DNA from: Zoogloea sp.
Lineage (GTDB): Bacteria; Pseudomonadota; Gammaproteobacteria; Burkholderiales; Rhodocyclaceae
Assembly (NCBI GenBank): GCA_016703645.1
Contig: JADJBR010000004.1
Span: forward strand, 443,501-507,500
Length of the DNA stretch: 64,000 nucleotides
Direction: 5' to 3'
The position numbers and the translations under genes were made by a program. Below are positions 1-64,000 of the stretch, one piece after another. The first letter of the stretch is position 1. Each line of letters begins with the position of its first letter. The notes beneath the pieces were generated by a model. It did no database searches and had not been told where the DNA came from. It saw only the letters and a program-made list of their open reading frames with translations.

Positions 1-286
1 CATGCGGACGTTTAAGCCGATCCACACGCTGCTGGAGAACAAGTATTACTTCGACCGCTTCAATGAAATTGTGTTCGCCGGTGGCGCCCGCCTGCTGGGG
101 CGTGGTCTCTGGAAGTTTGGAGATCAGGCTGTTATCGACGGCATGGTGGTCAATGGTTCTGCAAAGTTCGTCGGGTTTATTGCGCAGCTCTCTCGTCTGT
201 TCCAAAGCGGGCACATCTATCAGTATGCGTTTTCGATGATCTTCGGCGTTGTTATCCTTTTGACCTTTTGGTTCAATCGCGGGTGA
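1..286 (+). CDS. nuoL: NADH-quinone oxidoreductase subunit L, C-terminal end (partial)
   Basis: Only the last ~94 residues are inside the window; the gene begins upstream. NuoL is the distal antiporter-like membrane subunit of complex I, part of the proton-pumping arm in the inner membrane. The visible tail has the ENKYYFDRFNE motif typical of the NuoL C-terminus and a final hydrophobic segment (about FSMIFGVVILLTFWF) before the stop. The assignment is supported mainly by nuoM and nuoN following in the same direction, the conserved end of the bacterial nuo operon. Confidence 0.9.
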   Translation, partial: MRTFKPIHTLLENKYYFDRFNEIVFAGGARLLGRGLWKFGDQAVIDGMVVNGSAKFVGFIAQLSRLFQSGHIYQYAFSMIFGVVILLTFWFNRG

Positions 287-365
287 TATTCGTTTCGCAG
301 GTCAGGGATAACAGAGAGATTTAGGACTTGAGCGCCGCGTGCGGTGCATAGAACGGAAAGTAGAG

Positions 366-1847
366 ATGACGGGTATTCCATTCCTCAGCCTTGCGATTTG
401 GGTTCCGATCGTTGGTGGCTTATTGGCGCTTGCTACGGGCTCTGACCGTAACGCGTCAGTCGCCAGATTTGTTGCGCTTTTCTTCGCGCTTGCGGGATTG
501 GCTGTCAGCATTCCGCTCTACACCGGGTTCGACGTAAGTACCAGTGCGATGCAGTTTGTGGAGGCCTACCAGTGGATCCCGCGCTTCAACATCAACTATG
601 TCCTTGGTGTTGATGGCATTTCCGTGCTGTTTGTGCTCCTGAACAGTTTCATTACTGTCATCGTGGTGGTTGCGGGTTGGGAGGTTATTCAAGAGAAGGT
701 TTCGCAGTACATGGCCGGCTTCTTGATCATGTCTGGTCTGATCAACGGCATCTTCTCTGCCCTGGACGGGGTTCTGTTCTATGTGTTCTTCGAGGCGTCC
801 CTGATTCCCCTGTTCATCATCATTGGTGTCTGGGGAGGACCGAATCGTGTTTATGCGGCGATCAAGTTCTTCCTCTATACCCTTGCCGGTTCTTTGTTGA
901 TGCTTGTCGCGCTGCTCTATCTGTTCATGGAGTCAGGCGGTAGTTTCAGCATTCTCGACTGGCACCAGCTCAAGCTCGGGATGGATGCGCAGACCTTGAT
1001 CTTTTGGGCTTTTCTTGCCTCTTTTGCGGTCAAGGTTCCCATGTTCCCGGTTCATACTTGGCTGCCGGACGCTCACGTGGAGGCGCCCACGGGGGGGTCC
1101 ATCGTTCTGGCTGCGATCGGACTCAAGCTGGGTGCTTACGGTTTCCTGCGGTTTTCTCTGCCCATCGCTCCTGATGCTAGTCAGGCGTTTGCGCCAATGA
1201 TGATCACGCTTTCCTTGATTGCGGTGATTTACATTGGGTTCGTTGCCCTAGTCCAGACCGACATGAAGAAGTTGGTCGCGTATTCATCCATATCGCACAT
1301 GGGTTTTGTGACGCTCGGTTTCTTCATCTTCAACCCACTGGGTGTTGAGGGTGCCCTCGTGCAGATGATTTCGCATGGCTTCGTCTCCGGAGCGATGTTT
1401 GCCTGTATTGGGGTTCTTTATGACCGCATGCACTCTCGTCAGATTGCCGATTATGGTGGCGTGGTCAATGTGATGCCGAAGTTTGCTGCCCTGTTCATGC
1501 TGTTTTCCATGGCGAACTCGGGGTTGCCTGCAACCTCCGGTTTCGTTGGTGAGTTCATGGTCGCATTGGGTGCGGTTCAGTACAATTTCTGGATTGGCTT
1601 TGCTGCGGCCACAACGCTTATCGTTGGCGCAGCCTATACCCTGTGGATGTACAAGAGGGTAGTGTTTGGTGCGATCACCAATCACCACGTGTCCGAGCTT
1701 ACGGATATCAACAACAGGGAGTTTGTGTTTCTTGCGATCCTCGCCGTCTGTGTGCTGGTCATGGGTATTTACCCCTACCCGATCACAGAGGTAATGCATG
1801 CATCGGTCAATGACCTGCTCAAGCATGTTTTCGTGAGCAAGCTCTGA
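366..1847 (+). CDS. nuoM: NADH-quinone oxidoreductase subunit M
   Basis: A 493-residue polytopic membrane protein, the expected NuoM length. It is an antiporter-like proton-pumping subunit of complex I. The sequence carries the family signatures around VPMFPVHTWLPDAHVEAP and the lysine-rich broken-helix region (DMKKLVAYSSISHMG) used in proton translocation. The ATG at 366 gives the usual N-terminus (MTGIPFLSLAIW); a GTG at 339 in frame would add nine residues not typical of the family. It sits between nuoL and nuoN and is surely cotranscribed with them. Confidence 0.95.
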   Translation: MTGIPFLSLAIWVPIVGGLLALATGSDRNASVARFVALFFALAGLAVSIPLYTGFDVSTSAMQFVEAYQWIPRFNINYVLGVDGISVLFVLLNSFITVIVVVAGWEVIQEKVSQYMAGFLIMSGLINGIFSALDGVLFYVFFEASLIPLFIIIGVWGGPNRVYAAIKFFLYTLAGSLLMLVALLYLFMESGGSFSILDWHQLKLGMDAQTLIFWAFLASFAVKVPMFPVHTWLPDAHVEAPTGGSIVLAAIGLKLGAYGFLRFSLPIAPDASQAFAPMMITLSLIAVIYIGFVALVQTDMKKLVAYSSISHMGFVTLGFFIFNPLGVEGALVQMISHGFVSGAMFACIGVLYDRMHSRQIADYGGVVNVMPKFAALFMLFSMANSGLPATSGFVGEFMVALGAVQYNFWIGFAAATTLIVGAAYTLWMYKRVVFGAITNHHVSELTDINNREFVFLAILAVCVLVMGIYPYPITEVMHASVNDLLKHVFVSKL

Positions 1848-1891
1848 CCTCGAAGTAAACGACACAGAACCCTCCGGATTGTGGGCTGAAG

Positions 1892-3358
1892 ATGAACTTT
1901 GTTATCCCTGATTTTTACCCTGCTGCGGCTGAGTTGTTTGTCGCAGCCATGTCCTTCGTCATTCTCTTGGTTGGTACGTTCAAGCAGAGTGCGCGGCACT
2001 TCGTCTACACCTTGACCCAGATCACTTTGGTCGGTGCGGCGGCTATTACGTGGCAGACCATGGATGGCCAGGTCAATTTCACGTTCAGCAACATGTACGT
2101 GGATGACTTGATGGGCGATGTCCTGAAGCTCATGCTTTATCTCTCGGTTGCGGCAGTCCTGGTCTATTCCCGGGGCTACATGAATGACCGGAAGATGGAG
2201 ACAACGGAGTATTACCTGCTGGCCATCTACGCCACGCTGGGCATGATGGTGATGATCTCGGCGAATCATTTTCTGACCATCTACCTTGGGCTCGAGTTGC
2301 TTTCCCTTGCCCTCTACGCCATGGTTGCGCTCGAGAGGGATTCGGCCCGCGCGACCGAAGCGGCAATGAAGTATTTCGTTCTCGGTGCACTCGCATCTGG
2401 CCTTTTGCTCTACGGGATTTCGATGATTTACGGTGCCACGGGGACGCTTGAAATTTCCAACGTTGCGCAAGCGATTTATCATCAGGCGGGGAACCGTACT
2501 GTCCTGATGTTTGGGTTGGTATTCGTGGTGGCCGGCCTCGCGTTCAAGCTCGGTGTCGTTCCGTTCCACATGTGGATTCCCGATGTCTATCAGGGGGCAC
2601 CTGCGGCAATCACGCTCTTCATCGCATCTGCTCCGAAACTCGCAGCGTTCGCAATGGCCATGCGCCTGCTTGTGAACGGACTTTTCGAGCTTGCTGAACA
2701 ATGGCAGTCGATGCTGATGTTTCTCGCAGTGCTGTCCATCGTGCTCGGCAACCTTGCCGCCATCGCGCAGACCAACATCAAGCGCATGCTTGGTTACTCG
2801 GGGATCTCGCACATGGGTTTCATGTTGTTGGGCTTGATGTCGGGTGTGGTCGGTGGCGACCGGCATTTCGCACTCAACGCATACAGCTCATCAATGTTTT
2901 ATGTGATTGCGTATGTTCTGATGAGTCTGGCGTCCTTTGGTGTGATTCTGCTGATGTCCCGAGCCGGGTTTGAAGCGGAAGCGCTGGATGATTTCAAGGG
3001 TCTGAATAAGCGTAGTTCCTGGTTCGCAGGGGTCATGGCGATGGTCATGTTCTCGATGGCAGGGATTCCGTTTTTTATCGGCTTCTTTGCAAAGTTCTCT
3101 GTTCTTCAGGCTGTTGTCGCGGCGGGATACATCTGGCTGGCTATTCTGGCAGTCATCATGTCGCTGATCGGTGCGTTCTATTATTTGCGTGTTGTCAAGA
3201 TCATGTATTTTGATGAGCCTGCGGATAACACGCCTATTGGAGCCACTCTTGACATGCGGGTACTGCTCTCACTGAATGGGTTGGCGATTGCCGTCCTGGG
3301 TTTGCTGCCGCAGTCGCTGATGACTTGGTGTGCTTACTCCTTGCTTGGCTCTCTCTGA
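1892..3358 (+). CDS. nuoN: NADH-quinone oxidoreductase subunit N
   Basis: A 488-residue membrane protein with many transmembrane helices, the third antiporter-like subunit of complex I. Recognisable elements are the [17 protein letters not shown] loop and the [16 protein letters not shown] motif that parallels the one in NuoM. It starts 44 bp after nuoM. NuoN contacts the quinone end of the membrane arm in known structures. Length and motifs are normal, with no defects seen. Confidence 0.95.
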
Positions 3359-3391
3359 TTGGGATGCATGTGAGGGAGTGGAGGGGGTAGC

Positions 3392-3688
3392 TTGGTCGGA
3401 TTGACTGCTGTCCTTGCTGTGTTGTTCGTGTTGGCGAACCTGCCATTTATGTCGTTGCGGTTCCTGGGCGTGGTTGCTTTGGCCTCGCCCAAGTCCGGGC
3501 GCCTGATGGCGCTGGAGGTGGTGTTGTGCCTTGCGCTTGCGATGGCTTGCTTGCTGTTCGTTGAAAGACTAGTCGAAGGTGTGAGTTACGGGCAAGGTTG
3601 GGAGTTTCAGGTTGTTCTGCTTTGTCTGTTTGTGGTAGCGGGCTTTCCGGGCTTTGTTTGCCGCTTTTTCTGGAAAGAGTCTGTTTGA
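3392..3688 (+). CDS. DUF2818 family small membrane protein
   Basis: A 98-residue protein read from a TTG at 3392 behind a strong purine-rich site (GGAGGGGG). It has two predicted membrane segments (around residues 3-25 and 38-55) and ends with a hydrophobic stretch leading to FPGFVCRFFWK, the pattern of the DUF2818 family. This family is found directly after nuoN in many betaproteobacteria. Function is unknown; the position suggests a complex I accessory or assembly role, which is inference only. Confidence 0.75.
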   Translation: MVGLTAVLAVLFVLANLPFMSLRFLGVVALASPKSGRLMALEVVLCLALAMACLLFVERLVEGVSYGQGWEFQVVLLCLFVVAGFPGFVCRFFWKESV

Positions 3689-3915
3689 TTTTGGTGGGTA
3701 TCGGGTTTCTTGAGTTCGGAGTGACGGTGCAGAGAACGTTCATTTCTGCCCTTTCAGTGCGTTGGTGTTGACTCGGCGTATTCGACTGGTTTTTTCTATC
3801 GGCCTCCGGGATGTGTTGATTGGGTGAAAGTCGGCTTGATGGCGGCTTTCGAAGTTTTTGGCTTTGTCTGGTAATTTTCAGCTTCGTCGTCGGTGAATAT
3901 ACCTGTTCAATCCGC
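3689..3915. other. intergenic region upstream of DUF3579 gene
   Basis: This 227-bp gap is relatively AT-rich compared with its surroundings and probably carries the promoter of the following DUF3579 gene. No convincing ORF, repeat or T-tailed hairpin was seen in it. Confidence 0.3.
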
Positions 3916-4209
3916 ATGAATTCTAAAGTCGATAACTTCGTGATAGTGGGTCGCACCAGCGATGGTCGAACCTTCCGCCCCAGCGATTGGGCCGACCGCC
4001 TGTGCGGCATCATGTCTGCCTTCGGGGCCGATCATCGAATGACCTATTCGCCCTATGTTCGCCCAGCGTGCAGTCTTCGCGGTGACAAAACGGTTCTGGT
4101 CGATGCGCGGATTCATGATATCGAGCCGCTGGCCTACAATTTCCTCAGGAATTTCGCTAAGGATAATGACCTTCAGGTGGAGCTTCTGCCTGACGACTAC
4201 TTCATTTGA
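3916..4209 (+). CDS. DUF3579 domain protein
   Basis: A 97-residue soluble protein starting at the internal ATG (MNSKVDNFVIVGRTSDG). It reads through the DUF3579 signature (FRPSDWADRLCG, then RPACSLRGDKTVLVDARI) and ends with an acidic tail. DUF3579 proteins are common in Rhodocyclales and other betaproteobacteria and have no established function. The 5' extension of the frame to 3820 is hydrophobic and not part of the family, so the ATG at 3916 is preferred. It converges on narL. Confidence 0.75.
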   Translation: MNSKVDNFVIVGRTSDGRTFRPSDWADRLCGIMSAFGADHRMTYSPYVRPACSLRGDKTVLVDARIHDIEPLAYNFLRNFAKDNDLQVELLPDDYFI

Positions 4210-4301
4210 TCCGGGGCTAACCGATTGCTCCAGGCGCCTGCACGCTTCTTTCGGCGTGAGCTGTATTCTTCCCGACATCTTTTAGTGTTGTTCTCGAGCT
4301 C

Positions 4302-4982
4302 TTAGCAACGTGCTCCGTGGCCCGTGCCTTGTTGGCGCAAATTCTGGTCTATTGCCCACACTGCGGCCTCAAGACGAGAACGGAACTTCAGTTTTTTTAG
4401 CAGATTCTTGATGTGCACTTTTACAGTGCCTTCGGCAATATTGAGCTCGCGTGCGATCAACTTGTTTGAGAGGCCATTGGCCAAGCAACCCAGAATGTCT
4501 CGTTCTCGATCTGTGAGTGGGGTTGTGCTTCGTTCGGCAGCCTGAGTCTCCTCTCGAAGTGAACGTGCGAGCAGGCCATTGAGACTTTCGCTGATGACTA
4601 TTCTGCCGCGCTGCGCTTCGACGATCCGTTCCAGCAGTTCCTCTGGCTCCATATCCTTCAATAGGTAGCCGTCTGCACCGGCCCTGATCGCAGCGATAAG
4701 GTCATCTGCGGCGTCCGATACGGTGAGGATCAGAATTCGGGCGGCGAGATCTGCTTCTCGGAGGGCGCGAAGGGTGTCGATTCCGTTCATTCCTTTCATG
4801 TTCAAGTCCAGCAGAATCATGTCAGGCTCAAGACCCTTCGCCATTTCCAGTCCTTCTTCTCCACTGGATGCTTCACCAATCAGATGAAGTTCGTTGTTCA
4901 GGGCGAGTAGCTGGGATACACCTTTTCGGAAGAGGGGATGGTCGTCAATGATCAGTACCGAACTCGGTGATAGGGCTTTCAC
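4302..4982 (-). CDS. narL: NarL-family response regulator
   Basis: A 226-residue response regulator: receiver domain (residues ~8-125, phosphoacceptor D59 in the LLDLNM motif, acidic pair at IIDDHP) and a C-terminal LuxR-type HTH (~155-215, LTDRERDILGCLANGLSNK). It lies 15 bp downstream of a NarX-type kinase with an intact nitrate-binding P-box, so it most likely controls nitrate/nitrite respiration genes. The symbol rests on this pairing; other NarL/FixJ paralogs look similar. Confidence 0.85.
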   Translation of the reverse strand: MKALSPSSVLIIDDHPLFRKGVSQLLALNNELHLIGEASSGEEGLEMAKGLEPDMILLDLNMKGMNGIDTLRALREADLAARILILTVSDAADDLIAAIRAGADGYLLKDMEPEELLERIVEAQRGRIVISESLNGLLARSLREETQAAERSTTPLTDRERDILGCLANGLSNKLIARELNIAEGTVKVHIKNLLKKLKFRSRLEAAVWAIDQNLRQQGTGHGARC

Positions 4983-4997
4983 TGATTTTCCTTTGTG

Positions 4998-6917
4998 TCA
5001 TGCAGGTGAATCCTGCGGTTCGGGTTGATTGGGGAAGCTGAATTGGACGCGTGTTCCTCCACCTTGTCGGGGAAGCACCTTTAGTTCTCCGGCCAGGCTC
5101 TGAGCCCTGTCTCTCATGATGACGATACCGTAACGATGCAGCGGCGCGCTTTGTTGGTCAAAGCCAATGCCGTCGTCTTCGATACTGACGGTCAGCAGGT
5201 TCATGGGTTCTTTTTGAAGAGTGACTGACACCTTCCGGGCGCGGGCATGACGTTCAATGTTGGAAAGGGCCTCGCGAATGATCTGGAGAACGTGGATTTC
5301 TCGGCTTGGTGCAAGTTCAACACCGGTCAGGCGGTTGTCCAAGCTGATCTTCAGGTCGGTGCGGCGCCGGAAGTCCTGTATTGTTTCGTCGATTGCGGCT
5401 GGAAGACCTCGCCCGTCAATGCGCAGGCGGAAGGTTGTCAGAAGTTCCCGGAGTTGGCGGTAGGCTTCGTTCAGTCCATCGCGCAGCTCGCGCACGACCT
5501 CGCTTACGGCCGGTGACTGCGGTTGGCTTCCCAGTTGTGTTTGCAGGCGGGTTACCTGAATCTTGAGATAGGAAAGGGATTGGGCCAGGGAGTCGTGGAG
5601 TTCCCGAGCGATGACCGAGCGCTCGTCGAGCAGGGCCAGGCGATGGTGCTCTTCATTGCGCTGGATGGTGGCCAGGGCCGTGCCCACATGCCGACCGACA
5701 GCCTCAAGGAGTTCGACCTGCCAGTTTTCCAGGCGCTTTCCTGCGCATTGCTGGAGCAGCATTGCACCATGACTGCGTGTTCCGTCGAAGAGCGGAACGG
5801 ATATGTTCCAGTTGCCGGGGGCTGCGTCACGTATCCCGATTGTGACCCGGGGTGGGTCCGAGTCCTGGCAGGTCTGACATTCTGAGCACAGCGCCGAATC
5901 TGGTATCGCATCTGAAGGATCGGTATGGACGACTACGGTCGTACCGTCCGCTTTTTTCAGACACAGTGCGCTGGACGTAATGCCGATGACGTTTTCCACT
6001 TCCTGCAGGACTTGTTGAAGGGTTGTCTTGCTGACGGCTCTTTCAGCAAGGGCGTGAGTGGTTCTGTAAAGTAGATTGAGGGATTGATTGCTGCGGGCAA
6101 GTTCCTCCGTTTTCTCGGTTACCCTCATCTCCAGTTCGGCGTAGGTTCGAGATAGGTCCTCGATCATGAAGTTGAAGGCTTCCTCAAGCTGACCGAGTTC
6201 GTCGGGCTCCCTGCTGGCCGCACGCATGCTGAAGTCACCTTTGCGCACCACCCTGGCAAGCGCCAGCAGTTCTCCGAGCGGTGTCACCACGTGCGTCTTG
6301 AGCTGGAAGACAGCACAGCCTCCCAAAATCAGGAGCAAGGCGAGCGACACGCCTTGAGCAAGTCGCAGAACTTGCAGTTTTCTCTCAAGTCCTTCTTCCA
6401 CCAGCGCGACTAGATGATCGATCTGGGCGACCAGCCGGGTTGTTTCCACACTCAGGGCATTGCGGGCGGCCGGTTCGGGGCCGCTTTGAAGGGCCGTCGG
6501 GCGGAACCGGGTTTTCCAGGTTTTTCCCACCGCATCATAGGCTAGCCTTACCGCGCTGTTCCCGTCGGCGGGAATGACCCTCAGCAGGTCCGGGTGTACG
6601 TAGCGGGCCTCGAATTCGTTCAATGCTTGGGTCAGCCGGGGCGGGCGATCACTCTCGATGTCCAGTCCGACGGCTGACTGGATTGCGTATGAATGCATGC
6701 GGAGGGATCCCGCCATGTTGATGGCGCGTGCCTCGCCTGAGGAACGCTCCACAACAATGATGGAAGCAAGGATGGAAACAGCAGCGAGAGCCGCAATGGT
6801 AGCGATCCACGCGCCGAGACGGATGACGACGGAAGGGCGTCCATGAGCGGAAGAGGCGTTTAGCGGCGTCGATCGGGTAGTCAAGGCGTGATCTCCGGTT
6901 GCCTCGTCGGCCGCCAT
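4998..6917 (-). CDS. narX: nitrate/nitrite sensor histidine kinase NarX
   Basis: A 639-residue membrane sensor kinase. It has an N-terminal transmembrane helix (~33-56), then a P-box-like AINMAGSLRMHSY (~65-77), the conserved nitrate-binding element of NarX/NarQ. A second helix (~188-207), a HAMP domain, a GAF-like central module and a HisKA_3 dimerisation domain (H441 in ARELHDSLAQSL) follow, ending in an HATPase domain (ERHARA, DDGIGFD). The central module contains a CSECQTC cluster that could bind metal or sense redox. It is cotranscribed with narL. It is known to sense periplasmic nitrate and phosphorylate NarL. Confidence 0.9.
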   Translation of the reverse strand: MAADEATGDHALTTRSTPLNASSAHGRPSVVIRLGAWIATIAALAAVSILASIIVVERSSGEARAINMAGSLRMHSYAIQSAVGLDIESDRPPRLTQALNEFEARYVHPDLLRVIPADGNSAVRLAYDAVGKTWKTRFRPTALQSGPEPAARNALSVETTRLVAQIDHLVALVEEGLERKLQVLRLAQGVSLALLLILGGCAVFQLKTHVVTPLGELLALARVVRKGDFSMRAASREPDELGQLEEAFNFMIEDLSRTYAELEMRVTEKTEELARSNQSLNLLYRTTHALAERAVSKTTLQQVLQEVENVIGITSSALCLKKADGTTVVVHTDPSDAIPDSALCSECQTCQDSDPPRVTIGIRDAAPGNWNISVPLFDGTRSHGAMLLQQCAGKRLENWQVELLEAVGRHVGTALATIQRNEEHHRLALLDERSVIARELHDSLAQSLSYLKIQVTRLQTQLGSQPQSPAVSEVVRELRDGLNEAYRQLRELLTTFRLRIDGRGLPAAIDETIQDFRRRTDLKISLDNRLTGVELAPSREIHVLQIIREALSNIERHARARKVSVTLQKEPMNLLTVSIEDDGIGFDQQSAPLHRYGIVIMRDRAQSLAGELKVLPRQGGGTRVQFSFPNQPEPQDSPA

Positions 6918-7246
6918 TTTGAGCCCAGGGGCGTGTGGGGGGGCGTCCGCGTGCGCAGGTCTGGGTGAGAAAATGGGAGTAGTGGCAGTGCCCTCAAAAC
7001 GGCCAGGAGCGTGAGCGGACGGGTTTTCGAAAGTAAATAAAAGACTTTGTAAATCAAATTATTAGACAGATTTCGGAGGGGTTTTGCGGATACCGATAAA
7101 GAGGTAGTTGGCTGTTTATATCGGTCTTTCAACCATGATCCAGGTCAACTCCTGGGGTGGAGCCGGCTCATAGACTGCGCCGCATGCCAAAGGATGGCCA
7201 ATCAGGTTGTGGCCCGTCCTGCATGCGTACCAAGCGGGGAAAGACT
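6918..7246. other. divergent control region between narX and a Crp/Fnr regulator
   Basis: A 329-bp divergent intergenic region with an AT-rich core (about 7025-7070) expected to hold promoters in both directions. An FNR/Dnr-like box near 7135 is listed separately. An upstream extension of the regulator ORF (from 7157) overlaps this stretch but is probably not translated. Confidence 0.5.
7135..7148 (+). promoter_or_regulatory. candidate FNR/Dnr box
   Basis: ATGATCCAGGTCAA matches the TTGAT-N4-ATCAA consensus of FNR/Dnr-class regulators at 8 of 10 defined positions. It lies 99 bp before the start of the Crp/Fnr-type gene, so it could mediate autoregulation or control the divergent narXL operon. 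Identified by eye only. Confidence 0.45.
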
Positions 7247-8056
7247 ATGCGTACCAGCCTTGATGACCTCTCCATGATTATCCGTGAGATCGCTCTCTTT
7301 CGGGCTCTGGCCGAACACGTGCTTGATGACGTGGCTCGCTCGTCCGAGGTCCTCAATCTCGCGAAGGGCAAGAGGATCTATGCAGCAGGCGATCGCCCAA
7401 GGGCGCTTTATCACGTGATGTCCGGCCACCTCAAAGTCTCCGTGTCGTCCATGGATGGCAGTGAAAAGGTGATCGAAATTCTCGAACCCCAGCAGCTTTT
7501 CGGGGTTGCGGAGATCTTTGGAGGTGCGCCTTGTGTGTCGTCTGTAGAGACGGTGACGCCAGTCGTGTTGCTGGCAATTGGGCGTGAGGGGGTACTGCGT
7601 GCGGTTGAGAAGGACGCGGCGCTATCACGGCGCATGCTCAGTACCATGGCCCAGCGACAGTCGTCCATTGAGCGGGAAATTGCCGCCGACTGCTTCCAAT
7701 CGGGAAGTGGCAAGCTTGTGGACTACTTGCTGCGCTTGGGGGGCGCGAGCGTGGAGTCCGGTCGGTCAGTAGTGCTTCAGCTCATCATTCCAAAGCATGT
7801 GCTGGCTGCACGCATGGGGATCACGCCGGAAACCCTGTCGCGTATTTTCCGGGAGTTGTCGGATGCGGGGATGATCAACGTCAATGGCAAGCAGCTCACC
7901 CTGACGGAGGCCTTTTGTCGCAGGTATGCATCCCGCATTGTCCCGCATGGGGATGTCTTGGGCGCACCTTCGCGCGCTCGCGCATCCCAGATGGGGAGCT
8001 GGCATGCGCCGGAGGGGGTGAGGCGGTTGATGGGGGTTGGGGTTCGCGGCCTTTAG
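7247..8056 (+). CDS. Crp/Fnr-family transcriptional regulator (Dnr/Nnr-like)
   Basis: A 269-residue regulator with an N-terminal cyclic-nucleotide-binding-like beta-barrel (residues ~15-130, GDRPRALYHVMSGHLKV) and a C-terminal Crp-type winged HTH (~150-225, MGITPETLSRIFRELSDAG). It lacks the N-terminal cysteine cluster that binds [4Fe-4S] in Fnr, so it fits the Dnr/Nnr (nitric-oxide responsive) type better. The ATG at 7247 follows GGGGAAAG. The C-terminal ~40 residues past the HTH are poorly conserved. The context beside narXL suggests control of denitrification. Confidence 0.8.
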   Translation: MRTSLDDLSMIIREIALFRALAEHVLDDVARSSEVLNLAKGKRIYAAGDRPRALYHVMSGHLKVSVSSMDGSEKVIEILEPQQLFGVAEIFGGAPCVSSVETVTPVVLLAIGREGVLRAVEKDAALSRRMLSTMAQRQSSIEREIAADCFQSGSGKLVDYLLRLGGASVESGRSVVLQLIIPKHVLAARMGITPETLSRIFRELSDAGMINVNGKQLTLTEAFCRRYASRIVPHGDVLGAPSRARASQMGSWHAPEGVRRLMGVGVRGL

Positions 8057-8127
8057 TCCACAAAGGGTTTTTGTGCCATGTTTCCTTGGGGTATGCTTCG
8101 ATCCTCGCCCAACCAAGGAATTTGCCC

Positions 8128-9000
8128 ATGCTTGTCAACGATTCCGATTTCGATAGTCTGGTTCCGGGCCTTCCACTGAGTCGTCGAACATTCGTCGGGG
8201 CATCCCTCGCGACCGGATTTGCGCTCGCAGTGCGCCCCGCCCAGGGGCAAAGCGTCATCCAGACTTCCGCAGCCGGGTTGGCGGCGGGCGATATCAGCAT
8301 CAAGGCACCTGATGGTGTACCCGTACGCGCCTATTGGGTGCAGCCTTCGGGGAAGGGGCCTTTCCCGACCGTACTGGTGATATCGGAGATATTCGGCCTT
8401 CACGAGTACATCCGCGATACCTGCCGCAGGCTGGCCCGCCAGGGCTATCAGGCAATCGCCCCCAACCTTTTTCAGCGTCAGGGTGATCCCGCGAGCGTCG
8501 GAAGTGTGGCCGAGATCCTCTCGACCATTGTCAGTCGGGTGCCGGATGGGCAGGTCATGACCGACCTGGATGCCTGTGCATCCTGGGCTGTCGCCAACGG
8601 TGGCGATTCAGCGCGACTGGCGATTACGGGCTTCTGCTGGGGTGGACGTATTACCTGGCTCTACGCAGCCCACAACCCGAAGCTGCGCGCCGCTGTGGCA
8701 TGGTATGGCCGGCTTACCGGCGTGCCCACCGATGCGACACCCAAACACCCCAGCGATCTTGTCAGTCAGATGCACGCGCCGGTTCTGGGGCTGTACGGTG
8801 CGAAAGACCAGGGAATTCCCGTGTCCGATGTGGAGGACATGCGGCAAGACATGACCCGGGTCGGCAAGCGCGCGGAGTTGGTGATCTATCCCGAGGCTGG
8901 GCATGCCTTCCATGCCGATTATCGGCCGAGCTACCGGGCTGAGGACGCCATTGATGGATGGGCGCGCATGTTGGCCTGGTTCCGCGAAAACGGGGTATAG
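8128..9000 (+). CDS. dienelactone hydrolase family protein, Tat-exported
   Basis: A 290-residue alpha/beta hydrolase. The start at 8128 (after AAGGAA) gives a twin-arginine signal, LSRRTFVGASLATGFALA, so the enzyme is probably exported folded to the periplasm. The dienelactone hydrolase triad can be read: nucleophile Cys in GFCWGG, Asp in GAKDQG, His in AGHAF. The class hydrolyses dienelactone-type esters, but many paralogs have unknown substrates. It stands alone, convergent with the HAD gene. Confidence 0.85.
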   Translation: MLVNDSDFDSLVPGLPLSRRTFVGASLATGFALAVRPAQGQSVIQTSAAGLAAGDISIKAPDGVPVRAYWVQPSGKGPFPTVLVISEIFGLHEYIRDTCRRLARQGYQAIAPNLFQRQGDPASVGSVAEILSTIVSRVPDGQVMTDLDACASWAVANGGDSARLAITGFCWGGRITWLYAAHNPKLRAAVAWYGRLTGVPTDATPKHPSDLVSQMHAPVLGLYGAKDQGIPVSDVEDMRQDMTRVGKRAELVIYPEAGHAFHADYRPSYRAEDAIDGWARMLAWFRENGV

Positions 9001-9015
9001 GAACAAGCCCGGAAG

Positions 9016-9681
9016 TCAGCCGCGAAGGGAAAGCACCGGCCAGCCTCGGGCGTTGGCATGGTTGAGCAGGGTTTCGTCCGGGTCTACCGCGACCGGATCC
9101 GAGACCTTGTTGAGCAGCGGAAGGTCGTTGTGAGAGTCACTATAGAACCAGCTGCGTTCAAAGCTTGCCCAGCATAGGCCGAGGCTCTCCAGCCAAGCTT
9201 CCACACGTTCGATCTTGCCGGCCTTGAAAGCGGGTGTTCCGCGCGGTTTGCCCGTGAAGTTCCCGTCCTCCTGAGCAGGAATCGTGGCAATGAGGTGAGG
9301 GATGCCGAATGCACGGGCGATGGGGTAGGTGACAAAGCTGTTGGTTGCGGTCACGATCGCGACGATGGCGCCCGCCTCGATGTGTCGATTGACCAGCCCG
9401 CGGGCGTCGGCGGTCATCATGGGAAGGATCCGGCTTTCCATGAATTCCCGGTGCCACGCGTCAAGCTGTTCGCGGCTGTGACGAGCCAGGGGCTTCAACT
9501 GGAAGTCCAGAAACTCGAAGATATCCAGGGTTCCCGCTTTGTACTGGTCGAAAAAAGCCTGGTTGCGGGCTTCGTAGACCTCCCTGTCGAGAACCCCGCG
9601 GGAGATCAGGTATTGAGCCCACTCGAAGTCAGAGTCGCCGGCGAGAAGCGTGTTGTCCAGGTCGAAGAGTACGAGTTCCAT
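9016..9681 (-). CDS. HAD-IB family phosphatase (SerB-like)
   Basis: A 221-residue HAD hydrolase. Motif I is DLDNTLL at the N-terminus, motif II the TATNSF region, motif III the lysine near GKPRGTPAFKAGKIE, and motif IV DSHNDLPLL. It belongs to the HAD-IB group of phosphoserine-phosphatase-like proteins. The gene follows hda by 10 bp on the same strand, a common betaproteobacterial order opposite purM. The substrate cannot be told from sequence. Confidence 0.85.
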   Translation of the reverse strand: MELVLFDLDNTLLAGDSDFEWAQYLISRGVLDREVYEARNQAFFDQYKAGTLDIFEFLDFQLKPLARHSREQLDAWHREFMESRILPMMTADARGLVNRHIEAGAIVAIVTATNSFVTYPIARAFGIPHLIATIPAQEDGNFTGKPRGTPAFKAGKIERVEAWLESLGLCWASFERSWFYSDSHNDLPLLNKVSDPVAVDPDETLLNHANARGWPVLSLRG

Positions 9682-9691
9682 CTTGGTCGCT

Positions 9692-10372
9692 TTACAGGTT
9701 CAGGTCACGCTGCAGGATCTCCCGCAGCAAGGGTAGGGTGATCGCGCGCTTGCGCTCCAGTGATGCGGCGTCCAGGGCGTCGAGTGTGCGCAGCAGGCTG
9801 GTGAGGTCGCGGCGGCCGTGGCGCAACAGGTACTGCACGATGTCCGGGTCGAGGCGAAGGCCGCGGGCGGCAGCCTGGGCATTGAGTATGGCCAGGCGGT
9901 CGTCGTCATTCAGGGCCTTGACCTCAAAGATCAGGCTCTGCCCGATGCGGGTGCGCAGATCTTCGCGCAGATTCAGGTGGAGTGGCGCGGCGCATCCGCT
10001 GGTGATGAGGGTCATGCGTTGCCCCCGGGCCGAATTGAAGGCTCGAAACAGCGCAATCTGAGCCTCCGGACCCAGGCCTTCCACATCATCCACGGCAAGC
10101 AAGAGGGCAGGTGCTTCAGGAAGGGTGTCGGCCACCTCGGCCGCTTGGACGTAACAGGCCGGCCGGCCGGCCTGGGCCGCGGCCGTGACCACGCTGCGCA
10201 GCAAATGGCTGCGCCCGCTGCCGGCATCACCCCACAAAAAAAGGTGCTGGGGCACATCGGCGACGGGAATCGCCTCATAGAGAGCGGCGAGAAGGTCGGC
10301 GTTGGACGCGGCGACGAAGTTCTCCAGCAGCGGTGGTGCGTCGGCGTGCAGATCGAGAGTGAGTTGCTTCAC
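9692..10372 (-). CDS. hda: DnaA regulatory inactivator Hda
   Basis: A 226-residue DnaA-like AAA+ protein. A GTG at 10372 yields the typical Hda N-terminus KQLTLDLHADAPPLLENF; the open frame extends 37 codons further but upstream residues are not Hda-like. The Walker A region is degenerate-looking GDAGSGRSHLL, the Walker B is LLAVDDVEGL, followed by sensor and lid regions. With the DNA-bound beta clamp, Hda stimulates DnaA-ATP hydrolysis to prevent re-initiation. It is divergent from purM, a conserved arrangement. Confidence 0.85.
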   Translation of the reverse strand: MKQLTLDLHADAPPLLENFVAASNADLLAALYEAIPVADVPQHLFLWGDAGSGRSHLLRSVVTAAAQAGRPACYVQAAEVADTLPEAPALLLAVDDVEGLGPEAQIALFRAFNSARGQRMTLITSGCAAPLHLNLREDLRTRIGQSLIFEVKALNDDDRLAILNAQAAARGLRLDPDIVQYLLRHGRRDLTSLLRTLDALDAASLERKRAITLPLLREILQRDLNL

Positions 10373-10576
10373 GGGGTAGTCTTGCCGTTCAACACCGGGC
10401 AGGGGCAGGCGGGCGACATTTCGGCTAAAATTCGAGTTTGTTTGCGCGAGGGTGTCGGAAATGTCCGGCTTTTCGTCGTGCAAGGCCCGTTAATGTAGCC
10501 GGTCACGGCAAGGCGCTCAACCTGATGAGTGCAATCCTTCTGCCAGCCGGTCGCTTCAAAAGAGATCAAAGAACCC

Positions 10577-11611
10577 ATGAGCTCCCTTACTTATCGCGAT
10601 GCCGGTGTCGATATTGACGCCGGCGATGCCCTGGTCGATCGTATCAAGCCCTTTGCCAAGCGCACCATGCGCCCCGAGGTGCTGGGGGGGATCGGCGGTT
10701 TCGGCGCCTTGTTCGAGATCTCCAAGAAGTTCAAGGAACCGGTGCTGGTATCCGGCACCGATGGTGTGGGTACGAAGCTCAAGCTCGCCTTCCAACTCAA
10801 CAAGCACGACACCGTTGGCCAGGATCTGGTGGCCATGAGTGTCAACGACATCCTTGTGCAGGGCGCCGAGCCCCTGTTCTTCCTTGACTACTTTGCCTGC
10901 GGCAAGTTGCATGTGGATACTGCGGCGACCGTTGTGCAGGGGATCGCTCAGGGCTGCGAGCTGTCGGGCTGCGCCCTGATCGGTGGCGAGACTGCCGAGA
11001 TGCCCAGCATGTACCCGGACGGTGAATATGATCTGGCCGGCTTTGCTGTTGGGGCGGTGGAGAAATCCAAGATCATTGACGGCTCCACCATCCGCCCGGG
11101 TGATGTGGTCCTGGGGCTGGCATCCAGTGGTGCCCATTCAAACGGCTATTCCCTGATTCGCAAAGTGATCGAGATTGCCAAGCCCAATCTGGAAGGTGAC
11201 TTCCATGGCCGCAGCCTCAAGGATGTGATCATGGAGCCCACCCGTATTTATGTGAAGTCCCTGCTGGCGCTGATCGAGAAGCGGGATGGCCTTGTGAAGG
11301 GCATGGCCCACATCACCGGCGGTGGCCTGCTCGAGAACGTACCCCGTGTCCTGGCCGACAACCTCACCGCCGTTCTCAAGAAGGACGCCTGGGAAATGCC
11401 GTACTTGTTCCAGTGGCTCAAGCACGCGGGCAATGTGGATGCCCAGGAGATGTACCGTGTGTTCAACTGCGGTATCGGTATGGTGGTGATCGTTGCCCGG
11501 GAAGATGCGGATGAAGCGACGGCGCAGCTTCGCTCCACCGGTGAAACGGTCTACAACCTGGGTACCATCGAAGCGCGAGGCGACGGCCAAGCGCAGACCG
11601 TGGTGATCTGA
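10577..11611 (+). CDS. purM: phosphoribosylformylglycinamidine cyclo-ligase
   Basis: A 344-residue AIR synthetase, the normal size. PurM closes the imidazole ring (FGAM + ATP to AIR) in de novo purine synthesis in the cytosol. The sequence begins [20 protein letters not shown], with the ATP/FGAM-binding segments [28 protein letters not shown] and [13 protein letters not shown]. The in-frame extension upstream to 10529 is not family-like. A strong intrinsic terminator follows directly. Confidence 0.95.
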
Positions 11612-11650
11612 TCGATGGGGCTTCCTGCCCCGGTTTCATACGCTCAAGCA

Positions 11651-11675
11651 AAGCGGGCCCCGGTGGCCCGCTTTT
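11651..11675 (+). terminator. intrinsic terminator of purM
   Basis: A 9-bp GC-rich stem (AAGCGGGCC / GGCCCGCTT) with a 5-nt loop runs into a short T tract, 39 bp after the purM stop. The group II intron pair begins 7 bp beyond it, an insertion preference known for group IIC introns. Confidence 0.85.
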
Positions 11676-11681
11676 CCGTTG

Positions 11682-12323
11682 GTGCGCCCAGCATGGGCGC
11701 ACTCCTGCGGGGTAAGTCCCGCCGTAAGTTGATCACAGCGAGCAAAGTGAAGCGCAACTGCGCAAGGGCGACCGAGCGTGGGAAGGAAGCGTGGAGCGTA
11801 AATCGCGAGCCGATGGACAAGAACCGGATAAAGGCGCTGCCGAGCAGGGCGAGCGGGCAATGAACCGCGAAGCTCTCGTGATCAAGGCGAAGTGGCGTAA
11901 ATCCGGCGGTTGTGCGGCGAAGGAGTGCGTTCTTACCTAGGGAGATCTCGCCTTGTGCCTGAATGGGCGACGGTGACGAATCGAGCAGAAGTCAGCAGAG
12001 GCCGTGACTGGAGGCGGGACCGGTGAGGTCAAGGCCGCCGAGGAAGGGCCGAAGGAATCGGAGGGTGTGTCCCTCGGCTCTCTGGATTGGAATGTCTCAG
12101 ATGTTCGCTCAGGCGAAGCTCGCCAGAAGGCCGGCAAGGGTGAAGCCCGAGCGGGCGCTGGCAGCGAGAAACCCATCCGGGCGAGTCGAGAACAAACAGA
12201 CTCAGGTGGTGCGTCGAGGTAACTTAAAGCGCCCGTCCTCAACGATTCCAACCGCCCGGTGCGGACCCGCATGCCGGGTGGTGTGGAGGGGTCGGTCAGG
12301 TAACCTGACCGCCCCTATCCGAT
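11682..12323 (+). mobile_element. ORF-less group II intron (copy 1 of tandem pair)
   Basis: The element starts GTGCGCCCAGCATGGGCG, the GTGCG 5' end of bacterial group II introns, and ends CCCCTATCCGAT after a domain V hairpin. Domain V (~12249-12284) has a 9-bp lower stem (ACCGCCCGG / CCGGGTGGT), a 2-nt TG bulge and a TGCG/CGCA upper stem. Its first ~280 nt closely match the start of the next intron, so they are paralogous ribozymes. Domain IV here has no reverse transcriptase and no sizeable ORF, giving a length of only 642 nt. It would depend on a maturase supplied in trans. Exact boundaries are read from end motifs. Confidence 0.8.
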
Positions 12324-12325
12324 TG

Positions 12326-14133
12326 GTGCGCCCAGCATGGGCGCGGGTAAGTCCCGCCGTAAGTTGATCACAGCGAACGAAGTGAAGGCAACTGCGTGAG
12401 GGCGACCGAGCGTGGGAAGGAAGCGTGGAGCATAAGCTGCGAGCCGATGAACAAGAACCGGATGAAGGCGCTGCCGAGCAGGGCGAGCGGGCAATGAACC
12501 GCGAAGCTCTCGTGATCAAGGCGAAGTGGCGTAAATCCGGCGGTTGTCAGCGAAGGAGTGCGTTCTTACCTGGGGAGATCTCGCCTTGCGCCTGAAAGGG
12601 CGACGCTGATCCGACGGCGGAGCGAGAAGTCAGCAGAGGCCATAGTAGCTGCCGGTATGGAGCGAAGGGCCAAACGAATAGGAGGGCCGAAGGCCGTGTT
12701 GCTCGGACTGCAATGCATCGAAGCCTGGGAAACTGGGGCGCAACGGGGAGGGCGAGGTGAAGCCGAGTCTGAAGCGGTGTGTGATGAAGCACGGACGGCG
12801 CGGCATGAAACTGGAAGCCCGGGGCGAGATGACCTGCTTGCGCGGGCGCTCGCGAAAGCGAACATGGAGGCGGCGTGGAAACGCGTCAAATCCAATCGCG
12901 GCAGTGCCGGGGTGGATGGGCTGTCGATTGCCGAGACGGCGGACCACCTGAAAGGCATTGGCCCCGGATTCGGGAATCCTTGTTCGATGGCAGCTACCGG
13001 CCTGCGCCGGTGCGCCGCGTCCAGATCCGAAGCCCGGTGGCGGGGTGCGCGAGTTGGGGATTCCGACGGTGACGGATCGGCTGATCCAGCAAGCCCGCGA
13101 AGTCTTGCAGCCCATGATTGATCGGACGTTCTCCGAACACAGCTCGGCCCGGCCGGGCCGCGCGCCGACGCGGTGCTCGAAGCACAGCGCTACGTGCAGG
13201 ACGGCTACCGGGTGGTGGTCGAGTGGATTTGGAGAAGTTCTTCGACCGGGTCAATCACGACATTCTGATGGAACGCTTATCGAGACGAATCGAGGATAAG
13301 GCCGTGTTGCGGCTGATCCGTCGCTACCTTGTGGCCGGCATCATGGATGGCGGAGTGGTCTGGGCGCTACGAAGGCACGCCGCAAGGCGGCCGCTGTCGC
13401 CGCTCTTGGCCAACGTGCTGTTGGACGAGGTGGATCGGGAACTGGAGGTGCGGGCCATCGGTTCGTGCGCTATGCCGACGACTGCAACGTATACGTGCGC
13501 AGTCACAACGCGGGCGAACGGGTGCTGAAAGGGCTGCGCAAGCGCTACGACCGGCTCCATCTGAAGGTCAACGAGGCCAAGACGGCGGTCGCGCCGGCGA
13601 CCGGTCGCAGTTTCTGGGCTACGAGCTGTGGCACAGTACGGGGGATCGGATCAAGTGTGCGGTCGCTCGAAAGGCGCTCGAAGCCTTCAGCAACGCATTC
13701 GGGAAATGACGCGTCGCTCGGGTGGGCGCAGCCTGCCGGAGGTCGCCGAACGACTACGGACTTACATGCCGGGCTGGAAGGCGTACTTCCAACTTGCGCA
13801 GACGCCCAAGGTATTCCGCGAACTCGACGAGTGGCTTCGTCACCGGCGCGTGCGTTGCAGCTAAAGCACTGGCGTCGGGGCACGACGATATATCGGGAAC
13901 TGAAGGCAATGGGCGCCTCGAAAACGGACGCCCGGCAGGTGGCCGCGAACAGTCGGAGGTGGTGGCGTAACAGCCGCTTCCTGCTGAACCGCGCCATGCC
14001 TGTTGCCTACTTTGATCGGCTCGGCGTGCCTCGGCTTTCATGACCTCAACTGCTCGAACCGCCCGGTGCGGACCCGCATGCCGGGTGGTGTGGGAGGGGA
14101 ACGGTCAGGTTAGCTGACCGCCCCTATCCCGAT
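12326..14133 (+). mobile_element. group II intron with maturase remnant (copy 2 of tandem pair)
   Basis: Begins GTGCGCCCAGCATGGGCG just 2 bp after the end of copy 1, and ends CCCCTATCCCGAT after domain V (~14057-14091) and domain VI (stem around GGTCAGGTTAGCTGACC). The 5' ribozyme part (~12326-12620) parallels copy 1. Domain IV encodes a reverse transcriptase/maturase that is not readable in a single frame. The 3' end lies 10 bp before the stop codon of the convergent asparagine-synthase-like gene. The upstream junctions of both introns share TCCG(A)TTG, suggesting that the end of copy 1 recreated an insertion site. Confidence 0.85.
12757..14043 (+). pseudogene. ltrA: group II intron reverse transcriptase/maturase, multiply frameshifted
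   Basis: Pieces from all three frames join into a full maturase: LLARALAKANMEAAWKRVK, NRGSAGVDGLS, VRELGIPTVTDRLIQQA, DLEKFFDRVNHDILMERL, the catalytic RYADD box, the domain X region (SLPEVAERLRTYMPGWKAYF) and a C-terminus ending RLGVPRLS. Frame changes occur near 12963, 13030, 13150-13170, 13223, 13361, 13390, 13457, 13612, 13686 and 13850. Almost all look like loss of one base, often in short G/C runs. In the conserved GTPQGGPLSPLL region one C is missing. There are few substitutions and no in-frame stops between shifts, so it is either a very young pseudogene or a consensus error. Confidence 0.85.
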
Positions 14134-14143
14134 TCCGGCGGGT

Positions 14144-15958
14144 CTAGCCCTCCATCTTCCAGTCCGGTGCATAGGCTTGCAGCCACTGCTCCAGCATCAG
14201 GATGATCCACACCATTTCGCCGTAATAGCCCGGATTTTCCGGTAGCCACTTTTCCTGCAATTCGCGGATGAAGGCTGGGCGGATCACGCCGCGGCTGGCG
14301 AAGGCGTCCAGGTTTTCCTTGGCGAGTTTGCTCAGGCCGGGATGCTTGACGGCCCAGACACCGAAGGGAAGGCCGAAGCCGTGCTTCTTCTTGGTGATGA
14401 TCTCGTCCGGAAGGAAGCCGCGCAGGGCCTCCTTGAACATCCAGCGCAGCTTGAGGCCCTTGAGCTTCCATTCCGTAGGCAGGGTCAGGGAAAAGTCCAG
14501 CAGCTCGTCGGACAGGAAAGGGAAGCCCACGTCCACGCCCGCGAGGCGGGTGGTACCGATGACTTTCGGCAGGTCGTTGTCGGCCAGGGTGTATTTCCAG
14601 TCGAAGGCGAGCATGCGGTTGACCAGGCTGGCGTTCTTCACTTCCGCCCAGGTGTCGCGCTGCAGTTTGCCCGGCGAGTCGGTGTCGACGCGCCGGCGAA
14701 AGCCCGGTTCGAATACCGCGTCGATTCCCAGACGATGGAGGAGGTTGTACATCTCCATGCGGTCCGGCATGGGCACGCTGGCCTGTTCGACATAGCTGAC
14801 CCCCTTCTTGACCAAGGGAATGCTACCCAGCCCGGGGAGGCCGGAGATCGGTTCGACCACCGCACTGCGCAGCAAGGCCGGGATGGTCTCGTACCAACCG
14901 AAAACTCTCTGCTTGGCGTAGCGGGAGTTGCCACCGAAAAGTTCGTCGCCACCGTCGCCGGCCAGCAATTTGGTGATGCCGTCGGCACGGGCGCGGCTGG
15001 CACAGATCCAGGCCGGTACAGCAGAGGAGTTGCCGAAGGGCTGATCGTAGCTGCGGGCCACCAGGGGGATGCCTTCGAGCAGATCGTCGGGCGTGACATA
15101 GTACTCGTGGTGGTCGGTCTTGAAATGCTTGGCGGCAATCCGCGCGTATTCCATTTCGTCGTAGCCGGTGGCATCGAAGCCCATGGAATAGGTGCGGGCC
15201 GGGGCGCTGCTCACCTCGCAGAGCATGCCCGACACGGTGGAACTATCGGTGCCGCCGGACAGGAAGGAGCCGGTGTTCGGGCCGGCGTATTCGTTTCTCA
15301 CCGATTCGCGGACGATATCGAGGAAGCGGCCCTTGGCTTCAGTCAGGCTGATCCCTGGCGCTTCAGTGAACTCGGGTGTCCAGTACCTGACGATGCGCGC
15401 CTGGTCGCCGTTCCATTGCAGCAAGCTGGCCGGAGGCAGTCGCCGGACTTCCTGGAAGATGGTGAGGGGCGACGGAATGACGTGGAAGTACAGGTAGTCG
15501 AAGATCGTCTGCGGGCTGATGCTGCGTTTTTCAAGCGGAACGCCATCGGCACGGTCGGCGAAGGCGAATTCACCGTTCTCATGGCCGTAGCACCAGGGGT
15601 CCGTGTCGAAGCGGTCGTTGAACAGGAATACAGTATTGCTGCGCGTGTCGATGAAAGCGACGGCAAAGCGTCCCTTGACCCCATCAATGGCCTTGGCGCC
15701 AAGTTTCTCAAAGCGCTCCAGCCAGGTTGCTGCACCGCGTCCGCTTGCCTCGGGAAAACGTGGAGCGCCCCGGCTGATGCACAGCACGCCGTTGCGTTCG
15801 GCGAGATCTGCAGGCTTGCGGGCATTCAGCCGGCCACCGGCCCAGGAGCACGACCAGCCGTCAGCGGATGACTGGATGGTGAGGTCCGGAGCGATGCCGT
15901 TTCTTGGCGCCGTCAGGCGCGCGTGGATCAAGGTTGTGCTTTCCAAAACCGACTCCAT
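14144..15958 (-). CDS. asparagine-synthase-like amidotransferase lacking the glutaminase cysteine
   Basis: A 604-residue protein with a class II glutamine-amidotransferase-like N-terminal half and an asparagine synthetase C-terminal domain (PPi loop SFLSGGTDSSTVSG at ~250-263, GDGGDELFGG at ~345). Active family members begin MCGI, with Cys2 as nucleophile. Here the N-terminus is MESVLESTTL and no such cysteine is present, so it probably cannot use glutamine and may act as an amide or amide-like ligase with ammonia or another amine. It lies downstream of the exosortase-A associated ligase/decarboxylase pair. The actual substrate is unknown. Confidence 0.75.
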   Translation of the reverse strand: MESVLESTTLIHARLTAPRNGIAPDLTIQSSADGWSCSWAGGRLNARKPADLAERNGVLCISRGAPRFPEASGRGAATWLERFEKLGAKAIDGVKGRFAVAFIDTRSNTVFLFNDRFDTDPWCYGHENGEFAFADRADGVPLEKRSISPQTIFDYLYFHVIPSPLTIFQEVRRLPPASLLQWNGDQARIVRYWTPEFTEAPGISLTEAKGRFLDIVRESVRNEYAGPNTGSFLSGGTDSSTVSGMLCEVSSAPARTYSMGFDATGYDEMEYARIAAKHFKTDHHEYYVTPDDLLEGIPLVARSYDQPFGNSSAVPAWICASRARADGITKLLAGDGGDELFGGNSRYAKQRVFGWYETIPALLRSAVVEPISGLPGLGSIPLVKKGVSYVEQASVPMPDRMEMYNLLHRLGIDAVFEPGFRRRVDTDSPGKLQRDTWAEVKNASLVNRMLAFDWKYTLADNDLPKVIGTTRLAGVDVGFPFLSDELLDFSLTLPTEWKLKGLKLRWMFKEALRGFLPDEIITKKKHGFGLPFGVWAVKHPGLSKLAKENLDAFASRGVIRPAFIRELQEKWLPENPGYYGEMVWIILMLEQWLQAYAPDWKMEG

Positions 15959-16122
15959 TCATTCGTAGATTCACGGCACATCGTCACGCAGCAGCTTGGC
16001 CGGCAAGGGGTGGGCTGGCTTGTGCGTGGCGTGGATAGGGGGCGAAGCACTGCGGCCCGCCGCTGAGATAGCCACGGCCCAGAGAGGTCAGCGCCCCGCT
16101 GTGACGCAGACACGGCCGCCGC

Positions 16123-17367
16123 TCATACCAGAACCTCGACAAGGTCTGGGTGGCTCAGGAAGGCCCGCGGGCTGGCGCTGGCGCCATAGGCACCAGACTG
16201 GAAGACGACCACCAGGTCACCGGGCTTGGCTTCGGGCAGGTTCATGCGATCACCGAGGATATCCAGTGGCGTGCACAAGGGGCCGACCACCGAGACCGCT
16301 TCTCCCGCCGGCGCGTCCATGCGGTTGCCGATGGCGACCGGGTAATTCTTCCGGATGACCTGACCAAAGTTGCCCGAGGCAGACAGGTGATGGTGCAGGC
16401 CGCCGTTGGTGACCAAGTAAGTGTGACCGCGGGAGATCTTGCGATCTACCACCTGGCAGACGTAGATGCCGGCTTCGCCCACGAAGTAGCGACCCAGTTC
16501 GATCACGATCTCGGCCTCGGGCATCTTGTGGCGGGCGTCTTCCTGGATGGTCGCCAGGTTGGCGCAAATGCCGCCCAATTCGAGGCGCCGCTCCCCCGGA
16601 AAGTAGGGGATGCCGAAGCCACCGCCCAGGTTCAGGAATTTCACCGGGCCGGGTGCCGCTTCGGCAAGGCGCAGGGCGAGATCAAAGCACTTGCGTTGTG
16701 CTTCGATGATGGACTCGGGGCGCAGGTTCTGGGAGCCCGCAAAGAGATGGAAGCCCTCGAAGCCCAGGCCGGCTTTGCCGATCTCGGCCAGCAGCTCGGG
16801 CACCTGTTCGGCATCCACGCCGAACTGCTTGGGGCCGCCGCCCATCTTCATACCCGAGCTCTTCAGCTCGAAGTCGGGGTTGACGCGCACTGCCACCCGG
16901 GCCGTCCAGCCGGTTTGCTGCTGGATGGTGGCGAGCACGCCGACCTCACGGAAGGACTCGATATTGATGAGGATGCCGGCCGCAACCGCCTTCTTCAGCT
17001 CCTCGTCGCTCTTGCCGGGGCCGGCGAAGCTGATCTCGCGGGGATCTGCACCGCTGTCGAGGGCGACATTGAGTTCGAGGCCGGAGGCCACGTCGATGCC
17101 ATCCACCAGACCTGCCATGTGGCCGACCACTGCCGGCATCGGATTGGCCTTCATGGCGTAGTGCAGCTTGATGCCAGCCGGCAGGGCAGCGCGCAGCTCG
17201 GCCACACGGCGGGTCAACAGGGCCCGGTCGTAGGCGTAGAAGGGCGTCTGTCCAACCCGGGCGGCGAGGCGGGTCAGGGGAATGCCACCGACCAGCAGCT
17301 CGTTGCCCCGGACCGGAAACTGGTCGGTGGGAGCATGGAGGGGCTTTTCCCGGGAGGTTTCACTCAT
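16123..17367 (-). CDS. PLP-dependent decarboxylase, exosortase-A system associated
   Basis: A 414-residue fold-type III PLP decarboxylase (lysine/ornithine/DAP decarboxylase superfamily). The PLP lysine lies in HYAMKANPMPAVV (~residue 70), the phosphate-binding region is LNLGGGFGIPYF, and there is a dimer-interface Cys region at SVVGPLCTPLDILGD. The start at 17367 overlaps the ligase stop by 4 bp (ATGA), so the two are translationally coupled. This ligase/decarboxylase/ACP set occurs in exosortase A (PEP-CTERM) and exopolysaccharide loci. The amino acid substrate is not known. Confidence 0.85.
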   Translation of the reverse strand: MSETSREKPLHAPTDQFPVRGNELLVGGIPLTRLAARVGQTPFYAYDRALLTRRVAELRAALPAGIKLHYAMKANPMPAVVGHMAGLVDGIDVASGLELNVALDSGADPREISFAGPGKSDEELKKAVAAGILINIESFREVGVLATIQQQTGWTARVAVRVNPDFELKSSGMKMGGGPKQFGVDAEQVPELLAEIGKAGLGFEGFHLFAGSQNLRPESIIEAQRKCFDLALRLAEAAPGPVKFLNLGGGFGIPYFPGERRLELGGICANLATIQEDARHKMPEAEIVIELGRYFVGEAGIYVCQVVDRKISRGHTYLVTNGGLHHHLSASGNFGQVIRKNYPVAIGNRMDAPAGEAVSVVGPLCTPLDILGDRMNLPEAKPGDLVVVFQSGAYGASASPRAFLSHPDLVEVLV

Positions 17368-18968
17368 TGCTGCACCTTTTGCTGATCCTGGTATTCGGCG
17401 GAGAGGGTCTTGCGGTCGATCTTGCCATTGGGGTTGCGGGGCAGTGGGCCGTCTCGCGGGGCGATCACGGCCGGCACCATGTAGGCGGGCATACGCTGCT
17501 TGCACTCGGCCAGCAGTGCGGCGCCATCGAGGGCGGCACCATCCTTGCCGGTGGCGATCACGCAGATGGCCTGGCCCAGGGCCGGGTGGGGCACGCCGAA
17601 GGCGACGCATTCACCGACCAGCTGGGTGCTATAGAGGATCTCCTCGACCTCGGTGGGACTGACACGGTAGCCCGAGGTCTTCATCATCTCGTCGCGGCGA
17701 CCGATGAAGTACAGGTAGCCTTCCTCGTCACGACGCACGGTGTCGCCGGAGAACACCGCGATTTCGGGGAGTACGAAGCCGGCCTGGCGTCCCGGCGCGG
17801 TGGCGGGCAGGGGCTTGAAGCGCTCGGCGGTCTTATCGGGGTCGTTCCAGTAACCCATGGCCACGTGGGCCCCCCGCTGCACCAGTTCGCCCGGTTCGTT
17901 CGGTGCACATTCGGTACCGTCCTCCCGCAGTACCAACACTTCGGCATTGGGGATGGCCTTGCCGATGGAGTCGGGACGGATATCCACCTGGTCTGGCGGC
18001 AGATAGGTGGCACGGAAGGCCTCGGTGAGCCCATACATCAGGAAGGGCTGAGTGCGCGGCAGGTGGGCCCTCAGCGCCTTGAGGGTTTCCAGAGGCATGC
18101 GGCCGCCGGTGTTGGCGAAGTAGCGAAGGTGGTCGGTGACCGTTTCGGGCCACTTGAGCTGGGCCAGCTGGATGTAAAGCGGCGGTACGGCGGTGAGACC
18201 GGTGACCTTCTCCTTGACCATGGCCTTGAGGACGTCCTGGGGCAGCAGGTAGTTGAGCAGCACAACCCGGGCGCCGGAGTGGAAGGCGGTGGTGAGCTGC
18301 GAGAAGCCCGCGTCGAAGGACAGGGGCAGGGCCGCCAGCAGGGTGTCGTCGGGCCTATTGCCCAGATAGCTGGCAACGCTCTTGGCGCCGACCACCATGT
18401 TGCGGTGGGACAGCACCACGCCCTTGGGCCGGCCGGTGCTGCCCGAGGTGTACAGAATGGACAGCAGGTCGTTGTCGATGATGCGATGGCCGTTGCGCGG
18501 CGCACTGGCCAGCACGTCGGACCACTGGTGCAGGCTCACCGACTGCAGCTCTACAGGTCTGGTGAGCGGGCCGGTGAGGATCACCTGGCGCAGATCGTGG
18601 CAGTGATCCAGGGTCTCGGCCAGCATGGGCAGGCGCTCGGGCGAGGTCACCAGCACCCGGGCGTTGCAGTCACGCAGGATGTGGCCGATCTGCTCACCCT
18701 TGAGAATCGGATTCACCGGCACGAAGGCGCCTCCCGCACGGGCGGTGCCGAAGCTTGCCACCACCGTCTCGATGCGTTTGTCCAGAAAAATGCCGACCCG
18801 CTCAGCCCGGTCGAGCCCGAGTTCGATCAGCCCGGCGGCAAAGCCGGCGACCTGGGCGTCCAGATCCTGGTAGCTGAGGGTCGCAGTCCCGGCGGTCAGC
18901 GCGGCGGAGGCCGGATCGCGTTCGGCGGAAGCGGTGATGAGTTCGTGGAGCAGAGTCGTGGTGCGCAT
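17364..18968 (-). CDS. acyl-CoA ligase (AMP-forming), exosortase-A system associated
   Basis: A 534-residue ANL-superfamily adenylating enzyme. The P-loop-like motif ILYTSGSTGRPKGVVLSHRN (~residues 170-189) is clear, with YGLTEAFRATYLP in the A5 position, SGDTVRRDEEGYLYFIGRRDEM at the hinge and NPNGKIDRKTL carrying the C-terminal catalytic lysine. It probably loads an acid onto the small ACP encoded divergently at 19431. First gene of a three-gene minus-strand operon. Confidence 0.9.
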   Translation of the reverse strand: MRTTTLLHELITASAERDPASAALTAGTATLSYQDLDAQVAGFAAGLIELGLDRAERVGIFLDKRIETVVASFGTARAGGAFVPVNPILKGEQIGHILRDCNARVLVTSPERLPMLAETLDHCHDLRQVILTGPLTRPVELQSVSLHQWSDVLASAPRNGHRIIDNDLLSILYTSGSTGRPKGVVLSHRNMVVGAKSVASYLGNRPDDTLLAALPLSFDAGFSQLTTAFHSGARVVLLNYLLPQDVLKAMVKEKVTGLTAVPPLYIQLAQLKWPETVTDHLRYFANTGGRMPLETLKALRAHLPRTQPFLMYGLTEAFRATYLPPDQVDIRPDSIGKAIPNAEVLVLREDGTECAPNEPGELVQRGAHVAMGYWNDPDKTAERFKPLPATAPGRQAGFVLPEIAVFSGDTVRRDEEGYLYFIGRRDEMMKTSGYRVSPTEVEEILYSTQLVGECVAFGVPHPALGQAICVIATGKDGAALDGAALLAECKQRMPAYMVPAVIAPRDGPLPRNPNGKIDRKTLSAEYQDQQKVQQ

Positions 18969-19430
18969 GAGTCTGGAATGAAATCGTCGAATCTGTTTGG
19001 TGGCAAAGCCACCGCGTGACTACGGGCGTCAGTCTATCGGAGCTTCATGAACGAATACGCGTGATGGATCACAGCCGGGGCCATTCCTCGGTGCGACCGG
19101 GCAAGCCTCTGGCACGGCTGTACCTGCAGAACAGGCGCTTGCCCGAAAATCTGTTCGGGATCGCGGCGCGGAGTTTAACCGAGCCCCCCCATATATTCTG
19201 CGAAATAGTGCTTCCACTGGTCATTGCAGGTGATGCCGTAGGTAGGTGTCAAGGCTTGGGTGGCGGTGTGAAAAAATGCAAAACACGGGATAGTCCGATC
19301 CCATTGTCGCGGCCACCGTCACTCTGCAACGTAGATCACGGTCCCGAGGGAGATTGAGTCGCATATAATGCAAGCAAGTCAGGCTCGCTGTTTCCGGTTC
19401 TTTTTCGGGGGTGGTTCGGGCGCGTAAACC
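18969..19430. other. divergent control region of the exosortase-A associated operons
   Basis: A 462-bp region between divergent operons. It contains a good -10 for the plus-strand operon (separate entry). No ORF with family features was seen; the reading frames here are short and of unusual composition. Confidence 0.5.
19364..19369 (+). promoter_or_regulatory. -10 element for the ACP/hydrolase operon
   Basis: A perfect TATAAT 61 bp before the ACP start, in otherwise GC-rich sequence. No good -35 is seen at 17 bp, so an activator or extended contacts may be needed. Confidence 0.5.
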
Positions 19431-19706
19431 ATGGATTTTCCCGACTGGAGTTCGCTTTTGGATACGAAGAACGAAGTGTTGTCGATTCTCGACGAGGTTC
19501 TGAGCCTGGGGGGCGCTGCCGCCAGGTTCGACTTGGATACCGCCTTGCTCGGAGCCTTGCCCGATCTTGACTCCATGGCGGTCGTCGGTTTGATCAACAT
19601 GATGGAAGAGCGCTTCGGCTTTGTCGTGGAAGATGACGAAATTGACGGATCCACCTTTGCTACGGTGGGTTCCCTCGTCGATTTCGTGAACGGAAAGCTT
19701 GCCTGA
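19431..19706 (+). CDS. acyl carrier protein, exosortase-A system associated
   Basis: A 91-residue acidic carrier protein. The serine in LPDLDSMAVVGLI is the expected 4'-phosphopantetheine attachment site (DSM motif). The four-helix ACP pattern is visible. An alternative TTG start at 19458 gives a slightly shorter N-terminus. It stops directly before the GTG of hydrolase 2. With the divergent ligase and decarboxylase it probably forms a small thioester-based activation pathway. Confidence 0.85.
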   Translation: MDFPDWSSLLDTKNEVLSILDEVLSLGGAAARFDLDTALLGALPDLDSMAVVGLINMMEERFGFVVEDDEIDGSTFATVGSLVDFVNGKLA

Positions 19707-20541
19707 GTGGCCGGTGTCATACCCCGGCGAGAGGCTTTCTTTCTGCCGGGTGGAGTGACAAGGGAAGGACGCTTCTGCCTGCTTACCCGTGCGCCGGTTT
19801 CCAGGGGCACCCTTGTGTTCGCCCATCCCTTTGCCGAGGAGATGAACAAGTCCCGGCGCATGGTGGCGCTGGCGGCCGGGGCTTTTGCGGCATGCGGATG
19901 GTCTACCCTCCAGATCGACTTTACCGGTTGCGGTGACAGCGGCGGCGACTTCGAGGACGCGAGCTGGGCTGCCTGGACCGCTGATCTGCACGATGCCTGG
20001 TGCTGGGCATCCGCCAATCTCCCCGGGCCGTTGGCTGTGTGGGGCCTCCGTGGGGGCGCCCTTGTCATTTCCGACTGGTTGCGTGCCAGCGGTGTCGTGG
20101 CGCCATTGCTTCTGTGGCAGCCCGTGTCCAATGGTCGTCAGCACTTGAACCAGTTCCTGCGGCTCAAGGCTGCCGGTGAAATGCTGGCCGACGCTGATGC
20201 AAAGGCGTCCATGGACCTGATCCGCAGCAGCCTCCAGGCGGGGCACGCCGTTGAATGTTGCCGGCTATCGCCTGCCGGCGGCACTGGCTGGCGGGATGGA
20301 GGCTTCGAGTTTGTCTCTGCCGCCCGGTTTTGGCGCGCCGGTAGCCCTTTTTGAGCTTGGCCCCCCCGAGCGCACGGAGCTGTCTCCGGCCCTGCGGGTG
20401 CTCACCGAGCGGTGGTCGGGGGCCAATGTGAGTGTCCGGGCTGTCTGCGTGGCCGGGCCGGCCTTCTGGCAGACCCAGGAGATCGAACTGTGTCCGGCGC
20501 TGATTGATGCTTCCGTTGCGGCACTTGGAGATCTCGCATGA
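19707..20541 (+). pseudogene. alpha/beta hydrolase 2, exosortase-A system associated (frameshifted)
   Basis: The first frame (GTG at 19707) reads an alpha/beta hydrolase (VFAHPFAEEMNKSRRMV, TLQIDFTGCGDSGGDFED, VWGLRGGALV) up to about residue 181. It then becomes non-family and stops at 20354. The correct C-terminus continues in another frame from ~20254 (VAGYRLPAALAGGMEASS) to 20541. One extra T in GTTGAATGTTGCC accounts for the shift, so the merged product would be ~278 residues, near the usual family length. It may be a true disruption or an assembly error. The rejoined gene overlaps the next start by 4 bp, as an intact operon would. Confidence 0.8.
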
Positions 20542-21425
20542 GCGCGGCAACGGGTCACGGGCAGGACAAGGCCGTTCTTTTCGAATGTGGCGGTGAGTCC
20601 CTCGTGGGGGTCATCTCGGTGCCGGAGGTGCCAGCCGAAACAGGGGTGCTGGTCATTGTTGGCGGGCCCCAGTACCGGGCCGGCTCCCATCGACAGTTTG
20701 TCCTGCTGGCGCGCCATCTGGCCGCGCAGGGTGTGCCTTGCATGCGATTCGACTACCGCGGGATGGGCGACGCGACCGGTGCGGCGCGGAGTTTCGAGTC
20801 TGTCAGTGAGGATGTCGAAGCGGCAATCGGGGCCTTCATGGAAGCTTGCCCGGGCTTGCACCGGGTTGTCTTGTGGGGCTTGTGCGATGGTGCCAGCGCC
20901 GCCTGCCTGTATCCGGCGCAGAAGGATCCGCGGGTTGCTGCAGCGGTATTGCTGAATCCCTGGGTGCATACCCAGGCGGGTGAAGCCAAGGTCTTCCTCA
21001 AGCACTATTACCTGCAGCGCATCACTGATCCGTCGTTCTGGCGAAAGCTCGGCAGCGGTCAGGTGAGTTTCCTGAAATCCTTCGGCAGTCTGTTTTCCTT
21101 TGTCCGTGCAGCGGGGCGCAAGGCTTCAGCGGAAGCCGCTGCGGACGTGGGCGATGGTGGTGGCCCTTTCCCCGAGCGAATGGCCCGGGGGTTGGCCGGA
21201 CGACAGGGGCCTTTGGCGATCTTCCTGAGTGGGCGTGACTACGTGGCGCGGGAGTTCGACGATGCGTGCAAGGCCAGTGCCGAATGGCGCAAGGCCCTGG
21301 ATCGCGCCGATCTCGATATCACCCGTTTCGCTGATGCCGACCACACCTTCTCCGGCCCCGGTGAAGCGCAGGCGGTTGCGGAAGCCACCCATGCCTGGTT
21401 GCAGGCGAGGGGGCTGGCGCGCTGA
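20538..21425 (+). CDS. alpha/beta hydrolase 1, exosortase-A system associated
   Basis: A 295-residue alpha/beta hydrolase. It has an N-terminal strand region ending in IVGGPQYRAGSHRQFV (oxyanion region), the RFDYRGMGDATG motif, a nucleophile elbow VLWGLCDGASAA with Asp or Cys at the elbow rather than Ser, and a C-terminal DADHTFSG with the histidine. This matches the hydrolase 1 family found beside exosortase A genes. It may release the product from the ACP; this is inference. The gene is read from ATG overlapping the end of hydrolase 2. Confidence 0.85.
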   Translation: MSAATGHGQDKAVLFECGGESLVGVISVPEVPAETGVLVIVGGPQYRAGSHRQFVLLARHLAAQGVPCMRFDYRGMGDATGAARSFESVSEDVEAAIGAFMEACPGLHRVVLWGLCDGASAACLYPAQKDPRVAAAVLLNPWVHTQAGEAKVFLKHYYLQRITDPSFWRKLGSGQVSFLKSFGSLFSFVRAAGRKASAEAAADVGDGGGPFPERMARGLAGRQGPLAIFLSGRDYVAREFDDACKASAEWRKALDRADLDITRFADADHTFSGPGEAQAVAEATHAWLQARGLAR

Positions 21426-21430
21426 CTGAT

Positions 21431-21457
21431 CGCGCCGGAAGGCTTGATTCCGGCGCG
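21431..21457. terminator. bidirectional hairpin between convergent genes
   Basis: A perfect 10-bp stem (CGCGCCGGAA / TTCCGGCGCG) with a 7-nt loop between the convergent hydrolase 1 and nasA genes. It has no long T tract on either strand, so it may be a weak terminator or an mRNA-stabilising hairpin. Confidence 0.55.
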
Positions 21458-21468
21458 TCGGTGTGAGT

Positions 21469-24201
21469 TCAGTGCTTCACGCTTTGGGCAAGCCGCTTCA
21501 GTTCCGGGACGCAGGAGCCACAGTTGGTGCCACAGCGGGTACGGGCCTGCAGGGATTCAAGAGAGTCACCGTTGCGGAAGGCCGCCAGGATATCGTCCTC
21601 GGCCACGTCGAAGCAGTTGCAGATCACCTTGCCCCGCGCGGCCTGACCGGCAGGTGGCTGGGTGAGGGGGGCAAGCAGCCAGGGGCGGACAGCGGCAGCA
21701 GAGTGGCCCTGCACCATCATGTCGGCCAGCCATTCGGCGGCCTTGGTTTCCCCGGCCAGACGCACGGCTGAAAGGGAGTCCCCCGTCACCCTGGCGCGCT
21801 TTTCCACTTCCTTGCGGCTGTCGTGGTAGGACAGTACCTGGGTCGGATCATCAAGTGCCAGATCTTGGTCCAGGGCTTCGAGCAGGGCCGGGGCCAACTC
21901 TTCACCCCGGGCTTTCAGTACGACCACCGGCGAATTGCGGCCGGCCAGGGTCAGGCTGGCGTAGGGAAAGTGGGGCAACCAGCGACGCAGGCGGTCCATC
22001 ACGACCAGCGGGTTGGGTTGCAGGTGGCCGTCCGCATCGGGTTCCGAGCGGCGCATGGCCACCAGTGCCTTGCCCGCGGTGTACTTGGCCACCTGGATGG
22101 CCGCATGCTTGAGTTCCGGCTGCTTTGAAGTGGGGTCATAGGTGCGGGGAAGAAGCACATTCACCCCTTGTCCGCCCATGGTGTTGCCGCCCCAGTGCAT
22201 GGGTACGAAGGTCTGGCCGGGACGCAGGGTGGCCGATTCGATCACCTTGAGTACCACCGCGCCGCGCTTGCTCTTCACTTCCACCAGATCACCGTTGTTC
22301 AGGCTGCGTCGCTCCATGTCATCCTTGTGCATGTGCAGCAGCGGCTCGGCTTCATGGCTGTAGAGCCGGGCGACAAGGCCGGTGCGGCTCATGCCATGCC
22401 ACTGGTCGCGCAGGCGGCCGGTGTTGAGATGCAGCGGGTAGCGCGCGCTGGGCGATTCGGCAGTGATGCGGTGTTCGGTTGCGACAAAGCGGGCGCGACC
22501 GGAAGGGGTTGGGAAGACGCCATCCTCGTAGAGACGGACCTTGCCTTTTTGGGCACCCTCCGGGAAGGGCCACTGCTGGGGGCCGGCGGTCTCGAGCAGG
22601 GAATAGCTGAGCCCCGTAATGTCCAGATCGCGCCCGCGGGTTGATTCCCGGTGCTCATTCCAGACTTCTTCCGGCGAGGTGTAGGGGAACATCCGCGCGG
22701 CCAGGTCGCCCTTGCCCAGTTGGATGCCCAGACGCCGGGCGAAGTCCACCACGATCGCCCAATCGTGGCGGGCCTCGCCCGGCGCGGACACGGCGGCTCG
22801 GACGCGGGTGATGGCCCGCTCCGAGTTGGTGACGGTGCCTTCCTTCTCGCCCCAGGTGGTGGCGGGAAGCAGGAGATCGGCATAGGCGCAGGTTTCGGTA
22901 TGACCGAAGGCTTCCTGGACAATCACGAATTCAGCATTCTGAAGGGCCGCGTGGATCATGGCCTGATCGGGCATCGATTGGGCCGGGTTGGTGCAGGCGA
23001 TCCACACCGCCTTGACCTCGCCCGACTTGAGCCCCTCGAACAGTTCCACCGCGCTCCTGCCGGGCTTGTCGGGTACGCTGTCCACGCCCCACAGGGCTGC
23101 CACTTCGGCCCGGTGCTGGGGGTTGGCCATGTCCCGGTGGGCGGACAGCAGGTTGGCGAGGCCACCCACTTCACGGCCGCCCATGGCATTGGGCTGACCC
23201 GTGAGGGAGAAGGGGCCGGCGCCAGGACGGCCGATCTGGCCGGTGGCCAGATGCAGGTTGATCAGCGCCGAATTGTTGTGGGTGCCGAAGCTGTACTGGT
23301 TCAGACCCTGGCAGTACATGGACATGGTTGCCGGGGAGGTGGCAAAGATCTGTGCCGCCTGTTCGATGGCCTTGCGGTCGAGGCCGCAGATCGTGGCCGC
23401 CATGGCCGGCGTGTACTCGCGAACGATCTTCTTGAGCGCGTCGAAGCCCTCCGTATGGGCGTCCACGTAGTCCCGATTCACCCAGCCTTCCCACAGCATG
23501 ATGTGGAGCATGGCGTTGTAGAGGGCAATGTCGGTGCCTGGCAGCAGGGGGAGGTGGAGGTCGGCCGCCTCGGCGGTGTCGGTGCGGCGGGGGTCGATGA
23601 CCACCAGCTTCATGTCCGGATTGGCCTTGCGGGCGTCTTCCACGCGTCGGAAGGCAATCGGGTGGGCGAAGGCGGTATTGCTGCCGGAGATGAACAGGGC
23701 CTGGGTGAGGGCAATGTCTTCGTAGCTGCACGGGGGCGCGTCGGCACCCAGGCTCAGCTTGTAGCCGGCCACGGCGCTGGACATGCACAGGCGTGAATTG
23801 GTATCGAGGTTGTTGCTGCCGATGAGGCCCTTCACCAGCTTGTTGAAGACGTAATAGTCCTCGGTCAGGAGCTGGCCGGCACCATACACGGCAACGGCAT
23901 CGGGGCCGTGCTCGGCAATGATGGCTGCAAAGCGGTCGGCGGCCGTATCCAGGGCGGTATCCCAGCTCACCCGTGTCCGGGCCTGATCGCGTGAGGCGCG
24001 CAACTCGGGATAAAGGGCGCGGGCGATCAGGGTTTCCGGGGCGCTCGACAGGTGCAGGGTGGCACCCTTGGTGCACAGGCGGCCGAAGTTGGCCGGGTGG
24101 TCCGGATCGCCCTTGACGCTGGTGATGCGCCCGGCTTCATGTTCAATGACAACACCGCAGCCGACGCCGCAGTAACAACAGGTGGATTTCGTTTCGGCCA
24201 T
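21469..24201 (-). CDS. nasA: assimilatory nitrate reductase catalytic subunit
   Basis: A 910-residue molybdopterin oxidoreductase. The N-terminal [4Fe-4S] motif is CCYCGVGCGV with a later cysteine in GRLCTKG. The Mo-bis-MGD domains follow (SNTAFAHPI, MYCQGLNQY, NAMGGREVGG), and the C-terminus is a BFD-like [2Fe-2S] domain (VICNCFDVAEDDI, then CGTNCGSCVPEL). It reduces nitrate to nitrite in the cytoplasm. The start at 24201 follows AAGGAG; a longer frame to 24243 is not needed. No flavin reductase partner is adjacent. Confidence 0.9.
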   Translation of the reverse strand: MAETKSTCCYCGVGCGVVIEHEAGRITSVKGDPDHPANFGRLCTKGATLHLSSAPETLIARALYPELRASRDQARTRVSWDTALDTAADRFAAIIAEHGPDAVAVYGAGQLLTEDYYVFNKLVKGLIGSNNLDTNSRLCMSSAVAGYKLSLGADAPPCSYEDIALTQALFISGSNTAFAHPIAFRRVEDARKANPDMKLVVIDPRRTDTAEAADLHLPLLPGTDIALYNAMLHIMLWEGWVNRDYVDAHTEGFDALKKIVREYTPAMAATICGLDRKAIEQAAQIFATSPATMSMYCQGLNQYSFGTHNNSALINLHLATGQIGRPGAGPFSLTGQPNAMGGREVGGLANLLSAHRDMANPQHRAEVAALWGVDSVPDKPGRSAVELFEGLKSGEVKAVWIACTNPAQSMPDQAMIHAALQNAEFVIVQEAFGHTETCAYADLLLPATTWGEKEGTVTNSERAITRVRAAVSAPGEARHDWAIVVDFARRLGIQLGKGDLAARMFPYTSPEEVWNEHRESTRGRDLDITGLSYSLLETAGPQQWPFPEGAQKGKVRLYEDGVFPTPSGRARFVATEHRITAESPSARYPLHLNTGRLRDQWHGMSRTGLVARLYSHEAEPLLHMHKDDMERRSLNNGDLVEVKSKRGAVVLKVIESATLRPGQTFVPMHWGGNTMGGQGVNVLLPRTYDPTSKQPELKHAAIQVAKYTAGKALVAMRRSEPDADGHLQPNPLVVMDRLRRWLPHFPYASLTLAGRNSPVVVLKARGEELAPALLEALDQDLALDDPTQVLSYHDSRKEVEKRARVTGDSLSAVRLAGETKAAEWLADMMVQGHSAAAVRPWLLAPLTQPPAGQAARGKVICNCFDVAEDDILAAFRNGDSLESLQARTRCGTNCGSCVPELKRLAQSVKH

Positions 24202-24326
24202 GAACACTCCTTTGATGCAGAGCACAAGCAAGCCATGTGCCATACGCAGGAGTCTTCAATTTTCCTTGGTTTTCCCTTGAGTCGAGCACCAGGGTGGGGA
24301 TTTTCAAGGCCAATATGGTGCGTCGA

Positions 24327-27300
24327 TCACTTTTCCTTCTTTTTACCTGCACCAGTCTTGGGCGGCGGTGCCTTGCTTCCCGCCTCTTTTGCCGCCGATG
24401 GGCCGGGTATTTTCGTGTCCCCTTGCGGATCGTTGAGGATGCACTTCAGCATCTCGGCACGCGTGGCATCGTCGCCATCGCCTCGGCATTTCAGCAGTTC
24501 GCCGAGGATGCGGATCTGGGCGGTGACCGAGTCCAGCTCGCGGGCTGTGGCCGTCACCCCCTTGATGGCATCGCGATATGTGTCGGCCAGCCCGTCGGCT
24601 GATTTCTCGCCTGAATGCAGCCAAAGGGCCAGCTCTGCGTCCGCCGACATCACCGCGTCGAAGAAATCGTAGGTATGCTCGAAACGCGCGCGGGCGGCGC
24701 GCCCGCACACCTCGGCGGCTTCGGCGTAGTTGGCCTCGGTGCCGAGTAGCGCATCCAGTTGCAGACGGTTGATGGCGTTGTAAGGGTTCCAGTCGGGAGA
24801 GGCACCAGGGCGGCCCTCGCAGCGGGCGTAGGCATCACGGGCGCAGGTCAGTGCCTCCGCCACCTTGTCCCAGGGTTCGCCACTACGGGCACGGATGATG
24901 GCCATGCGCTTGTGGGCACTGCCGAGGAGTGCCCAACGCTCCGGGTTGTTCCTCGTGGCAGCAGTGTTGGAGACTTCAGGTGACTCGGACGACAGGGCGA
25001 TGAGAAAGTGCAGGCGCGCCAGGGCGCTCTCAGCGAGGGTCTTGGCCTCTTCTAGCCGGGCGCTCTGAAGACTCAGGCGCTCGGCCTGGCGACTTTCCAG
25101 ATTGGCAAGCTGTTCGATGGCGAACAGGGGGACCAGACCCTTTGACGAATCGTCGCCAATGGCCCTCAGCCAGGCCGAGCGGGCATCGGGATAGCCTTCT
25201 TGGCCGTATTCGGCGTAAAGGCGGGCGAGGGCGTGCTGCACCTGCGGCTGCTTGATCCAGCCCTCCGGCACATGGCGCAGACGAGTCTGGATGCGCCGGG
25301 CAATCTGCTTGAAGCCATCGTCCTTTCCGCCGCGCTGAAACATCTGGCCCGCGTCGGGCAGGCGGCATTCGATTCGGCGCTGCTCGATCCAGTCGACGAG
25401 TTCGTGGCTCGAGCGCAGGGAGGTGTCGTCCCTGGTCGGGTTACGATGGACTTTGAGCTGGAAGGCGGGATCGCCATAGGCCTGGTAAGCACCCCAGGTG
25501 TTGTGGCCGGGGTGGGCTTCGTAACACATGCGACGGGCCTCGAAAATCGCCTCGCCGAAGCTGGCGCCTTGCTCGGCCATCTGCTCGAAGAAGGTCTCGA
25601 TGAAGGTGCGCGCCGCCGTGTCGTTCACCTCCCAACCGGCGGCCACCACGCAGCGCACGCCCATGTCGATAAGCTCTCGCGCCAGACTGGCGGCAAGTCG
25701 CCCGCCTCCCGAGCCTATCTTGCCCAGCTCGCAGCAGTTGAGGAAGACGAGGTCGGGAACACTCTCCATCTGGCCGATCTCGGCGGCAGTGAGGAGCAGA
25801 CCGTTGGAGAGCACCACGCCGCTGCGATGGCTGCCGTCGGCGGCCCGCCGCGCATGGATGCCGTGGGCGGAGATCATCAGCAGGCGGTAGGGCCGGGCGA
25901 AGAGGCGGGTGAAGATGTCCGCTGCCAGGGAGTCGGGCGGGGCCTCGGTGACCTGGTAGCCCGCGTCCGACAGCACCCGGGAGACCGTCATGCCTTCCGC
26001 TACGGCACCGGGCAGGGGGGGCAGGCAGTCCACCTCGGGTTTGCCATCTGCACCGATGCGCGGCTGCCAGTCGGCACCGCCAAATTGGGCATGGAAACCC
26101 TCGGTGGACGGCTCGGAGATCACACAGGCGGAGAGGGTGTCGGTGCGTGCCACCTGTCGGCGGAAGCGGGTGGTGATGAACTGGCGCACCACCCGGGTCT
26201 GCAGCACCATCGGACTGCCATCGACCTCCAGCATCTCCCAGGGCAGGTTGGCGGTGGTTTCATCCACCATCAGCAGCAGGTTGCCAGCCTGGCGGGCGGC
26301 GGCCTTGAACTCCAGCGGCACGAGTAGCTGGAACAGCGTGGCGCCGAAATCCAGACCCCTTGAATACAGGGTGGGGCTGCGGCTCTTGAGGCGGTCGTCG
26401 CAAAGCTTCTCCACGAGGCCCGGCTGGCGGATCTGGACGATGCTCTCGGCGCGGGCCTTGTCTCCCATGTAGATGAACTTGAGGCGGCCGGCATAGCGGA
26501 TCGTGGGGACACCGTCGAGCCAGAACGGCGTGGGCAGGCTGCCGTCGCGGGTCTTGTCGCCACAGCCATAGATGCGCAATAGCTGGCGCAGGTTCTCGGG
26601 CGGTATCGGCGGCTGGAAGCGCGGTGTGCTGCAGTCCGGCGGGCAGTCGGCTTCTTCCCGGTCGGCGTCGGAGACCATCAGACGCGGCCAGTAGTCGGAG
26701 AAGGGTGAGACGCTAAGGCGTTGGCGGGCACCTTCGCCGGTGAACAATTCTTCGGCGGCGTCGAGCTGGAAGTTCATCTGACGCAGCTCGCTCTTGAGGG
26801 TCGATCCCAGTTGGCTGACGGCGTGGGCGGCAGAGATGGCACTGTCGTGGAACACCTCGATGAACTGCAATTCGGACACCAGGGCGCGCCGGGTCTCGGA
26901 ATCCCCGTTCGGGCTGCCGTCGCCATTGGCGAAATCCCGGTTGGCCAGCAGCACGCCGAGCACCACCGCCTTCACCGATTCCCTCACGTCGAGCTGCAGC
27001 GCCGAGTTGGTACCGATCAGCAGGGATGCCAGCTTGAGGTGGAGGGTGTCGCCTCCGGGGGGCGGGTTGTTGGGCTGCGTTGTCGCTTGCTCTTCCCCGT
27101 AGCGGTCGGCTGCATGGAGGAGGTAACGCAGCACGCCCCCACGCACGGCCTCGGTGACGCCGCCCGCCGTGAGCCGGCCCATCTCTCCCAGGCCCACCAC
27201 GACCGCGCCGCGCCCGGTCTGGCGGTGGCGTTCAGCGGCATTGCGCGGCATCAGCACGATGGAGGCGTTGCCGATCTCGCCGGTATGGATGCCCAGCCGC

Positions 27301-29231
27301 TGGCGTTGGCTGAGGGCGCCGCCAACGAGATAGCGGTCGATCACCCCTTCGGCGGCGGCAATCGGGTCGCCCCGGTAATGGCCGCAGAGCACCGGGGTGT
27401 GCACGAAGCGCAGGTCCATCGCGCTGACGTAGACCTTCAGACGGCGGTTCCGGCTGCGCGGCACTTCCGGACGCAGGTGGCCGCCGAGCAGCCGGGTGGT
27501 GGCTTCGGGGGGGGAGGGGAAACCTTCGGGCGGCCCGGCCCGGTATTCCCGCACCGCGGGGGCCTTACCCCCGCGGCTGACGGGCAGCGGGCCGAGCTTG
27601 CGCGGGGTGCCGAGGGCGAGCAGGGATTCGATTTCTTCGAAGTGGGTTTCGGTGCTGGTCAGGCCCATGTGATCCACGGGCATCAGCCAGCTACGGTCGG
27701 CGGGCAGTCCGGGCAGGTGGCCCGAGGCCCAGGTGACCGAGCCGTCGCCCTCGGGCGTCCCGCGCAACACGATGCCACCCTGGCCCGCCTGTTTGACAAT
27801 GCCGCAGGGGGTGTTGTCGCTCTGGCCGTAGATGTAGGCGATGCGATCCGGTGCCTTGCGGACCCACTCGGTGTTGGCCACCTTTTCCCAGAACTTTTTG
27901 GCTTCATCAAGAACTGCTTGCTTCGGCTTGCCACCGAGTTTGCTGCCAAACCAGAAGTCATTATTGTGGGCGGCCAGGTCGACCCAGGTATCTTTCTGGT
28001 AGTAGTCGTTGCCGTCCGTTCCGTCCGGTGCTGGCAACAGATGGATGGCGCCGGGAAAGCCGGCGACGATGTCGAGGACGTCCTGCATGCGATGGCGCAG
28101 ATCCATCCGTGCCAGCAGGCGGATGGTGTCGGACTGCCCCAGCAGTGTGTGCACAAACAGATGGGCGCCTTGGTTGGGCGTGCCGAGCATCACCAGCCGG
28201 CTGTCTTTCCGGGCAGTGACTTTTTCCCACAGGGTCGTGTCGTGGGCAATGGCGGCCCGAACCACCAAGCCGCCCATGCTGTGCGCCAGGATGCGCACCG
28301 GGACATCGGGGTTTTCGTCGAGGAGCGCCTTCAGCCAACCGGCGAACTGTTCACCGAGATCCATCAGGGGTTTGCGCCAGTCGTAGGGGAAGAGCCTGAT
28401 CTCGTGGGTCTGGCCGAGCCGCTTCACGAGCTTGCCATAGGCAATGCCCACCAAGCCACATGCTGCCACCTCGGCCTTGCTGTCCATGGCAATCCTGCTC
28501 AAGGCACCGCGGGCGAGATCGAGGGGCGCGAGCCAGACGCGGTTGTTGTCGGCATCCAGGTTGCTGCCCATGATCCCGGGCAGGAAGACAAGGATAGGTG
28601 CCCGGCTGTTTCCGCGCGAAGGAGGGGGCGGGGGATCCTTGAGCACTTCGTCCAGGCCCGGTTCCGGCTGGGCGCGGGACGCCCATTCCGGCAGCTCTGC
28701 GGGATCGGGCGCACTGAGCCAGCGGTGCATTGCCGAGGGAAGCGGAAGTCCGTCGGCGGTGGCGGTGTCGTCGCGGAAGTAGCGGAAGTGGTTGACCTTA
28801 TCGCTCTGCACGAAGATCGCCCGGGCTTCCGCCTGATAGGCGAGGCCGCCGTACATGGAGGCGGTATCCACCACCAGATCATTGTCGGCCCGGTCGAAGA
28901 ACATCCAGTCGGTAAAGAGGGTACCGAGACGTTTGGCAAGGCCTCCGCCTTCGATATCGCCCGCGATGATCGCCATGGAGATGGTGCTGCGGTGGGGAGC
29001 CGACGCCAGAAGCATGCCCATCGCGGCGTCCGGCAGCATGGCCTCGATGCCCGGCAGCAAGCGCGGGTCCAGGCGCCGGTTGGCGATCTCGAGCACGATG
29101 CGGGTGAGTACGGCGATGCCCTTGTCGGTGGCTTCCTTGGCGGCGGCAACGGCAGCCGGGCCGGACGCGGCGGCCAGGGCGCCGGCTGCCCATCCCCCGG
29201 CCTTTTGGATGAGGCTCAGCAAGCCGGACAA
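24327..29231 (-). CDS. giant lipase / CHAT-protease fusion protein
   Basis: A 1634-residue protein. Residues ~1-200 form an uncharacterised region. Residues ~210-420 are an alpha/beta hydrolase (FLPGIMGSNL, nucleophile Ser318 in AHSMGG) of the LCAT/PGAP1-like lipase type. A long middle region follows. Residues ~1000-1290 are a caspase-like CHAT domain with His1123 in SAHG and Cys1166/1167 in LNCCELG, plus the usual downstream VVAAGWEVND. The C-terminal ~300 residues are helical, TPR-like, ending in a Lys/Pro-rich tail. Its start overlaps the end of the upstream hydrolase gene by 16 bp. Both catalytic centres look complete. It may act in stress-triggered cell killing or defence; this is inference. 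Confidence 0.8.
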   Translation of the reverse strand: MSGLLSLIQKAGGWAAGALAAASGPAAVAAAKEATDKGIAVLTRIVLEIANRRLDPRLLPGIEAMLPDAAMGMLLASAPHRSTISMAIIAGDIEGGGLAKRLGTLFTDWMFFDRADNDLVVDTASMYGGLAYQAEARAIFVQSDKVNHFRYFRDDTATADGLPLPSAMHRWLSAPDPAELPEWASRAQPEPGLDEVLKDPPPPPSRGNSRAPILVFLPGIMGSNLDADNNRVWLAPLDLARGALSRIAMDSKAEVAACGLVGIAYGKLVKRLGQTHEIRLFPYDWRKPLMDLGEQFAGWLKALLDENPDVPVRILAHSMGGLVVRAAIAHDTTLWEKVTARKDSRLVMLGTPNQGAHLFVHTLLGQSDTIRLLARMDLRHRMQDVLDIVAGFPGAIHLLPAPDGTDGNDYYQKDTWVDLAAHNNDFWFGSKLGGKPKQAVLDEAKKFWEKVANTEWVRKAPDRIAYIYGQSDNTPCGIVKQAGQGGIVLRGTPEGDGSVTWASGHLPGLPADRSWLMPVDHMGLTSTETHFEEIESLLALGTPRKLGPLPVSRGGKAPAVREYRAGPPEGFPSPPEATTRLLGGHLRPEVPRSRNRRLKVYVSAMDLRFVHTPVLCGHYRGDPIAAAEGVIDRYLVGGALSQRQRLGIHTGEIGNASIVLMPRNAAERHRQTGRGAVVVGLGEMGRLTAGGVTEAVRGGVLRYLLHAADRYGEEQATTQPNNPPPGGDTLHLKLASLLIGTNSALQLDVRESVKAVVLGVLLANRDFANGDGSPNGDSETRRALVSELQFIEVFHDSAISAAHAVSQLGSTLKSELRQMNFQLDAAEELFTGEGARQRLSVSPFSDYWPRLMVSDADREEADCPPDCSTPRFQPPIPPENLRQLLRIYGCGDKTRDGSLPTPFWLDGVPTIRYAGRLKFIYMGDKARAESIVQIRQPGLVEKLCDDRLKSRSPTLYSRGLDFGATLFQLLVPLEFKAAARQAGNLLLMVDETTANLPWEMLEVDGSPMVLQTRVVRQFITTRFRRQVARTDTLSACVISEPSTEGFHAQFGGADWQPRIGADGKPEVDCLPPLPGAVAEGMTVSRVLSDAGYQVTEAPPDSLAADIFTRLFARPYRLLMISAHGIHARRAADGSHRSGVVLSNGLLLTAAEIGQMESVPDLVFLNCCELGKIGSGGGRLAASLARELIDMGVRCVVAAGWEVNDTAARTFIETFFEQMAEQGASFGEAIFEARRMCYEAHPGHNTWGAYQAYGDPAFQLKVHRNPTRDDTSLRSSHELVDWIEQRRIECRLPDAGQMFQRGGKDDGFKQIARRIQTRLRHVPEGWIKQPQVQHALARLYAEYGQEGYPDARSAWLRAIGDDSSKGLVPLFAIEQLANLESRQAERLSLQSARLEEAKTLAESALARLHFLIALSSESPEVSNTAATRNNPERWALLGSAHKRMAIIRARSGEPWDKVAEALTCARDAYARCEGRPGASPDWNPYNAINRLQLDALLGTEANYAEAAEVCGRAARARFEHTYDFFDAVMSADAELALWLHSGEKSADGLADTYRDAIKGVTATARELDSVTAQIRILGELLKCRGDGDDATRAEMLKCILNDPQGDTKIPGPSAAKEAGSKAPPPKTGAGKKKEK

Positions 29232-30393
29232 AAGACTTCCAGATTGTCGGTGAGCAGTGCAGTACCGCGGGCAGGGCAGGCGACACGTATGTAACGGTCG
29301 ATCTGGAAACGCTTGGCGCGGAGCAGTTTGACGAGCTCGGCAAGTTTGTCTTGCTCCCGTTTGACGAACGCTTGCTCCTCGGCCCTGGCCTGCTTGTTGT
29401 TCGGAGCGTCCTTGCGCGGTGCGGGGTGATAGTCACGGATCAACGCGGCCAGACGTTCGTCGTTGCCGGAGCTGACGTCGATGCACAGCAGATCCCCCAC
29501 GAGACCGCCGCGGGAATGGGTGACGATGGAAAACCGTGCTTTTTCAGGCAGCACGGCTGCAAGCGCCAGCGCATTGTCGATGGGGCTTTCGGAAAACGTG
29601 TGGTGCTCATAGCCGAACAGACGGCCCTCGAATGCCTTATTGAGCGCCTGCCAGCTTTGGCTGCCCGGCAACTGGCCGAAGCTGCCCAGGGTGTGCGAGC
29701 CCGTGCCGTGAATGAAGACCAGGCCCGGTTTGTCGACGAGCGAGCGGACGTTTGGGTTGTCCGCGAGAAGCCGGGCGTGGGGATTGATAGCGCCCCGTCC
29801 CAGGGGTAGAGGCCGGGGGCATTGCGCCCGCGCGCTTCGATGGCCCAGACAATGGCCTTCGCCCCGGCATGGGATCCGGCGGCGACGATCAGATCCTCGA
29901 GGGCGTTGCCGGTGAGTTCGGCCATTTTTTCCCGGGCGGCACGGATGACGGCATCGTCCGAGAGGGTGAGGGTGCTCAGTTTGCGCCAAACCCACTCCCC
30001 GAGGCCCCGGTTGCGGGCATCGCGTGGGCGGAGGGCGGAAAGATCAAGGCTGCCATCGGCTCTGCGCAGCTCCGGTCGGGTGTCGGCGAGGCGATCCAGT
30101 CGATCCGACAGGGCATCGGCACGGATGAACACGGTGAGGCCATCGTCGGCTTCCAGGGCCAGCAGGCGCTTGTCGGGCTGAAGAACCTCGTCGCGGGTAT
30201 CTCGGCCCCGTGTTTCGAGCCCGATCTCCCAGGTCATTTCAACCGCCACGTTGGCCAGAAGGGCATCCACCTCCCCGTTGCTGTCGCCCCGGTTTGCCGG
30301 GCTGAGGATGGCCGAAGGAAGGGGCAGCTTGCGCCCGGGCGAGGTGTCGGGAGCGGCGACGAAGCGCAACTTGGGCAGGGCCGGGGTAGTCAC
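29216..30393 (-). pseudogene. alpha/beta hydrolase of the caspase/CHAT operon, single frameshift
   Basis: The N-terminal half reads from GTG 30393 (after GGAG) through VTTPALPKLRFVAAPD to DLIVAAGSHAGAKAIVW and LYPWDGAL. From about 29790 the homologous sequence continues in another frame (NPHARLLADNPNVRSLVD, VFIHGTGSHTLGSFG, and the nucleophile elbow IVTHSRGGLVGDLL) to the stop at 29216. One missing base in GGGGCGCTATCAATCC explains the break. Intact, it would be ~392 residues. It may be a real mutation, a consensus error, or less likely a programmed shift. It lies between the caspase gene and the CHAT fusion and would be part of their operon. Confidence 0.75.
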
Positions 30394-30480
30394 GGGAGGA
30401 CTCCAGAGCGAGGGGCGGGCGGGAAGCCCGGCCCACACAGGGCGGGCCGGGAACGGGCTGGCGGAGGCTTCAGCGCTGGA

Positions 30481-31281
30481 TCAGGAGAACACCTTCCAGG
30501 CCTTGGCCGATCGACTGCCGAAGATCTGCGGGTTCTGGGGTAGCTGATTGGTGGGCAGGTAGACGGGGCTGATGGCCTTGAACCACTGGGAATAGCTGGC
30601 GCTGGCCGGCAGGGCTGCCAGTGCTTTCAGGGCATAGTAGGTGAAGGCGCCGTTGGGGCGGCCTTTGAAGCTGGTGTCCCAGCTGAACTGGGTATCGGTG
30701 CAGCCGGCCAGCAGCAGATCACCGCCGCTGCGCGACAGGCCGCTGAGGCTGGGAAGGGTGAGGCCCCGGCTCGCCGGGGGCAGATCCTCGGGCTTCATCC
30801 ATACGCTGGGCGGCAGGAAGCGGGCGCGGGGCATGCCGGGGTCGAGGTCGCTGTCGTCGCCGCGGGTGACACTGCCCGAGTGGCAGCTATCGGAGATCAG
30901 CAGGACCCGCACGCCCGGTGCGTGGTTGCCGAAGATCACTGCAATCTCGTCGTCCAGAAGCACCTTGCCCGATCCGATATCCCAGGGGCACAGGCCCTCG
31001 TCACGACCATCCGGTTCATCGCCGTTCCGGTCGGGCACCCAAGTGCCGTGGCCGGAGTAGGTGATGACGACGGTGTCGCCCTTTACGGCCCCGGAAATGA
31101 GCGCGCTCATGGCGGAGACCATGGCGGCCTTGGTGGCCTGGCTGTCGATCAGCTTGGTGACGGAGAAGCCGCGGGCGGTGAGGGCGGCGGCCCAGTCGTT
31201 GGCATCATTGACGCAGCCCGAGAGGTCGTTCTGGGTTCCGGGGTAGTCATTGATGCCGATGCACAATGCCTTCTTGCTCAT
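30481..31281 (-). CDS. caspase-like (peptidase C14) protease
   Basis: A 266-residue caspase-fold protease. The ALCIGINDYPG start, the catalytic His78 in ITYSGHGTW and Cys133 in LISDSCHSG match the metacaspase/orthocaspase dyad. It has no signal peptide or fused effector domain. The ATG at 31281 follows GGGAG; a longer frame to 31365 is not family-like. It is the first gene of a three-gene minus-strand operon with the hydrolase and the lipase/CHAT protein, so it may process one of them. Confidence 0.85.
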   Translation of the reverse strand: MSKKALCIGINDYPGTQNDLSGCVNDANDWAAALTARGFSVTKLIDSQATKAAMVSAMSALISGAVKGDTVVITYSGHGTWVPDRNGDEPDGRDEGLCPWDIGSGKVLLDDEIAVIFGNHAPGVRVLLISDSCHSGSVTRGDDSDLDPGMPRARFLPPSVWMKPEDLPPASRGLTLPSLSGLSRSGGDLLLAGCTDTQFSWDTSFKGRPNGAFTYYALKALAALPASASYSQWFKAISPVYLPTNQLPQNPQIFGSRSAKAWKVFS

Positions 31282-31433
31282 GATTTTTCTCCCTTTCTTG
31301 ACGCCCCCATCGGGCAGGGGCGCGGCCGTCAGGGGGTGATGGTGCCCGGCATATGCCCGGGCCATGGACTATGGATTTAAGCATCCGTGCTTGAAAGGTC
31401 AACGGCTTCCGGCTGTTTGTGACGGTGACGACC

Positions 31434-32360
31434 TCAGCCCCGGGGGGTCAGGCTGAGCTGCTGCAGTACCGCCACCTGGTCGAGAATGGGCTGGGGCACG
31501 GGCAGGCTGCCGTCCAGCATGGACCGGATCAGGGCTGCGTTGGCGTTGACCTCCGGATCATCGGGCTGGCCGTCGATGGGGGGCGCCCCCCCTTCTTCCG
31601 CGGGGAAGGCCACATGGGCCTGACCATTGGCAAAGGCTTCGAGACGCGGCCGGCGGCGTGGATTGGCGAAGGCTTCGCCCTCGGTGCCACGCAGCAGCAG
31701 GGCCACGCCACCCTGGGCGATCAGGTGGCCGTGCATGCGCTCCAGGTACTCCGGGTGGGTCATGGAGACAACGCGCACGCTGTGGCCGGGGGCCGGGTCC
31801 AGGAGCTTGGCCAGGGTGTGGGCGCTGTTGCGTACGCCCAGGCGCGGGCGCAGGGCTAGCAAGGGCTCGAGGCCGGGCGCCAGGGCGTCCAGGGGCAGGC
31901 AGGCGAGGTGGCCGTCGGCGAGGCGGGTTTCGGCGTCGGCGAGGCTGGCGGCCGGAGTGATGCCGAGGGCTTCGAGGAGGGCAAAGGGGCTGACCCGGCT
32001 TTCGAAGTCATGACGGCCCTGGATCAGCACCGGAACGCCCTCGCGGGCCAGCAGCAGCGCCAGCAGGGGCATCAGGTTGGCCTGGCGGCGGGCGCCGTTG
32101 TAGGTGGGCAGCACCACCAGGCGCGGGCCCGGCGGGACGGCCACGCGGGCGGTGCGGGCGTCGAGGGCGCGCTGGAAGCCGAGCAGCTCGTCCGGCGATT
32201 CAGCCTTGATGCGCATGGACAGGATGATGGCGCCCAGTTCCAGGTCCGGCACGCGGCCGTCCATCATGTCGCCGAAAAGGGATTCCGCCTGGTCGACGGT
32301 GAGGGGTTTGGAGCCTTTCGGCCCGCGGCCGATTTCCTTGATGAAGGGGGCGTAGGACAT
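31434..32360 (-). CDS. ybiB: nucleic-acid-binding TrpD2-like protein YbiB
   Basis: A 308-residue protein of the glycosyltransferase/anthranilate-phosphoribosyltransferase fold (helical N-terminal domain, residues ~1-70, GDMMDGRVPDLELGAIILSMRIK; then VLPTYNGARRQANLMPLLALLLA). The motifs needed for phosphoribosyl transfer in TrpD are altered, as in YbiB, which binds DNA and RNA without sequence specificity in E. coli. The start is set at MSYAPFIKEIGRG. It is divergent from the sugar dehydrogenase gene. Confidence 0.85.
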   Translation of the reverse strand: MSYAPFIKEIGRGPKGSKPLTVDQAESLFGDMMDGRVPDLELGAIILSMRIKAESPDELLGFQRALDARTARVAVPPGPRLVVLPTYNGARRQANLMPLLALLLAREGVPVLIQGRHDFESRVSPFALLEALGITPAASLADAETRLADGHLACLPLDALAPGLEPLLALRPRLGVRNSAHTLAKLLDPAPGHSVRVVSMTHPEYLERMHGHLIAQGGVALLLRGTEGEAFANPRRRPRLEAFANGQAHVAFPAEEGGAPPIDGQPDDPEVNANAALIRSMLDGSLPVPQPILDQVAVLQQLSLTPRG

Positions 32361-32509
32361 GATGGAGAGGAAGACGGGTTGGAGATCCGGCGAGTGTAGC
32401 GGATGGGGCGGCGCAGCAGTCGCAGTGCGCTGTGCATGATGCTGCCTGGCGGGTGGCATCCTCTGGCGCCTGGGTGCATGCTGTGCTGATCTGTCATTGG
32501 GAGGACGCG

Positions 32510-33676
32510 ATGAAGCGATGGCTGCAGGGCGATGGGGGGGCGGGGTTCGGAAGACGGCTGGCGCTGGGCCTGGGCCTGTGCCTGGCATTGTCTGTCGGCC
32601 TCTGCGCCCGCGCCGGTCTGCCGGTGGAGCGCCTGCGTGTGCCGGCCGGCTTCCGGATCGAGGTGCTCACCGACCAGGTGCCCAACGCCCGCGGCATGGC
32701 CCTGGGGGATTTTTCGGATGGGCGTGGCGTGGTGTATGTGGGCAGCCGTGAGGCCGGCCAGGTGTATGGGGTCGAGATCGACGCCGGCCGTGCCGACCGG
32801 GTCCATGTGCTGGCCCGGGGGCTGACCCAGCCGGTCGGGGTGGCATGGCGCGACGGCAGCCTGTACGTCTCCGAGGTGTCGCGCATCCTCGCCCTTGATG
32901 GGGTGGCGGCGAGGCTGGCACGACCCCCTGCGCCGCGGGTGGTGACCGGGCGCTTCCCGGGGGAGCACCATCACGGCTGGAAGTTCATCGCCTTCGGCCC
33001 GGACGGCTGGCTCTACGTGCCGGTGGGGGCGCCCTGCAATGTGTGCGAGAAGGACGAGGGCCGCTACGCCAACATCCAGCGCATCCGCCCGGATGGCAGC
33101 GGGGCCGAGGTGGTGGCCCGCGGGGTGCGCAACACGGTGGGTTTTGACTGGCACCCCCAGGATGGGCGCCTGTGGTTCACCGACAATGGCCGCGACATGC
33201 TGGGGGACGATGTACCGTCCGACGAGCTCAACCGCCTGAGCCGCCCCGGTGAGCACTTCGGCTTTCCCTATTGTCACCAGGGTGACCTGCCCGACCCGGA
33301 GTTCGGCAAAGGCCGCCCCTGCACCGATTTCACGCCGCCGGTGCTGAAGCTCGGCGCCCATGTGGCGGCCCTGGGCATGCGCTTCTACCGGGGCACGATG
33401 TTCCCGGCTGCCTATCGCCACACGCTGCTGATTGCCGAGCACGGCTCCTGGAACCGCAGCCGCAAGTCCGGCTACCGGGTGGTCCGGGTGGACACCGATG
33501 GGGCGGGCAGGAACGTGCGCCAGGAGGTGTTTGTGGAGGGCTGGCTGGAGGTGGGCGCTGACGGCCGCGAGCGGGTGTGGGGCCGTCCGGCCGATGTACT
33601 GGAACTGCCCGATGGCTCGGTGCTGATCAGCGACGACCTGGCGGGGGCGATCTACCGGGTGAGCTACGGGGGCTGA
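32510..33676 (+). CDS. exported PQQ-type sugar (sorbosone) dehydrogenase-like protein
   Basis: A 388-residue beta-propeller protein starting after GGGAGGACGCG. A positively charged N-terminus, the hydrophobic LALGLGLCLALSVGL and a cleavage-like ARA give a Sec signal peptide, so it is periplasmic. Propeller signatures include FGPDGWLYVPVGAPCNVCEKD, GVRNTVGFDWHPQDGRLWFTD and FGFPYCHQGDLPDP. Such proteins oxidise sugars or alcohols with PQQ, but the substrate is unknown here and no cytochrome partner is adjacent. Confidence 0.85.
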   Translation: MKRWLQGDGGAGFGRRLALGLGLCLALSVGLCARAGLPVERLRVPAGFRIEVLTDQVPNARGMALGDFSDGRGVVYVGSREAGQVYGVEIDAGRADRVHVLARGLTQPVGVAWRDGSLYVSEVSRILALDGVAARLARPPAPRVVTGRFPGEHHHGWKFIAFGPDGWLYVPVGAPCNVCEKDEGRYANIQRIRPDGSGAEVVARGVRNTVGFDWHPQDGRLWFTDNGRDMLGDDVPSDELNRLSRPGEHFGFPYCHQGDLPDPEFGKGRPCTDFTPPVLKLGAHVAALGMRFYRGTMFPAAYRHTLLIAEHGSWNRSRKSGYRVVRVDTDGAGRNVRQEVFVEGWLEVGADGRERVWGRPADVLELPDGSVLISDDLAGAIYRVSYGG

Positions 33677-33751
33677 GCGGGCGTGCCCTGATTGCGCTGT
33701 AGGGCGGTGGCGGCTAGGCTCGTTTCTTTTTTCCGGCAACAGGGACACGTC

Positions 33752-34624
33752 ATGAAGGTTGGTTTCATCGGTCTGGGCATCATGGGGCGCCCCATGGCCC
33801 TCAATATCCTCAAGGGTGGGTTCGACCTCACCGTGTGGGCACGCCGTGCCGAATCCATGGCGCCGCTGCTCGAAGCCGGCGCGCGGGGTGCGGCCAGTGC
33901 GGCCGAGGTGGCGGCGGGTTGTGATGTGGTGTTCTCCATGGTGGCCGACGCCGCCGACGTGGAGCAGGTGGCCCTGGGGGCCGGCGGTGTGGCCGAAGGC
34001 GCCCGGGCTGGCCTGATCTACGTGGACATGAGCACCATCGCTCCGGCGGCGGCCCAGTCGATCTCGGCCCGCCTGCTGGACAAGGGCGTGACCATGCTCG
34101 ACGCCCCCGTGTCGGGTGGCGAGGTGGGGGCCATCAGTGGCGGCCTGACCATCATGGTGGGCGGTGACGCGGCGGCCTTCGCCAAGGTCGAGCCCCTGTT
34201 TGCCCGCATGGGCAAGGCAGCCACCCTGATCGGTGGGCCGGGGGCCGGGCAGGTCGCCAAGGCCTGCAACCAGATCCTCACCGGCGTCGGTGTGCTGGCG
34301 GTGGCCGAGGCCTTCAACTTCGCCCGCAAGAGCGGCGTGGATGCCGGCAAGGTGCGCGAGGCGCTGCTGGGCGGCTTTGCCTACAGCCGCATTCTCGAGA
34401 ACCACGGCCAGCGCATGCTCGACCGCAACTTCAAGCCCGGCTTCAAGGCCTGGATGCACCAGAAGGACATGAACATCGTCATGCAGGAGGCCCATCGCCT
34501 GGGCCTGATGCTGCCCAGCAGCGCCGCCACCGCCCAGCTTTTCAATGCCATGGTGGGCAGCGGTATGGGTGAGGAGGATTCCGTCGCCGCCCTCAAGCTG
34601 CTGGAAAGCCTGTCGGGGGAATGA
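33752..34624 (+). CDS. NAD(P)-dependent 3-hydroxyisobutyrate/tartronate semialdehyde reductase family, copy 1
   Basis: A 290-residue beta-hydroxyacid dehydrogenase. The N-terminal Rossmann motif is VGFIGLGIMGRPMALNI, the substrate-binding motif DAPVSGGEVGA (~residue 120), and the catalytic lysine is in AGQVAKACNQI. These enzymes reduce or oxidise short 3-hydroxy acids in the cytosol; the exact substrate cannot be fixed. The next gene is a paralog beginning 1 bp after the stop. Confidence 0.85.
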   Translation: MKVGFIGLGIMGRPMALNILKGGFDLTVWARRAESMAPLLEAGARGAASAAEVAAGCDVVFSMVADAADVEQVALGAGGVAEGARAGLIYVDMSTIAPAAAQSISARLLDKGVTMLDAPVSGGEVGAISGGLTIMVGGDAAAFAKVEPLFARMGKAATLIGGPGAGQVAKACNQILTGVGVLAVAEAFNFARKSGVDAGKVREALLGGFAYSRILENHGQRMLDRNFKPGFKAWMHQKDMNIVMQEAHRLGLMLPSSAATAQLFNAMVGSGMGEEDSVAALKLLESLSGE

Positions 34625-34625
34625 G

Positions 34626-35504
34626 GTGAAGGTCGGATTCGTCGGACTGGGGGTGATGGGCCGGCCGATGGCCGGGCATCTGATCGCGGCCGGCCACGAG
34701 GTGGCCGTGTGGGCGCGCCGGCCGGAATCGGCGGCGCCCCTCGCCGCGGCCGGCGCCCGCGTCCATGCCACCCCGGCGGAGTTGGCGCGCCACTGCGAGG
34801 TGGTGATCTCGGTGGTGACGGCCAGCGCCGATGTGGAACACCTGGCCCTCGGGCCGGACGGGCTCATCAATGGCTTGGCGGCGGGTGCCATCCACGTGGA
34901 CATGAGCACCATTGCACCGGAGACGGCCCGCAAGGTGGCGGCGCGCTATGCGGAAATGGGTATAGGCTGGCTGGATGCGCCCGTGTCGGGCGGCGAGGTG
35001 GGGGCCCGTGATGCCACGCTGGCCATCATGGCCGGTGGCGACGCCGCGGTGCTGGAGCGTGTGCGGCCGCTGTTTGCCTGCCTGGGCAAGACGGTAGTGC
35101 ACATCGGCCCGGCCGGCGCCGGCCAGGTGGCCAAGGCCTGCAACCAGATGATCATGGTCAACGCCATCCAGGCCTGCGCCGAGGCCATGCGCCTTGCCGA
35201 TGCCCATGGGGTGGACCTGCACAAGGTGCGCGAGGCCCTGATGGGCGGCTCGGCGGCTTCGCGGGTGCTGGACGTGATGGGTGGGCGCATGGCGCGCCGG
35301 GATTTTGCCGCCGGCATCCAGTCGCGCCTGCACCACAAGGATTTTGCGATCCTGATGGAGGAGGCCCGCCAGCTTGGCGCGCCCCTGCCGGTGGCCGCCC
35401 AGACCTGGCAGCAGCTCAACGCCCTGATGGCGATGGGTGGCGGCCGGGACGATACGGCCAGTCTCCTGCGGGTACTCGAACCGGTCCAATGCAAGGGAGC
35501 TTGA
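34626..35504 (+). CDS. NAD(P)-dependent hydroxyacid dehydrogenase family, copy 2
   Basis: A 292-residue paralog of the preceding enzyme, read from GTG at 34626 (VGFVGLGVMGRPMAGHL). It has the same order of motifs (DAPVSGGEVGARD, AGQVAKACNQMI). The two genes clearly arose by tandem duplication but have diverged, so they may have different substrates or form a heteromer. The downstream lipoprotein gene starts within 2 bp, so all three are probably one operon. Confidence 0.85.
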   Translation: MKVGFVGLGVMGRPMAGHLIAAGHEVAVWARRPESAAPLAAAGARVHATPAELARHCEVVISVVTASADVEHLALGPDGLINGLAAGAIHVDMSTIAPETARKVAARYAEMGIGWLDAPVSGGEVGARDATLAIMAGGDAAVLERVRPLFACLGKTVVHIGPAGAGQVAKACNQMIMVNAIQACAEAMRLADAHGVDLHKVREALMGGSAASRVLDVMGGRMARRDFAAGIQSRLHHKDFAILMEEARQLGAPLPVAAQTWQQLNALMAMGGGRDDTASLLRVLEPVQCKGA

Positions 35505-35505
35505 A

Positions 35506-36030
35506 ATGACGAATGCAGCAGCGCGACGCAGGTTTGCCGGGCTCCTGGCGACGGGCCTCGGCCTGACCGTGCTGGGGGGTTGTGCCGGGCTTCAACTGGG
35601 CATGAAGAAGCCGGAGGTGGCGGTGGTGGATATCCGCCCCCTGGACGGCACCCTGCTGGAGCAGCGCTTCGTGCTGACCCTGCGGGTGACCAACCCCAAC
35701 ACCAGCGAGATCGCTATTGAGGGGCTGAACTTTCGGCTGGATCTGAATGGCCAGCAGTTTGCCACCGGCGTCAGCAACAAGCCGGTGGTCATCCCGCGCC
35801 TCGGCGACGGGCTGGTGGACGTGACCGCCACCACCGGGCTGGCGAGTCTGATGCGCCAGTTTCGCGAACTCGCCAAGGGGCGCGACCGGGTGGATTACCG
35901 GGTACGCGGCCGCCTGGTGACCGGCAACTTCGGTGGTTTCGACTTTGATGAGAGTGGCGAGGTGGGGATGCCGAAGGGCTTTGGCGAGTCACCGCGGCGC
36001 GAGCCGGCGCCGCCTGTGGAGAAGTTCTAG
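35506..36030 (+). CDS. LEA type 2 (WHy domain) lipoprotein
   Basis: A 174-residue protein with a lipobox (LTVLGGC) after an Arg-rich n-region, so it is a lipoprotein of the envelope. The rest is a single beta-rich LEA14-like domain (FVLTLRVTNPNTSEIAIEGLNFRLDLNGQQ). Such proteins are linked to desiccation or stress tolerance in some organisms; the role here is unknown. The last 21 bp of the gene are repeated at 50384-50404, on the far side of the CRISPR locus. Confidence 0.8.
   Translation: MTNAAARRRFAGLLATGLGLTVLGGCAGLQLGMKKPEVAVVDIRPLDGTLLEQRFVLTLRVTNPNTSEIAIEGLNFRLDLNGQQFATGVSNKPVVIPRLGDGLVDVTATTGLASLMRQFRELAKGRDRVDYRVRGRLVTGNFGGFDFDESGEVGMPKGFGESPRREPAPPVEKF
36010..36030 (+). repeat. left direct repeat flanking the CRISPR-Cas island
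   Basis: CCGCCTGTGGAGAAGTTCTA plus a final G, the 3' end and stop codon of the LEA lipoprotein gene. It matches 50384-50404 at 20 of 21 positions, in the same orientation. Confidence 0.65.
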
Positions 36031-36357
36031 GCGGCGGTGATCAGCAAAGAGCAGTCGCGGGGGCGCGTGCCGGACTCTGGCTCGCGCCCTTTTTGTTTTC
36101 TGCAACTCTTCTGACGACATCTTCGCTGCAATCATTCCAGATGATTGTCTGCGTTTGGTCGGCTTCAACGCTTGTGATGTCTTGTGTGTGGAGCTAATAC
36201 CGCACAGGAAGGCAGGGGAAACAGTGTGGCCGGCATCCGAGTGAAGCACTTCACTGCCGCGAGTAACGGGAAGTGAGATGCTGATGCCGTACTTTAGCGG
36301 CATGTTCCGAATTTCTGGCAGCCATATTCACTGACTCAGCGCCATCCCTACCTTTCA
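36031..36357. other. intergenic region before the WYL regulator
   Basis: Contains an intrinsic terminator (separate entry), then ~260 bp of more AT-rich sequence that presumably carries the WYL regulator promoter. No ORF was recognised. Confidence 0.5.
36061..36098 (+). terminator. intrinsic terminator after the LEA lipoprotein gene
   Basis: A 7-bp GGGCGCG / CGCGCCC stem with a 15-nt loop, followed by TTTTTGTTTT. It marks the end of the dehydrogenase-lipoprotein operon, yet lies beyond the left direct repeat. Confidence 0.8.
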
Positions 36358-37338
36358 ATGAGCCAGCTTGATCGCATCACCCGAATCAACGCGATGTTGT
36401 CCGAGCGTCGACTGGTTTCCCGAGAGTCCCTGCTGGAAACGCTTGAGGTCTCTCCGGCCACGTTGAAACGTGACCTTGCCTTTCTTCGAGACAACATGAA
36501 CACCCCGATCATCTGGGATCGGGACCGGGGCGGCTACCGGTTGGACTCCTCGCAAACCACCGGCACGCCGATTTCCGTGCCGAACATGTGGTTCTCCGAC
36601 AAGGAAATCCATGCCCTCTTGACGATGCAGCACCTGCTCGCAAATCTCGATCCGGGAGGCTTGATTTCGCCCCACGTCGAGCCACTGATGGTTCGTCTCA
36701 ACACCATGCTGGGTGCGGCGGATGATCCATCCGAAGAGATTCGTCGGCGGGTGATGATCATCGGCGTCGGAAAGCGAAGCCTGAAGCTGGCCCATTTCGA
36801 GAACATCGGTGTGGCGCTGTTGCGGCGCAGGCGCCTGCGCATCCACTATTTCGCGCGCAGCAGTGGGGAAGAAAGCGAACGAGAGATCTCGCCCCAGCGC
36901 CTCGTCCACTACAGGGAAAACTGGCATCTGCTCGCGTGGTGCCACCTCCGTGACGAGCTGCGCAACTTCGCCGTAGATAGCCTCCGGGAAGCCCAATTGC
37001 TGGACCGAGCGGCCAAGGAGGTGTCTGACGAGGCCCTTAGCGCAGTGCTAGGTCCCGGCTACGGAATCTTCGCGGGCAATCAACTTCAGATCGCGCGCCT
37101 GCGCTTCAGTCCCGAGCGTGCTCGTTGGGTTGCCACCGAACACTGGCATCCGGAGCAGAAAGGATGGCATGAGCTCGAAGGTCACTATCTGCTCGAAGTG
37201 CCCTACGCCGACCATCGGGAACTCTTGATGGACATCCTCAAGCACGGCCGCCATTGCCAAGTGCTCGGGCCGGAATCACTGCGGGCAGTGGTGGCTGAGG
37301 AAATCCGTCAACTAGTGGATGTCTATTTGTATGACTGA
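36358..37338 (+). CDS. WYL-domain transcriptional regulator
   Basis: A 326-residue regulator: N-terminal winged HTH (~5-60, RLVSRESLLETLEVSPATLKRDLAFL) and a C-terminal WYL domain (~150-240, around RRRLRIHYFAR and REISPQRLVHYRENWHLLAWC), plus the usual WCX extension. WYL domains bind ligands or nucleic acids and such regulators are often found beside CRISPR-Cas or phage-defence genes. It is the natural candidate to control the cas operon. The two GTGTTG-N4-CAACAC dyads downstream could be its operators. Confidence 0.9.
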   Translation: MSQLDRITRINAMLSERRLVSRESLLETLEVSPATLKRDLAFLRDNMNTPIIWDRDRGGYRLDSSQTTGTPISVPNMWFSDKEIHALLTMQHLLANLDPGGLISPHVEPLMVRLNTMLGAADDPSEEIRRRVMIIGVGKRSLKLAHFENIGVALLRRRRLRIHYFARSSGEESEREISPQRLVHYRENWHLLAWCHLRDELRNFAVDSLREAQLLDRAAKEVSDEALSAVLGPGYGIFAGNQLQIARLRFSPERARWVATEHWHPEQKGWHELEGHYLLEVPYADHRELLMDILKHGRHCQVLGPESLRAVVAEEIRQLVDVYLYD

Positions 37339-37370
37339 GAGCGGACGGCGAGCTAAGGGCAGGTGGAAGA

Positions 37371-37403
37371 TGAGGGGGGATGGTTGGGAAACCAGCCCCC
37401 TCA
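37371..37403 (-). terminator. strong hairpin between the WYL gene and the mini-array
   Basis: TGAGGGGG pairs with CCCCCTCA, with an inner GGTT/AACC stem. No clear T tract on either strand. It could end the WYL transcript (plus strand) or the predicted crRNA-like transcript (minus strand), for which it lies directly after the second repeat. Confidence 0.5.
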
Positions 37404-37408
37404 CTTCG

Positions 37409-37436
37409 CGGTGCAACCCCATGAAATGGGGAACTC
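37409..37436 (-). repeat. degenerate CRISPR repeat A
   Basis: Read on the minus strand, this is GAGTTCCCCAT-TTC-ATGGGGTTGCACCG in two halves. It follows the array repeat (GTGTTCCCCAC...GTGGGGATGAACCG) with a 3-nt instead of 4-nt loop. The stem end has changed C-G to T-A on both sides, so pairing is kept. The 5' part retained in a crRNA 3' hairpin is well preserved (GAGTT vs GTGTT). Confidence 0.75.
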
Positions 37437-37451
37437 AACTAGCGCTTGATT

Positions 37452-37469
37452 AGTGTTGCGCACAACACT
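37452..37469 (+). promoter_or_regulatory. dyad 1, AGTGTTG-N4-CAACACT (inside the pseudospacer)
   Basis: A perfect 7-bp inverted repeat with a 4-nt centre, forming the first 18 nt of the pseudospacer. It could be an operator for the WYL protein as well as the seed of a guide RNA. Confidence 0.6.
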
Positions 37470-37497
37470 TGGTTCATCCCCACCCAGTGGGGAGGCT
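37470..37497 (-). repeat. degenerate CRISPR repeat B
   Basis: Minus strand: CCCCAC-TGG-GTGGGGATGAACCA. The stem is intact and the 8-nt crRNA 5' handle is ATGAACCA against ATGAACCG in the array. The first five bases, which would not be part of the mature RNA, are diverged. Its start is exactly 61 nt from that of repeat A, equal to the array period. Confidence 0.8.
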
Positions 37498-37526
37498 TTG
37501 GAAGATATCAGATGAGCGAAGGGTCA

Positions 37527-37562
37527 AGCGGATTTTAGTTATGTGTTGCGAACAACACTCTT
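37527..37562 (-). promoter_or_regulatory. predicted Cascade target site with AAG PAM and dyad 2
   Basis: On the minus strand, AAG (37562-37560) is followed by AGTGTTGTTCGCAACAC. This matches pseudospacer bases 1-8 and 10-17, with one mismatch at 9, then diverges. AAG is a canonical type I-E PAM. The same bases form a second dyad, GTGTTG-N4-CAACAC (37543-37558). The PAM overlaps the predicted -35 of the cas promoter, so Cascade binding would block it. Pairing limited to the PAM-proximal part would favour binding without Cas3 cleavage. Confidence 0.65.
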
Positions 37563-37588
37563 GAGGTTTGGTTGTTGCCTGATAGTAT
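37561..37588 (+). promoter_or_regulatory. predicted cas operon promoter
   Basis: A -35 TTGAGG (37561-37566), a 16-nt spacer and a -10 TAGTAT (37583-37588), giving a start near 37595. This is the best sigma-70 match in the WYL-cas3 gap. Confidence 0.6.
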
Positions 37589-37630
37589 TGCTTCGTGCCC
37601 TACTCTCAAATCGAGGCGCGGAGATCAGTC

Positions 37631-37771
37631 ATGGATAGTGTTCTTTCTTATGTGGCTCTTATTTCTGAGCAGCCAATTTCCCTGCAGGTGCTGCTGTTAC
37701 TCGGCGGATTCGCGATCATTCGGCGGATTAAGTCCATAACGATTCGCTTTGGCGATGAACGGGACCGCTGA
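37631..37771 (+). CDS. small predicted single-pass membrane protein ahead of cas3
   Basis: A 46-codon ORF starting at ATG 37631 behind GGAGA (6-nt spacing). It encodes MDSVLSYVALISEQ, then a hydrophobic segment (ISLQVLLLLGGFAII) and a basic tail. It lies between the predicted cas promoter and cas3, so it would be the first product of the operon. No family is recognised and it may be spurious, but the ribosome site and the membrane-like profile support it. Confidence 0.4.
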   Translation: MDSVLSYVALISEQPISLQVLLLLGGFAIIRRIKSITIRFGDERDR

Positions 37772-37877
37772 AACGACTCTTCAGTGCGCTTTGTGGCGGG
37801 GCTGTGCGCGAGGCTCATCCGGTGAGCCTGCTCACCTTCAGAATCGGCTGTATCGAATTCATCCGTTCGGAGTTCCG

Positions 37878-40589
37878 ATGACACGCTTTGGTGATCTTCA
37901 GAAGGCTAGCCGATCCTTGTGGGCCAAGAGTGCGGATGGCATCGGGCATGGTTTGCTGGCGCACATGCTGGACGTGGCAGCGGTTGCCCTCACCATCTTG
38001 CGACGGGAGAGTCCGAGCAGCCGTGCACGCATGGCGGAGTGTCTTGGGCTTCCGATGCCCAGCGCAGACGTCTGGGTTGCCGGGTGTGTCGGGCTTCATG
38101 ATTTTGGCAAGGGCATCGCTGGTTTCCAGGCAAAGTGGCCAGAGGGGAAACTGCGCGATGAGGCAGCGGGCCTGAGCTTCGACGCATTCTCCCTGAAGGC
38201 AGTGACCGATCATGCCTGTGCCACCGCTGCGCTGCTTTATGACCCCCTGGTCGAGCGAACCGGTGCTGATCCCCAGTGGGTGGACGCCGTGCTCCAGGCG
38301 ATCAGCGCACACCACGGCTTCAATTTCATCAGGCGGGAGATCGACTCGGCGCATCCGCCCAAAGAGGGTAAGGCCTGGAAGCTCGCCAGGCGTGAGGTCT
38401 TTGAGGCCTATTGGGCCGCCCTCGACCCCCAGGGCGCTCCGTCTTTGGATACCTTGTCTCTTCCGTCGGTGGCCTGGCTGGCGGGGCTGACCAGCGTGGC
38501 GGACTGGATCGGATCAAACGAGGTCTACTTCACACCGGAGGAGCGGGGCGACACCCTTAGCGCCCATTTCGAAGCCTCCCTCAGGCTAGCCGAGTTGGCT
38601 TTGAATGACATTGGCTGGCCAGGTTTTGCCGCACTTCTGGATGCACCGCATAGCACGGACGACCTGCTTGGTCGTATTGTCGGTTCAGACCGGCCCATGT
38701 CTGCACGGCCTCTGCAGGAGGTTGGTGATCGGCTCCTGGCCCAGACTCATGGGCCCACCTTGTTGCTGGTCGAGGCGCCCATGGGGGAAGGCAAAACAGA
38801 GCTGGCCATGCTGGCACACTTGCGCCTTCAGGCTGCAAACCAGCATCGCGGACTGTATGTGGCCTTGCCTACTCAGGCGACGGGCAATGCCATGTTCGAC
38901 CGGACCCTGCGCTTTCTCCGGGCTTTTTCCGGCGAGGCGAGGCTCGATATCCAGCTAGCCCACGGTGGCGCGATGCTTGATGAACGTATCGCGCGGTTGC
39001 GGGGTGTTTTTGGGAGGACCGATGACAGCGTCGCCTCGTCGGCCTGGTTTGCCCAGCGTCGGCGAGCGCTGATCTCCCCCTATGGCGTCGGGACCATTGA
39101 TCAGGCGCTGTTTGCGACGCTCAATGTCAAGCACCACTTTGTGCGCTTGTGGGGTCTGGCTAATCGGGTGGTGGTGCTGGACGAGGTTCACGCCTATGAC
39201 ACCTATACCAGTGGATTGATTGCCGCGTTGCTGCGCTGGCTGAAGGCCCTGGGGTGCTCCGTTGTGCTGATGAGCGCCACGCTTCCCGGCAAGCGCCGCA
39301 AGGAGTTGCTGAACGCCTGGGGTGTGGACCCGGCATCTGTGGAAGGGCTCGGCTACCCCCGAGTCATGCTGGCCGACAATGGCGGGGCCAAAGGTGCATG
39401 CTTTGGGGCACGACCGCTGCCACCCATCCAGGTGTCGGGTATCGAAGAGTCCATTGATGCCATCGCTGACAAGGCTCGTGCGCTAATGGCGGAGGGTGGT
39501 TGCGGCGGCATCATCGTCAACACCGTCGCCCGGGCGCAGGCCTTGTACACCGCTCTGGCCGGAACCTTGCCATACCCTTGTGAGCTGATCCTGTTCCACG
39601 CCCGTTATCCCGCCGATGAGCGCGGTGAACGGGAGCGGCAGGTATTGACCACCTTCGGGAAGGGCGGAGTACGGCCATCTCGGGCTTTGCTGATCGCCAC
39701 CCAGGTGGCAGAGCAGAGCTTGGACATCGATCTGGATTTCCTGATTTCCGATCTGGCGCCTATCGACCTGCTGTTGCAGCGCGTCGGGCGCTTGCACCGT
39801 CACGAGCGGGCTCGGCCCGAGGCTCATCTTCACCCAAGGTTCTTTGTAGCCGGATTGATCCGCGGACACTTTCCTGAGCTGGAAGAGACCCGTTGGAAGT
39901 ACGTCTATGACCCTTACATCCTGGGCCGTACCTGGGCTCTGGCCGCCATCGAGCCGGAATGGCAGTTGCCCGGAGACATCGATCGTCTAGTCCAAAGGGT
40001 GTATGACGACAACGTCGAGCTACCGGAAGATCTGCCTGCTTCAGACCGAAAACGCATTGAGGAGGGCGATTACGGCGAGTTCTACGCCAAGGTCCGGTAT
40101 GAGGCCCAACAAGCGCTCAATGCCGCCATCGACGCAAACCTCGAACCCCAGGATGCGTATATCGGCAAGCCCCATGGCAGTGAGGACGGCAATGATCTGG
40201 GCATCGAGAATCGCACTCGCCTGGGCGACGATGGCATCTCGGTGATTCCCGTGCAGGTTGTTTCTGAGGGGTGGCAGATAAAAGGTAGTGACATCCCCAT
40301 CGATCCACAGCAACCGGTCACCGATACCGTCGCTCGCGCCCTGTATGCCCGACAGATGAAGATCAGCCGCAAGGCGATTGTTGCCGCCTTGGGGGCGGAG
40401 ACTGCCCCACCGGCCTTTGAGTCGCATCCTCTATTGCGGGATATGAAGCCGCTTAGGTTGGTGAATGGCTGCGTCGAACTGGGCAATCTGATTGTGCGTC
40501 TGGACCCCGTGCTGGGTCTCGTTTTGGAAACCCCTGACACCGGTTTTCCCCTGTCACAGCCGAGGAAGAATGATGAGTACCTGTTTTAA
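37878..40589 (+). CDS. cas3: CRISPR-associated helicase/nuclease Cas3
   Basis: A 903-residue Cas3. The N-terminal HD nuclease has H24 and HD at 74-75 (VGLHDFGKG). The SF2 helicase follows, with Walker A at 302-307 (PMGEGKTE), the DEVH box at 435-438, SATLP, and motif VI QRVGRLHRH. Cas3 is recruited by Cascade to unwind and degrade target DNA. The ATG at 37878 is preferred; an upstream frame extension to 37749 lacks family similarity. First cas gene in the operon, overlapping cas8e by 17 bp. Confidence 0.95.
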   Translation: MTRFGDLQKASRSLWAKSADGIGHGLLAHMLDVAAVALTILRRESPSSRARMAECLGLPMPSADVWVAGCVGLHDFGKGIAGFQAKWPEGKLRDEAAGLSFDAFSLKAVTDHACATAALLYDPLVERTGADPQWVDAVLQAISAHHGFNFIRREIDSAHPPKEGKAWKLARREVFEAYWAALDPQGAPSLDTLSLPSVAWLAGLTSVADWIGSNEVYFTPEERGDTLSAHFEASLRLAELALNDIGWPGFAALLDAPHSTDDLLGRIVGSDRPMSARPLQEVGDRLLAQTHGPTLLLVEAPMGEGKTELAMLAHLRLQAANQHRGLYVALPTQATGNAMFDRTLRFLRAFSGEARLDIQLAHGGAMLDERIARLRGVFGRTDDSVASSAWFAQRRRALISPYGVGTIDQALFATLNVKHHFVRLWGLANRVVVLDEVHAYDTYTSGLIAALLRWLKALGCSVVLMSATLPGKRRKELLNAWGVDPASVEGLGYPRVMLADNGGAKGACFGARPLPPIQVSGIEESIDAIADKARALMAEGGCGGIIVNTVARAQALYTALAGTLPYPCELILFHARYPADERGERERQVLTTFGKGGVRPSRALLIATQVAEQSLDIDLDFLISDLAPIDLLLQRVGRLHRHERARPEAHLHPRFFVAGLIRGHFPELEETRWKYVYDPYILGRTWALAAIEPEWQLPGDIDRLVQRVYDDNVELPEDLPASDRKRIEEGDYGEFYAKVRYEAQQALNAAIDANLEPQDAYIGKPHGSEDGNDLGIENRTRLGDDGISVIPVQVVSEGWQIKGSDIPIDPQQPVTDTVARALYARQMKISRKAIVAALGAETAPPAFESHPLLRDMKPLRLVNGCVELGNLIVRLDPVLGLVLETPDTGFPLSQPRKNDEYLF

Positions 40590-42180
40590 TCTGCTGGACG
40601 AGCCCTGGATTCCCGTGCGTCTGACTTCCGGCGCAGTCGAGGACGTGGGTTTGCTGGCTTTGTTTGATCGACTGGGAGAGATTACGGCACTCGCTGAGAC
40701 CTCGCCGCCAAGTCTCGTTGCACTGCATCGCCTGTTGCTGGCAGTAACAAACCGTGCTCTTTTCATGGCTCTGGGTACTTGGCGCGACAAGGATAGGGCC
40801 CAGTGGTATCGGGACGGGCTGCCCGTGGATGTCATGCGTGATTACCTGGAGAAATGGCGGGAGCGTTTCTGGTTGTTTCACCCGGAAGTGCCCTTCATGC
40901 AGGTCGCTGCGCTGGCCCATTGTGAGGAAACCCGGAGCAAGACCAAGCCGTGGACGCAGATTGCCCTGGATCGGGCGAGTGGCAATACGCCTGTGCTCTT
41001 CGACCATTCGGTGGATGGGGCCCCCTCTGCGATTGATGCGGCTCTGGCCTTACGGTACCTGTTGGGCTTCCTCCAGTTCACTCCGGGTGGGCTTGTGAAA
41101 GTGATCCGTGGTTCGGATAAGGCCGGTGCCCTGGCAAACACCGCCGCTGCAGTTCCCATGGGAGGCAATCTCTGCCAGACCCTTTGTCTGGGGCTCCACG
41201 GGATCGACAGGCGTAGCGAGAACGATCTACCCGCGTGGGAGCAGCCCGCCCCCAGTGTCCCGGACCTTAGTGCGGATGCCCGCTTGGCAACTGGGCCCAA
41301 TGATCGTTACACCCGCCTGTCCCGTGCCGTGTTGTTGGAGCCCGAAGGGCCTCGGTGTGCGGTTCGAGTGATCCGCTTTGCAGCCGGCTTGGCCTTGGAG
41401 GACGACGCGCAGGCGCCGGACCCCATGGCGAGCTACCGGATGGGCACAAATGGTCTTGTGCGCTTGTCCTTCAGCGAAGGGCGGGCACTGTGGCGTGATC
41501 TGCCAAGCCTGCTGGCGGACCCCTTGGGCAAGCACGCCAGTCCAGCCGCTGTGCTTGGGTGGGCGGCCAATCTCCAGCGTGCCGTGGGGAATCGACGTGC
41601 CCATCTTCCTGTACTCGTTGCCGGTTTGGCGAGTGATCAAGCGAAGCTGCTGCGTTGGCGATCAGAGCGCTTTGCGCTGCCGGCTACCGTGCTGTCTGAG
41701 CCCGATAGTGCCCAGTTTCTGCGCACTCTGCTAGGTCAGGCCGAAGAGAGTTTTCACCGGCTACGGGGTATGGCGGTGGATATGGTGGCGGAGACTCTGG
41801 CTGATCCGGGCAACAAGGACACCCGCTCCCGTGCCCGAATCATGGTGGATGGCGGGCCCTGCGAGGCAACGTTCTTTTCCGCTGCCGAGCGCGCCTTGCC
41901 CGATCTGATGAGCCATATCCGCGAAGACGCGCTGGATGAGGCCGATGCTGTCTGGCGGCAAGTCCTGTTGGCGGCTTCCCTCTCAGCATGGGATGCCGTG
42001 AGCCGGAGCATGGGTAGCTCGTCGGTCGCCCTGCGCGCTCAAGCACTCCATCGGTGGAAGCTTGATCGATTGTTGCGGGAATTGCGCAACGAGACCAGTG
42101 ATGGCTCAGCAGGGCCTGTCCCGCCTTTTTCATCCTCGTCCCAAACTCAACCCAAGCCCGACCAGGAGGTTCATTCGTGA
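40573..42180 (+). CDS. cas8e: Cascade large subunit Cas8e (Cse1/CasA)
   Basis: A 535-residue Cse1 protein, starting MSTCFNLLDEPWIPVRL, the family N-terminus. Cas8e recognises the PAM and recruits Cas3. Two ATGs lie side by side (40570, 40573); the second has the better spacing to GAGGAAG. The gene overlaps cas3 and is followed by cse2 through a GTGA overlap. Length is normal. Confidence 0.93.
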   Translation: MSTCFNLLDEPWIPVRLTSGAVEDVGLLALFDRLGEITALAETSPPSLVALHRLLLAVTNRALFMALGTWRDKDRAQWYRDGLPVDVMRDYLEKWRERFWLFHPEVPFMQVAALAHCEETRSKTKPWTQIALDRASGNTPVLFDHSVDGAPSAIDAALALRYLLGFLQFTPGGLVKVIRGSDKAGALANTAAAVPMGGNLCQTLCLGLHGIDRRSENDLPAWEQPAPSVPDLSADARLATGPNDRYTRLSRAVLLEPEGPRCAVRVIRFAAGLALEDDAQAPDPMASYRMGTNGLVRLSFSEGRALWRDLPSLLADPLGKHASPAAVLGWAANLQRAVGNRRAHLPVLVAGLASDQAKLLRWRSERFALPATVLSEPDSAQFLRTLLGQAEESFHRLRGMAVDMVAETLADPGNKDTRSRARIMVDGGPCEATFFSAAERALPDLMSHIREDALDEADAVWRQVLLAASLSAWDAVSRSMGSSSVALRAQALHRWKLDRLLRELRNETSDGSAGPVPPFSSSSQTQPKPDQEVHS

Positions 42181-42773
42181 TCGACTCATCCACGCCAGTA
42201 CAAAGCCCAAGCCATGGCGAGACATTCGTCAATCATCTTCTTGAACTTGCCAAGTCGAATCGGGGCGCCATGGCCGAATTGCGGCGCAGCTTGAGCCATG
42301 AGCCAGGCGCATATGTCGGTGCATTCCCCTACGTGGAGCGCTTTGCCGGTGCCCGCCATGCCCAGGACGCGTATCGCAGGGCGCTATATCTCATCGCAGG
42401 CCTCTTTGCTCTGCACCCCCTGCATCGAAAGGGGAGCAGTTTTGCCTCGGCTTACGGCCGGCTCAGCGAGCAGCGAAAGAGTAGCCAGAAGAGCGATGGC
42501 ATTGAGCGTCGCTTCATCGCGCTCTTGTCAGCAGACGCACAAAGCCTTCCTGCACACCTCAGGCAGGCCGTCTCTTTGCTCGCGGCGGATGATCTTTCCT
42601 TCGACTACGTCCGCTTGCTGAACGACTTGGCCGTCTGGCTCGATCCCCGAAAGCTGGAGCGCCTGGACGAGTTGAGGCAGCGCTGGGCGCAGGACTTTTA
42701 TCGTGCCACGGCGCTGCCCCTCGGTTCGGCCGCATCGACCGAAGTCTCCGTCAACTCCCTTAACCACTCCTGA
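42177..42773 (+). CDS. cse2: Cascade small subunit Cse2 (CasB)
   Basis: A 198-residue helical protein with the Cse2 pattern (RGAMAELRRSLSHEPGAY, then PYVERFAGARHAQDAYRRALYLIAGLFALHP). Two copies normally form the belly of Cascade and stabilise the R-loop. Translation starts at GTG overlapping the cas8e stop, suggesting coupling. Confidence 0.92.
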   Translation: MIDSSTPVQSPSHGETFVNHLLELAKSNRGAMAELRRSLSHEPGAYVGAFPYVERFAGARHAQDAYRRALYLIAGLFALHPLHRKGSSFASAYGRLSEQRKSSQKSDGIERRFIALLSADAQSLPAHLRQAVSLLAADDLSFDYVRLLNDLAVWLDPRKLERLDELRQRWAQDFYRATALPLGSAASTEVSVNSLNHS

Positions 42774-42788
42774 TCTGGTAAAGCCGCC

Positions 42789-43934
42789 ATGTCCCTCTTT
42801 GTTGAATTCCATCTTATTCAGAATTTTGCCCCGTCAAACCTCAATCGTGACGACACCGGCGCTCCCAAGGATGCGCTGTTTGGTGGCTATCGGCGGGCGA
42901 GGGTAAGCAGCCAGTGCTTCAAGCGAGCCATTCGCCTCCTGGCCAAAGAGAAGGCTGCTATCCCTGCCGAGTTTCTGGGGGTTCGGACCAAGAAGCTCGT
43001 TCAGTTGGTTGAAGATCGCCTCGCTGCTCTGGGACGGACGGACGCTCGCTCCCGAGTCGAGGCGGCATTGGGCGCTGCGGGTCTCAAGGTCAAGGATGAC
43101 GGCCGAACCGAGTACCTGCTCTTCCTGGGCGAAAAGGAGGTGGAAGGTTTTGCGGGACTGGTCAATGAATTCTGGGACGAACTCGGAACGAGTGCGGCGC
43201 CAGCTACCGAGAAAAAGACCAAAAAGGAGACCAAGGCCAGTGCCCCCGCTGAAGTCCAGAAGAAAGCCAAGGCCTTGCTTGATGGGGGCAAGGCGGTAGA
43301 TGTGGCCTTGTTCGGCCGCATGCTGGCGGATCTCCCCGAGGTGAACCAGGACGCGGCCTGCCAGGTGGCCCACGCTATCAGCACACACCGGGTCGAGCGG
43401 GAGTTTGACTATTTCACCGCCGTGGATGACAAGGGCGATCCGGACGAGAGCGGTGCCGGAATGATCGGCCAAATCGAGTTCAATTCCGCCACCTTTTACC
43501 GCTATGCGGTGATTGACGTGGCCAAGCTGGTCGCGAACCTGCAGCAGGATGCTGACCTCGCACTGACAGGCCTGTCTGCTTTTGCCAGGGCGATTGCACT
43601 GGCCATTCCCACCGGAAAGCAGAACACTTTTGCCGCGCACAATCCGCCCGCATTTGTGGGAGTCACCCTGCGCCGGTCAAGCCCCATCAACCTCTCCAAC
43701 GCATTCGAAAAGCCGGTCTGGCCTGACCATCAGCTTCCCCTGAGCACGCTCTCAGTCAAGGCGATGTCGGACTACGACGACAAGGTGAGCGGATTCTACG
43801 GTGATGGCCAGGATGCCTGGGCCTACCTGGATCTTACCGGCGCGTGGCCGACCACCAAGGGCGAGGCGCAGCACAGCCTCGATGGCCTGACCCGCTGGCT
43901 GCAGGAGCAGGTGACCGCCAGGCTGGAGGCTTGA
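42789..43934 (+). CDS. cas7e: Cascade backbone protein Cas7e (CasC)
   Basis: A 381-residue Cas7e. It begins MSLFVEFHLIQNFAPSNLNRDD and contains the family segment GGYRRARVSSQCFKRAIR. An Ala/Lys-rich insert (~135-158, EKKTKKETKASAPAEVQKKA) is unusual but does not disturb the RRM-type core. Six copies bind the crRNA along the Cascade backbone. Confidence 0.94.
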   Translation: MSLFVEFHLIQNFAPSNLNRDDTGAPKDALFGGYRRARVSSQCFKRAIRLLAKEKAAIPAEFLGVRTKKLVQLVEDRLAALGRTDARSRVEAALGAAGLKVKDDGRTEYLLFLGEKEVEGFAGLVNEFWDELGTSAAPATEKKTKKETKASAPAEVQKKAKALLDGGKAVDVALFGRMLADLPEVNQDAACQVAHAISTHRVEREFDYFTAVDDKGDPDESGAGMIGQIEFNSATFYRYAVIDVAKLVANLQQDADLALTGLSAFARAIALAIPTGKQNTFAAHNPPAFVGVTLRRSSPINLSNAFEKPVWPDHQLPLSTLSVKAMSDYDDKVSGFYGDGQDAWAYLDLTGAWPTTKGEAQHSLDGLTRWLQEQVTARLEA

Positions 43935-43935
43935 G

Positions 43936-44586
43936 ATGGCGACGCTGCTATTGCGTCTGTCAGGGTTCATGCAGTCCTGGGGTACAACCAGCCGGTTTGA
44001 CGAGCGGGATTCGCAGCTTGAGCCTTCCAAGTCGGGTGTGCTCGGCCTGATCTGCGCGGCCCTCGGGCGAGACAGAGCGGAGCCAGTGGATGATCTTGCG
44101 CGCTTGCGCATGGGCGTGAGGGTAGACCGGGAAGGCGTGCTGATGCGGGACTACCAGACAGCAACAGGGGTCATGATCGCGACGGGCAAGCCTGATCTGA
44201 AACGTACCGTGGTGAGCCCCCGCTACTACCTTGCCGATGCGGCCTTCCTGGTTGGCCTGGAAGGCGCCGACAGGGATCTCCTCGCCCGCATTCAGGATGC
44301 GCTCAGGCATCCGGTGTGGCCCTTGTGCCTAGGTCGAAAGAGCTTTCCACCGGGTGAATCTGTGTGGCTGCAGGATGGTCTCGTGGAAGGCAATCTGAAG
44401 CAGGCGCTGGTGGGCCATCCGCTGATTGCCAAGCCGTTGCAGGAGCATCCGGGGCGGCGCTTGCGCCTGATTCTTGAGCATGCTCATGAGGGCGCTGTAC
44501 GCCTGGATCAACCGATAGCGCCTTTCGCGCTGCGGCGGTTCGGCCCACGCTTTGTTTTGCCGGAGGTCATTGATGTTCCTCGCTAA
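43936..44586 (+). CDS. cas5e: Cascade subunit Cas5e (CasD)
   Basis: A 216-residue Cas5e with the RAMP start LLLRLSGFMQSWGTTSRFDERDS and later FPPGESVWLQ. It binds the 5' handle of the crRNA. It starts 1 bp after cas7e and overlaps cas6e by 14 bp. Confidence 0.93.
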   Translation: MATLLLRLSGFMQSWGTTSRFDERDSQLEPSKSGVLGLICAALGRDRAEPVDDLARLRMGVRVDREGVLMRDYQTATGVMIATGKPDLKRTVVSPRYYLADAAFLVGLEGADRDLLARIQDALRHPVWPLCLGRKSFPPGESVWLQDGLVEGNLKQALVGHPLIAKPLQEHPGRRLRLILEHAHEGAVRLDQPIAPFALRRFGPRFVLPEVIDVPR

Positions 44587-45199
44587 GCTTGTTCTAGATG
44601 GCGCATTTGCCCACGTTCGGCGTGATCTGGCGGACGCCTATCAACTGCACCGGACCTTGGTGAGGTTTTTTGCTGACGACGAGGCAAGCCCGCCTAGGCG
44701 TTTCCTGTGGCGTCTCGAGGCCGATGCCGGCCAATGCGCTGTGGGTGCTGCGACAGTCCTGATCCAGTCGGCCCAGCCGGGCAATTGGGAGGCTATCGAG
44801 AATCTCGAAGGCTATCGGTTGGCGGGCCAGAAGGACGTGGAACTCGACGCCTTGCTGCGGCGCGGACGGCATTACTCGTTTCGCGTTCTTGCCAATCCGA
44901 CAGTGACTCGGGCTGGCAAACGTTATGGTTTGGTCGGTGAGGAGGCGCAGCGCGAGTGGTTGAGCCGTCAGGCAGAGCGCAATGGCTTTGCCCTGCAGGA
45001 ATCTGTTGTTACCGGATCATCTCGCTTGACCGTCAAACAATCCCGCAGTGGGCATCGTATGACTGTGGATACAGTACGTTTCGATGGCGTGCTGACGGTG
45101 GAGGATGTCGGGAAGGTGCATGACGTGCTGATCAATGGGCTGGGCCACGCCAAGGCGCTTGGGTTAGGGCTTCTCTCCATCGCACCGCTGCAGAGCTGA
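44573..45199 (+). CDS. cas6e: CRISPR endoribonuclease Cas6e (CasE)
   Basis: A 208-residue Cas6e with the likely catalytic His26 in DAYQLHRTLVRFF and the C-terminal glycine-rich GLGHAKALGLGLLSIAP loop. It cuts pre-crRNA at the base of the repeat hairpin. It should also process the degenerate mini-array upstream of cas3, whose hairpins are preserved. Confidence 0.93.
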   Translation: MFLAKLVLDGAFAHVRRDLADAYQLHRTLVRFFADDEASPPRRFLWRLEADAGQCAVGAATVLIQSAQPGNWEAIENLEGYRLAGQKDVELDALLRRGRHYSFRVLANPTVTRAGKRYGLVGEEAQREWLSRQAERNGFALQESVVTGSSRLTVKQSRSGHRMTVDTVRFDGVLTVEDVGKVHDVLINGLGHAKALGLGLLSIAPLQS

Positions 45200-45203
45200 A
45201 CAG

Positions 45204-46407
<1,204 letters not shown>

Positions 46408-46498
46408 TCCACCTCTGGCAATCCCAATGTCGTAGTGTTTTCTCGGTAGAATTTCGGTGTCTGATATTTCCGTGTTTTTTCATGGAGATAGAAGAAGT
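46408..46498 (+). promoter_or_regulatory. CRISPR leader
   Basis: A 91-bp AT-rich stretch between cas2 and the first repeat, with a -10-like TAGAAT (46447-46452) and a T-rich segment near 46474-46480. It is on the side toward which the repeats point away, as expected for a type I-E leader. Confidence 0.75.
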
Positions 46499-50076
<3,578 letters not shown>

Positions 50077-50430
50077 CCGGAATCCTAGTCGGCGAGAGCC
50101 CGGGCATTTGCTGGTGATACTTTGTTTCCTGCTCATCCCGCTGGTGCTAGCCACTGGAAGCCTCGTAGCGTGGGGCAGTATCGGGTTTGCCGTTGCATCG
50201 CCCTTAGTCAGTTCACTGTTGGGGCGCGTTCTGCGGTCGCGGCGCTAGCGGCGTGAGACCGAGTTGGGAGCTGGATCCGTTGGCCGAGTGGATGTGATGG
50301 CGACTACTGGCTTGGTCAGCCTGCTGTGGCAGTTCCTTGAACTGGCGAGGCTGATGGACAGGGTGGGATAGCGGTCTCCGCTTCCGCCTGTAGAGAAGTT
50401 CTAGTTCTTGCAGTTTCCGCCCGGCCAGCC
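50077..50430. other. region between the CRISPR array and the GGDEF/EAL gene
   Basis: After the last repeat, a short frame to 50248 encodes a strongly hydrophobic stretch (VILCFLLIPLVLATGSLVAW, then GFAVASPLVSSLLGRVLRSRR), possibly from GTG 50114, with no good ribosome site. It may be a truncated membrane protein. The remainder holds the right direct repeat (50384-50404) and no clear gene. Confidence 0.4.
50384..50404 (+). repeat. right direct repeat flanking the CRISPR-Cas island
   Basis: CCGCCTGTAGAGAAGTTCTA plus G; 20 of 21 bases match the 3' end of the LEA lipoprotein gene at 36010-36030. The surrounding bases do not match. Confidence 0.65.
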
Positions 50431-53226
50431 TTACATGGGTGCCAGGGACACCATCCGCGATGCCCGCAGGCCGCGCAGCAGGGCGGTCATGTCCTTGGCG
50501 CTGATGGGGCGGCTGCACAGGTAGCCCTGGTAGGCGTCGCAGCGCCAGCGGCGCAGGAGGGCGAGCTGGGCTTCGGTCTCGACGCCTTCGGCGATGACTT
50601 CCAGGCGCAGGGTGTGGGCCATGGCCACGATGGTCTGGGCGATGGCGGCGTCGTCGGGTTCCGTGACGATGTCCTTGATGAAGGAGCGGTCGATCTTGAG
50701 GCGGTCGATGGGGAAGCGCTTGAGGTTGGCGAGGCTCGAGTAGCCGGTGCCGAAGTCATCCACCGAGAGCTGCAGGCCGATTTTCTTGCATTCGGCCAGG
50801 ACGCTGCGGGTGTGCTCGGGGTTGCGCATCACCAGACTCTCGGTGAGTTCCAGGTCGAGATAGGCCGGGGCGAGGCTGGCATCGGCCAGGGCGGATTTAA
50901 TGGTGTCGAGCAGCCCGGCGTCGTCGAACTGGCGGGCGGACAGGTTGACCCCCACCGGTACCCGGCAGATGCCTTCCCGCAGCCAGGCCTGGACCTGCCG
51001 ACAGGCCTCCTGAAGCACCCACGCGCCGATGGGAACGATCAAGCCGCACTCTTCGGCGATGGGGATGAATTTGTCCGGCGGGATCATGCTGCCGTCGGGT
51101 TGGCGCCAGCGGATCAGGGCTTCCATGCCGATCAGTTCGCCTGAAAGCGTGTCCACCTGGGGTTGGTAGAAAAGCTCAAGTTGTTGCTCGTCGAGGGCGT
51201 GGCGCAGGCGGTTTTCGAGTTCGAGGCGCTCGGAGTAGCGTGCCGACAGGCCGTGATCGAAGAACTGGAAGTTGTTGCGGCCGCGCTCCTTGGCCAGGTA
51301 CATGGCGGCGTCGGCGTTCTTGATCAGCGCTTCCCCGTCGTTGCCATCGGTGGGGTAGAGCGCGATGCCGATGCTCGGGGTGACGGTGACCTGCTGGCTG
51401 CACAGATCGAAGGGCCGGGCAAGACTGGCGAGGATGCGTTCGGCCACGTCCTCGGGCATGGAGCCTTCCTGCAGGTCATCCAGTACGACGACGAACTCGT
51501 CGCCGCCCGTGCGGGCCACCATGTCGCCGTCGCGCACGCAGGCCCGCAGGCGCTGGGCCACCGACAGCAGGAGCTGATCGCCGGCCTGGTGACCCAGGGT
51601 GTCGTTGACGTATTTGAAGCGGTCCAGGTCGGTGAACAGCACCGCCACACCGCGATGGCGTTCCCGGGCAATGTTGATGGCCTCGACGAGGTGCTGATTG
51701 AGCAGGGTGCGGTTGGGCAGGGAGGTGAGGTTGTCGTAGTGGGCAAGGTGACGGATGCGACGCTCGGCGGCCTGACGCTGGGTGATGTCGGCAATGATGC
51801 CCAGATAGCCCCGGATCTGGCGCTGGCTGTCGCGTACCACCGAGATGGCGATGTTGGCGGGGAAGGTGCTGCCGTCACGGCGGCGCAGGGTGATCTCGCG
51901 GGGCTCCAGGTAGCTGCTGCCGGCTTCCTCGGCGAGGGCGGCAAAGCCGTTGGCCCTGTGGGCCAGGGTCCAGCGGGCGATGTCTTCGGCGGTGTGGAAC
52001 ACCAGGGGGGTCTCGTTGCCGATGAGATCACCGGCGGAATGCCCGAACAGGCGCTCCGCGGCCGGGTTCAGGACGCGGATGACGCCGGCGGAGTCGGTGT
52101 AGACGATGGCGTATTCGGCGCAATCGAGGATGGCGCGTTGCAGGGATGTGGTCTCCCGCAACAGGACTTCGGCCTTGGCGTGCTTGTCCACCTCGGTCTC
52201 GAGGAGGCGGTTGGTTTCGGCGAGGGCCTGGACGTACTGTCCGAGGGCTTCGTTGGCATCGGCAAGGGCGAGGGTCTTTTCGCGAACCTGGTAGCGGATG
52301 GCGTCCGCCCGGGTCTGCAATACGTAAAGCACGAAGGCGGCCAGCGCACCCACAGCCAGACCGGCAAACAGGCGCCCGCCTGCGTCCTGGCCTGGCTTGA
52401 GGGAATAGCTGAGGCTGGCCGGGGCTGCGATCATCAGCCAGCGGCGATCGGTGACGTTGATGACGTCGGCGTAGGACATCTCACCGATGGCAAAGTCAGG
52501 GCTGGCGAAGAGGCGCCGCGGTTCGTCGGTGGCATCGAGCAGCTCGATCTCGAAGTGCATGCTCGCATCCTGGCTCGCGGTGGGTTGCAGGGCCCGATCG
52601 ATCAACGATTCCACGCTGATCTCGATGAAGATCACCTGTCTTTGTGCCCCCGATGGCTGTCCCGGGCGCTGCACCGGGATGAGCAGGAGCACGGCCTGGG
52701 TCTTGCCGTCGGACAGCGAGAACGGGGGAGTGCAGCTAGGGTGGCCCTTCAGGGCTGCCTCGGCAATGCTGCGCTCAATCAAGGCCTGGCTGGCGGCATC
52801 GGGGGCGTGGCGGGCGCCAAAGAGGTGGCTCGCACCTTCGTCAGCCGCGCGGCCGGAGTTGGTGAGCAGACTCATGGTGCCGTTTGACGTGCGCACCACA
52901 CCGACCCGTTGCGCCTCGGGATGGAGCTGGAGCAGCGGCGTCGCAAGGTGCGCAAACGTGGAGGTGTCCTCACCGCTTTGCAGCGCGATCTGCCTTTGCA
53001 GGGCATCACCATGGCCCAGGATCTGGGTGATGCGATCCTGCAGGTGGGCGACCTGTTGTTGCGCGGTGAGCTGGAAGCGGGTTCGGGTGGCGGTCCGCTG
53101 CTCCTCCACGGTGGAGTGGTAGTTTCCAAGGGTCAGGGCTGCGACGAAGACGAACACGGACACTGCCAGTCCGAAGCGGCGAAAAAGGTCGACGACCGGG
53201 TGTGGTGTCGGGCGGGGGGGCATCAC
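50431..53226 (-). CDS. membrane-bound PAS-GGDEF-EAL c-di-GMP enzyme
   Basis: A 931-residue protein: TM helix (~17-34), a periplasmic sensor region to ~300, a second TM (~302-320), a coiled-coil linker, a PAS domain (~365-480), GGDEF (GGDEF at ~574-578) and EAL (EAL at ~702-704; later DDFGTGYSSL). Both the cyclase and phosphodiesterase signatures look complete, so it may do either or both. It follows the HD-GYP regulator on the same strand after 128 bp. Confidence 0.9.
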   Translation of the reverse strand: MMPPRPTPHPVVDLFRRFGLAVSVFVFVAALTLGNYHSTVEEQRTATRTRFQLTAQQQVAHLQDRITQILGHGDALQRQIALQSGEDTSTFAHLATPLLQLHPEAQRVGVVRTSNGTMSLLTNSGRAADEGASHLFGARHAPDAASQALIERSIAEAALKGHPSCTPPFSLSDGKTQAVLLLIPVQRPGQPSGAQRQVIFIEISVESLIDRALQPTASQDASMHFEIELLDATDEPRRLFASPDFAIGEMSYADVINVTDRRWLMIAAPASLSYSLKPGQDAGGRLFAGLAVGALAAFVLYVLQTRADAIRYQVREKTLALADANEALGQYVQALAETNRLLETEVDKHAKAEVLLRETTSLQRAILDCAEYAIVYTDSAGVIRVLNPAAERLFGHSAGDLIGNETPLVFHTAEDIARWTLAHRANGFAALAEEAGSSYLEPREITLRRRDGSTFPANIAISVVRDSQRQIRGYLGIIADITQRQAAERRIRHLAHYDNLTSLPNRTLLNQHLVEAINIARERHRGVAVLFTDLDRFKYVNDTLGHQAGDQLLLSVAQRLRACVRDGDMVARTGGDEFVVVLDDLQEGSMPEDVAERILASLARPFDLCSQQVTVTPSIGIALYPTDGNDGEALIKNADAAMYLAKERGRNNFQFFDHGLSARYSERLELENRLRHALDEQQLELFYQPQVDTLSGELIGMEALIRWRQPDGSMIPPDKFIPIAEECGLIVPIGAWVLQEACRQVQAWLREGICRVPVGVNLSARQFDDAGLLDTIKSALADASLAPAYLDLELTESLVMRNPEHTRSVLAECKKIGLQLSVDDFGTGYSSLANLKRFPIDRLKIDRSFIKDIVTEPDDAAIAQTIVAMAHTLRLEVIAEGVETEAQLALLRRWRCDAYQGYLCSRPISAKDMTALLRGLRASRMVSLAPM

Positions 53227-53354
53227 GTCTCCTGTTGGGCCTGGCTCCGGTCATGCGGATGACTTCAGGCAGACATTTAACGGATACCGGGCAGTGTTCT
53301 TGAGTTGGCGCGATGCAGCCCCGGGCCGGCGCCGGGCGGTGGGAAGCCGGGCGG

Positions 53355-54515
53355 CTAGTCGCCGAAGACGAGGCGGATCCGTTCGGCTTCGCGGCCGGCG
53401 GCGGTGGGGTCGGTGCTGTCGGCAAAGCGCTGGGCGATGAGCCTGAATTCGTCCTGAAGGGCCAGGAAGGCGTCGAGGATGTCGGGGTCGAAGTGCGCGC
53501 CGCGACCATCCCGCAGGATGGCGACGGCTTCATCGTGGGGCAGGGCGGGTTTGTACACCCGCTGGCTGATCAGGGCGTCGTAGACGTCGGCGACGGCCAT
53601 CAGGCGCGCCGACAGGGGAATGCGCTCACCGCCCAGGCCCAGTGGATAGCCGCTGCCGTCCCACTTTTCCTGGTGGGAGAAGGCGATTTCCTTGGCGAAG
53701 CGCAGGAAGCTTGCGGCGATGCCAAACAGGGCTTCGGCCTTGGCGATGGCGTCCCGGCCCAGGGTGGTGTGGGTCTTCATGATCTCGAACTCGGCGGGGG
53801 TGAGCTTGCCGGGTTTGAGGAGGATGCGATCAGGGATGCCGACCTTGCCGATGTCGTGCAAGGGGGCCGACTTGTACATCAGTTCGATGTTGTCGTCGGT
53901 GAGTTCGTTGGCAAAGCGCGGGTGCTTCTGCAGATGCCGGGCCAGGGTGCGGAGGTACATCTGGGTGCGCCGGATGTGGTTGCCGGTTTCGTTGTCGCGG
54001 GTCTCGGCCAGGGAGGCCATGGCGACGATGGTGGCGTCCTGGATCAGGCCAAGCTCGCGGGTGCGGCGCACCACTTCGTTCTCGAGATAACTGTTGCGGT
54101 CGCGCAGGAAATCGCTTGCAGCCTTGAGGGTCAGGTGGTTGCGGATGCGGGTGAGAACAAGGGGTGGGCTGATGGGCTTGGCAATGTAGTCCACTGCGCC
54201 CGCGTCGAAGCCCAGCTGTTCGTCCACCTCTTCGTTGCGGATGGTCAGGAAGATCACCGGGATGCTGGCGGTGAGCGGGTCGTCCATGAGCTGGCGGCAT
54301 ACGTCATAGCCGTCCCGGTCGGGCATGCTGATGTCGAGCAGGATCAGGTCGGGCAGGGGCTTGCTGGCTGCCAGGGCCAGGGCGCGCTCCCCGTTGGTGG
54401 CGATGCGTGTTCGAAAGCCCGCCCGGTGCAGGCAGTTGACGATGGGTTCGATGGAGTCCGGCGCATCGTCGACGACCAGGATCAGGGGGTGTTGCGGATC
54501 GGCGGGCGGGGTCAC
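53355..54515 (-). CDS. response regulator with HD-GYP phosphodiesterase domain
   Basis: A 386-residue protein: receiver domain (residues ~10-130, D61 in LLDISMPD) and HD-GYP domain (~170-370, LHDIGKVGIPDRI, GSGYPLGLGGERIP). It should degrade c-di-GMP when phosphorylated. The GTG at 54515 follows AGGAG and gives a normal N-terminus; a longer frame runs into the kinase gene. It lies 19 bp after the hybrid kinase, its likely partner. Confidence 0.9.
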   Translation of the reverse strand: MTPPADPQHPLILVVDDAPDSIEPIVNCLHRAGFRTRIATNGERALALAASKPLPDLILLDISMPDRDGYDVCRQLMDDPLTASIPVIFLTIRNEEVDEQLGFDAGAVDYIAKPISPPLVLTRIRNHLTLKAASDFLRDRNSYLENEVVRRTRELGLIQDATIVAMASLAETRDNETGNHIRRTQMYLRTLARHLQKHPRFANELTDDNIELMYKSAPLHDIGKVGIPDRILLKPGKLTPAEFEIMKTHTTLGRDAIAKAEALFGIAASFLRFAKEIAFSHQEKWDGSGYPLGLGGERIPLSARLMAVADVYDALISQRVYKPALPHDEAVAILRDGRGAHFDPDILDAFLALQDEFRLIAQRFADSTDPTAAGREAERIRLVFGD

Positions 54516-54534
54516 GATGTTCTCCTGGCGCGAT

Positions 54535-57500
54535 TCAGGGAAGGCTCGGCGGTGGGGGCTGTTGCGGGCAGGCCTCGTGAAGGCAGGCCAGCGCATGATC
54601 ATAATCATAGTGCTGGAGCGCCTCGGCAATCTCGCCAACTTTTTCCGTGCCGATGCGGGCTGACAAATTGTTGCGAATCTCGCGGAAGTGGGCGGGGGCC
54701 GCGCCATCGGAGTGCTCGATGAGCCTGATCAGGGTGGCGATGGATTCGTCCAGGGCGGCGGCATCCAGGTGCGGGATTGGCGCAGGTACGTCGATCTGCA
54801 CGGGCAGGGCGGTTTCGAGCATGCGGGTGAGGGCCGTGATCTCGGTGGCGAGGGATTGCAGTGCCGCTTCCCAGGGGCTGCCCCGGCGCAGTGCCATTTC
54901 GAGGTCGTTGGCCGCCTCCTGGATGGCGCCGGCCCCCAGGTTTGCGGCGGCTCCACGCACACTGTGGGCGATGCGTTCGGCCTCGTTGGTCTGATCCGCT
55001 TCAAGGGCCCGCCCGATGCGCTCGGCGCAGTCGGCGTTGGTCGTTGCAAAACGCCGCAGCAGGGACAGGTAGGTTGCGGGGTCGTTGCCGACCCGGCGCA
55101 GGGCGGACTTCACATTGATGCCAGGGAGGTCGGGCATCCCGTTTGCGTCCATTTCGCCAGGGGCGGGACCGGGGGGCTCCCGTAAGGCCTGCGACGGTGG
55201 TGTGCGACGCACATGTCTCAGGATGGCCTGGACCAGGCGCTCCACGACGATGGGCTTGGCGACATGGTCGTTCATGCCGGCATTGACGCAGCGCTGGCGT
55301 TCCTCCGCCATGGCATGGGCGGTCATGGCGATGATGGGCAGGTTGGCAAGGCGGGCATCGGCACGGATCCGGTGGGTGGCCTCGAGGCCGTCCATCTCGG
55401 GCATCTGTAGGTCCATCAGGACCACGTCGAAGGCATCGGGGCCCGCTGCCATGAGGGTCTCGAGGGCAATCCGGCCGTTGTCGGCAACGCTGACCGTGGC
55501 GCCGATGCGCTCGAGCAGGCCACGGGCGATCTGCTGGTTGATTTCATTGTCTTCGGCAACGAGGATGCGCAGACCGGCCAGGACGTGGTCGCCAGTGGGA
55601 GATGGGGGCAGCGGTGGTGCGGCGTCGAGGCCGAAGGTGCTGATGATGGTGTCCAGTAGTGTGGACGCAGTGGCCGGCTTGTGCAGGAAGCCGTCGGCGC
55701 CGGCTTCAACCGCTTCGCCTGCGGTGCCTTCTTCCCCGTAGGCGGTAAGCAGGATCACTGCGGGCGGGGATGCCAGGCTGCGATCCTGCTTGATGCGCCG
55801 GGTGGCCTCGATACCGTTCTGGTCCGGCATGCGCAGGTCCATCAGGACCAGTCCGAAACGGTCGCCGGCGTCGGCCCGGCGGACGGCGATGATCGCCTCG
55901 GCGGCGGAAGACACGGCCTCCGAGCGGAAGGGGAAGGTCTGGAGCAGGTGCAACAGGACTTCGCGGGCTACGGGGTGGTCGTCCACCACCAGGATGCGCA
56001 GGCCGTCTAGCATGCCCGGCAATGGCCTGGGGGCGCGCCCCGGGGCGAGATCGAAGGCGGCGTTGAAGCTGAACCGACTGCCGGCGCCGGGGGTGCTGCT
56101 GACATCCAGCTTTCCACCCATGAGTTCGACCAACTGGCGTGAGATGGACAAGCCCAGACCGGTTCCGCCGAAGCGGCGGGTCATGGATTCGTCGGCCTGG
56201 GAAAAGGCTTCGAAGAGTCGGCTGACCTGATCCTGGCTCATGCCGATTCCCGTGTCGGTGACATCGAAGCGCAGGAGGGCGTGCTGCCCTTCGCGCCTGT
56301 CGCAGTGCACGTGCAACTGGACTTCGCCCTGGAGGGTGAACTTGACGGCGTTGCCCAGCAGGTTGGTGAGTACCTGACCCAGACGCAGGGGATCACCCAG
56401 GAGATCCTGGGGCACATCGGGGGCGACCTGGAGAATGAGTTCGAGCCCTTTCTCCTGGGCCTTCTGGGCCACGTAAGTGATGACGCTGTCGAGAACGCGG
56501 TCAAGGGCGAAGGTGGTCTGCTCGAGCCGCAGCTTGCCCGCCTCGATCTTGGAGAAGTCCAGGACGTCGTTGATGACGCCAAGCAGGGTGATGCCGGCGG
56601 CGTGGATCTTGGTGACGTAGTCGCGCTGCCGGGTGTGCATGTCCGTATCGAGGCACAGGCTGGCGAGGCCGATGATGGCGTTGAGGGGGGTGCGGATCTC
56701 GTGACTCATGTTGGCGAGGAAGCGAGCCTTGGAGTCGGCGGCCTCCTCGGCCAGTTGTTTGGCTTCCCGCAGGGTTTCCACCGCCTGGCGGTGAAGGGCG
56801 AGGTCTTCCAGGGCCCAGATGCAGTGGGTGATCTCCCCGTCGCCCTCGACGAGGCCGCTCACGGAAATGCCCACCCACAGCAGTTCACCGCTGCGCAGGC
56901 GGAGTTGACACTCGCGGCGCCATACGCCGTGGCTCTTGAGCGACTGCCATTGGTCGGCAAGGAACTCCAGGGGCAGGCCGCTGGCATCCACCAGGTCCGG
57001 GTGGGTGCCGGCGAGCCGTTCGGCGCTGAATCCGGTGACTTGGCAGAAGCGCGGGTTGGCGTACTGGATCGCGCCGCCGGGTGTCGTGATGAGCAGCATC
57101 GACGGGCTCTGTTCGACGGCCAGGGAGAGCTTGCGCAGCTCGCGCTCGGCGAGCTTGCGGGCCGTGATGTCATAGCTCCAGCTGATCAGGGCCGGGCTGC
57201 CACCGACCTCCGTGCGCTCCATGGTCATGAGGGTCCAGAAGGGATGCCCCGCGATGTTCTGGAATTCGATCTCCATGTCGCGAACCGTCAGCCCGTTCTT
57301 CAGGCGTGTAATGGCCTTCTCTCCCGCCGAGGGGTCGCGGAACCAGGTGGTGACCGGACGTGCCATGAAGGTGGACATGTCGGTGTCGGCGAGAACCAGC
57401 GCACGGGTGTTGGCGAACAGGGGGGTGCCGTCCGGTCGGTTGATGACCACCGCGATGGGGCTGGATTCGAGCATCTGGCGGCTGCGCTCTTCTGCCGCTC

Positions 57501-59121
57501 GGGCTGCGCGTTCGGCGGCCTTCTGGGCCGAGATGTCGACGATGACGCCAAGGAGACCGCCCGGCTCGCCATTGCCCAGGCGGAAGCCACGAACCCAGTA
57601 AAGGGTGTCGTGGTTGCGGCCATCGGCAAAGGGTATCGGGGTTTCCTTGTGGGAGGTGCAGGCCTCGGCAATGATGCGGAGGTCTTCTTCGTGGTAGGCG
57701 ACGCGGTCTGCCGGGGGCAGATAGGGCAACTCCAGTACCGTCTTGCCATGCAGAAAGGCGCGCGTGGTGCCGAAGGCCTGTTCGTAAGCCCGGTTGCAAC
57801 CGAGGAAGCGGCCGTCCGGACCTTTGTAGAAAACGGGGCTCGGCAAGGCATCGAGAAGGACTTCGATGAACAGGAGCTGGTCGCTCAGGGCTTCGCTCTT
57901 TTCGGCGAGCTGGTGCGTGCGCTCCAGGACCTTGTCTTCAAGCTCGGCGCGGCTCTGCAGCAGATCGTCGCTGGCCTGCTGGAGTCGCCTGCGCATGTGT
58001 TCCTGGGAGGCCCCCAACTCAGCCAGCTCCCGCCAGGGGGCGTCAAATGGGGCCGGTGCCGAAAGGTCGAGCCGTCCGATGCGTTCGCTGCGCTCCACCA
58101 GTGCCGCGAGGCTGATTTCCAGGCGGCGCGCGATGCGGCGGGCAATGGCAATGGCGAGACCACCGGCCACGAGCGTGAGAAAGAGCAGCACGGGTACGAC
58201 TTCCCGCAGGCGGGCAGGGATGAAGTCGGTTTCCCGGGCGAAGCCCGCCACCCACCAGCGTTGCTCGCCGAGTTGCAGGGGAATGAACTGGGCCAGCCAG
58301 GTTTCTCCCTCATTCTCAAAGCTGAAGATGGTGCCGCTGATTTGCCCCGCGCTGAGCCAGCGGGAATGGCCTTGGGTGAGGAAGTCCACGTTGGCGGCGG
58401 CGGCGGGTCTGAGGAGGGCGCCACGCTGATCGGAGAGGTTGGCGAAGCGTGGATAGCGGGGAACGCCGACGATGTCGCCATGGGCGGTCAGCACCGTGCC
58501 GCCTCCGCGCTCCCCGACCGGGGTTTCAAGGGTCAGGCGGGAGAGCTGCGCGAGGCTGACGTCGAAGGTCAGGGTGTGCATGCGGCCATCGGCGTTCCGC
58601 CAGCGGGTGGAGACGGTGATGCAACCGTCGCCGACGTCCGGGGCCAGGAAGGGGGCGCTCCACACCGCGCCTTCGGCGAAGCTGGACTCCAGGCCCGTCG
58701 GCGGCAAAGTGCGGTCGAGATTTGAGCAGGGGGCGTCGCCCTCGCGGGACAGGGTGAAGCGCCGCCCGTCCGTACTGGCCAGGTGGATGGCGCCGAGGCG
58801 GGATTCGTCCCGGAGCAGGGGGAGCATGAGGTCATCGAAACCGGCCCGGTCGTCAATGCTCAGGCGTCCGGACTGGCCCCAGGCACGGGCGGTGCCGAGC
58901 TGGATCTCGATGCGTCGGAAGCTGCGCTCGGCCTCGGACTGGATGTGGGCGGTAGCCAGGTCGAGTTGAACCCGGGCCAGGGACTGGGTGGCGGGAGCGA
59001 CAATCAGGAAGTGCACGGCCAGACCGAAGGCGATCAGGCAGGCGGCAAAGGTGACCGAGAGACTGATCAGCAGGCTGCGTGCAAGAGGGGGCCGGGACGG
59101 AATGCTGACTGGCTCGGACAT
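54535..59121 (-). CDS. hybrid sensor histidine kinase with two receivers and an HPt domain
   Basis: A 1528-residue membrane kinase: TM1 (~18-40), a periplasmic sensor region to ~300, TM2 (~308-328), a HAMP-like linker and coiled coil, three PAS domains (~410-780), HisKA (H807 in NMSHEIRTPLNAI), HATPase, receiver 1 (D1095), receiver 2 (D1237), and an HPt domain (H1386 in IAHSVRGAAANLG). This BarA/EvgS-like order supports a four-step phosphorelay ending on another regulator, here probably the adjacent HD-GYP protein. Confidence 0.9.
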   Translation of the reverse strand: MSEPVSIPSRPPLARSLLISLSVTFAACLIAFGLAVHFLIVAPATQSLARVQLDLATAHIQSEAERSFRRIEIQLGTARAWGQSGRLSIDDRAGFDDLMLPLLRDESRLGAIHLASTDGRRFTLSREGDAPCSNLDRTLPPTGLESSFAEGAVWSAPFLAPDVGDGCITVSTRWRNADGRMHTLTFDVSLAQLSRLTLETPVGERGGGTVLTAHGDIVGVPRYPRFANLSDQRGALLRPAAAANVDFLTQGHSRWLSAGQISGTIFSFENEGETWLAQFIPLQLGEQRWWVAGFARETDFIPARLREVVPVLLFLTLVAGGLAIAIARRIARRLEISLAALVERSERIGRLDLSAPAPFDAPWRELAELGASQEHMRRRLQQASDDLLQSRAELEDKVLERTHQLAEKSEALSDQLLFIEVLLDALPSPVFYKGPDGRFLGCNRAYEQAFGTTRAFLHGKTVLELPYLPPADRVAYHEEDLRIIAEACTSHKETPIPFADGRNHDTLYWVRGFRLGNGEPGGLLGVIVDISAQKAAERAARAAEERSRQMLESSPIAVVINRPDGTPLFANTRALVLADTDMSTFMARPVTTWFRDPSAGEKAITRLKNGLTVRDMEIEFQNIAGHPFWTLMTMERTEVGGSPALISWSYDITARKLAERELRKLSLAVEQSPSMLLITTPGGAIQYANPRFCQVTGFSAERLAGTHPDLVDASGLPLEFLADQWQSLKSHGVWRRECQLRLRSGELLWVGISVSGLVEGDGEITHCIWALEDLALHRQAVETLREAKQLAEEAADSKARFLANMSHEIRTPLNAIIGLASLCLDTDMHTRQRDYVTKIHAAGITLLGVINDVLDFSKIEAGKLRLEQTTFALDRVLDSVITYVAQKAQEKGLELILQVAPDVPQDLLGDPLRLGQVLTNLLGNAVKFTLQGEVQLHVHCDRREGQHALLRFDVTDTGIGMSQDQVSRLFEAFSQADESMTRRFGGTGLGLSISRQLVELMGGKLDVSSTPGAGSRFSFNAAFDLAPGRAPRPLPGMLDGLRILVVDDHPVAREVLLHLLQTFPFRSEAVSSAAEAIIAVRRADAGDRFGLVLMDLRMPDQNGIEATRRIKQDRSLASPPAVILLTAYGEEGTAGEAVEAGADGFLHKPATASTLLDTIISTFGLDAAPPLPPSPTGDHVLAGLRILVAEDNEINQQIARGLLERIGATVSVADNGRIALETLMAAGPDAFDVVLMDLQMPEMDGLEATHRIRADARLANLPIIAMTAHAMAEERQRCVNAGMNDHVAKPIVVERLVQAILRHVRRTPPSQALREPPGPAPGEMDANGMPDLPGINVKSALRRVGNDPATYLSLLRRFATTNADCAERIGRALEADQTNEAERIAHSVRGAAANLGAGAIQEAANDLEMALRRGSPWEAALQSLATEITALTRMLETALPVQIDVPAPIPHLDAAALDESIATLIRLIEHSDGAAPAHFREIRNNLSARIGTEKVGEIAEALQHYDYDHALACLHEACPQQPPPPSLP

Positions 59122-59130
59122 GGTCGGGCT

Positions 59131-59808
59131 TCAGTCCGGCGCGAGGGGGCCGGAGAGGCTGTCGGCGGCGCCCTGGCGCGTACCGTAGGTCTGGAAACGT
59201 TCGATCACCTCGGCCATCTCGGCGTCTGAAAGAAGGGTGGGCTGCCCGAGCTGACAGGCCCGCCAGTACTGTTCGCAAAGGGTTTCGAACTCGATCGCCA
59301 AAGCGAGGCTGCTGCGCAGATCGGAACCGAACACAAGCATGCCGTGGTTGGCCAGCAGGCAGGCGTTGCGCCCCTCGAGGGCGGTCAGGGCGGCGTCCGA
59401 GAGGGCCTGGGTGCCGAAGGTGGCGTAGGGCGCACAGCGGATGTCATCTCCGCCGAAGCGGGCGATCATGTAATGAAAGGCGGGGATGCCCCTTCGCAGG
59501 CAGGCCAGGGCCGTGGCGAAGGGTGAGTGGGCGTGGAGGACGGCGCCTGCTTCCGGGTGCGCGGCGAGGATGTCCCGGTGGATGCGCCACTCACTGGACG
59601 GGGCATGGGGCCCCTGCCAGCTCCCGTCCATGGCCACCAGGGCCATGTCCCTGTCAGTGCAGTCGTCGTAGCTGCGTCCGCTGGGGGTGATCAGGAAGCC
59701 CCGGGCGCAACGCACGCTGGCATTGCCGGCCGTGCCGGCATTGAGCCCGCTGGTGGCCATGGACCGGGCAGTGGCCAGCAGGCCGGCACGCAGCACGTTC
59801 TCGTTCAT
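59131..59808 (-). CDS. class II aldolase, probable thiomethyl-ribulose-phosphate aldolase
   Basis: A 225-residue class II aldolase/adducin-fold enzyme. Zinc ligands are visible in LHAHSPFATA and LLANHGMLVFG, with the substrate loop GNASVR and TPSGRSYDD. It starts 21 bp after mtnA ends, on the same strand. Two roles are possible: MtnB dehydratase, or the aldolase (Ald2) of the DHAP shunt, which splits 5-methylthioribulose-1-phosphate (or the deoxy form). No mtnC/mtnD is nearby, which favours the shunt; this is inference. Confidence 0.75.
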   Translation of the reverse strand: MNENVLRAGLLATARSMATSGLNAGTAGNASVRCARGFLITPSGRSYDDCTDRDMALVAMDGSWQGPHAPSSEWRIHRDILAAHPEAGAVLHAHSPFATALACLRRGIPAFHYMIARFGGDDIRCAPYATFGTQALSDAALTALEGRNACLLANHGMLVFGSDLRSSLALAIEFETLCEQYWRACQLGQPTLLSDAEMAEVIERFQTYGTRQGAADSLSGPLAPD

Positions 59809-59829
59809 CGGCAGTCTCCGGTGGGCGCC

Positions 59830-60885
59830 TCAGGATACGGCGAGGGATGCGAGGGCGTCGGGGACAAGGACGCCGGATTCACAAATTATGCCAGTCAGCA
59901 GCCCGGCTGGCGTGACATCGAAGGCCGGATTGCATACGGCGCTGGCCGCGGCGGCCAGACGCATCCGGGTGAGGCTGCCATCCGCGGCCAGGCCGGTGAG
60001 CAGCCGGACCTCATCGGCGTCCCTTTCCTCGATGGGGATTGCGGCACCGTCCGGGCAGGCTGGGTCGATGGTCGAGCGCGGTGCGGCGACGTAGAAGGGC
60101 AGGCCGTGGGCGCGGGCCGCCAGGGCTTTGAGATAGGTGCCCACCTTGTTGGCCGTGTCGCCATTGGCGGCGATCCGGTCGGCGCCGACGATGAGGCAGT
60201 CCACTCGCCCGGAGGCCATCAGCCAGCCGGCCGCGTTGTCGGCAACAAGGGTGTGGGGTACGCCGGAGCGGGACAGCTCCCAGGCGGTGAGGAGCCCCTG
60301 GTTGCGCGGCCGGGTTTCGCTGACCCATACATGGACGTCCAGGCCGGCGGCGTGGGCGGCGTAGATGGGGGCGAGGGCGGTGCCGTGCCCGCAGGTGGCG
60401 AGCCAGCCGGCATTGCAGTGGGTCATGATCTGCAGGGGGCCTTGTGTCGAGAGGGCTAGCTGGCGCAGCAAGCCCAGGCCGTGCTCACCGATGGCGGCAT
60501 TGGCCGCCAAGTCGGCGCAGCGGATCGCCTCGGCCTCGGTCCAGGCTGCCCTGCTGCGTACCACCGTGGGCAGCGGCGCCAGGGTGGCGAGCATGCGGTC
60601 GAGGGCCCAGTGCAGATTGACGGCGGTTGGCCGCGTCTGCCGCAGAGTGCAGTCGGCTTGCCGGAGCATGGTGTCCGATGGGTCATGGCGCAGGGCCAGT
60701 GCCACGCCGAAGGCGGCAGCCGCTCCGATCAGGGGAGCGCCCCGCACCTGCATGTCGCGGATGGCAGTGGCGGCGTCGTCAAGGCTGTCGAGGCGCAGAT
60801 AGTGTTCTTCATGGGGCAGGCGGGTCTGATCAAGGATGATGACCTGATCGCCGTCCCGGCGCAGGGTGGGGTGGATGTGGGACAC
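59830..60885 (-). CDS. mtnA: S-methyl-5-thioribose-1-phosphate isomerase
   Basis: A 351-residue isomerase, read from GTG at 60885 behind GAGG. Key parts: RGAPLIGAAAAFGVALAL, the catalytic Cys in MTHCNAGWLATCGHGTA, and IVGADRIAANGDTANKVGTY. It converts methylthioribose-1-phosphate to the ribulose form in 5'-methylthioadenosine salvage. Cotranscribed with the aldolase, divergent from the methionine aminotransferase. Confidence 0.92.
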   Translation of the reverse strand: MSHIHPTLRRDGDQVIILDQTRLPHEEHYLRLDSLDDAATAIRDMQVRGAPLIGAAAAFGVALALRHDPSDTMLRQADCTLRQTRPTAVNLHWALDRMLATLAPLPTVVRSRAAWTEAEAIRCADLAANAAIGEHGLGLLRQLALSTQGPLQIMTHCNAGWLATCGHGTALAPIYAAHAAGLDVHVWVSETRPRNQGLLTAWELSRSGVPHTLVADNAAGWLMASGRVDCLIVGADRIAANGDTANKVGTYLKALAARAHGLPFYVAAPRSTIDPACPDGAAIPIEERDADEVRLLTGLAADGSLTRMRLAAAASAVCNPAFDVTPAGLLTGIICESGVLVPDALASLAVS

Positions 60886-61043
60886 GGGAATACCTCAATG
60901 GGGTAGCGGTCGATTGTATCGGGGCGAGTCCGCCCAGTGCGGGTAATCGACGGTTTTTGCGCCGCTGCCGGGTTTGGCCGGCAGTCTCTGGCCGCCGGGA
61001 CGGGCATCTGCCAGAATCCCGGGCCTGTCCTGGAGGCTTGCCA

Positions 61044-62204
61044 ATGCTGCATCTGCCCTTTCCGCTGGTATCCCGCCTGCCCGACGTGGGAACCACCATC
61101 TTCACGACCATGTCACGTCTTGCCCAGGAGTGCGGGGCAATCAATCTGTCCCAGGGGTTTCCGGATTTCAGTGCCGATGATGCGCTCTTCGAGCGGGTGG
61201 CCCACTGGATGCGCAGTGGCCACAACCAATATGCGCCGATGGCGGGCGTTGCGGCCCTGCGTGATGCAATCGCCGCCAAGGTGAGCGGTCTGTATGGCGC
61301 CGATTACGACCCCGAGCACGAGATTACCGTCACTGCCGGCGCGACCCAGGCGCTGTTCACCGCAGTGGCAGCCCTGGTGCATCCGGGCGATGAAGTGATT
61401 GTCTTCGAGCCCGTCTACGATTCCTATGTGCCGGCCATCCAGTTGCAGGGCGGTGTGGTTCGGCGTGCCCGCCTGAGTGCACCGAACTATCGTCCCGACT
61501 GGGACGCGGTCAGGCAGTTGGTCTCGCCGCGGACCCGCATGATCATGATCAATACGCCCCACAACCCCAGCGGTAGCGTGTGGACCGCGTCCGATCTGCA
61601 GGCGCTGGCAGCATTGACCCGGGATACGGGCATCGTGGTGGTGGCCGACGAGGTCTACGAGCACATCGTCTTTGATGGTGTGCGCCACGAGAGTGCTGCC
61701 CTTTACCCGGAGCTGGCCGCCCGCAGTGTGATCGTCTCAAGTTTTGGGAAGACCTTCCATGTGACCGGTTGGAAGGTGGGGTATGTGCTGGCGCCCCGGG
61801 CGCTGATGGCCGAGTTCCGCAAGGTGCATCAGTTCAACGTGTTCACCGTGAACACCCCCGTGCAACTGGCCCTCGCCGATTACATGGAGGACCCTGCCCG
61901 CTACGGGGGCCTTGCCGCGTTTTACCAGGCCAAGCGCGACTTTTTTCGGGAAGGGCTGGCGGGAACGGGCTTCGAATTGCTGCCCTGCGCCGGCACGTAT
62001 TTCCAGACGGTCCGTTACGGGGCGATCTCGGACGTCGCCGACGTGGACTTCGTCGATTGGCTCACTCGCCGGGTCGGCGTGGCGGCGATTCCCCTGTCGG
62101 CCTTCTTTGGCGACGCGCGGGACGAGAAGGTGATCCGCTTCTGCTTTGCCAAGCGCGACGAGACCCTGCTTGCGGCTTTCGAGCGCCTGCAACGCTTCTG
62201 CTAA
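61044..62204 (+). CDS. ybdL: methionine aminotransferase (YbdL-like)
   Basis: A 386-residue fold-type I PLP aminotransferase. The start LPFPLVSRLPDVGTTIFTTM follows GGAGG. Signatures are NLSQGFPDF, NTPHNPSG, and the PLP lysine in SSFGKTFHVTGWKVGY. YbdL prefers methionine and other aromatic or sulphur amino acids. Next to mtnA it may take part in methionine turnover. An ATG-free upstream extension to 60957 was rejected. Confidence 0.88.
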   Translation: MLHLPFPLVSRLPDVGTTIFTTMSRLAQECGAINLSQGFPDFSADDALFERVAHWMRSGHNQYAPMAGVAALRDAIAAKVSGLYGADYDPEHEITVTAGATQALFTAVAALVHPGDEVIVFEPVYDSYVPAIQLQGGVVRRARLSAPNYRPDWDAVRQLVSPRTRMIMINTPHNPSGSVWTASDLQALAALTRDTGIVVVADEVYEHIVFDGVRHESAALYPELAARSVIVSSFGKTFHVTGWKVGYVLAPRALMAEFRKVHQFNVFTVNTPVQLALADYMEDPARYGGLAAFYQAKRDFFREGLAGTGFELLPCAGTYFQTVRYGAISDVADVDFVDWLTRRVGVAAIPLSAFFGDARDEKVIRFCFAKRDETLLAAFERLQRFC

Positions 62205-62234
62205 ACTCGATTGCATTCCCCTGGAGTTCCTTCT

Positions 62235-62507
62235 GTGCGCAATCTTCTGTTGTTCGTCCTCTTCCTGATCGGCCTGTTCTATGTGCGGCGCGCCCTGCGT
62301 CGGAGTGTCGGCGGCCGGGGCGGCATCGGTGGGAAGGGGAACGACGACGCCGGAGCGGCGCCCGAGGCACCCCGGAAGATGCTGGACGCGGAGCAGATGG
62401 TGGCTTGCGCCCACTGCGGGCTGCATGTGCCGGAGAGCGAGGGGGTGCGCGGCAATGGCGCATTCTATTGTTCGGATGAGCATCGCCGCCTGGGTGTTCG
62501 TCGATGA
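62235..62507 (+). CDS. PP0621-family zinc-ribbon-like protein
   Basis: A 90-residue protein from GTG 62235: an N-terminal hydrophobic helix (LLLFVLFLIGLFYV), a basic stretch, and a small C-terminal metal-site motif (CAHCGLHVPESEG, then GAFYCSDEHR). This family regularly precedes pilS in beta- and gammaproteobacteria. Its function is unknown. Its stop overlaps the pilS start (ATGA). Confidence 0.85.
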   Translation: MRNLLLFVLFLIGLFYVRRALRRSVGGRGGIGGKGNDDAGAAPEAPRKMLDAEQMVACAHCGLHVPESEGVRGNGAFYCSDEHRRLGVRR

Positions 62508-64000
62508 AGGTGGATCTTGCGCCGAGTCTTGAACTGCAGATCGCGGACGGGTTGGCCCGGGCCGAACCCCTGCGCTACCTCAACCTTTTTCGACTGATCC
62601 TCGCCGGCTTCTTCCTGGTGGCGGGGCGCCCGCTGCAGTTGGGGGGGGACTCTCCCACCCTGTTCATCGCAGCGGCCATCGCCTATGTGGCGGCGGTCCT
62701 GATCCTCGGCTTCCGCGATGCGGAGCGACTGCTTGGCACTCCGCGGCTGGTGACCCTGCAGGTGCTGGTGGATATCACCCTGCTCACGGTGATCATGTGG
62801 GCCAGCGGTGGCTACCGTAGTGGTATCCCCATTCTCATCCTGGTGGCCCTGGCCGGTGCGGGCCTGGTGGGCCAGGGGCGGATGGTGCTGTTCTACGCGG
62901 CCTATGCGACGGTGGCCGTGCTCCTGGAGAACGCCTTCAGGTTGCTCTCCGGACGGGAGACGGTGGACTTCTTCACCGTCGGTATCACCTGCATCGGCTT
63001 TTTTGCCATCGCCCAGGTGGCCCGCCTGCTGGCCCAGCGGGCCCTGGCCAACGAAGATCTGGCGCGTCAGCGCGGGGCTGATCTGGCCAACCAGCTACGC
63101 CTCAACCGGCAGATCATCCAGGACATGCAGGATGGGGTGCTGGTGGTGGGGGAGGGGGCCGTGGTGCGTCAGTTCAATCCCCAGGCCGTGGCCCTGCTGG
63201 GAACGCCGCTGCGCGAGGGCATGACCCTGCAGGCTTGCGCACCGTCCCTGGAGCGGGAGCTGCGGCGTCAGGCGGAGCAGAGCGAGTCGGCCCACAGCCT
63301 GCGTGCTGATGGCAGCGGCAAGATGCTTCTGGTGCGTGTGCTCCCTGCGGGCGAAGCTAACGACACCCTGGTCTACCTGGAGGATTTCGACCACATCCAT
63401 CGCCAGATCCAGCAGGTCAAGCTGGCCGCACTGGGGCGCCTGACAGCCAGTATCGCCCACGAGATCCGGAATCCCCTGGCGTCGGTGTACCAGGCCGCGG
63501 AGCTGCTGCGGGAGGAGAAGCGCAGCGAGATGCAGGGGCGTCTGATCCGCATCATCGGCAACAATGCCCAGCGTATCGATCGCCTTGTCAGCGATGTGCT
63601 GGCCTTGGGGCGGCGCGACGAGGCTCTGCCCGAGGTATTGCCCCTGGCGGGTTTCGTGGACGAGTTTCTCGAGGAATTCCAGGTGGCCGAAGGGGCCGCG
63701 TCGGAGGGTGTGGTGGTGAGCCGGGTACCCGTAGAGGTGGCCCTGAGCATGGATCGGGCGCACCTCCGGCAGATCCTGTGGAATCTGGTGGGTAACGCTC
63801 GCCGCCATTGCAGTGGTGGCCCGCAGGCCGTCATCATATCCGCCCGTGCCCATGATGAAGGGCGCGTGGAGATGGATGTGTCGGATGACGGGCCCGGTGT
63901 GCCGGAAGCCCTGCGGTCCCAGATTTTCGAACCCTTCTTTACGACCCATTCGAAGGGCACCGGCCTGGGCCTCTACATTGCCCGGGAGCTCGCCGAGGCC
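62504..64000 (+). CDS. pilS: sensor histidine kinase PilS (partial, runs off the window)
   Basis: About 499 residues are visible: an N-terminal membrane domain with six hydrophobic helices (~25-185), a PAS-like domain (~200-300), HisKA (IAHEIRNPLASVYQAAELL) and an HATPase domain (NLVGNARRH, DDGPGVPEALRSQIFEPFF, TGLGLYIARELAEA) cut at the window end. PilS with PilR controls type IV pilin transcription through sigma-54. The PP0621 neighbour supports the identity. Confidence 0.9.
   Translation, partial: MKVDLAPSLELQIADGLARAEPLRYLNLFRLILAGFFLVAGRPLQLGGDSPTLFIAAAIAYVAAVLILGFRDAERLLGTPRLVTLQVLVDITLLTVIMWASGGYRSGIPILILVALAGAGLVGQGRMVLFYAAYATVAVLLENAFRLLSGRETVDFFTVGITCIGFFAIAQVARLLAQRALANEDLARQRGADLANQLRLNRQIIQDMQDGVLVVGEGAVVRQFNPQAVALLGTPLREGMTLQACAPSLERELRRQAEQSESAHSLRADGSGKMLLVRVLPAGEANDTLVYLEDFDHIHRQIQQVKLAALGRLTASIAHEIRNPLASVYQAAELLREEKRSEMQGRLIRIIGNNAQRIDRLVSDVLALGRRDEALPEVLPLAGFVDEFLEEFQVAEGAASEGVVVSRVPVEVALSMDRAHLRQILWNLVGNARRHCSGGPQAVIISARAHDEGRVEMDVSDDGPGVPEALRSQIFEPFFTTHSKGTGLGLYIARELAEA

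What the first reader, a model, noticed from the sequence alone, without database searches (positions are those of the whole stretch)
37437..37588. Pseudospacer matches a PAM-flanked site abutting the cas promoter: probable Cascade autorepression
The first 17 pseudospacer bases match 37559-37543 (minus strand) with one mismatch at position 9. AAG, a canonical I-E PAM, lies directly 5' of the match and overlaps the predicted -35 (TTGAGG, 37561). Pairing stops after ~17 nt, which should allow binding but not efficient Cas3 degradation. Cascade loaded with this RNA would sense its own abundance and repress cas transcription. Comparable RNA-guided cas control (CreR/CreA-type RNAs, Cas9 with scaRNA or long tracrRNA) is established elsewhere; here it is inferred from sequence.
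Basis: partly seen in the sequence, partly recalled or inferred. Interest (0 to 1): 0.95.

Follow-up and report, generated by a model that had tools for sequence, protein, structure and literature searches.

The report
CRISPR-guarded toxin-like module beside cas genes
A worn two-repeat mini-CRISPR next to a bacterium's cas genes appears to steer the CRISPR complex onto the promoter of a tiny hydrophobic-peptide gene, more probably as an addiction (toxin-antitoxin) switch than as a brake on the cas genes themselves.

Summary
A minus-strand mini-array (two 28-nt degenerate repeats, 61 nt apart like the main array) carries a pseudospacer matching 37559-37543 at 16 of 17 positions, next to 5'-AAG. 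AAG fits this system: of four array spacers with matches only in other genus genomes, three have AAG and one TAT.

The "cas promoter" part holds poorly. In relatives the WYL-regulator gene is followed closely by a conserved palindrome and a -10-like box before cas3. That block survives here at 37812-37852. The targeted promoter (37561-37588) lies in a 473-bp stretch absent from five of five other I-E loci with this regulator.

Guide gene upstream and opposite, PAM-flanked partial target at the promoter, short ORF: this is the layout of the CRISPR-repressed toxin (CreTA) reported in the Citrobacter rodentium type I-E locus. I read it as a new I-E CreTA-like module (0.55), with CreR-type cas autorepression second.

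Main caution: the matched sequence is a near-perfect palindrome found only at these two places in the genome, so an unknown protein operator is not excluded. Transcription, processing, repression and toxicity are inferred.

The parts
36358..37338 (+). WYL/WCX-domain HTH regulator
   Evidence: Pfam WYL, WCX, HTH_DeoR
37366..37407 (-). very stable GC-rich hairpin directly behind the mini-array; possible end of its transcript (no T run)
   Evidence: -24.7 kcal/mol, z -5.1, 0 of 200 shuffles as stable
37409..37436 (-). degenerate repeat 2 (3' handle side)
   Evidence: 21 of 28 to array repeat
37437..37469 (-). pseudospacer, 33 nt; first 18 nt (37452-37469) a near-perfect palindrome
37470..37497 (-). 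degenerate repeat 1, gives a 5' handle ATGAACCA (7 of 8 to array repeat)
   Evidence: 22 of 28 to array repeat
37527..37559 (-). partial target (protospacer); 16 of 17 matched in 37559-37543
37560..37562 (-). AAG PAM
37561..37588 (+). predicted promoter TTGAGG-16-TAGTAT of the 46-aa ORF
   Evidence: positions; weak consensus (8 of 12, by hand), not listed
37582..37609 (-). predicted promoter TTGAGA-16-TACTAT facing the mini-array
   Evidence: 9 of 12; 1 found, shuffles mean 0.3
37631..37771 (+). 46-aa hydrophobic ORF, toxin-like (inferred); GGAG at 37620-37623
37812..37828 (.). conserved palindrome GGCTCA-N5-TGAGCC, inferred operator of the WYL regulator
   Evidence: 30 of 43 WYL loci at >=10 of 12
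37839..37844 (+). conserved -10-like box of the inferred cas3 promoter
   Evidence: column conservation
37878..46407 (+). complete type I-E operon cas3-cas8e-cse2-cas7-cas5-cas6e-cas1-cas2
46499..50076 (+). main CRISPR array, 59 repeats

Best explanation
A type I-E CreTA-like module. The minus-strand mini-array makes a crRNA-like RNA (CreA-like) that Cas6e trims and Cascade loads. Cascade then binds the AAG-flanked partial target that overlaps the -35 of the opposite promoter and keeps a 46-aa hydrophobic peptide gene off; pairing stops at about 17 nt, so Cas3 is not expected to degrade the site. If Cascade is lost or blocked (mutation, anti-CRISPR), the peptide is made and harms the cell, which holds the cell to its CRISPR system. 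Some read-through control of cas3 may come with it. Shown: sequence anatomy, PAM fit, complete cas genes, absence of the stretch from orthologous loci. Inferred: transcription, processing, repression, toxicity.
For: Two degenerate repeats in register with the pattern described for creA genes (PMC8501985 section 14): repeat 1 keeps the 5' handle (7 of 8) and has lost its 5' flank (1 of 5), repeat 2 keeps its 5' flank (4 of 5); repeat 2 has a paired C:G to U:A change in the stem (counted by hand). Match 16 of 17 next to AAG; AAG at 3 of 4 spacers with matches only in other genomes. All Cascade genes present. The targeted promoter lies in a stretch absent from five of five other I-E loci with this regulator: L051, L060, L061, L068, L040 (I-E by Cas8e), and its first gene is the 46-aa ORF with GGAG seven bases before ATG. 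That ORF is among the 4 most hydrophobic of 175 ATG ORFs of 35-70 aa in the window, itself included, and is predicted as two helices, pLDDT 87.6 from one sequence. Same layout in C. rodentium I-E, where the toxin must be translated (PMC12055562, passages).
Against: The matched stretch is a palindrome, as a protein operator would be. Position 9 is mismatched; in haloarchaeal CreA positions 1-5 and 7-11 were each needed (PMC8501985 section 15). The plus promoter is weak by consensus. The ORF has no convincing relative and lower third-position GC (0.53) than 11 neighbouring genes (0.64-0.86). Only one genome carries the cassette, so no co-variation of guide and target could be tested. One of the four informative spacers has TAT, not AAG.
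Confidence: 0.55

Rival explanations
1. CreR-type autorepression: Cascade with this RNA represses a promoter that drives cas3 and the operon and so senses crRNA and Cascade abundance; the 46-aa ORF is a leader ORF or noise.
For: Same guide-target evidence. No terminator-like site found between ORF and cas3. CreR reported for I-B, I-E and V-A (PMC13131331, one passage).
Against: The target lies 319 bp before the cas3 ATG, upstream of a separate ORF; a conserved palindrome and -10-like box just before cas3 are kept.
Confidence: 0.2
2. The two palindromes are operators of an unknown dimeric regulator; the mini-array is old, and the pseudospacer match follows from the two operators.
For: Near-perfect 18-bp palindrome in the pseudospacer and a weaker one in the target; only these two at <=1 mismatch in the genome.
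Against: The WYL regulator's family goes with another palindrome (30 of 43 loci). An operator would not need to start exactly at pseudospacer position 1 nor to be flanked by AAG, which precedes 1.75% of positions in the region.
Confidence: 0.15
3. A decayed two-repeat array with no present function.
For: Only one genome carries it; the ORF is an orphan.
Against: Both repeat stems are kept, one with a paired change; 5' handle 7 of 8 intact; target match 16 of 17.
Confidence: 0.1

Closest known systems
CreTA of the Citrobacter rodentium type I-E locus (PMC12055562; abstract and passages seen)
   Same: Type I-E; putative crRNA-like antitoxin upstream of and opposite to a short ORF; partial target next to an I-E PAM at the promoter; ~500-bp intergenic region in the cas locus; orphan ORF.
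   Different: There between cas3 and casA, 96-bp ORF, PAM ATG, target on the UP element, toxicity and need for translation shown. Here between a WYL regulator and cas3, 46-aa ORF, AAG on the -35, nothing shown by experiment.
Haloarchaeal type I-B CreTA (PMC8501985; abstract, sections 14 and 15)
   Same: Two divergently degenerated repeats; seed pairing to the toxin promoter with a PAM at a promoter element.
   Different: There an RNA toxin with a minimal ORF that sequesters a rare tRNA, toxin and antitoxin in one operon; here divergent genes and a longer, hydrophobic ORF.
CreR cas-regulating RNAs (PMC13131331 one passage, PMC12737573 section 9)
   Same: crRNA-like RNA with partial match to a promoter in the cas locus; I-E is among the types named.
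   Different: CreR acts on the cas promoter; here an ORF and a conserved cas3 regulatory block lie between target and cas3.
CrePA (PMC12737573 section 10)
   Same: Protein toxin repressed by Cascade with a crRNA-like antitoxin.
   Different: CreP typically has a KilA-N domain; the 46-aa ORF matches no family.

Membership tests
CreTA (CRISPR-repressed toxin-antitoxin), type I-E form | crRNA-like gene with one or two degenerate repeats in a locus with a complete effector | tested here: met
   22 and 21 of 28, 61 nt apart; Cascade genes complete
CreTA (CRISPR-repressed toxin-antitoxin), type I-E form | Partial, PAM-flanked match to the promoter of a short gene | tested here: met
   16 of 17, AAG, overlaps -35; the promoter itself is only predicted
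CreTA (CRISPR-repressed toxin-antitoxin), type I-E form | The short gene is toxic when Cascade is absent | not testable with these tools
   needs expression in a laboratory strain
CreTA (CRISPR-repressed toxin-antitoxin), type I-E form | Guide RNA transcribed and processed | not testable with these tools
   needs RNA sequencing
CreR (cas-regulating RNA) | Target is the promoter of the cas operon | tested here: inconclusive
   conserved cas3 regulatory block lies downstream of the target; read-through not excluded
Operators of the local WYL regulator | Palindrome shared with other loci of this WYL family | tested here: not met
   family palindrome is GGCTCA-N5-TGAGCC (30 of 43 loci); AGTGTTG-N4-CAACACT at <=1 mismatch in 2 of 23 genus genomes, this one included
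CrePA | Toxin with a KilA-N domain (typical, per review) | tested here: not met
   no family match for the ORF

The most novel reading that the evidence does not exclude
An RNA guide that has copied a palindromic operator: the cassette arrived with a peptide-toxin promoter under a protein repressor, the repressor was lost, and a spacer taken from that operator let Cascade take over its role. The result would be a CRISPR-repressed hydrophobic peptide inserted between a WYL regulator and its own cas operator, giving the cas locus two stacked layers of control.
Probability: 0.15. Interest if true: 0.75.

Novelty: new member of a known kind. Interest (0 to 1): 0.55.

Why it matters
It would be a further candidate for a type I-E CRISPR-repressed toxin, in an environmental betaproteobacterium and at another place in the locus, which would suggest that such addiction cassettes insert repeatedly into I-E loci. 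It is compact and testable. It also shows that a mini-array next to cas genes should not be taken for cas autorepression before the first gene behind its target is examined. The conserved palindrome plus -10-like box found on the way gives a testable operator for a widespread cas-linked WYL regulator.

Tried and rejected
WYL operator as explanation of the palindromes: rejected, the family has another conserved palindrome (control: 148 of 3000 random stretches of the same loci score >=10 of 12, true sites included, against 26 of 43 near the regulator's stop).

Self-folding as an objection to RNA guidance: 23 of 58 real spacers fold at least as stably and one has an equally long perfect arm, so not used against it. 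Leader homology between main array and mini-array: one 13-nt stretch, 22 of 1000 shuffles as good, judged weak. Phage or plasmid origin: only chance-level matches for the pseudospacer in phages, none for the cassette in plasmids, none for the palindrome in viral contigs. Cassette DNA in 395 family genomes: besides the own genome six short matches of at most 37 nt, judged chance. Weak hits of the 46-aa ORF in three genomes and three phage records: judged chance. Rfam: two sub-threshold eukaryotic matches.

PAM: phage records gave no usable protospacer. Genus genomes did: 18 loci examined, of which 3 have AAG, 13 are matches of spacers 34 and 44 without AAG, and 2 (L103, L108) are no full-length match and were dropped. 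Other short matches in the list were not examined.

Mini-arrays in other I-E loci: a strict repeat pattern found only an ordinary array in one of 16 loci (L086); that pattern would miss worn repeats, so it is no survey. Seven of the 12 loci printed have no such regulator next to cas3 and say nothing on the insertion.

Full report
Setting. I take the organism to be a Zoogloea; that is inference. The locus is a WYL-type regulator (36358-37338), a 539-bp intergenic region, a complete type I-E operon (37878-46407) and a 59-repeat array.

Observation. The minus strand of the intergenic region holds two 28-nt degenerate repeats, 37497-37470 and 37436-37409, which match the array repeat at 22 and 21 of 28 positions with one loop base left out. 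One other stretch in window 1-46400 scores 21, in an unrelated ORF at 31012. They are 61 nt apart, the main array's usual period. The 33-nt pseudospacer between them matches 37559-37543 at 16 of 17 positions and then 5 of 16. AAG precedes the match. Against 19 AAG sites in the region none of the 58 array spacers exceeds 11 of 17, and 0 of 5000 shuffled pseudospacers reached 13.

PAM. I tested whether AAG fits this system. Array spacers 38, 13 and 40 have 97%, 91% and 91% identical sites in other genus genomes, each preceded by AAG; spacer 57 has a 91% site preceded by TAT. Spacers 34 and 44 match the own genome perfectly, without AAG (GCG and CGT), so they should be inert. I did not test which of these sites lie in prophages.

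The palindrome. The first 18 nt of the pseudospacer are a near-perfect palindrome and the target is a weaker one. At <=1 mismatch in the arms these are the only two in the genome; one further single copy occurs in one of the 22 other genus genomes. This is the main reason for doubt, since two palindromes could be operators. Against that, the local WYL regulator goes with a different palindrome. Of 43 distinct WYL loci, this one included, 30 carry GGCTCA-N5-TGAGCC at 10 or more of 12 positions near the end of the regulator gene, followed by a -10-like box (+28 A in 80%, +31 A in 87%, +32 T in 83% of the 30) and an A at +40 in 70%. The 43 are the WYL homologues that my searches fetched, not only I-E neighbours; 13 did not reach the threshold. 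A self-folding guide is no objection: 23 of 58 real spacers fold at least as stably.

Which promoter is targeted. In the 29 other loci with the palindrome it lies -67 to +26 nt from the regulator's stop; here it is 473 nt away. Five other I-E loci with this regulator next to cas3 (L051, L060, L061, L068, L040; subtype by Cas8e) have it at 3 to 8 nt, so they lack the extra stretch. The palindrome and the -10-like box survive here at 37812-37852, directly before cas3 (ATG 37878). I infer that this is the ancestral cas3 promoter and that the 473 bp are an insertion; separate losses in the other five are less economical. The targeted promoter TTGAGG-16-TAGTAT lies inside the insertion; it is a weak consensus match that the scan did not list. 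The scan did list an overlapping minus-strand promoter (TTGAGA-16-TACTAT) that would transcribe the mini-array. A very stable hairpin follows the mini-array on that strand (z -5.1).

The ORF. Behind the plus promoter, with GGAG seven bases before the ATG, is a 46-aa ORF. It is among the 4 most hydrophobic of 175 ATG ORFs of 35-70 aa in the window, itself included. AlphaFold2 on the single sequence gives two helices at mean pLDDT 87.6, pTM 0.44. It has no convincing relative in 274 class genomes, 170 family genomes, plasmids, phages, Pfam, NCBIfam, PADLOC or PHROGs. Its third-position GC (0.53) is below that of 11 neighbouring genes (0.64-0.86), so it may be foreign, or not a gene.

Mechanism. 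The arrangement equals that described for the C. rodentium I-E locus: a putative crRNA-like antitoxin upstream of and opposite to a short ORF, a partial target next to an I-E PAM at the promoter, and a toxin that must be translated (PMC12055562, passages). The repeat pattern resembles that of creA genes (PMC8501985 section 14). I therefore propose a CreTA-like module. CreR-type autorepression is a real rival: CreR in I-E is in print (PMC13131331, passage) and no terminator-like site separates the ORF from cas3. The CreR paper was not held and the CrePA paper was not asked for, so those descriptions come from reviews. The mismatch at position 9 falls in the block that haloarchaeal CreA needs; pairing at 10-17 may compensate, which is inference.

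Verdict. Observation confirmed. RNA-guided binding likely. Target probably a toxin-like gene rather than the main cas promoter. A new member of a known kind.

Noticed in passing
37812-37852 and WYL loci: Conserved palindrome GGCTCA-N5-TGAGCC plus a -10-like box and an A at +40 near the 3' end of cas-linked WYL regulator genes: a probable operator-promoter for this regulator family.
   Followed up: partly
array spacers 34 (48546) and 44 (49159): Both match the own genome perfectly (G000:C3:93810 and G000:C7:166482 regions) but without AAG, i.e. apparently tolerated self-matching spacers.
   Followed up: partly
37366-37407: Exceptionally stable hairpin (z -5.1) between the regulator gene and the mini-array, without a T run.
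   Followed up: partly
37745-37756 and 37884-37895: A 12-nt stretch near the end of the 46-aa ORF resembles the start of cas3 at 11 of 12 positions, perhaps chance.
   Followed up: no
24327-31365 (minus strand): By eye: a 1634-aa protein that reads like a hydrolase with a CHAT-like part and a caspase-like protein nearby; no family search was made.
   Followed up: no
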